A stretch of 21,682 bases of DNA. It comes from a virus. The DNA lies in the IMG/VR virus record IMGVR_UViG_3300023174_000707, positions 1 to 21,682 of that record. The stretch is one strand, 5' to 3'. The position numbers were made by a program, and so were the translations under genes. Position 1 is the stretch's first letter, and every line of letters starts with the position of its first letter. Below the pieces are notes generated by a model. The model made no database searches, was not told where the DNA came from, and saw only the letters and a list, made by a program, of their open reading frames with translations. Positions 1-21,682 of the stretch are shown here, piece by piece.

Positions 1-396
1 AGTGCTGAAACCATTGTTCAATACGTTAGCAGCTGTTACTTGCTTAGTATTCGCCATAGATCTAGCTAATGCTTTTGTATATCTAGACGCAAGTCTGTCA
101 TACAAGTTGTCCTCAATCGCTTCTTCAGTGATTGCGAACGCAAGAGCTATCGTATTGTGCGTATATCTAGCAGTGAAAGTCTCATTGGCTTGGTCATAAG
201 ACACGCCTGATCCTTCAGCTTTTATCGCAGCATTACCAAATCCTGATAACATAACTTCTTCTTCAAATGCTCTTTCAGAAGTTTCTTTATCGAAGATTTC
301 TTCGTGCTCGTTTTCGTAACGTTTGTATTCAAGTCCAAACAGAGCGTTTAAACCTGGTTCTAGTTCTTTAACTAGTTGTGATCGTGATATAGCCAT
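1..396 (-). CDS. Major capsid protein, N-terminal 132 residues (cut by window edge)
   Basis: The reading frame opens with ATG at 394-396 and stays open to the left edge, so the 3' part of the gene is missing. The visible protein begins MAISRSQLVKELEPGLNALF and continues with an acidic helix-rich stretch (YENEHEEIFD, RAFEEEVMLSGFG) and then TARYTHNTIALAFAITEEAIEDNLYD. This pattern matches, from memory, the major capsid protein of many uncultured marine phages. It would form the icosahedral shell, assembling on the scaffold encoded upstream. AAAGGAG lies about 8 bases before the start, and the gene follows the decoration-like gene by only 14 bases, so it belongs to the head operon. The family is recognised by pattern and by position after scaffold and decoration genes; the rest of the protein cannot be checked. 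Confidence 0.8.
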   Translation of the reverse strand, partial: MAISRSQLVKELEPGLNALFGLEYKRYENEHEEIFDKETSERAFEEEVMLSGFGNAAIKAEGSGVSYDQANETFTARYTHNTIALAFAITEEAIEDNLYDRLASRYTKALARSMANTKQVTAANVLNNGFST

Positions 397-410
397 AGTT
401 TATTACTCCT

Positions 411-980
411 TTAGATTAATTGTTGACCTTTGTTAATTCTAACAACAAAGTCTTCGCTAGCAACAGCTATCTCATTTCCAATGAATTGAGATGGGCTAAG
501 TACTAGACACTGACCAGTTGAAGAGTTAGAAGCTGCAAGATCTAAAGCAACTGAAGAAATTCCATTTACAGAACTTCCTGCAGTGTATTTAATATCAAAT
601 GCATTTCCAACAGCGCTTACACCTAGTGCAGTTCCTGTTGATTTAACAAGGTATAGTTGATTTGGGTCATCAATTACATACGCATAGATATTGCCTTGAG
701 CAACGTCAGTTTGCGAGTAATAGTTTTGCCAAGTCGGTTTGTTTCTGTTGTTAGGGCTTACTTCTATTAGACAGCCGTTAAACACGCCTAATACTTGACC
801 AGTTGCAGACGATGTTACAGCAACAACTGTTCCTGTAGCAGTTAATGCAGTTAAGTCACCTTGATAAATCGAAGTTGATTCGTTATCAACGATGTAAAAC
901 TGATCTTGTCCGCCGCTAGCGTAGCCACCACCAACTTTTCCTAGAGGTCTAAGACCAAAGGGTTTTGTTGAGTTTGCCAT
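411..980 (-). CDS. Probable head decoration or capsid-associated structural protein
   Basis: This 189-residue protein starts MANSTKPFGLRPLGKVGGGY. The PFGLRP...GGG opening, the later GDLTALTATGTVV, the LGVFNGCLIEV / KPTWQNYY segment and the closing VLVRIN-like FVVRINKGQQLI are features I associate with a structural protein found next to the capsid gene in marine phages. It is rich in Gly, Ser, Thr and Val and reads as mostly beta strand, with no membrane segment. AAAGGAG sits 10 bases before the ATG. Its place directly upstream of the major capsid gene suggests a shell-stabilising or surface-decorating role. That role is inferred from position and fold; no catalytic motif is present, and a head-fibre or other minor head protein is the alternative. 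Confidence 0.55.
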   Translation of the reverse strand: MANSTKPFGLRPLGKVGGGYASGGQDQFYIVDNESTSIYQGDLTALTATGTVVAVTSSATGQVLGVFNGCLIEVSPNNRNKPTWQNYYSQTDVAQGNIYAYVIDDPNQLYLVKSTGTALGVSAVGNAFDIKYTAGSSVNGISSVALDLAASNSSTGQCLVLSPSQFIGNEIAVASEDFVVRINKGQQLI

Positions 981-1038
981 ATTTATTTACTCCTTTAAGT
1001 TTATATTTAAACTTTGTTGGGTAGGAATTACTAAATAA

Positions 1039-1506
1039 TTAGTCCTTCTTTGTACCACCAAAAGTTACACGAGTTTGCCTTTCACTACTGATCGGCATAC
1101 TTGGATGCTGTTCCTTCATAGGATCGTTTGCAATAGCATCTTCTCGTTCTCTAGTTCTTCTTGCGAAGTACTCTTCACGAGATTTAGCGATCTCTTCAGG
1201 TACCCTAGCCAGCACTAGGCCGCCAACTCCAATCACTCCTGCGTATTTACCGTCTTTGACAACCGGATAATTCTGTTCAGGATATTCATCAGCTCTCACT
1301 AATTCATAACCTGATCTCATTCTGCCTGTGATATTTTTAGTATCATCAAAGCCTAATGACTCAGCTCTTATCCATCTGTGTCTAAATCCGTCTGGCGCAG
1401 GCGGTGCATCTAGAGATGATGGTGGAGTCCAAACTTTAGGTCTTTCTGTTTTAGACCTTGTTTCGCTCGCACGGGAAGTCTTAATTGTATTTTTTTCGTT
1501 TACCAT
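1039..1506 (-). CDS. Conserved virion-module protein of unknown function
   Basis: A 155-residue soluble protein. The core (about residues 26-100) contains WTPPSSLDAPPAPDGFRHRW, SGYELVRADEYPE, and a Gly-rich GKYAGVIGVGGLVLARVPEEI, followed by a charged helix (REEYFARRTREREDAIAND) and MKEQHPSMPI. I recognise this core from marine phage genomes, where it lies between scaffold and decoration genes and has no assigned function. A strong AAGGAGG signal lies inside the last codons of the scaffold gene, so translation is probably coupled to it. The helix after residue 100 and the acidic-basic tail would suit a protein that works during head assembly, but that is inference only. Confidence 0.75.
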   Translation of the reverse strand: MVNEKNTIKTSRASETRSKTERPKVWTPPSSLDAPPAPDGFRHRWIRAESLGFDDTKNITGRMRSGYELVRADEYPEQNYPVVKDGKYAGVIGVGGLVLARVPEEIAKSREEYFARRTREREDAIANDPMKEQHPSMPISSERQTRVTFGGTKKD

Positions 1507-1510
1507 ATGC

Positions 1511-2476
1511 CTATACCTCCTTCGTGGTTAAATGTTTCGCATATTCTTCAAGTGGCACACCTAATCTTTTAGCAATTGCTACCTGTGATGGTGTGAGCTT
1601 CACAGTTTTTTTGCGTCCTGATTGGCTAGGACGGTTAGCCGAAGCTACAACTTGAGCGGGTTTCGCTCTTTCTGTAGTTATGGTTTCCTTTGTAGCAAAT
1701 TTGTGCGGAAATTCAAGTCTTATTCTCTTATCAATTTCCTCATAATATTCGTCACTTCTAGGATCAAACCCTTCTTCTTCTACAAGCTTTTTATGCAGAT
1801 CAAACGCAGTATAAGTCATTGCAGAGTCATTACCAAACCAACTATTCTTAGCAGCCCACTCTTCCGCTTTAGGGTCAGCTTGAGGTGCTTGAACATTTTG
1901 TTGAGGTGTTATTGTAACCTCTTTTTGTTTAGGTAACTCTTCTTGAGAAGCTTTAAGAGATCTTAATCTAGCTGCTTCCATAGTTAATTCAGCAATTTGC
2001 TCTTGTGCAGAAACTTGAGCTTCTACATCTCTAGCATCAATAGCTGTCTTAAGTGCAATTTTAGCATTAGCTAAATTAGCTTTAACTCTATTCTCAAATT
2101 CAGACACATAAACTTTATCTGTTTTCTGTAATCTAGATTCAATTTGATTTTTTTCTTTTTGAACTGATTGAGCATAAGCTAAAGCTTCTTCTCTTTGTCT
2201 TTCAGCTTCTCTCATTTTACGAGTTAATTTAGCTATACGTTTTTTAACGCCTTCGCTATATTCTTCTAACTCATCTTTTTCAGCAGCTGGTTTTTCAGCT
2301 TCTGCTTTAACTTCAACTGGCTTTTCAGCTTCTTGTTGAACTTCTATCTTCTCTTCTTTTTTCTCCTCAGCAACGGCTTTTGATTGCTCGTTGTTATCCA
2401 ATTCAATCTCAGCGCCTTCTTTTTCACCGACATCGATCATTGGATCGTTCTTTGGTTTTTTATCTTCAATTGGCAT
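1511..2476 (-). CDS. Putative head scaffolding protein
   Basis: A 321-residue, strongly charged protein. Residues 1-75 are Glu/Ala/Lys-rich low complexity (runs such as AVAEEKKEEKIEVQQEAEKP), residues 75-195 are long heptad-like helices (KKRIAKLTRKMREAERQREE and following) that should form coiled coils, and the C-terminus is basic (GRKKTVKLTPSQVAIAKRLG). Phage scaffolds typically have this acidic coiled-coil body with a basic helix-turn C-terminus that binds the coat protein. The position between portal/co-chaperonin and capsid genes is right for a scaffold. AGGAGG lies 4 bases before the ATG. No protease motif is visible, so it is probably not a scaffold-protease fusion. The call rests on composition, length and context. 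Confidence 0.65.
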   Translation of the reverse strand: MPIEDKKPKNDPMIDVGEKEGAEIELDNNEQSKAVAEEKKEEKIEVQQEAEKPVEVKAEAEKPAAEKDELEEYSEGVKKRIAKLTRKMREAERQREEALAYAQSVQKEKNQIESRLQKTDKVYVSEFENRVKANLANAKIALKTAIDARDVEAQVSAQEQIAELTMEAARLRSLKASQEELPKQKEVTITPQQNVQAPQADPKAEEWAAKNSWFGNDSAMTYTAFDLHKKLVEEEGFDPRSDEYYEEIDKRIRLEFPHKFATKETITTERAKPAQVVASANRPSQSGRKKTVKLTPSQVAIAKRLGVPLEEYAKHLTTKEV

Positions 2477-2490
2477 AGTGCCTCCTATGT

Positions 2491-2961
2491 TTAAATGTGA
2501 TGAAGAACATCCTCAGGATTTTTAATAGTCCCTAGAACTTCGTCATCGTTTAGTAGTCGCACTTCTCCACCTTCTATTGGTAATCTTGAACCCGCATAAC
2601 GAGCAAAGATAACCCAATCTCCTTTTTTACACCATGGACCTGTTGGATAACGCTCTTTATCGTTATAAGCTAATGGTCCAATTTTTAATACATAACCACA
2701 GTTAGTAGCTATTCTTAATTTATCTAATGATTCTTGTGATATAATAATTCCACCTTTAGTTTTATCTTTAGGTGTAAATGGTAATACTAATAATCTCCAT
2801 CCAGATGGTTCAGGTAAACTATCAACTAATGATTCAGTGATATTTTCTGCTCTTACTGTTTTTTGATTTTCTTCTTTGTATTTTTCTTCAAGACCTAGAA
2901 CAGTCTTTGGTATTTCATTTGACTGAACATCAGTCGAGTTTGATAATGTTTCCTTGCTCAT
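2491..2961 (-). CDS. GroES-like co-chaperonin
   Basis: Residues about 54-147 follow the GroES fold: WRLLVLPFTPKDKTKGGIII with the mobile-loop GGII(I) that contacts GroEL, then GYVLKIGP, the strand GDWVIFARYAGSRL, and EVRLLNDDEVLGTI at the end. Bacterial GroES has VKVGDKVIFAKYAGTE and ESDILAVV at the same places. The protein is 156 residues, longer than the usual 95 or so, because of a polar N-terminal extension of about 50 residues. GroES caps GroEL during folding; a phage copy in the head operon, like T4 gp31 in principle, would help fold a large capsid protein. AAGGAG lies 11 bases before the ATG, and the start overlaps the preceding gene by 32 bases. Confidence 0.88.
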   Translation of the reverse strand: MSKETLSNSTDVQSNEIPKTVLGLEEKYKEENQKTVRAENITESLVDSLPEPSGWRLLVLPFTPKDKTKGGIIISQESLDKLRIATNCGYVLKIGPLAYNDKERYPTGPWCKKGDWVIFARYAGSRLPIEGGEVRLLNDDEVLGTIKNPEDVLHHI

Positions 2962-3154
2962 TGTCTTTTAGCTCCTTGTTGTTTAGCAGGTTAGAGATTT
3001 CCTGTAATAAAAATTCGTATGTGCGAATTTGTCCAAGTATATACTTGTAATTTTCCATATTGTCAACCCCACCAGATGTTATGGCTAACGTTAAATTTTC
3101 TAATTGGGATTTCATGAACCTTTGTAGTTTATAAGCTACATCTACTGTTTCCAT
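2930..3154 (-). CDS. Small helical protein, unknown function
   Basis: A 74-residue protein that reads as two amphipathic helices: AYKLQRFMKSQLENLTLAIT and YKYILGQIRTYEFLLQEISN, followed by a charged tail. There is no membrane segment or cysteine. AGGAG lies close to the ATG. Its last 32 bases overlap the start of the GroES-like gene, suggesting coupled translation. It is encoded between the small basic proteins and the co-chaperonin in the head operon; a small head-assembly or connector-associated role is possible, but nothing in the sequence shows it. Confidence 0.7.
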   Translation of the reverse strand: METVDVAYKLQRFMKSQLENLTLAITSGGVDNMENYKYILGQIRTYEFLLQEISNLLNNKELKDNEQGNIIKLD

Positions 3155-3178
3155 CTTCTTCTCCTTTTATTGGTTATA

Positions 3179-3505
3179 TTAACAATTCCACTTACGTAGA
3201 GATTTATTAATTCTTGAATTCGGATCTCTTGCAGTTTTAGCTGAAGTTAATTTTGCTTTCATCCCTTTCATTCTGCTACAAAATGATTTTCTTCTATTAG
3301 CAGCTTTTGAACCTTTTTTTAATTTACTAGGTTTTGTTGTTACAGCTAATGATAATTTTGAACCTGGATGTTCACGTCTATAAGATGCAATACCTTTTTT
3401 ATTTAAACCACCTTCTGGATTTTTACCTTCTTTACGTTGCCATGCTGGTGTAGCTTTACCACCAGATGCCATATAAGCTCTACCCATTCCTCTAGATATA
3501 ATCAT
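3179..3505 (-). CDS. Basic conserved phage protein with C-terminal DPNSRINKSLRKWNC signature
   Basis: A 108-residue, very basic protein. It starts MIISRGMGRAYMASGGKATP, continues with NPEGGLNKKGIASYRREHPG and SKLSLAVTTKPSKLKKGSKA, and ends with RRKSFCSRMKGMKAKLTSAK and DPNSRINKSLRKWNC. I recognise the C-terminal 60 residues as a domain of unknown function common in marine phages (possibly Pfam DUF6321, from memory). The two cysteines and the Arg/Lys-rich helices would suit nucleic-acid binding, but no function is established to my knowledge. It lies in the run of small basic proteins between holin and co-chaperonin and carries the SRGMGRA version of the motif shared by its neighbours. Confidence 0.75.
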   Translation of the reverse strand: MIISRGMGRAYMASGGKATPAWQRKEGKNPEGGLNKKGIASYRREHPGSKLSLAVTTKPSKLKKGSKAANRRKSFCSRMKGMKAKLTSAKTARDPNSRINKSLRKWNC

Positions 3506-3506
3506 A

Positions 3507-3698
3507 TTAATAAACCTTTGTAATTTTTCTTCTATCCTTCATTACTTTACCACAACCTCTAGCAATAAATCCACCTTTTTTAAAAATAGGATTTACAACA
3601 GGACTAAAAGAAATATCTTTATTTTTAGATCTTGTTCCTTTTACAGTAATTGGTTTTTTTCTTTTATCAGTAAACTTTGCTTTACTTAATTCAGTCAT
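3507..3698 (-). CDS. Small basic protein with GRGCGK-type C-terminal tail
   Basis: A 63-residue basic protein. After a Lys-rich polar stretch it ends KKGGFIARGCGKVMKDRRKI followed by TKVY. The same arrangement, a KGG turn, then an (A)(R/K)G(C/Q)GK segment and a closing TK-hydrophobic-Y, is found in the protein encoded at 3891-4133. There is no membrane segment. It follows the preceding gene by 2 bases in a tightly packed operon. No family with a known function is recognised. It could be a minor virion protein or a DNA-binding internal head protein; both are guesses. Confidence 0.6.
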   Translation of the reverse strand: MTELSKAKFTDKRKKPITVKGTRSKNKDISFSPVVNPIFKKGGFIARGCGKVMKDRRKITKVY

Positions 3699-3700
3699 TA

Positions 3701-3889
3701 TTATGGAATATCTTTTCTTGAAAGAAAATTAGAAATTTGTTCATCATCAAGACCCATTTCTCTTAATTTTTTAATTTGTTCTTCTATTGGATCTTCTTTA
3801 GGATTAGTTCCATCTTTATAAGCAACTCTATTATCTTTAATAATTTTTGCAATACCAGTACCTTTTCTTTGTTTGCCTAGACCAGCCAT
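3701..3889 (-). CDS. Small protein with MAGLGKQ..GTGIAKII N-terminus
   Basis: A 62-residue protein. The first 27 residues, MAGLGKQRKGTGIAKIIKDN then RVAYKDG, are clearly related to the first residues of the protein encoded at 4133-4444 (MSGLGKQLRGTGIAKIINAR). The rest is an acidic helical tail, PIEEQIKKLREMGLDDEQIS, unrelated to that of the paralogue and possibly a UBA-like or short helical hairpin. The shared N-terminus on two different bodies suggests a targeting or docking segment. No function is known to me. It is packed between its neighbours with gaps of 1-2 bases. Confidence 0.6.
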   Translation of the reverse strand: MAGLGKQRKGTGIAKIIKDNRVAYKDGTNPKEDPIEEQIKKLREMGLDDEQISNFLSRKDIP

Positions 3890-3890
3890 A

Positions 3891-4133
3891 TTAATATAAT
3901 TTAGTTATCTTAGTTTTAATTGCTTTTCCTTGTCCTTTTCCAACTAAACCACCTTTAGCAAATTCTGGTTCAACTGTAGAATCTTCTGGATGTAAACGAT
4001 TTAAAGCTTCTTGTCTACTTTCTTCTTCCATAACCTTTTTATAATTTTTATTTAAATTTTCTTCTGATCTTTTAAATTTTTCTTGTCTTCTTTTTTCTTC
4101 TTTATAAATTTTATTGCCAGAATAATCAGACAT
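3891..4133 (-). CDS. Small charged helical protein with GKGQGKAIK tail
   Basis: An 80-residue protein. Residues 1-50 are a highly charged helix (EEKRRQEKFKRSEENLNKNY, KKVMEEESRQEALNRLH). The C-terminus is EFAKGGLVGKGQGKAIKTKI then TKLY, which parallels the tail of the protein encoded at 3507-3698. The start ATG overlaps the stop of the upstream gene as TAATG at 4133. No known function. The charged helix with a basic glycine tail looks like a small architectural or head-interior protein, by inference only. Confidence 0.6.
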   Translation of the reverse strand: MSDYSGNKIYKEEKRRQEKFKRSEENLNKNYKKVMEEESRQEALNRLHPEDSTVEPEFAKGGLVGKGQGKAIKTKITKLY

Positions 4134-4444
4134 TATTTTTTCTTTTTAGGAAAACCAGCTTTCATATTTGCATATGCTTTAGCAGATATAGTAGTTTTAG
4201 ATTTAGGTCTTGAGATACCTAATTTTTTTCTACGATTTATATTTGCCCATAAGCCGGGTTTAGCTGAGCCACCATCTTTCATATAGCCCATTTTATTTCT
4301 AACGGAAGTTGGTAATTTAGCAAGACCAGGATTTTCTTTTTTGTCTACAGGTTTTAAAGATTTTCCTCCATCTTTAAAACCTGTTCTTGCATTAATAATT
4401 TTTGCAATACCTGTTCCTCTTAATTGTTTACCAAGTCCAGACAT
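4133..4444 (-). CDS. Small basic protein, MSGLGKQLRGTGIAKII N-terminus
   Basis: A 103-residue basic protein. The N-terminal 25 residues are paralogous to those of the protein at 3701-3889. The middle includes ENPGLAKLPTSVRNKMGYMK and the C-terminal half KDGGSAKPGLWANINRRKKL followed by a Lys-rich end, KAGFPKKKK. The KPGLWANI segment is a pattern I associate with small conserved proteins in the structural region of marine phages, with no known role. The start overlaps the upstream stop as TAATG at 4444, and the end does the same with the next gene, so the three proteins are probably made in fixed proportions. Confidence 0.65.
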   Translation of the reverse strand: MSGLGKQLRGTGIAKIINARTGFKDGGKSLKPVDKKENPGLAKLPTSVRNKMGYMKDGGSAKPGLWANINRRKKLGISRPKSKTTISAKAYANMKAGFPKKKK

Positions 4445-4827
4445 TATTTTTTCTTTTTAGCTCTGCCGCCTTTTTTCATATACTCAGCAGTTTCTTCTTC
4501 AGCATATTTTTCTGGAGATTTTTTTCCAGATTTAATAGCTTTAGCTTGTTTAGCTAAACTTTTTAATTCTTCGCCTTTATGCTTTTCAGCTTTTTCTTTT
4601 TTAACAAAAGCTTTAGGTGAAGTTTTTCCTGATTTAACTTCTTTAGCTTCTGCTAATTCTTCAGCGTAAGTTTCTTTTCCACCAAAAGCTTTTCCGCCTT
4701 TAGCTAAAGCAGCTCCCATTCCTCTAAGAGCAATTCCGCCGCCTCTAAGTGCAACTCCCATTCCTCTTAAAGCAATTCCACCACCTCTGAACGCTGGTCT
4801 TGGTCTTTGTTTAAAGTCGTTTCTCAT
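4444..4827 (-). CDS. Gly/Arg-rich repeat protein with two internal repeat types
   Basis: A 127-residue, very basic protein built from repeats. Residues 14-41 are four heptads, RGGGIAL, RGMGVAL, RGGGIAL and RGMGAAL, so the real unit is a 14-residue pair present twice. The rest carries a second duplication, AKEVKSGKTSPKAFVKKEKA and AKAIKSGKKSPEKYAEEETA, ending KKGGRAKKKK. AAGGAG lies 8 bases before the ATG. The glycine-hydrophobic heptads could insert into a membrane or stack as a fibre; the second half is a charged helix. It sits directly downstream of the holin gene. No family of known function is recognised; a head-interior, DNA-binding or membrane-acting role are all possible. Confidence 0.7.
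   Translation of the reverse strand: MRNDFKQRPRPAFRGGGIALRGMGVALRGGGIALRGMGAALAKGGKAFGGKETYAEELAEAKEVKSGKTSPKAFVKKEKAEKHKGEELKSLAKQAKAIKSGKKSPEKYAEEETAEYMKKGGRAKKKK
4705..4788 (-). repeat. Four tandem 21-bp coding repeats (two 42-bp units)
   Basis: Within the gene at 4444-4827 the bases encoding residues 14-41 form four 21-bp copies. Copies 1 and 3 encode RGGGIAL, and copies 2 and 4 encode RGMGVAL and RGMGAAL, so the array behaves as two 42-bp units. Codons vary among copies (for example cct ctg, cct ctt and cct cta versions of the Arg codons on the plus strand), so the duplication is not brand new. Confidence 0.8.
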
Positions 4828-4838
4828 TTTAGTTCTCC

Positions 4839-5267
4839 TTATCCGTTTTCCTGGTTATTGTTTGTCGGTCTATTTGCCATTGTGCGAGCTACCGACTCTG
4901 CGCTACGCCCAACCACATAACCTCCGAGTCCGACATTTAACAATGTCCAAACATCGCCAGGTAATTCAAAGGTTATAACTGCACCTAAGAATACTTTTAT
5001 AACTGGTCCTATAACATAATTCCAGACCAAGATAAAGATTAATACATACATTAAAAGAGGTCTCCAAGAGCTAGCAAACCAGCCAGCTTTTGCTTCAGCT
5101 TCAATAATTCTTGATGCTGCTTGTAGTTCTTGAGTATGCGATTGTAGTAATTGAGTTTGTAATTGTGCCTTTAATTTTTCTTGAAGATCTTTATCAGGAA
5201 CTGCTTTTTCAATTGTATTAAAAAGAATTTTTGCAAGAGGAGCAACAGCACCTAACATTGGTAGCAT
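4839..5267 (-). CDS. Three-helix holin of the GTA type
   Basis: A 142-residue membrane protein. Residues 1-60 are an amphipathic, Gln-rich helix (KLKAQLQTQLLQSHTQELQA). Then come the signature EAKAGWFASSWRPLLMYVLI (residues 57-76), a long hydrophobic segment to about residue 90, a second segment around 92-102, and a short one at DVWTLLNVGLGGYVVGRSAE. This matches the Holin of 3TMs family first described from gene-transfer-agent release (Pfam PF11351, from memory). Holins form lesions in the inner membrane that let the endolysin out. No clear ribosome site is seen; the ATG is 2 bases after the upstream stop, so translation is probably coupled. It lies inside the head operon, far from the endolysin gene at 15000-15557. 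Confidence 0.85.
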   Translation of the reverse strand: MLPMLGAVAPLAKILFNTIEKAVPDKDLQEKLKAQLQTQLLQSHTQELQAASRIIEAEAKAGWFASSWRPLLMYVLIFILVWNYVIGPVIKVFLGAVITFELPGDVWTLLNVGLGGYVVGRSAESVARTMANRPTNNNQENG

Positions 5268-5268
5268 G

Positions 5269-5637
5269 TTAGAACCACTTAGCTATTTTTCTTTTATCTG
5301 GCATCATTCTTTTCTGACCTTTAACTGGTTGATATTGAGTTTCATCTTTGCTTGTCATCTCAACATCAATTCCACCTTTTTTATATCCATCAGAATTTAT
5401 AAATTTATCATGACTTCCAACTTGTGTACCGTAAAGAGGAGATTCATCATCATTACCTCTTACAGATCCACCATCTGCATATCCTTTTCCAACTTTTCTA
5501 GATTCAGATAAAGCAATTGCAATAGCTTGTTTTGGATTTTTAACTATCTTACCAGATTTACCACTGTGTAGTTCACCTGCTTTGAATTCGTGCATAACTT
5601 TTTTCACTTTTTTTTGTGAAGGTGTCATTTTTTTCAT
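5269..5637 (-). CDS. Basic protein with DUF6496-like N-terminus
   Basis: A 122-residue protein. Residues 1-48, KVKKVMHEFKAGELHSGKSG then KIVKNPKQAIAIALSESRK, match a short conserved domain (DUF6496, from memory) in which VMHEFK..LHSG and KQAIAIALSE are the constant parts. The middle is Gly/Asp-rich (YADGGSVRGNDDESP), and the end, KGQKRMMPDKRKIAKWF, resembles the basic tails of the small proteins encoded at 3507-3698 and 3891-4133. It lies 1 base after the portal stop codon with AGGA 9 bases before the ATG. The function of the domain is unknown; the context is the portal-holin junction of the head operon. Confidence 0.75.
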   Translation of the reverse strand: MKKMTPSQKKVKKVMHEFKAGELHSGKSGKIVKNPKQAIAIALSESRKVGKGYADGGSVRGNDDESPLYGTQVGSHDKFINSDGYKKGGIDVEMTSKDETQYQPVKGQKRMMPDKRKIAKWF

Positions 5638-5638
5638 A

Positions 5639-8089
5639 TTACATTCCTGTTATTTTAGTTTGTTGTACTCCTTGCTTTGCAAGACTTACACCAGCCCTTA
5701 GTTTAGCTAATTTTTCGTTTTGTTCAAGCTTATTTTCACTATTATTTTGATTCATTAAAGCTCTCATCTTATCTAAAGCTATTCTATCTTCAGCTTCCTT
5801 GCGTTTTTGCTCATTTTCTACAGCTCTTAAGTCAATTTCACGTGATTTTAGCTTTAATAATGGGTCAGAATCAAACTGTCCTAGGACTTTGTTCTCCTCA
5901 TCAGCAAATTCTTTTGTCATTTCAGCTATTAATTTAGCTTTTCTTGATTCAATTTGACTCATTATCATTTGAATCTGTTGTAAAGCTTGAGGATTTATTT
6001 GAGCCTGCTGTTGTAGAATAGGAATTTGTTGTAACTCTTGTGCAAATTCTATTTGAACTTGTTCTTGAGACATTAAAGAAATATGTTCAACAATATTTCT
6101 TTGTAATGAAGCAACTGAAATTGGATTATTTTTAACTGAATTCAATTGTAAATAATTTAAATGAGCATCAATGTGAGCTTTATGATCTTGTCCAGCAAAT
6201 GCTTGGAATGGAGAACCTGTCATTGAAGCAATATGTTCCATTGCAGGATCCATTGGTTGTGCTTGTTGAGGTGGTGGTAATATTAAATCAATATTTTTTA
6301 CACCAATCGCTTCATACATAGATCTGTATGCTTGATACAAATTATGAATTTGAGGATTAGATTGAGCAAGTTGTAATTGAGTTTGTGCTAAACTAATTCT
6401 TTGTGTTTGAGAAAATATATTTGGATCTGCAACTGGAATAATATCTACTTTATCATCAAAGTCTGCAGCTTTAATTTGTCTTGTTCCACCCACAACATCG
6501 TATGGATAAACAGGTGGTAAGTAAGTAGCAAATACTTTTGCTAATAAATCAAATTCTTGTTTTAGAGCTGCATACAATCTTTTATGAATAGCAGACATCA
6601 CACGCGATCCGCGTTCCAATAGCGCCATCGTAGTACCCACGGCTGCCTGTTGGTTCATATCACCCACTTGTGCATCTGCGATGCTCGCGAAGCGTTGACC
6701 TGCTTGAACCACAATACCCATTAATTGTAATAATGTTTGATCAGGTCCTTTAAATGGTAATGGTAAAAATGCATCGCGAAGATTTCCTCCCGGAGCGTCG
6801 ACATCTCTAAATTCACCTGGTTGAATAGGTTGTGCATCATCTCTAACTCTAATACCTCTTTGTTTAAATCCTGAAGGTAAATTAGCTAAAGTTCCTGCAT
6901 CTAATAATTGACGTAATGCTTGAGTAGCAGTTCTTGATAAACCACCAATCATGTGAATTAAACCAAGTCCATAAAATCCAAGTCCTGGTAAAAATTTGAA
7001 ATGTACAAAGTAATTAGTTTTTTTCTTTAATGGATCTCCTGCTTTGTAATTACGTCTAATAGATAAAACTTCTCTAGAACTTTCTTCAATGGTTACAATA
7101 TAAGGAAGTTTAATACCTGTGGGCTCACCAGTCTGTAGATCTTTATCTTCAAATCCTTCCAGATCTAAATTAACATGACATTCTAATAATGTATAAACAT
7201 CTGCTTGTTTAGAGATTCTAATTCCTTGTAATTCTAATTGTTTCTTTTCAATATCATCTTGTTGTAATGGTGGTTCACCTAATTCAACATCTTTATAAAA
7301 TCCTGCTACTTGTTGTTTTTTTAAATCATTTTCAGAAATTTTAATTACATGAATAACCGCTTCAGCATCTTCTAATGAAGTTGCAGTATAAGGAACAATT
7401 AAATCATCCGAAGGTATAAATTTAGATACCGCTCTTTGTAACATTTCATCATAATAAACTTTTTTAAATGTAGATCCTGATAATGGTAAATAGAATAACA
7501 TTTGATCAAACTCTGGTTCATATTCTTTCATGACATCCATAATTTGATAATTCATAAAATCTTTAACTCGAGTCGCTTGTTCTTCTTTATTACGATCAGA
7601 TAATCCTAAAATTTCAGTTCTAACAGGACCGCCTGCTGGTAATAATTCTTTATAAGCTTGTGATTGAAATTGTGTTACTGCTTCTGCAAGTACAGGATGA
7701 GTTACACCCGATGCATTTCTAAATGGTTGTGTTCTTGTTTTATATGTGAATCCTAAAAGATCTAAACCTTTGACATAAGTCATTTCCCAATCTTGTCTTG
7801 ATGTTTTGTAATCTGTATATTTTTCTTGAAGGTCAGATCCAATTCCTCCTAAAATATTATCATCTAAAAATTCTGCTAAGTTTGCATTATGATCTTGTCC
7901 ACCTTCTTGTGAAGCAAGTTGTGGATCAAAAGAAATCTCTGCACCACCATCTTCTGTTGTATTAATTTCAACACTTGGATCTAAAGATTTTTCTACTTGT
8001 TCTTGAATTGATTGTTCTATTTCTGTTTGACCTGGAATTTCAACAGTAGTCTTTACAGTATTAGGCAACGCCTTATCTATATCAGCCAT
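5639..8089 (-). CDS. Portal protein
   Basis: At 816 residues this is the largest protein in the window, encoded three genes after the terminase large subunit, where portals are normally found. The N-terminal 80 residues are acidic. The body has YVKGLDLLGFTYKTRTQPFR, VTHPVLAEAVTQFQSQAYKE, PLSGSTFKKVYYDEMLQRAV, GGLSRTATQALRQLLDAGTL and AAVGTTMALLERGSRVMSAI, which read like the wing, stem and clip of portals. The last 200 residues are Gln-rich long helices (QIEFAQELQQIPILQQQAQI), like the barrel of P22-type portals; the length is closer to P22 (about 725) than to T7 or HK97 portals. It would form the dodecameric ring through which DNA is packaged. Positions 6594-6710 are visibly more GC-rich than the surrounding gene. 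Confidence 0.88.
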   Translation of the reverse strand: MADIDKALPNTVKTTVEIPGQTEIEQSIQEQVEKSLDPSVEINTTEDGGAEISFDPQLASQEGGQDHNANLAEFLDDNILGGIGSDLQEKYTDYKTSRQDWEMTYVKGLDLLGFTYKTRTQPFRNASGVTHPVLAEAVTQFQSQAYKELLPAGGPVRTEILGLSDRNKEEQATRVKDFMNYQIMDVMKEYEPEFDQMLFYLPLSGSTFKKVYYDEMLQRAVSKFIPSDDLIVPYTATSLEDAEAVIHVIKISENDLKKQQVAGFYKDVELGEPPLQQDDIEKKQLELQGIRISKQADVYTLLECHVNLDLEGFEDKDLQTGEPTGIKLPYIVTIEESSREVLSIRRNYKAGDPLKKKTNYFVHFKFLPGLGFYGLGLIHMIGGLSRTATQALRQLLDAGTLANLPSGFKQRGIRVRDDAQPIQPGEFRDVDAPGGNLRDAFLPLPFKGPDQTLLQLMGIVVQAGQRFASIADAQVGDMNQQAAVGTTMALLERGSRVMSAIHKRLYAALKQEFDLLAKVFATYLPPVYPYDVVGGTRQIKAADFDDKVDIIPVADPNIFSQTQRISLAQTQLQLAQSNPQIHNLYQAYRSMYEAIGVKNIDLILPPPQQAQPMDPAMEHIASMTGSPFQAFAGQDHKAHIDAHLNYLQLNSVKNNPISVASLQRNIVEHISLMSQEQVQIEFAQELQQIPILQQQAQINPQALQQIQMIMSQIESRKAKLIAEMTKEFADEENKVLGQFDSDPLLKLKSREIDLRAVENEQKRKEAEDRIALDKMRALMNQNNSENKLEQNEKLAKLRAGVSLAKQGVQQTKITGM

Positions 8090-8091
8090 GA

Positions 8092-8397
8092 TTAATTATA
8101 CCTTCTTTTAAATAATGATTCAACACCTTGTGGATTAGGACCTCTAACAGGTGGAACGGTTGTTGTCAAATGTGTTCGTACTGGTTCTCCTTGACTAATA
8201 TAACCCCCACGAGCATAACCTGGAGCTATAGGTACTCCTGCTGTGATTGGAGCTAAACCTCCAGTTGAATATCCGATGGTACCACCACCGTATTGATATC
8301 CATGTGCTAAAGAAAATATACCTGTATCATAAGTTGATTCTTCATTAGAAGGATAACGAATATCATTATACAATTTATTAAATTCTTTAATATCCAT
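8092..8397 (-). CDS. Small Gly/Tyr/Pro-rich protein between terminase and portal
   Basis: A 101-residue protein with a polar N-terminus (MDIKEFNKLYNDIRYPSNEE) and a Gly/Tyr/Pro-rich body: HGYQYGGGTIGYSTGGLAPI, then GYARGGYISQGEPVRTHLTT and a basic end, GVESLFKRRYN. Its start overlaps the end of the gene at 8387-8752 by 11 bases. The ARGGYISQGEP stretch is loosely like the RGxG motifs of the small proteins downstream. No transmembrane helix is evident. No known function; the position suggests a minor head or portal-associated protein. Confidence 0.65.
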   Translation of the reverse strand: MDIKEFNKLYNDIRYPSNEESTYDTGIFSLAHGYQYGGGTIGYSTGGLAPITAGVPIAPGYARGGYISQGEPVRTHLTTTVPPVRGPNPQGVESLFKRRYN

Positions 8398-8752
8398 AAT
8401 TTTGATCTTCAGTTTTTAAATCCATTGGCTGTAAAGGTTCTTGTATATTTTGTTCTGGCATTTGTACAGGGATTTTAGGCTCAAATAGATTAGCTATTAT
8501 TTCTTCAGGGGTTTTACCTGAAGTCATTTGATTTGCAATATCTGGAACTAAAGAAGAATCAATATTATGTTTATTAATATATTCAACCATTCGCTTAGCT
8601 TGCTCGTCTAAACTTACAACTTCTTCTTTTCCATCTGGAAGAGTTACTATTGGGTTTTCAGCTCCCCATAATAAAATATCTTCTTGAGTGGCAGGATTAC
8701 CTTCAGCATCTAAAAAAATATGTAGATCTTTATCGTAAGTTAATGTGCTCAT
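8387..8752 (-). CDS. Acidic hypothetical protein after terminase
   Basis: A 121-residue acidic protein beginning MSTLTYDKDLHIFLDAEGNP, with IVTLPDGKEEVVSLDEQAKR and a low-complexity C-terminus rich in Pro, Gln and Met (PVQMPEQNIQEPLQPMDLKT). Its ATG overlaps the terminase stop as TAATG at 8752, so it is probably translated by re-initiation. There is no membrane segment or cysteine. The function is not recognised; a terminase or portal accessory protein would fit the position. Confidence 0.65.
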   Translation of the reverse strand: MSTLTYDKDLHIFLDAEGNPATQEDILLWGAENPIVTLPDGKEEVVSLDEQAKRMVEYINKHNIDSSLVPDIANQMTSGKTPEEIIANLFEPKIPVQMPEQNIQEPLQPMDLKTEDQNYGY

Positions 8753-10221
8753 TAATAGTACTCTCTGTTATCGTGAATAACTGGTTCATCTTCATAATCC
8801 TCAGGGTGACCTATAAAGCCTCCCTGTCTAAATCTCATTAATGCTTGTGTCATTGAGTCAACGAGGTCATCATGATCTCCAAAAGGAAATGCCGCGCATT
8901 CCTCAATAACCTCTTCTGCAAAATCAGCCTCAGGCGCCCAAATTTGTCCACTCTCAAAAAGAGGGGCAACAGCGTTTATTCTAGAATGTTTATCATTTCC
9001 TTTGCTGGGTGTAAAGTTGATAACAGGTATTCCCATCTTACGTAATTCATAAGTTAATGGTAATCCTGATGCTTTTGATTCCACTACAACTGAATCCGGT
9101 CGCCAATAGTAATACTGTTGTAATGCTTCACGTCTAAGTTCTGGAAACTCTAATCTTTTCTTTAATGCATCTAATAATATTAAATTCGGTCCACTATCCT
9201 CGGTTGGATAAAATACGCCCCAAGTTGTAATGGCTGAATAGTCGGCAGATTCTTTTTTTAAAAATGCAGTATCATAACTTTGAATGACATGTTCTAAAGC
9301 TGGAATATAATCTTTATCCCATCTACGCCACCATTCACGTTTAATGATTGAACCTTCTTCTGATGTTGGATTTTGCATCCATTGTGAATTCCATTTTTGT
9401 AAACTTAAAGATGCTTTAACTGATTCTAATTCAGATAATTTCCAATACTCTGGCCATACCGGTTTATTATTTGGAAGAATAGCTGGAAACTGAACCACTT
9501 CCCATTGATCAGACTTTAAACTTTTTTGAGCCCCGATCAACGCTCCGGTAAGATCTTTCAATGACCAACGTGTCATAACCACAACAATTTTTCCACCAGG
9601 TTGTAATCGCTGACGAGGACCTGAAGTATACCATTCATAAGCACGTTCCAGTGCTTCTGGATTCATAGCATCTTGTTCCGAGTGTGGGTCATCTATAATC
9701 AATAAATCCGCACCGCGGCCCGTGATTGCCCCACCAACACCGGCTGCAAAGTATTCACCTCCTTGATCCGTTTCCCAACGGCCCGCGGCTTGTGAATCTT
9801 CGCGCAATGTAGTTTTGAAAAATTTTTTAAAATCAGCACTATCAATTAAATGTTTTGCTTTTCTACCAAATCGTACTGCGAGTTCAGTCGTATGGGTTGT
9901 TTGAATAATTTTTAATTTTGGATTTTTACCTATCATCCAAGCAGGAAGTAAGAATGATGCAAACTCAGACTTAGTATGTCTAGGGGGCATATTAATAATT
10001 AATCTATTAATTTTTCCTTCTGCAAGCTTATTAAATTGTTCAGCAATTTTTTTATGATGTTTACCTTCAACAAAATCTGGCCAGACTGCTTTTACAAAAG
10101 ATAAAAAGTCTTTATTTACCTTTTCTTCTTTTATTTTTTCATCATACTTTACTGCATACTTCATGAAATCCTTACGCGCATCTGGCGGAAGTTTACTCAA
10201 GTCTACATCTTTCAAATTCAT
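8752..10221 (-). CDS. Terminase large subunit
   Basis: A 489-residue DNA-packaging motor with both domains. The ATPase has a Walker A at residues 78-86, MPPRHTKSE, where Thr replaces the usual Gly of PPRHGKS, and a Walker B at 173-178 (LLIIDD), followed by VVVMTRWSLKDLTG (214-226). The nuclease has acidic residues in SYDTA (D317), VVVESKASG (E381) and FGDHDDLVDS (D449-D455). It cuts concatemers and drives DNA through the portal using ATP. Length and motif order are normal. No ribosome site lies near the ATG; the 25 bases before it are only A and T, which leaves the start open, with a GTG or the internal ATG at residue 20 (after AAGGA) as alternatives. The small subunit is encoded on the other strand about 1.7 kb away. 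Confidence 0.95.
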   Translation of the reverse strand: MNLKDVDLSKLPPDARKDFMKYAVKYDEKIKEEKVNKDFLSFVKAVWPDFVEGKHHKKIAEQFNKLAEGKINRLIINMPPRHTKSEFASFLLPAWMIGKNPKLKIIQTTHTTELAVRFGRKAKHLIDSADFKKFFKTTLREDSQAAGRWETDQGGEYFAAGVGGAITGRGADLLIIDDPHSEQDAMNPEALERAYEWYTSGPRQRLQPGGKIVVVMTRWSLKDLTGALIGAQKSLKSDQWEVVQFPAILPNNKPVWPEYWKLSELESVKASLSLQKWNSQWMQNPTSEEGSIIKREWWRRWDKDYIPALEHVIQSYDTAFLKKESADYSAITTWGVFYPTEDSGPNLILLDALKKRLEFPELRREALQQYYYWRPDSVVVESKASGLPLTYELRKMGIPVINFTPSKGNDKHSRINAVAPLFESGQIWAPEADFAEEVIEECAAFPFGDHDDLVDSMTQALMRFRQGGFIGHPEDYEDEPVIHDNREYY

Positions 10222-10446
10222 AAAAATTTTTTATAAAATTTTTTCACCTTTTGATTTATTTATGAAAATGAATTTACACCCTCCCCCTGTCTAAATCAAG
10301 GTCTAAAGCCCCAACTCTAGGATCCCTTTTTCTGTTTTAGGGGGGTGGGGGGTCTTAGATCTTTCAAATTTCAAAATCGTATAGGGATTCAAGGTCAATG
10401 CCGGGTACGGACGTGGATGGGGTCTAGAGCGTGAGCCCGGCGGCGA

Positions 10447-10643
10447 GCCGCAACAGCGGCGAGACCGGGCGAACACCCGCGAAGCGGGGATGAGCGTCGC
10501 AACAGCGACGCTCCACCGACCGCGCCCCGCGAAGCGGGGAGAGCGCGCCGCAACAGCGGCGCACGACCCAATGCCCGCGAAGCGGGCAAGGAGAGCAGCG
10601 CAATAGCGCTGCACGATTGAAGGATGGCGAGCCGCGAAGCGGC
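10447..10643 (+). repeat. Alternating array of eight perfect hairpins (AACA/AATA tetraloop, GAA triloop)
   Basis: Eight hairpins alternate strictly by loop type. Tetraloops: 10447-10460 (GCCGC AACA GCGGC), 10493-10512 (8-bp stem AGCGTCGC, AACA), 10545-10562 (7-bp stem GCGCCGC, AACA) and 10595-10612 (7-bp stem GCAGCGC, AATA). Triloops: 10476-10488 (CCCGC GAA GCGGG), 10525-10539 (CCCCGC GAA GCGGGG), 10572-10588 (TGCCCGC GAA GCGGGCA) and 10631-10643 (GCCGC GAA GCGGC). Like elements are spaced 46-59 bp, so the unit is about 49 bp with two hairpins. Stem sequences differ but pairing is perfect, while loops are nearly invariant. An outer 6-bp pair, GCCCGG 10435-10440 with CCGGGC 10465-10470, encloses the first hairpin. 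Confidence 0.92.
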
Positions 10644-10690
10644 GAGCGCACAACCTAGAGTTGCATGTTGCGTTAGAGTAACACCGTTGC

Positions 10691-10908
10691 ATAATTACAA
10701 GCGCCGCGAAGCGGCGCCCCGACCCGCGGAGCGGGGTGCGACAATATGTCGCATTGACATCAATGTTTAAATAATTATAGGCGCGCGAAGCGCGCCCCGA
10801 CCCACAAACCGCGAAGCGGCGACCCTCGAGCACGCCAGCGCACAACCTATGCGCGAAGCGCGGACCGCTTACATCGCAGGCGAGCCTGCGACAATATGTC
10901 GCATTGAC
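10691..10908 (+). repeat. Second repeat block: hairpins in 80-bp and 150-bp spaced direct repeats
   Basis: Two copies of a module starting ATAATTAYARGCGC lie exactly 80 bp apart (10691 and 10771). Each has a 7-bp GAA hairpin (10701-10717 and 10780-10796) followed by GCGCCCCGACCC. Other hairpins: 10723-10735 (CCCGC GGA GCGGG), 10809-10819 and 10851-10861 (4-bp stems, GAA loop), and 10874-10891 (TCGCAGGC GA GCCTGCGA). A 22-bp sequence holding the palindrome TGCGACAATATGTCGCA and ending TTGAC is found identically at 10737-10758 and 10887-10908. A 13-bp word AGCGCACAACCTA at 10837-10849 also occurs at 10645-10657 in the first block. Confidence 0.9.
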
Positions 10909-10959
10909 TATTCGCGAATCGTTGATCTCGGATCATGATTCGTTTAGAAATATTTATTG

Positions 10960-10988
10960 TTGACTTATTGTTGATATGGGATTATATA
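10960..10988 (+). promoter_or_regulatory. Sigma70-like promoter, TTGACT-17-TATATA
   Basis: TTGACT at 10960-10965 and TATATA at 10983-10988 are separated by 17 bases, so transcription would start near 10995 and read rightward into the small membrane-protein gene at 11047. It lies directly at the right edge of the hairpin array. Boxes and spacing are close to the bacterial consensus. Confidence 0.7.
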
Positions 10989-11046
10989 TTAGTTGCTCCT
11001 GAACCATGAGCTCCCCTAATAACTGGTTTGTTAATGAAAGGATAAT

Positions 11047-11214
11047 ATGATTAATATATTAGAAAACTTATATGACATTCTTATGTCGGGCGTTTGTATA
11101 TCCGCCATCATCGCAGCGCTGTTCTATTGGTATGCGATTAGCAGAGACATGAGTGATAAAGACGATTTTGACAAGAAGTACCGCGAATCGCGGAACGTTA
11201 AAGGACGTTGGTAG
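11047..11214 (+). CDS. Small single-span membrane protein
   Basis: A 55-residue plus-strand protein, MINILENLYDILMSGVCISA then IIAALFYWYA, with one hydrophobic segment at about residues 11-31 and a charged C-terminus (SRDMSDKDDFDKKYRESRNV). AAAGGA lies 6 bases before the ATG and a near-consensus promoter ends 58 bases upstream, so this is a likely real gene although short. Its end overlaps the convergent nuclease gene by 17 bases. The codons for residues 45-49 contain the hairpin word CCGCGAATCGCGG. Predicted orientation is N-terminus out or in with a charged cytoplasmic tail; the role is unknown, and a small membrane toxin, exclusion protein or pinholin-like protein cannot be told apart. Confidence 0.65.
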   Translation: MINILENLYDILMSGVCISAIIAALFYWYAISRDMSDKDDFDKKYRESRNVKGRW

Positions 11215-11578
11215 TTTCCCCTAATAGTTTAGATTGAATCGCGGACCAGTCATTCTGGGCCGCGATTTTAGCTTTACGAATATCTGATTGTAGTTCGCGG
11301 ATCGCGGAGCTTTCATAAAGTATTACAGAAGAGGAAGAGGCTTCTTTTACTAAGATAAAGTTACGCTTTGTCATGGTTGTGTGGAACATGATCTGGTGAG
11401 GTGAAAGATGTATTTTATCACCTCGTGCAATCTTTAGTTCACACATAAAAAAACCACAAGAATCATTGTAACCCAACAAATCTGGAACACCAAATGATGA
11501 CCAAGATTCTAATCTTGTCCAAGAAATTTTAGGTGTATTTTTCTTAACTTGTTGCCAAAATTTAGACTCAGGCTTCAT
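11198..11578 (-). CDS. VRR-NUC-type PD-(D/E)XK nuclease
   Basis: A 126-residue nuclease. The core FGVPDLLGYNDSCGFFMCEL and K (D33, E47, K49) is the PD...ExK metal site; SPHQIMFH (Gln62) is the usual downstream QxxF helix of VRR-NUC/Holliday-junction-resolvase-like enzymes. Length is right for a stand-alone VRR-NUC domain. Such proteins cut branched DNA in recombination or before packaging; the substrate here is inferred, not visible. The start is 5 bases after the upstream stop. Near its 3' end an inverted repeat at 11237-11267 (AATCGCGG and CCGCGATT with an inner CCAG/CTGG) lies within the coding sequence. The gene ends inside the convergent small membrane-protein gene. Confidence 0.82.
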   Translation of the reverse strand: MKPESKFWQQVKKNTPKISWTRLESWSSFGVPDLLGYNDSCGFFMCELKIARGDKIHLSPHQIMFHTTMTKRNFILVKEASSSSVILYESSAIRELQSDIRKAKIAAQNDWSAIQSKLLGETTNVL

Positions 11579-11583
11579 CGTAC

Positions 11584-11820
11584 TTAAACGATTTGATTTG
11601 AACGAATAACTTTAGACATTTTATGTTTTTCTTTCTCAGTCTTTAAAACAATTCTATGAGTTTCAGTATTACCAATAAGCATATTTTCCATTAATCTTAT
11701 CTCTGCAATATCATGTAAATCACCATTAGGCATTTGAACTTGTATTCTTGCATTAGCTGCAACTTCAGACTTTTTAATAAATTTTTCTAATACTGATAAT
11801 AATGTTTTTCCGTGTATCAT
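11584..11820 (-). CDS. Small conserved hypothetical protein
   Basis: A 78-residue soluble protein: a basic helix (KTLLSVLEKFIKKSEVAANA), then strands including IQVQMPNGDLHDIAEIRLME, then HRIVLKTEKE. The form, VxMPNGxLHxIxEI, reminds me of a short unassigned protein common in marine phages. AAGGTGAT precedes the ATG by about 4 bases. It forms a two-gene unit with the VRR nuclease and diverges from the terminase small-subunit gene, with facing promoters in between. Confidence 0.7.
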   Translation of the reverse strand: MIHGKTLLSVLEKFIKKSEVAANARIQVQMPNGDLHDIAEIRLMENMLIGNTETHRIVLKTEKEKHKMSKVIRSNQIV

Positions 11821-11893
11821 ATCACCTTTTTAAATGGGGCCCAGTATCCGAAGGCATAATCATTCATCTTCTCGTAAGCCGACCCCACCAATT

Positions 11894-11923
11894 TATATAA
11901 GAGTTGCAAAAATAACTAAGCAA
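11894..11923 (-). promoter_or_regulatory. Candidate minus-strand promoter for the nuclease unit
   Basis: On the minus strand TTGCTT (11918-11923) and TATATA (11894-11899) are 18 bases apart, reading toward the gene at 11584-11820. The -35 box lies 3 bases from the -35 box of the opposite promoter at 11927-11955, so the two promoters are back to back. Confidence 0.45.
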
Positions 11924-11926
11924 CGG

Positions 11927-11955
11927 TTGATTTGTACTATAAGTTACGTTATAAG
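11927..11955 (+). promoter_or_regulatory. Candidate promoter of the terminase small subunit, with a very short leader
   Basis: TTGATT at 11927-11932 and TATAAG at 11950-11955 are 17 bases apart. The expected start of transcription, about 11962, is at or next to the ATG at 11964, and no ribosome-binding sequence is present before that ATG. This predicts a leaderless or nearly leaderless message. Confidence 0.5.
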
Positions 11956-11963
11956 TCAATATT

Positions 11964-12473
11964 ATGGGTGCTCCAAAACAATTAACAGAACGACAGATAA
12001 AATTTGCAGAGTTATTAGTTTTTAATGAAGGTAGAAAAACTAAAACTGAATGTGCTATGGAAGCTGGGTATGAAACAAGACCTAGACAAGCAGCACATGA
12101 ATTAACTAATCCAAAGATATCTCCATTAGTAGTTAAATACATAGGTGAGCTTAGAGAAGAAATGCAAAAGAAATATGAAGTTACATTTGAAAATCATATT
12201 GCTGAACTTGCAAAACTTAGAGAAGAATCCAGAGTTAAAGGTGCATGGTCTGCAGCAATCAATGCAGAAGTTGCTAGAGGTAAAGCTGCTGGATTATATA
12301 TAGATCAAAAGATTATTAAATATGGATCAGTTGATTCATTAACACCAGCTGAATTAGAAGCTAAGATGAAGCAAATATTAGAAGACCATAAAGGTCTCCT
12401 AGTAGAGGCTGATTTTGAAACTGTTAAAGAACAACAACCAAAATCTGAATCAAAAGTAATAGAACAAGATTAA
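11964..12473 (+). CDS. Terminase small subunit
   Basis: A 169-residue protein with the N-terminal helix-turn-helix pattern of the Terminase_2/P27-like small subunits: LTERQIKFAELLVFNEGRKT (residues 7-26), then ECAMEAGYETRPRQAAHELT, and SPLVVKYIGELREEMQKKYE. A helical oligomerisation region follows (HIAELAKLREESRVKGAWSA, AAINAEVARGKAAGLY), with an acidic C-terminus. It would recognise the packaging site and load the large subunit. It is on the strand opposite to the large subunit and about 1.7 kb from it, with the hairpin array between. There is no ribosome site before the ATG, and a promoter ends about 8 bases upstream. The stop shares TTAA (12470-12473) with the stop of the convergent gene. 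Confidence 0.85.
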   Translation: MGAPKQLTERQIKFAELLVFNEGRKTKTECAMEAGYETRPRQAAHELTNPKISPLVVKYIGELREEMQKKYEVTFENHIAELAKLREESRVKGAWSAAINAEVARGKAAGLYIDQKIIKYGSVDSLTPAELEAKMKQILEDHKGLLVEADFETVKEQQPKSESKVIEQD

Positions 12474-12715
12474 ACATATTTATTGCGTAAGTGAGCAATA
12501 CCCTCTTCAATCCATTCTTCTAATCTTTCAGCATGCCACATTACTTCAGATTGTTCTTCACCTGGAAATTTTTTACGAGCTTGATCAATAAATATTTCTG
12601 ACATTTCTCTGCCAGATAATAAAGCTTCTTGACCTTTAAAATTACCACTATAACTACCAGCTTTCCAATTATCTATTAAATGACTAGAAAGATCTTCTAA
12701 ATTACTTATTCTCAT
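12470..12715 (-). CDS. Small acidic hypothetical protein
   Basis: An 81-residue, mostly helical, acidic protein starting MRISNLEDLSSHLIDNWKAG and ending HAERLEEWIEEGIAHLRNKY. It contains two Trp-bearing helices and no cysteine. Its ATG overlaps the upstream stop as ATGA (12712-12715), so it is translated with the gene at 12712-13080. Its stop codon lies in the TTAA shared with the convergent terminase small-subunit gene. No function recognised. Confidence 0.7.
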   Translation of the reverse strand: MRISNLEDLSSHLIDNWKAGSYSGNFKGQEALLSGREMSEIFIDQARKKFPGEEQSEVMWHAERLEEWIEEGIAHLRNKYV

Positions 12716-13080
12716 GCATGTCTCCCAAATGTTTTGTTAAAAGCTACTACATTATCTTTGTATTCTGTTTCAACATCGGCGCATTCTAAATCATATGGAT
12801 CATCTTTAGAAATACGACAAACTGTTCCTACATATTTAATTTTAGTATTAGGACTATCCACATCAACAACTTCTGTTTCGCATTCATCAAAACTTTCATT
12901 TGTTAAATGTTTATTAAAGTCTTCATACTTTATTCCGCCTTTTTCTAAAAAAATATTAAAGGCTTCTTCATCGTCATTAGCTTTTACGTATTGTTCAACA
13001 GTCATTACATATTCCTGTTTAACAACGTATATCTTTTTACCTTCATCTTCTGGTCTAAAGATAAATGGTGTCTTAGTCAT
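12712..13080 (-). CDS. Hypothetical protein (start corrected to the internal ATG)
   Basis: A 122-residue acidic protein starting MTKTPFIFRPEDEGKKIYVV. The frame continues upstream to an ATG at 13105-13107, but that ATG falls inside the -10 box of a strong promoter, whereas AAAGGAT lies 7 bases before the ATG at 13078-13080, so the shorter form is chosen. It contains VKANDDEEAFNIFLEKGGIK and a pattern of alternating strands with four cysteines scattered in the second half (DECETE, VGTVCR, DLECAD). No known family is recognised. It is the first gene of a two-gene transcription unit that ends opposite the terminase small-subunit gene. Confidence 0.72.
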   Translation of the reverse strand: MTKTPFIFRPEDEGKKIYVVKQEYVMTVEQYVKANDDEEAFNIFLEKGGIKYEDFNKHLTNESFDECETEVVDVDSPNTKIKYVGTVCRISKDDPYDLECADVETEYKDNVVAFNKTFGRHA

Positions 13081-13104
13081 TTTTATCCTTTCTGTTATGT
13101 TATA

Positions 13105-13133
13105 CATATAATCCTTATGGGATATTATGTCAA
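13105..13133 (-). promoter_or_regulatory. Sigma70-like promoter, TTGACA-17-TATATG
   Basis: On the minus strand a perfect -35 TTGACA (13128-13133) is followed after 17 bases by TATATG (13105-13110). Transcription would begin near 13099 and read into the gene at 12712-13080, just before its ribosome site. Confidence 0.7.
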
Positions 13134-13136
13134 TAC

Positions 13137-13226
13137 TTATTTTTTAATACATTTACAATCTTTTAGCAATAGGCATCCTTGGCATGTTTGCCATGGACAG
13201 CTAGAGGTATTCAATTTCTTTAACAC
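13137..13226 (-). CDS. Possible 29-residue cysteine-rich peptide
   Basis: A minus-strand frame from GTG at 13224-13226 encodes 29 residues that include SCPWQTCQGCLLLKDCKC, a C-x4-C-x2-C-x5-C-x-C arrangement, ending KK. It overlaps the 3' end of the gene at 13201-13452 by 26 bases and ends just before the promoter at 13105-13133. There is only a weak ATAGG before the GTG, and TTG at 13212-13214 is another possible start. Five cysteines in so short an AT-rich frame are unlikely by chance, and the pattern suggests a metal-binding knuckle. Its inverted repeat at 13176-13197 (TCCTTGGCA and TGCCATGGA) may partly explain the composition. Confidence 0.35.
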   Translation of the reverse strand: MLKKLNTSSCPWQTCQGCLLLKDCKCIKK

Positions 13227-13452
13227 AACCTATAGGATATACGTTGCGATCCCCAAAACTAATTATTTCACCGTCTTCAATCTCATATGAAGCAAAAGTC
13301 ATTATTTTACTTTCATCTGAATAAAACAAAAAACCTTCACTAACACAGGTGCTGCATTCCATTTCATTAAACTCCTCGTTATCCGCCCAGGCAGTATCTC
13401 CAAGGATATCAATCCAATGCAATCTTATTCTAGGATATTTGCTAATGCTCAT
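13201..13452 (-). CDS. Conserved small protein, unknown function
   Basis: An 83-residue protein starting MSISKYPRIRLHWIDILGDT, with ECSTCVSEGFLFYSDESKIM in the middle and ISFGDRNVYPIGCVKEIEYL at the end. The pattern (R.R.HW.DI..... C.S.GFL ....... GDR.V.P.GC) looks like a small beta-barrel, and I believe similar unassigned proteins are found in other marine phages. GGAGAAG lies directly before the ATG. Upstream is the long non-coding region at 13453-13943; a weak TTGTAA-16-TACTAT pair could serve as its promoter. No function recognised. Confidence 0.68.
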   Translation of the reverse strand: MSISKYPRIRLHWIDILGDTAWADNEEFNEMECSTCVSEGFLFYSDESKIMTFASYEIEDGEIISFGDRNVYPIGCVKEIEYL

Positions 13453-13580
13453 CTTCTCCTATAGTAGAACTTTTACCCAATTTTACAAATTAAATTTGAA
13501 AAAGGGGGTCGCGTAGCGGGATACAGTGAAATCCAATAAAATCAACACTTTTGATAAAAAGCCTTATAAAATGCATAGTC

Positions 13581-13600
13581 TAAAAAAGATATATAAATCA
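13581..13600 (+). repeat. Direct repeat TAAAAAAG[A/C]TATATAAATCA, copy 1
   Basis: TAAAAAAGATATATAAATCA here matches 13818-13837 at 19 of 20 bases (A to C at the ninth). Both contain a TATATAAAT core and are followed within about 25 bases by GC-rich words including ATCGTTGAT or its complement. A promoter or protein-binding element is a reasonable guess. Confidence 0.6.
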
Positions 13601-13817
13601 GTAGTATATTCTCGTCGTGGCGAATCGTTGATACAAGCCCCTCCAGAATCGTTGCACGCCAAAGGTTTTTTTTTGCTGGCGGATCAAAAATCGTCTAGAA
13701 TCCGCACCAGTCAACCATTCCAGACGATCACCGCCACGAAAGCCAGCCGCCAGGGGGTAAAGTTGAAATTTTTTTTCATCATGACCCCTAAAATTCCCCT
13801 TATGTTGGCGGAGACAA

Positions 13818-13837
13818 TAAAAAAGCTATATAAATCA
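13818..13837 (+). repeat. Direct repeat TAAAAAAG[A/C]TATATAAATCA, copy 2
   Basis: Second copy of the element at 13581-13600, 237 bp away, with C in place of A at the ninth base. It lies about 110 bases before the ATG of the acidic protein at 13944 and overlaps the start of ATCAACGAT (13834-13842), the reverse complement of the ATCGTTGAT word at 13624-13632. Confidence 0.6.
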
Positions 13838-13943
13838 ACGATCCACGTTCCGCGCTCCATAATACGCCATTACCTGTGGATTATTTCCTTGTTCTGTCAC
13901 ATTTATCTGTTATTAGGGGATCGCGGATAGGGGGTAATGGCAC

Positions 13944-14099
13944 ATGGCTAAAAAGAAACAATCAATTGAAGATATTCTTGAGGATCTAAGAGCTCACATA
14001 GATCTATTAGAGGATAAAATCAACGAAATCAGAGATCAAGACGAACCAGAAGATTGGGATGACCAAGACGATGAGGACCTTGAAGACGAAGACGAGTAA
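13944..14099 (+). CDS. Very acidic 51-residue protein
   Basis: A plus-strand protein starting MAKKKQSIEDILEDLRAHID, with a heptad-like helix to about residue 32 and a tail that is almost entirely Asp and Glu (DEPEDWDDQDDEDLEDEDE). A GGGGG run lies about 9 bases before the ATG. The frame is too short for most gene callers, but its biased amphipathic helix and tail are not what chance gives, and a terminator-like hairpin follows 8 bases after the stop. The tail could mimic DNA or bind a basic protein; the helix could dimerise. It is one of only three plus-strand genes. No family recognised. Confidence 0.62.
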   Translation: MAKKKQSIEDILEDLRAHIDLLEDKINEIRDQDEPEDWDDQDDEDLEDEDE

Positions 14100-14106
14100 C
14101 AAACGG

Positions 14107-14128
14107 TGTGGGGTCTAAAAGCCCCACA
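14107..14128. terminator. Hairpin between convergent genes, possibly bidirectional terminator
   Basis: TGTGGGG at 14107-14113 pairs with CCCCACA at 14122-14128 around an 8-base spacer. It lies between the stop of the plus-strand acidic gene (14099) and the stop of the minus-strand gene (14134). U-rich runs are weak on both sides, so termination strength is uncertain. Confidence 0.55.
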
Positions 14129-14133
14129 TTAAA

Positions 14134-14460
14134 TCAATTATCATTTTTATCCATATATTCACAGTCTTTTACATAATCTATGAATTCTGGACATTTTTCC
14201 TTAACATTTTCATCTAAATATTTAGCGAAACTATTTTCGTGTGTTTTATGTTTATCCGGATCAGTAGATGGTTTCCCATCTTTATAAAATTGAAAAGGAG
14301 ATAATGTAATATCAACTGTATCTCCTCCGTATCCATCAATATCTAAATCACTAACACTAGCTCTATAATAAATATCATTTGGAAGATTTGATAAAACTAT
14401 TTTAATTTCAGAATTAACATCATGTTCCAAAAGTTCTGCAATTAGTTCTTTTACAAGCAT
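14134..14460 (-). CDS. Small acidic hypothetical protein
   Basis: A 108-residue acidic protein. The N-terminus, MLVKELIAELLEHDVNSEIK then IVL, resembles the opening of many small phage proteins in which a helix (VKELIEXLXXXDPXXEV) is followed by a strand. The middle has DLDIDGYGGDTVDITLSPFQ and the end is charged with two cysteines (EKCPEF, DCEYMD). Its leader, TAAAGGAGAAAGAA before the ATG, is identical to the leader of the alpha-CTD-like gene upstream, so both are probably translated at similar rates from one message. No function recognised. Confidence 0.7.
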   Translation of the reverse strand: MLVKELIAELLEHDVNSEIKIVLSNLPNDIYYRASVSDLDIDGYGGDTVDITLSPFQFYKDGKPSTDPDKHKTHENSFAKYLDENVKEKCPEFIDYVKDCEYMDKNDN

Positions 14461-14474
14461 TTCTTTCTCCTTTA

Positions 14475-14939
14475 TTAAAGAACGTTTCTAACGTTTTGTT
14501 CAAACATATTTAATATTTTTTTATGTTCAGTCATCACAGTATTAAATTCATTATGTGAAAATGAATTTTTTTGAACAATATTGTTAAAAGAAGTTATTAA
14601 AGCTTTTCTACATTTATCAATAACTTCTAAATTTAAATCAATATATAAACCATTAGATTGTTCTTCTTTAATTTTATTTTCCTTGGCTTCTAAAGCATCT
14701 AAATATTGATCTAAATCTTTAAAATGTTTATCACCATCTTTAAAATGAAATCCATAACTTAAAAATGCTTCTTTTATTTCTTTTACAGATTTTCTGCCAA
14801 TATTAGGCATTCTTAAAAAATCATTCAAAGTATATTTATGTTTAAGGATATCTTCCATAGTAACATTATTTATCTTAAAGACTTCTAAGACTCGAGTACT
14901 AAAAGCCATGTCGTAGATTGTTAGATTATTTAAGTTCAT
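14475..14939 (-). CDS. RNA polymerase alpha C-terminal-domain-like protein
   Basis: A 154-residue protein whose residues 13-63 align with the alpha-CTD of bacterial RpoA: FSTRVLEVFKINNVTMEDIL, then FLRMPNIGRKSVKEIKEAFL. Compared with E. coli, R16 takes the place of R265, and N46, G48, K50, S51 and E54 match N294, G296, K298, S299 and E302, which bind UP-element DNA and activators; N268 is replaced by Glu. The rest (65-154) is a helical, charged region unlike RpoA, and there is no alpha N-terminal domain. A free alpha-CTD could bind promoter DNA or compete for host activators. TAAAGGAG precedes the ATG and a TTGACA promoter lies upstream. A general helix-hairpin-helix protein is the alternative. 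Confidence 0.78.
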   Translation of the reverse strand: MNLNNLTIYDMAFSTRVLEVFKINNVTMEDILKHKYTLNDFLRMPNIGRKSVKEIKEAFLSYGFHFKDGDKHFKDLDQYLDALEAKENKIKEEQSNGLYIDLNLEVIDKCRKALITSFNNIVQKNSFSHNEFNTVMTEHKKILNMFEQNVRNVL

Positions 14940-14967
14940 TTCTTTCTCCTTTATTAGTTATAGAATT

Positions 14968-14995
14968 AATATAATATAAATTCCTATGATGTCAA
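14968..14995 (-). promoter_or_regulatory. Sigma70-like promoter, TTGACA-16-TATATT
   Basis: On the minus strand TTGACA (14990-14995) and TATATT (14968-14973) are 16 bases apart, giving a start of transcription near 14961 and a leader of about 20 bases before the alpha-CTD-like gene. It lies just past the end of the endolysin gene. Confidence 0.7.
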
Positions 14996-14999
14996 TAGG

Positions 15000-15557
15000 T
15001 TAAAAACCCATTTCTACAATTTCTTTATAAGTTCTTTTTAATAGTTGTGGATATTCACGATTAGTAGAATAGTTGTAAAGCAAGTTAAAATAACGATTTA
15101 CGTCGTTTATACGCAATTTAGACTGTAATTCACGCTCATTTCTAAAAGATTTATAAGCATCCTTCGTATTTAATAGATTTATATAATATTCTATAGAATG
15201 GCATTTAGACTTAAATTTAGCCACTCTAAACGGTGCATTTGGGTTGTTAGCTGGGGCCATGCCGGTATGTAAATTTTTAAACTGGTAAATGCCCATTAAA
15301 TTGTTTCCTTCAATAGCGTATCTAGATCTACCGTAGTTAGACTCTAATGCAGCTTGTGTTAATAATAATTTTCTAGGTATTCTTTCTTCTTTTTTATATC
15401 TTTTATCAAGATAATCAGCGCATTTATTGACCGATTCTATGAATTCTTTGTTGTTCTTATAGCCAAAGGCGGGTTCAGAAAATACAACAAAAAACACAAT
15501 AAACAACCAGATCAGTATTGTTATTAGATACAGTATATAATGTTTTAAATTATTCAC
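15000..15557 (-). CDS. Endolysin, Bax/FlgJ-type glucosaminidase with N-terminal membrane anchor
   Basis: A 185-residue protein. Residues 8-31 are a strongly hydrophobic segment ending SEPAFG, either a cleavable signal or a signal-anchor. The catalytic region has LLLTQAALESNYGRSRYAIE (likely catalytic E72), GNNLMGIYQF, then RVAKFKSKCHSIEYYINLLN and AYKSFR. E. coli Bax has AQAANESAWGTSRFAREGNN and VAKFRSPAQSV at the same places. This family cleaves the glycan strands of peptidoglycan. Sec export through the N-terminal segment would let it reach the wall with the holin as trigger. The start is GTG, preceded by a strong AGGAGG at 5 bases. It is not next to the holin gene. Confidence 0.83.
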   Translation of the reverse strand: MNNLKHYILYLITILIWLFIVFFVVFSEPAFGYKNNKEFIESVNKCADYLDKRYKKEERIPRKLLLTQAALESNYGRSRYAIEGNNLMGIYQFKNLHTGMAPANNPNAPFRVAKFKSKCHSIEYYINLLNTKDAYKSFRNERELQSKLRINDVNRYFNLLYNYSTNREYPQLLKRTYKEIVEMGF

Positions 15558-15590
15558 GTATTCCTCCTGCGATGTTAGTTGATTTATAAA

Positions 15591-15608
15591 CTTATCTATT
15601 TAGATAAG
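15591..15608 (-). other. Leader hairpin upstream of the endolysin
   Basis: CTTATCT (15591-15597) pairs with AGATAAG (15602-15608) around ATTT, 34 bases before the endolysin GTG. A second short pair, GCAG 15612-15615 with CTGC 15624-15627, adjoins it. The hairpin begins right at the stop of an 11-codon frame (MSSYRTATLSK, ATG at 15629-15631, AAAGGA upstream), which could be a leader peptide. Confidence 0.4.
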
Positions 15609-15647
15609 GTTGCAGTCCTATAGCTGCTCATTGGTTCATATCCTTTC

Positions 15648-15675
15648 ATTGTGTCTATTTTTAATGTTTTGTCAA
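15648..15675 (-). promoter_or_regulatory. Candidate endolysin promoter, TTGACA-16-CACAAT
   Basis: On the minus strand a perfect TTGACA (15670-15675) is followed after 16 bases by CACAAT (15648-15653), which matches the -10 consensus at four of six positions. Transcription would start near 15641 and give a leader of about 85 bases containing the hairpin at 15591-15608. Confidence 0.4.
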
Positions 15676-15680
15676 CCCTA

Positions 15681-15914
15681 TCATTTATGTTGAAACCAGT
15701 TATATATTGCAAAAAAACTAAGCAAAATAAACACTATTTGTTGTGTTAATCTAGCTTTATCTCCTTCAATGTAAGAAACATAGGTCCACATCATTACACT
15801 TACCATTAGAAATATCCAGGCAATCCATTGTAAATGAATAATTGCACTTGCCTGTATAACAGAACAAATAATGCTGATGCCGGCTGCAATCCATTTATAA
15901 ACATTTAAATTCAT
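15681..15914 (-). CDS. Small membrane protein with about three spans
   Basis: A 77-residue hydrophobic protein: MNLNVYKWIAAGISIICSVI then QASAIIHLQWIAWIFLMVSV, a short polar turn EGDKARLTQQ at residues 51-60, and IVFILLSFFAIYNWF. Three helices are likely, at about 6-24, 28-48 and 59-73. Its ATG overlaps the stop of the HNH gene as ATGA (15911-15914). It might be a second holin, an antiholin or a host-membrane factor; the location just before the endolysin gene makes a lysis role worth considering, but nothing proves it. Confidence 0.7.
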   Translation of the reverse strand: MNLNVYKWIAAGISIICSVIQASAIIHLQWIAWIFLMVSVMMWTYVSYIEGDKARLTQQIVFILLSFFAIYNWFQHK

Positions 15915-16450
15915 AATATTTTAGAACTTTTAGATAAATTTTCATGCGCCCAAAGAGGTTGTAAATTTGTATAATGAAAACATTTAGCTTGTTGTTTTGG
16001 ATCTGTTAAATCAAAAGAGGCACAAGGTATTATATGGTCTATGTGAATTAAATGTCTTTTTTTCCAACTCATACCTGGTTTAAATTTACTTTCAATATAT
16101 TTAACTAATCCTTCTAATGAAATACCTATTAATTTTTTTGTTTTATCCGATTTTTTAACTGTTCCTTTTAATGCATGATTTATTCTTGTTCTAACATTCA
16201 TTAAAAGTCTCCAACTCATATCTGTTTTTCTTCTTTTTCTATAATAAGCATTTACTGTTTTTTTTATTTTTTCTTTGTTTTTTAATTTATATAATTTAGT
16301 TCTTTTGTTTTCTTTCTTTTTATTTTTTAAATAATATTTTCTACAATGAATACGTGATCTTTCTAACCATAATTGATAATTTTCTTTTTTTCTTTTTAAA
16401 TAGTTTTTTTTTGAATTTTCTTTTCTTTTAACTGGGTCTTTATAAGGCAT
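15911..16450 (-). CDS. HNH endonuclease
   Basis: A 179-residue, very basic protein. Residues 1-75 are Lys/Arg-rich helix (MPYKDPVKRKENSKKNYLKR and on), likely DNA-contacting. The HNH core is at about 133-175: HLIHIDHIIPCASFDLTD with the paired His/Asp of the beta-beta-alpha metal finger, then CFHYTNLQPLWAHENLSKSS supplying the Asn and the final metal-side residues. The FHYTNLQPLW form is usual in phage HNH enzymes. It may be a free-standing homing-type nuclease or may help packaging. Its start overlaps the end of the exonuclease gene by 11 bases, and its end overlaps the next ATG. It is more Lys-rich and AT-rich than its upstream neighbour. Confidence 0.82.
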   Translation of the reverse strand: MPYKDPVKRKENSKKNYLKRKKENYQLWLERSRIHCRKYYLKNKKKENKRTKLYKLKNKEKIKKTVNAYYRKRRKTDMSWRLLMNVRTRINHALKGTVKKSDKTKKLIGISLEGLVKYIESKFKPGMSWKKRHLIHIDHIIPCASFDLTDPKQQAKCFHYTNLQPLWAHENLSKSSKIL

Positions 16451-17144
16451 TATTGTCCAGTCCCTCTTTTAATTGATTATAATATTGATCGACTCTTCTT
16501 AAAAATTCATGTTTATATCTTTTATATTCTAATCCTTCTATTGTAAACTCTTGATAAATATTTTCAGGAGTACACATCATAATTATTCCTTTTTCAATTG
16601 TAGTTCCATACACATGGTCATGTGCCATTCCATAAGCTGCAAGTTGCATAAAGTAATCTTGAATCCATTCGCGTTTCTTTGGTTTATTAGATTGTTTGAA
16701 GTCAATGATACTGTCCTTTCCATTGTGCACAGCAATCAAATCTGTAGCTCCAGCATATAAACCTGGGTAATACATGGTAGCTTCCATGCCATAAAATTCG
16801 GTGATTTTGTTCTTTAATCCATTTTCAATGATGGTTTGAGCCATGGTATGAGCATTACGACCCACATCAGTTAAATCTAAATGATATTGGCCTGTTAGAA
16901 AGCTTTCTATTATTGTATGCATAGCCGTGCCGCGCGTTGCAGAATTATCCACGATCCGCGCTGCTTCAACTTCGCCTACTCGTTGACGCCACGCTTCAAG
17001 TGATTTACGTTTCTCCTCCGGTTGAGTTGCGGAAAGAATCGTAGTTACTGAAGGAAGGCGAGCTTCACCTAGATCATAGTGTCGTTGACCCTCTATTGTT
17101 GATCGCGTTGATTTAGGATAGTTATATTTAGGATTGTGTTTCAT
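16440..17144 (-). CDS. RecB/MGME1-type PD-(D/E)XK exonuclease
   Basis: A 234-residue nuclease. Motifs in order: LPSVTTILSAT at 30-40, RGTAMHTIIE with H76, a hydrophobic-E motif at GMEATMYY (E121), YAGATDLIAV with D135, SIIDFKQSNKPKK with D148 and K150, and the QLAAYGMA helix with Q167 and Y171. This is the complete RecB-family active site, and the layout resembles Cas4/MGME1-like phage exonucleases that chew single-stranded ends in recombination and replication. It has no Cas1 or other CRISPR neighbours and no cluster of four cysteines, so it is not a Cas4. The first third of the gene (16920-17110) is clearly more GC-rich than the rest. The gene precedes and overlaps the HNH gene. Confidence 0.85.
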   Translation of the reverse strand: MKHNPKYNYPKSTRSTIEGQRHYDLGEARLPSVTTILSATQPEEKRKSLEAWRQRVGEVEAARIVDNSATRGTAMHTIIESFLTGQYHLDLTDVGRNAHTMAQTIIENGLKNKITEFYGMEATMYYPGLYAGATDLIAVHNGKDSIIDFKQSNKPKKREWIQDYFMQLAAYGMAHDHVYGTTIEKGIIMMCTPENIYQEFTIEGLEYKRYKHEFLRRVDQYYNQLKEGLDNNAL

Positions 17145-17146
17145 GA

Positions 17147-17293
17147 TTAATATTGAATTTCCATTACAGGTTTTTCTTTATTTGATTCATCATATAAAAA
17201 TTTAATGGTTTGTTTAAGAATAGTAGTTGTAGGGTCAAAAGAAATATCTTTAGAACAACTAACTAAAAACAATAATATAAAAATATATTTCAT
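17147..17293 (-). CDS. Small lipoprotein
   Basis: A 48-residue protein, MKYIFILLFLVSCSKDISFD then a polar tail (PTTTILKQTIKFLYDESNKE and KPVMEIQY). The N-terminus is a classic lipoprotein signal: two basic-to-hydrophobic residues, a short hydrophobic core and a lipobox LVSC with the lipidated Cys at 13. The mature part would be only 36 residues. Ser follows the Cys, which under the +2 rule suggests the outer membrane. No good ribosome site is seen. It lies between the PD-(D/E)XK and exonuclease genes. A small outer-membrane lipoprotein in a phage is often an o-spanin (Rz1-like) or a receptor-blocking exclusion protein; the proline-poor tail argues against typical Rz1. Confidence 0.6.
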   Translation of the reverse strand: MKYIFILLFLVSCSKDISFDPTTTILKQTIKFLYDESNKEKPVMEIQY

Positions 17294-17350
17294 ATAAATA
17301 TTCTAATAATGTAAGAAAGTATTATCATTCCAATAATAAAATTTCTAAGT

Positions 17351-17623
17351 TCATTCAACGTAATGTATCTTAACGCCCAACGCTTTTTGCCTTTTCGATA
17401 CAGAACGATTAATTCTATCTCCTGGTTTACAATTATAGGTTTCAGTCTTACGACGAGATACGGACTTAACATCGAGTAAAGAAATTTTACCTTTTTTGCT
17501 AACCACAATAAGATCAAACGGGCATTGTGGATCCAATGCTCTAGCAACATAATAACCTCTTTTTAAAAAAATTTTTATAGCTTCTAATTCTGAACATACA
17601 CCTTTTATTGATTTACTTATCAT
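17351..17623 (-). CDS. Small PD-(D/E)XK nuclease (start corrected to inner ATG)
   Basis: A 90-residue protein from the ATG at 17621-17623 (MISKSIKGVCSELEAIKIFL). The frame extends 10 Lys-rich residues further, but the inner ATG overlaps the upstream stop by 11 bases, like other junctions in this genome. The fold signs are E-x3-A-x3-L-x2-RGYYVARAL, then CPFDLIVV (Asp), and KISLLDVKSVSRRK (Asp-x-Lys), which give the E...D...DxK site of restriction-like and Holliday-junction-resolvase-like enzymes; the short form also resembles group I intron PD-(D/E)XK endonucleases. It lies in the minus-strand DNA-metabolism group. Its substrate is not visible. Confidence 0.7.
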   Translation of the reverse strand: MISKSIKGVCSELEAIKIFLKRGYYVARALDPQCPFDLIVVSKKGKISLLDVKSVSRRKTETYNCKPGDRINRSVSKRQKALGVKIHYVE

Positions 17624-17759
17624 CTTTTTTATTTTCTTCTTCTTTTTTAACATATGACCAATCTATTTCGTCATAATTCTTTTTAAATGTTTCATCAGGA
17701 ATACGGCTTCTTCCATCCCAACCTTTACCCCATTCTGATCTTCTTTTATTTTGTTTCAT
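17613..17759 (-). CDS. Small charged protein, unknown function
   Basis: A 48-residue protein, MKQNKRRSEWGKGWDGRSRI then PDETFKKNYDEIDWSYVKKE and a Lys/Glu tail. A strong AAGGAG lies 8 bases before the ATG, which itself lies inside the last codons of the fusion gene at 17746-18474. Its stop overlaps the preferred start of the PD-(D/E)XK gene by 11 bases. Three Trp and many charged residues, no cysteine. The clear ribosome site and the double overlap make it a likely real gene; its function is not recognised. Confidence 0.65.
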   Translation of the reverse strand: MKQNKRRSEWGKGWDGRSRIPDETFKKNYDEIDWSYVKKEEENKKDDK

Positions 17760-18474
17760 AATATACTCCTTGGCAATTATTTTTTTCTAAAAAAGAATAA
17801 CCAATTTCTTTAAATTGTTTTATAAAATTATCTTTATCTTTAATATGAAACCATTCAGAAGCTGAAGAATCATATTTATCATTATAAGTTGAATATTCTT
17901 TAAAAAAATTATGAAAAGCTTTTTCTAAATTAAATCCATTCATAGATGTATATTTAAAACCACATATATAAGTTAATCCAAAGGGATTATCAGTTCTACC
18001 AGTTGATCTTTTATTAACATCTTCATGTGAAGTTCTACCTATTTTATAATGATTTGTTACATAAGGCCTTGATTCTGAAGCTAAATAAACATTAACTGTT
18101 TCCCCTAAACCCACACAGGAATATAAATCTTTAAATACTTTAACTGCTCTAGCAGCATGTTTATATCTATGATGTGAATTAAATCTCCAATCTTTTTTAA
18201 AATCATTCACGGCTGATTCTAATAAATCATTCATTAAAGATAAACTTCTAGTAAATTTAATTTTTTCTTCTTCTAATTTTTTTTCTCTAAGTTTTTCTAT
18301 ATAATTACAAACCAATGGATATCTATTTGGATTACGAAGTTCACTAGCTCTTACATAAGCAGAATCTTTATCATATCCTGCTTCTATTGCGCATTCTGTA
18401 GCTTTTTTTGAAGAATATAATAATAATTCTGCAAATTTTTTTTGTTTTTCTGTTAATTTTTTTTGTAAAGCCAT
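17746..18474 (-). CDS. Terminase-small-like domain fused to a T5orf172/GIY-YIG-like domain
   Basis: A 242-residue two-part protein. Residues 6-65 (KLTEKQKKFAELLLYSSKKA, TECAIEAGYDKDSAYVRASE, NPNRYPLVCNYIEKLREKK) are related to the N-terminal helix-turn-helix of the terminase small subunit at 11964-12473. After a helical linker, residues 127-225 read VNVYLASESRPYVTNHYKIG and RT, then R156/R160, LEKAFHNFFKE with E184, and SEWFHI, the layout of the T5orf172/MUG113 branch of GIY-YIG nucleases. Such a fusion could deliver a nuclease to the sequence bound by the HTH. No ribosome site is seen before the ATG. It follows the gene at 18479-18718 by 4 bases. It is very Lys/Asn-rich in keeping with its AT-rich neighbours. 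Confidence 0.75.
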   Translation of the reverse strand: MALQKKLTEKQKKFAELLLYSSKKATECAIEAGYDKDSAYVRASELRNPNRYPLVCNYIEKLREKKLEEEKIKFTRSLSLMNDLLESAVNDFKKDWRFNSHHRYKHAARAVKVFKDLYSCVGLGETVNVYLASESRPYVTNHYKIGRTSHEDVNKRSTGRTDNPFGLTYICGFKYTSMNGFNLEKAFHNFFKEYSTYNDKYDSSASEWFHIKDKDNFIKQFKEIGYSFLEKNNCQGVYYETK

Positions 18475-18478
18475 TTTA

Positions 18479-18718
18479 TTAATGTATTGCTTTATGGTTA
18501 AAAGGTTCTATTTCTTCAGATTGTCTCATTATAGTTTCCATAACTTCTTCAAACTCTCCAGGATATTTAAAAACTGTTTTATATAATCTCATAGCTTGTG
18601 CCATCATTGTTGAAGCCACCATCTGTGGTTCATTATAACGCAAAACAAGTTCAACCATTTTGTCAAATAATTCATTATAAATATATTCTAACTCAAGATC
18701 TTTTTTTGTTTTTTTCAT
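18479..18718 (-). CDS. Small helical hypothetical protein
   Basis: A 79-residue protein with a charged helix (KKTKKDLELEYIYNELFDKM, VELVLRYNE) and a Met-rich helix (PQMVASTMMAQAMRLYKTVF), then KYPGEFEEVMETIMRQSEEI. It is acidic with no cysteine and no membrane span. The start lies inside the end of the previous gene (18693-18836), overlapping it by 26 bases. I believe similar proteins are present in other marine phages without a role. No function is claimed. Confidence 0.7.
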   Translation of the reverse strand: MKKTKKDLELEYIYNELFDKMVELVLRYNEPQMVASTMMAQAMRLYKTVFKYPGEFEEVMETIMRQSEEIEPFNHKAIH

Positions 18719-18836
18719 GTCTAAGTTTTATAATTAAATTTGAATTATTTTTTCTAATAACAACTATATCATTACCATTAAGAACATTTTTAACAGCAAG
18801 ACCTAAATAATCATTTATTTTTATAATGTTTTTCAT
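18693..18836 (-). CDS. Small basic protein coupled by ATGA
   Basis: A 47-residue protein, MKNIIKINDYLGLAVKNVLN then GNDIVVIRKNNSNLIIKLRH and a Lys-rich end. Its ATG overlaps the stop of the gene at 18833-19018 as ATGA, a typical sign of translational coupling, although no separate ribosome site is seen. The strand-turn-strand form (DIVVIRKNNSNLIIKLR) could be a small beta structure. Function unknown. Confidence 0.5.
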   Translation of the reverse strand: MKNIIKINDYLGLAVKNVLNGNDIVVIRKNNSNLIIKLRHEKNKKRS

Positions 18837-19018
18837 TTTCTAAATAATTCCTCATCTTGTTGTCTATTCTTTTTATTCATGTGACATTCAATTGTAGTTA
18901 AATCTTCAGCTTCATCTAATATACGTATTTCATAACCATATTTTTTAGGTTCAACCCAATACTTCACAACATTGTGAATAATTAAACTACCTATTTTCTT
19001 TTTTGTTCTTTCAGACAT
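18833..19018 (-). CDS. Small charged hypothetical protein
   Basis: A 61-residue protein, MSERTKKKIGSLIIHNVVKY then WVEPKKYGYEIRILDEAEDL and TTIECHMNKKNRQQDEELFRK. It looks like a short mixed alpha/beta protein with one cysteine. AAGG lies 8 bases before the ATG, which lies inside the previous small gene (18991-19089). The end overlaps the next gene as ATGA. Function unknown. Confidence 0.6.
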   Translation of the reverse strand: MSERTKKKIGSLIIHNVVKYWVEPKKYGYEIRILDEAEDLTTIECHMNKKNRQQDEELFRK

Positions 19019-19089
19019 TTCTTCAACCTTTTGTTTTCTTTTTTTAATTTATTAATGATCTCTTCTAAATCATTAGGTCCACGTTTCAT
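18991..19089 (-). CDS. 32-residue basic coiled-coil peptide
   Basis: MKRGPNDLEEIINKLKKENK then RLKKCLKEQKRK. The ATG overlaps the stop of the gene at 19086-19556 as ATGA. The peptide reads as one amphipathic heptad helix (L-I-L-N-L-L spacing) with one Cys. Its short length means the call depends on the ATGA coupling and on the helix pattern. It overlaps the next gene by 28 bases in another frame. Function unknown. Confidence 0.45.
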   Translation of the reverse strand: MKRGPNDLEEIINKLKKENKRLKKCLKEQKRK

Positions 19090-19556
19090 AACATAAACTC
19101 CGGTATATTAACTTCGGTATATTTAGCAAAAGATTTTTTTTCAGCTACATAATAATTTTTATAAGACTGAATATAATCTTCAACTTTATATGTATCAGGC
19201 ATACATAATGGAGGTGTTGTAAAACTTGATGATGGAAAATTAGTTATATCTAAAGATTTTAATGTTTCATATACACGATAAGATGCATGAACTTTTTTAT
19301 ATCTTAAAGTATATTGGAATAATAAATTTTTCATTAAATCCATTGTCCATAAAAAATTTTCTTTTGATTCACCAACCCACAAAGTCATTGGATGTTTTGG
19401 ATAAGCTGTTTTGTATAACTTATCATTAACACCAAAATGCTTTTGATATGCAGTAGATAACATTTGAGCTGTTTCTAATATCATTTTAACAACATGTTTA
19501 TCGCAGTGATATTTTGCACAAACTTCTGGTTCTTTATCTAAATGAAATATGTTCAT
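19086..19556 (-). CDS. Conserved phage protein with MNIFHLD / HCDKHVVKMILETAQML signature
   Basis: A 156-residue protein. The opening MNIFHLDKEPEVCAKYHCDK, then HVVKMILETAQMLSTAYQKH, is a pattern I recognise from a family of T4-like and other phage proteins with no assigned function. Further conserved parts are AYPKHPMTLWVGESKENFLW, RYKKVHASY, and TTPPLCMPDTYKVEDYIQSY with KNYYVAEKK near the end. The conserved Cys/His (C13, H17, C18, H21) in the first 25 residues suggest a metal site or an active centre, by inference. The start overlaps the stop of the 30-residue gene upstream as ATGA and the end overlaps the next ATG in the same way. Confidence 0.78.
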   Translation of the reverse strand: MNIFHLDKEPEVCAKYHCDKHVVKMILETAQMLSTAYQKHFGVNDKLYKTAYPKHPMTLWVGESKENFLWTMDLMKNLLFQYTLRYKKVHASYRVYETLKSLDITNFPSSSFTTPPLCMPDTYKVEDYIQSYKNYYVAEKKSFAKYTEVNIPEFML

Positions 19557-19645
19557 TCTGCTTTTTCATATAAAGTTTTAAACACACGTCTTTTTTTAAC
19601 ATGACACCAATAGCCATAGTAACCTGATATTCTTCTTTTTTTCAT
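19553..19645 (-). CDS. 30-residue basic peptide
   Basis: MKKRRISGYYGYWCHVKKRR then VFKTLYEKAE. A strong AGGAG lies 7-8 bases before the ATG, inside the end of the zinc-finger gene, and both ends are coupled by ATGA overlaps (19642-19645 and 19553-19556). It is rich in Arg, Lys and Tyr with Cys-His adjacent. The ribosome site and the two exact overlaps make translation likely despite the length. Function unknown. Confidence 0.6.
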   Translation of the reverse strand: MKKRRISGYYGYWCHVKKRRVFKTLYEKAE

Positions 19646-19818
19646 ATTATAGCTCCTGCATCATCAATGTTCTCTAACATTTCTTCTTCAGTAAATTCTA
19701 TTTCACCTTGGGATTTGCAATTTTTACATTGATATACTTCACCATAGCAATCTCTACGATATCCATTACCACCACAATCATGACAAATAACTTTATGAGT
19801 TTTATTTTGAATGTCCAT
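19642..19818 (-). CDS. Small DnaJ-type zinc-finger protein
   Basis: A 58-residue protein with CHDCGGNGY (C12, C15) and CKNCKSQGE (C31, C34), i.e. CxxCxGxG and CxxCxxxG, the pattern of the DnaJ cysteine-rich zinc finger, plus one extra Cys at 24. The C-terminus is acidic (EFTEEEMLENIDDAGAII). There is no J domain. AAAGG precedes the ATG. It could bind zinc and act in protein or RNA contacts; many phages encode such stand-alone ribbons without a known role. It lies in the ATGA-coupled chain and its first 17 bases overlap the gene at 19802-19978. Confidence 0.7.
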   Translation of the reverse strand: MDIQNKTHKVICHDCGGNGYRRDCYGEVYQCKNCKSQGEIEFTEEEMLENIDDAGAII

Positions 19819-19978
19819 TTTTATAACCTTTATTTTTTGCTTCTTTCTTTGCTAATACTTCTATAGTTTTACTTACAGTTAAATTAGCATCTGTTAATTT
19901 ACCATCTTTTAGAAATACTAAAATTTTATATATTTCCATCGGTACTGACACCGATTTATATTTTGCTGGATCTGCCAT
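19802..19978 (-). CDS. Possible ribbon-helix-helix DNA-binding protein
   Basis: A 58-residue basic protein: MADPAKYKSVSVPMEIYKIL then VFLKDGKLTDANLTVSKTIE and VLAKKEAKNKGYKNGHSK. Residues 8-14 (KSVSVPM) fit the N-terminal ribbon strand, 14-26 the first helix and 35-46 the second helix (LTVSKTIEVLAKK) of the Arc/MetJ/CopG fold, with a basic tail. AGGAG lies 6 bases before the ATG. It is first after a non-coding gap holding a promoter with a palindrome in its -35 region, which would suit an autoregulated repressor. The fold is inferred from pattern only. Confidence 0.55.
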   Translation of the reverse strand: MADPAKYKSVSVPMEIYKILVFLKDGKLTDANLTVSKTIEVLAKKEAKNKGYKNGHSK

Positions 19979-20030
19979 TTCTTCTCCTTTTTGTTTGTTT
20001 ATTTATGCTTTCTGCATTTTAATATGGGAA

Positions 20031-20060
20031 ACTATAGCAATAAAAACAAGTCTTGCAAGA
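20031..20060 (-). promoter_or_regulatory. Promoter TTGCAA-16-TATAGT with palindrome over the -35 box
   Basis: On the minus strand TTGCAA (20053-20058) and TATAGT (20031-20036) are 16 bases apart, reading toward 19978 and the downstream small genes. The -35 box lies inside the perfect 10-bp palindrome TCTTGCAAGA (20051-20060), a natural site for a dimeric repressor. Confidence 0.5.
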
Positions 20061-20108
20061 TAATTATTTTTAAGGTATTGTGGAGATCTCTTCTCACACC
20101 TTTTGTTT

Positions 20109-20135
20109 GCTCGTCCTAGTACAACTAGGGCGGGC
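20109..20135 (+). other. 12-bp hairpin with G-T wobbles on the plus strand
   Basis: GCTCGTCCTAGT (20109-20120) and ACTAGGGCGGGC (20124-20135) pair around ACA. Ten pairs are Watson-Crick and two are G-T on the plus strand; on the minus strand those two would be A-C mismatches. The hairpin lies in the 162-bp gap between 19978 and 20141. No U run follows on either strand, so a plain terminator is doubtful. Confidence 0.6.
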
Positions 20136-20140
20136 ATTCA

Positions 20141-20272
20141 TTATCTTCTTCCCTGACCTCTATATTCTTTTCTTGTATTACGTTTATTTGGTTTTTTGGC
20201 GTGTCTTCCTGGTCTTTTTTTATTGGTGTGTTTGATAAATGTACCTGAACCTGATTGAACTTTACGTGCCAT
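20141..20272 (-). CDS. Small Lys/Arg-rich phage protein
   Basis: A 43-residue, extremely basic protein, MARKVQSGSGTFIKHTNKKR then PGRHAKKPNKRNTRKEYRGQ and GRR. The MARKVxSGSGTFIK...KKRPGRH form is one I have met in other marine phages, always unassigned. The ATG overlaps the stop of the upstream gene as TAATG at 20272. Nearly 45 percent basic residues suggests binding to nucleic acid. It is too short for many gene callers but well supported by overlap and composition. Confidence 0.7.
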   Translation of the reverse strand: MARKVQSGSGTFIKHTNKKRPGRHAKKPNKRNTRKEYRGQGRR

Positions 20273-20484
20273 TATTCTTTAATTTCTTTAATTCTTTTAA
20301 TACCATATTTATCAATTTCTACAACAGCTTTAATTTCTTTGCATTGCCATTGTGTTGAATTAGGGTTTCCATCTCTTTCAACTTTACGTTTTTGTTCCAA
20401 ACAATCTGCAATTGTAGCTTTAGGTGAATAATTTTCTAATTTTCCATTAAGGAACATTAATAATGCAAATACTGCTTCAACCAT
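20272..20484 (-). CDS. Small protein with hydrophobic N-terminus and two cysteines
   Basis: A 70-residue protein. Residues 1-14 (MVEAVFALLMFLNG) are a short hydrophobic stretch that could act as a signal or anchor, followed by KLENYSPKATIADCLEQKRK and NSTQWQCKEIKAVVEIDKYG. The two cysteines (C28 and C48) fit a disulphide in an exported domain. The pattern MLMFLNGKLE....DCL..KR..ER.......QC is one I associate with unassigned phage proteins. The start overlaps the previous stop as TAATG. It lies downstream of a membrane-anchored coiled-coil protein, with which it may act. Confidence 0.68.
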   Translation of the reverse strand: MVEAVFALLMFLNGKLENYSPKATIADCLEQKRKVERDGNPNSTQWQCKEIKAVVEIDKYGIKRIKEIKE

Positions 20485-20834
20485 TATTTACCTCTTAATG
20501 TATCTAATTCTTTTTCTAATTTTTCTACTTTCTTTTCTAATTGAGCTATTAATACTTTTGTATGAACATTTTCTTCTAATTGTTTAGAGTGTTTATCTAA
20601 TGCTTTAGCTTGATACTCAATCAACATATACATTTCTTGGTTTTTAGGAGTTTGTTCAGCTTTTTTAAGCAAGTCTTGAGCCATTAGCTTTTCATTAGTT
20701 TCTAATCTATTTAATCTTTCAACAAGACCAAAATAAGTCCATACCGCTACAACAATCGCTGATACAATACCAATTATATTTTTAATAGGTAAAGATACTT
20801 GGGTTTGATCATTAACTTTAAATTCGCTACTCAT
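20484..20834 (-). CDS. Membrane-anchored coiled-coil protein
   Basis: A 116-residue protein. After a polar start (MSSEFKVNDQTQVSLPIKN) there is one membrane segment at about residues 18-37 (NIIGIVSAIVVAVWTYFGLV), followed by VERLNRLETNEKLMAQDLLK, EQTPKNQEMYMLIEYQA and a long coiled coil to the end (VLIAQLEKKVEKLEKELDTL). I recognise the layout from proteins of cyanophages and marine phages without known function. The shape, an inner-membrane span with a long coiled coil, is also that of i-spanins. The ATG overlaps the upstream stop as ATGA (20831-20834). Confidence 0.72.
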   Translation of the reverse strand: MSSEFKVNDQTQVSLPIKNIIGIVSAIVVAVWTYFGLVERLNRLETNEKLMAQDLLKKAEQTPKNQEMYMLIEYQAKALDKHSKQLEENVHTKVLIAQLEKKVEKLEKELDTLRGK

Positions 20835-21064
20835 TTTTCAACCGTTTCTGTCATTAAACCTATTCTTTTACTGCTTGTAATTGGAATGTATTTAATAACT
20901 CCGTTAATATATTGTTCCACCTCTTCACCACACAAAGAACATCTGTAGAAATCCTTATATAAGAATAACAGAGGTGATAGTAAATTGCAATAGGGGCATA
21001 CTCCATGCTCTATTCTAGCATCTAATTTTAAAGCTCTTTTAATTTTTCTTGGTTTTCTTGTCAT
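20831..21064 (-). CDS. Zinc-ribbon protein
   Basis: A 77-residue protein with CPYC (C23, C26) and CSLC (C42, C45) in the form GVCPYCNLLSPLLFLYKDFY then RCSLCGEEVEQYINGVIKYI, a typical CxxC...CxxC zinc ribbon. The first 20 residues are basic (MTRKPRKIKRALKLDARIEH). Similar ribbons occur in other marine phages, from memory, but have no assigned partner. Its start lies inside the 3' end of the gene at 21039-21682 (26-base overlap), without a clear ribosome site. Confidence 0.72.
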   Translation of the reverse strand: MTRKPRKIKRALKLDARIEHGVCPYCNLLSPLLFLYKDFYRCSLCGEEVEQYINGVIKYIPITSSKRIGLMTETVEK

Positions 21065-21682
21065 TTATTTTATAAAACATATCATCTGAATCATCTGTCT
21101 TCCAGTTTTTATTTTCTACATTCCAATACGAAGTCTGGACTTTATAGTCTGGCCAATGTGTAGAAGTAGTAAAACTAGGCACGTTCCACAAAATACGATT
21201 ATTAGGCTGAATTGCATAATTACCGTTGTCAAGAGCCAAAACGTGGCCACATTTATGTTGGTCAGGTATTTCGGAATGTTCAGTATCCACGATATTAGAT
21301 TCTGGATGTGCCCAATCAATCGTAAATAAATATTCGCCATGATAAAATTTTTTGTTTTTTCCTAAATATTTACAGCGTTGACCTTTTAAAAAATCAAAAA
21401 CAGTAACACTAGGATAATAACTAAATGAATTCCATAGCTGAAGATCGTCGAGATCTTGATGTTCCATCGGTGTGCTATGCACATCACTGCTGATTGTTCT
21501 TTGAACAAAAGCAGAGATAGGAAGTCGCCAATATATTGCACCGTTGCTGAGTAAACAATGAAACAACGTCGCACGCCCGCTAATACTCCCCAAAGCAAAT
21601 ACCACGCAGTCTTCAGTTTCTCCTTGATGTTCTCGTAAGTCATATAAATATTCTCTCCTTATCTTACAGTAAATTGGAGGTA
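21039..21682 (-). CDS. Conserved marine-phage protein (5' end cut by window edge)
   Basis: The frame has no stop back to the right edge, so the gene starts outside the window; a GTG at 21603-21605 is not the true start. The upstream residues read PPIYCKIRREYLYDLREHQG and ETEDCVVFALGSISG, followed by TLFHCLLSNGAIYWRLPISA, LQLWNSFSYYPSVTVFDFLK, YLFTIDWAHPESNIVDTEHS, EIPDQHKCGHVLALDNGNYA, IQPNNRILWNVPSF and a charged end. This is a pattern I recognise from cyanophage and other marine phage genomes; the role is unknown. It is well conserved with several Trp, His and Cys (DQHKCGH) that could form an active or metal site. It starts the chain of coupled minus-strand genes within this window. Confidence 0.8.
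   Translation of the reverse strand, partial: PPIYCKIRREYLYDLREHQGETEDCVVFALGSISGRATLFHCLLSNGAIYWRLPISAFVQRTISSDVHSTPMEHQDLDDLQLWNSFSYYPSVTVFDFLKGQRCKYLGKNKKFYHGEYLFTIDWAHPESNIVDTEHSEIPDQHKCGHVLALDNGNYAIQPNNRILWNVPSFTTSTHWPDYKVQTSYWNVENKNWKTDDSDDMFYKINDKKTKKN

Follow-up and report, generated by a model that had tools for sequence, protein, structure and literature searches.

Hairpins that serve as promoters or as replication origins are already known. In N4, supercoiling extrudes hairpins with a sheared G:A loop; those on one strand persist in folded form, whereas SSB melts their counterparts on the other strand (PMC4496689). The DNA heptamer GCGAAGC, more generally GCGNAGC, is a known GNA minihairpin of extraordinary stability (titles of Hirao 1994 and Yoshizawa 1997 in the reference list of PMC11352879). 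In RSF1010, the AEP-like primase RepB' binds a 40-nt single-stranded DNA site that contains a hairpin (PMC4434180), and the origin of pRN1 is a stem-loop with a conserved structure and an unconserved sequence (PMC4234260).

The locus that we compare with these systems lies in a 21.7-kb IMG/VR fragment (IMGVR_UViG_3300023174_000707, 21,682 nucleotides; hereafter the window), which is without primase or helicase genes. Upstream of terL, the window holds a GC island at about 10380-10920, with 63% GC over these positions in a phage of 30-35% GC. A first-pass annotation of the window had reported eight perfect hairpins at 10447-10643, alternating between AACA/AATA and GAA loops in units of about 49 bp. 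We found all eight hairpins, where dinucleotide shuffles (n = 2000) gave a mean of 0.79 and a maximum of 5, and the spacings between successive AACA-type units are indeed 49, 51 and 50 bp. However, the array continues past 10643: further hairpins reach to about 10903, and the interval 10430-10910 contains 13 hairpins, compared with a mean of 1.72 and a maximum of 7 in dinucleotide shuffles. Its placement between the two terminase genes was correct but loose, as three other genes or ORFs also lie between terL and the terS-like gene. No other noncoding DNA seen in the 21.7-kb window is as structured as this locus, whose features are as follows.

8752-10221, minus strand: terL, terminase large subunit
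10271-10299, minus strand: predicted sigma70-like terL promoter, TTGATT-N17-TAAATT, conserved in relatives
10318-10327, no strand assigned: palindromic site TAGGATCCCT (AGGGATCCTA on the minus strand), counterpart of AGGGGTCCCA/AGAGGTACCA in relatives; centre about 24 bp upstream of the -35 element
10340-10352, plus strand: G-run GGGGGGTGGGGGG between the array and the terL promoter; relatives have a C/G-run of like kind
10447-10643, plus strand: core array, in which four tetraloop hairpins, C(AACA/AATA)G, alternate with four triloop hairpins, C(GAA)G; units of about 49-51 bp
10447-10460, plus strand: hairpin GCCGC-AACA-GCGGC
10476-10488, plus strand: hairpin CCCGC-GAA-GCGGG
10492-10513, plus strand: hairpin GAGCGTCGC-AACA-GCGACGCTC; a double change, T-A to G-C, in the orthologous stems of L004 and L124
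10525-10539, plus strand: hairpin CCCCGC-GAA-GCGGGG; loop GCA in L004, L112 and L124
10545-10562, plus strand: hairpin GCGCCGC-AACA-GCGGCGC; a double change in L112
10572-10588, plus strand: hairpin TGCCCGC-GAA-GCGGGCA; loop GCA in L004 and GGA in L124
10595-10612, plus strand: hairpin GCAGCGC-AATA-GCGCTGC; two double changes in L112
10631-10643, plus strand: hairpin GCCGC-GAA-GCGGC
10701-10717, plus strand: array continuation, hairpin GCGCCGC-GAA
10723-10735, plus strand: array continuation, hairpin CCCGC-GGA
10737-10753, with a second copy at 10887-10903, plus strand: hairpin TGCGACA-ATA-TGTCGCA followed by TTGAC, kept in relatives
10780-10796, plus strand: array continuation, hairpin GGCGCGC-GAA
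10811 and 10853, plus strand: shorter GCGAAGC cores
10960-10988, plus strand: putative divergent promoter toward the 55-aa ORF, TTGACT-N17-TATATA, seen by sequence inspection and not listed by the consensus scan
11047-11214, plus strand: 55-aa ORF beyond the array, kept in array-bearing relatives (42-91%)
11198-11578, minus strand: Holliday-junction-resolvase-like nuclease gene (weak PHROG match)
11584-11820, minus strand: small gene
11964-12473, plus strand: terS-like gene

A tie between the array and the neighboring resolvase-like gene was rejected, as that gene is also present in relatives without arrays. Elsewhere in the window, a second Terminase_2-like protein, fused to a MUG113 domain, is encoded at 17746-18474 (minus strand) besides the terS-like gene, and a small protein with a match to the RNA polymerase alpha C-terminal domain, which could act on host RNA polymerase, is encoded at 14475-14939 (minus strand). 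The 55-aa ORF itself contains a perfect palindrome, CCGCG-AAT-CGCGG, at 11181-11193.

HTVC023P-type phages infect SAR11 and are widespread in the ocean. By its TerL and gene order, the array carrier is a phage of this type: its TerL is 73-76% identical to those of Pelagibacter phage HTVC027P and phage 023Pt_psg01 and 61% identical to that of HTVC023P, and the order of the portal, GroES and capsid genes is common to the window and this group. We gathered 80 relatives by TerL and further ones by DNA patterns. Arrays, counted as at least three such hairpins directly upstream of terL, were found in 22 contigs besides the window, each with a different metagenome dataset number; the assembly artefact that the first-pass annotation had offered as a possible refutation is thus unlikely. 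The array-bearing clade is perhaps of a freshwater type, a guess from dataset numbers. The alternating type, present in the window, L004, L111, L112 and L124, is only one among several kinds. A wholly different set of stems, exemplified by CCCGGC-TTC-GCCGGG (terL sense), is found in L002, L003, L016 and L304, and these four retain spacers between the hairpins, such as GCAACGGTGTT..CTCTAACGCAACAT..CAACTCTAGGTTGTGCG. Because L304 shares 95% identity with the window in TerL and 91% in the 55-aa ORF, these data indicate that arrays turn over fast while their architecture is kept.

At the corresponding place, the more distant marine relatives often carry a lone hairpin whose sequence is unrelated. 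In the 60 nt upstream of the first palindromic site, the mean folding z-score across 45 distinct loci was -1.9, and 25 of these loci fell below -1.5; HTVC027P and HTVC023P have at most one hairpin at the array locus. The window array thus resembles an expansion of an older single hairpin. A nucleotide similarity search in phage records gave no match, and none of the Rfam 15 covariance models matched above its gathering score. Pattern matches occurred in 17 of 385 sampled bacterial genomes from one alphaproteobacterial class, a number comparable to that in a reversed control, and none formed arrays. We therefore rejected a host-derived repeat, as these were single chance matches only; the suggestion of a mobile palindromic repeat family, also raised at first pass, is not supported, given the same result and the confinement of arrays to one locus.

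Within the window, matched stem changes do distinguish the units, as had been noted, but these units are only paralogous, and relatives are needed to show covariation. We therefore ran the covariation check on five closely related phages. In this alignment, which is small and whose members are related, 51 pairs were covered and 97.6% of cells were paired; four pairs had changed on both sides, compared with 1.3 in shuffles, and the covariation score of 0.088 was reached in none of 500 shuffles (0.040 shuffled; 0.018-0.035 when the partner strand was slid by 1-3 columns). In another hairpin, a T-A to G-C exchange divides two groups of relatives. In a second test, sites were picked by the loop and two closing pairs only, and pairing of the outer bases was then scored. 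The terL-sense strand supplied 32 contexts of GCTGTTGC and 95 of GCTNCGC, for which outer pairing was above the shuffle mean at every position and exceeded the largest of 2000 shuffles at most positions (at pair 4, for example, 81 of 95 against a maximum of 60). Interior mismatches were absent from the tetraloop contexts and numbered four among the triloop contexts, a T-G accounting for a single one. In the core, three of the four double changes involve a transversion on each side and so did not pass through G-U. Together, the few interior G-U pairs and the transversions favor DNA hairpins over RNA, or one arm copied mutationally from the other; the initial proposal of selection in "DNA or RNA" can accordingly be narrowed toward DNA, which fits better. 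Covariation alone is no proof of selection, because template switching in hairpins during replication can also make and maintain matched changes without selection on the stem, although switching through the loop inverts the loop (PMC8794818).

The loops carry the stronger evidence. Among 129 context-distinct hairpins read in terL sense, 76 have TNC loops, 32 have TGTT or TATT loops and none has a GNA loop; the middle base of TNC may be any of the four. On the window plus strand, antisense to terL, these become C(GNA)G and C(AACA)G loops, with 32 AACA/AATA loops and none of the reverse form. When the cores were searched on both strands, the tetraloop core gave 32 matches against 0 and the triloop core 95 against 3. 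A free middle base between a fixed G and A is what would be expected of a sheared G:A loop. As switching through a loop inverts it, the near lack of inverted cores is the best sign we have that the strand of the loop matters. Strict loop polarity is thus stronger evidence for selection than covariation, although descent by tandem duplication could contribute to it. With fixed loop class and polarity added to the matched stem changes in relatives, the original reading of constraint on structure rather than on sequence is supported. Folding energies from ViennaRNA did not separate the strands for the triloops, under a parameter set that gives the GNA loop no bonus. The unpaired plus-strand bases of the window core number 51 A, 40 G, 30 C and 7 T, and T makes up 7.6% of the short linkers across relatives.

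The array adjoins a conserved region upstream of terL. Throughout the family, palindromic sites (AGGGGTCCCA, AGAGGTACCA and variants) occur there, often as two sites 61.5-65 bp apart, the closer of which lies some 24 bp upstream of the -35 element. They resemble activator sites, placed at roughly -60 and -123, and the promoter together with the sites (10271-10327 in the window and its counterparts in relatives; spacing about six helical turns) is likely the late-gene control region of HTVC023P-type phages, of which we found no description in the literature. Upstream of terL, L008, L012, L013, L015, L040, L047 and L083 carry one to three copies of a GGGCCCACCCACCCC motif, and the opposite strand of these repeats has G-runs that in some relatives fit a G-quadruplex pattern.

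Several explanations other than an initiation site compete for this pattern. It is rather unlikely, but worth weighing, that the array or single hairpin marks the upstream border of the late (terL) promoter; in variants of this idea, it ends or protects upstream transcripts, or absorbs supercoils beside a sigma70 promoter that depends on an activator and has two sites for it, spaced by about 63 bp. The family-conserved promoter with its spaced palindromic sites and the unrelated-sequence hairpins just upstream of the first site agree with such a boundary, as do several relatives in which a co-directional gene has its stop codon immediately before a hairpin. However, the hairpins are mostly without a U-run, and the nearest window gene, beyond the array, is divergent. 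A scan for intrinsic terminators (a GC hairpin plus a T-run) found two in 1.2 kb, against 1.2 expected, and none in the core array, and we set that class aside; moreover, a terminator needs no fixed loop class, fixed polarity or thirteen copies. We also consider it unlikely that the hairpins are GC-rich inverted repeats of little function, grown and kept perfect by template switching, in the manner of the GC-rich hairpin elements of AT-rich organelle genomes. This process is documented to make and maintain hairpins (PMC8794818), and it would explain why stems changed on both arms without intermediates and mostly by transversion, and why arrays differ wholesale between phages with 95% identical TerL (the window against L304 and L002). 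Yet it would invert the loop, and inverted cores amount to 0 of 32 and 3 of 98; the loops keep one class while N is A, C, G or T; comparable hairpins elsewhere in the same contigs number 16 against 129 in the array region; and distant relatives keep a hairpin at this position with unrelated sequences.

The remaining two alternatives concern RNA and packaging. A structured noncoding RNA transcribed from the plus strand, with many hairpins and A-rich linkers and acting, for example, as a decoy or regulatory RNA, would suit the A/G-rich, U-poor unpaired bases and the GNA and AACA loops of that strand. We nevertheless judge it improbable: it has no Rfam match, the consensus scan gave no convincing rightward promoter before the core array, and interior G-U pairs are nearly absent, unlike in typical structured RNAs. 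Least to be expected is a packaging site (cos or pac) recognized by terminase. The array does sit directly before terL, with terS about 1.3 kb away, at a conserved position, and many contigs end just upstream of terL. These ends, however, fall at differing places, several inside hairpins, as from assembly breaks, and the window and other contigs read straight through; we therefore rejected the idea that the genome ends at the array, which assembly breaks at hairpins explain better. To our knowledge, no packaging signal takes the form of a hairpin array.

We tentatively favor, by analogy with the systems introduced above, a noncoding element that works at the DNA level, an array of hairpins used as a single-strand initiation (origin-like) site. 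On this hypothesis, the array would work as hairpins in single-stranded or cruciform DNA, and only the window plus strand, with its C(GNA)G and C(AACA)G loops, would be meant to stay folded, the other strand presenting the reverse loops. Upon unwinding or supercoiling, the plus strand would keep a row of short, SSB-resistant hairpins with T-poor linkers between them, and the phage AEP-type (archaeo-eukaryotic-type) primase and UvrD-like helicase may then recognize the array and start DNA synthesis there. HTVC027P, HTVC023P and 023Pt_psg01 each encode an AEP-type primase (PF22548) and a UvrD-like helicase, HTVC027P also has a family A DNA polymerase, and the array-bearing contig of L004 contains homologues of the primase and helicase; the primase type is thus observed in the family and in one array-bearing relative, and the window fragment does not reach these genes. 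Among the replication genes of HTVC023P, HTVC027P and 023Pt_psg01 (L246, L247 and L250), the annotated primase matches the AEP-TOTE family and the ATP-dependent helicase is UvrD-like. A more specific version, that the phage origin is an array of strand-specific, very stable GNA-capped mini-hairpins that loads the AEP-type primase, with stems that turn over rapidly under fixed loop chemistry and polarity, is more doubtful.

Some observations weigh against an origin. The replication genes are not adjacent to the array, and the RSF1010 GTG start motif is absent from the short plus-strand linkers of the window core. As the best-known relatives, HTVC027P and HTVC023P, have no more than a single hairpin at the locus, an array cannot be essential for the family. 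Template switching could have built the matched stems without selection, and polarity could have been partly inherited through tandem duplication. GC skew in three complete genomes showed no turning point at the array locus, although this skew and the fourfold-site skew in the 21.7-kb window neither support nor refute an origin, and we found no mapped origin for any HTVC023P-type phage.

In the literature searched, whose coverage was incomplete, no tailed phage was described as having a multi-hairpin, strand-fixed GNA/AACA array. The papers searched on HTVC023P and HTVC027P do not mention hairpins, promoters or intergenic elements, and we found no account of how HTVC023P-type phages start replication, late transcription or packaging. 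The array offers a testable rule, namely that loop class and strand are fixed and that stems may vary as long as they remain paired. GNA mini-hairpins are known mainly from DNA chemistry and N4 promoters, and the array would be one of their rare uses in nature; it also provides a clean system for telling selection on DNA structure apart from mutation by template switching.

Compared with known systems, the array resembles the repetitive hairpin-forming elements of sponge mitochondria and organelle GC clusters in being made of GC-rich palindromes in a small, AT-rich genome, but it is not dispersed and has a strict loop class and polarity. With REP/BIME repeats it shares alternating hairpin types in extragenic arrays; it differs in that it shows no fixed foot tetranucleotide, occurs at one locus only and has no counterpart array in the sampled bacterial genomes. 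Since members of that class are dispersed in a host genome and carry a conserved foot, and here we found a single locus and a genome count near that of the reversed control, we do not place the array among them. The N4 vRNAP promoters are closer: they too have a GC-rich GCGRAGC heptamer, a 3-base loop with a sheared G:A pair, a variable but always paired outer stem and strand specificity (PMC4496689), and the GCGNAGC heptamer hairpin with a paired, variable outer stem is present in the array. The phage array, in contrast, has up to 13 hairpins, a second, AACA loop type and no fixed start site behind each hairpin. No single-subunit RNA polymerase turned up in the complete relatives: profiles of RNA polymerase families matched neither their largest proteins nor their whole records, in a search whose control also gave no match and with the window being a fragment; membership in the N4-type promoters was provisionally set aside on this result.

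The pRN1-family origin likewise conserves structure and not sequence in a replicon with an AEP-type primase (PMC4234260), but it is a single 100-nt stem-loop beside the replication gene and is associated with an SF3 helicase, whereas in the phages the mini-hairpins are numerous and lie near terL, and the UvrD-like helicase belongs to SF1. The RSF1010 sites ssiA and ssiB, finally, are one hairpin per strand with a GTG start motif, in contrast to many hairpins on one strand and putative primase binding in the phage; in both, a one-strand DNA hairpin stands in a replicon with an archaeo-eukaryotic-type primase, which in RSF1010 is the RepB' that recognizes it (PMC4434180), and the array displays the feature of such initiation sites, a hairpin of conserved structure on one strand.
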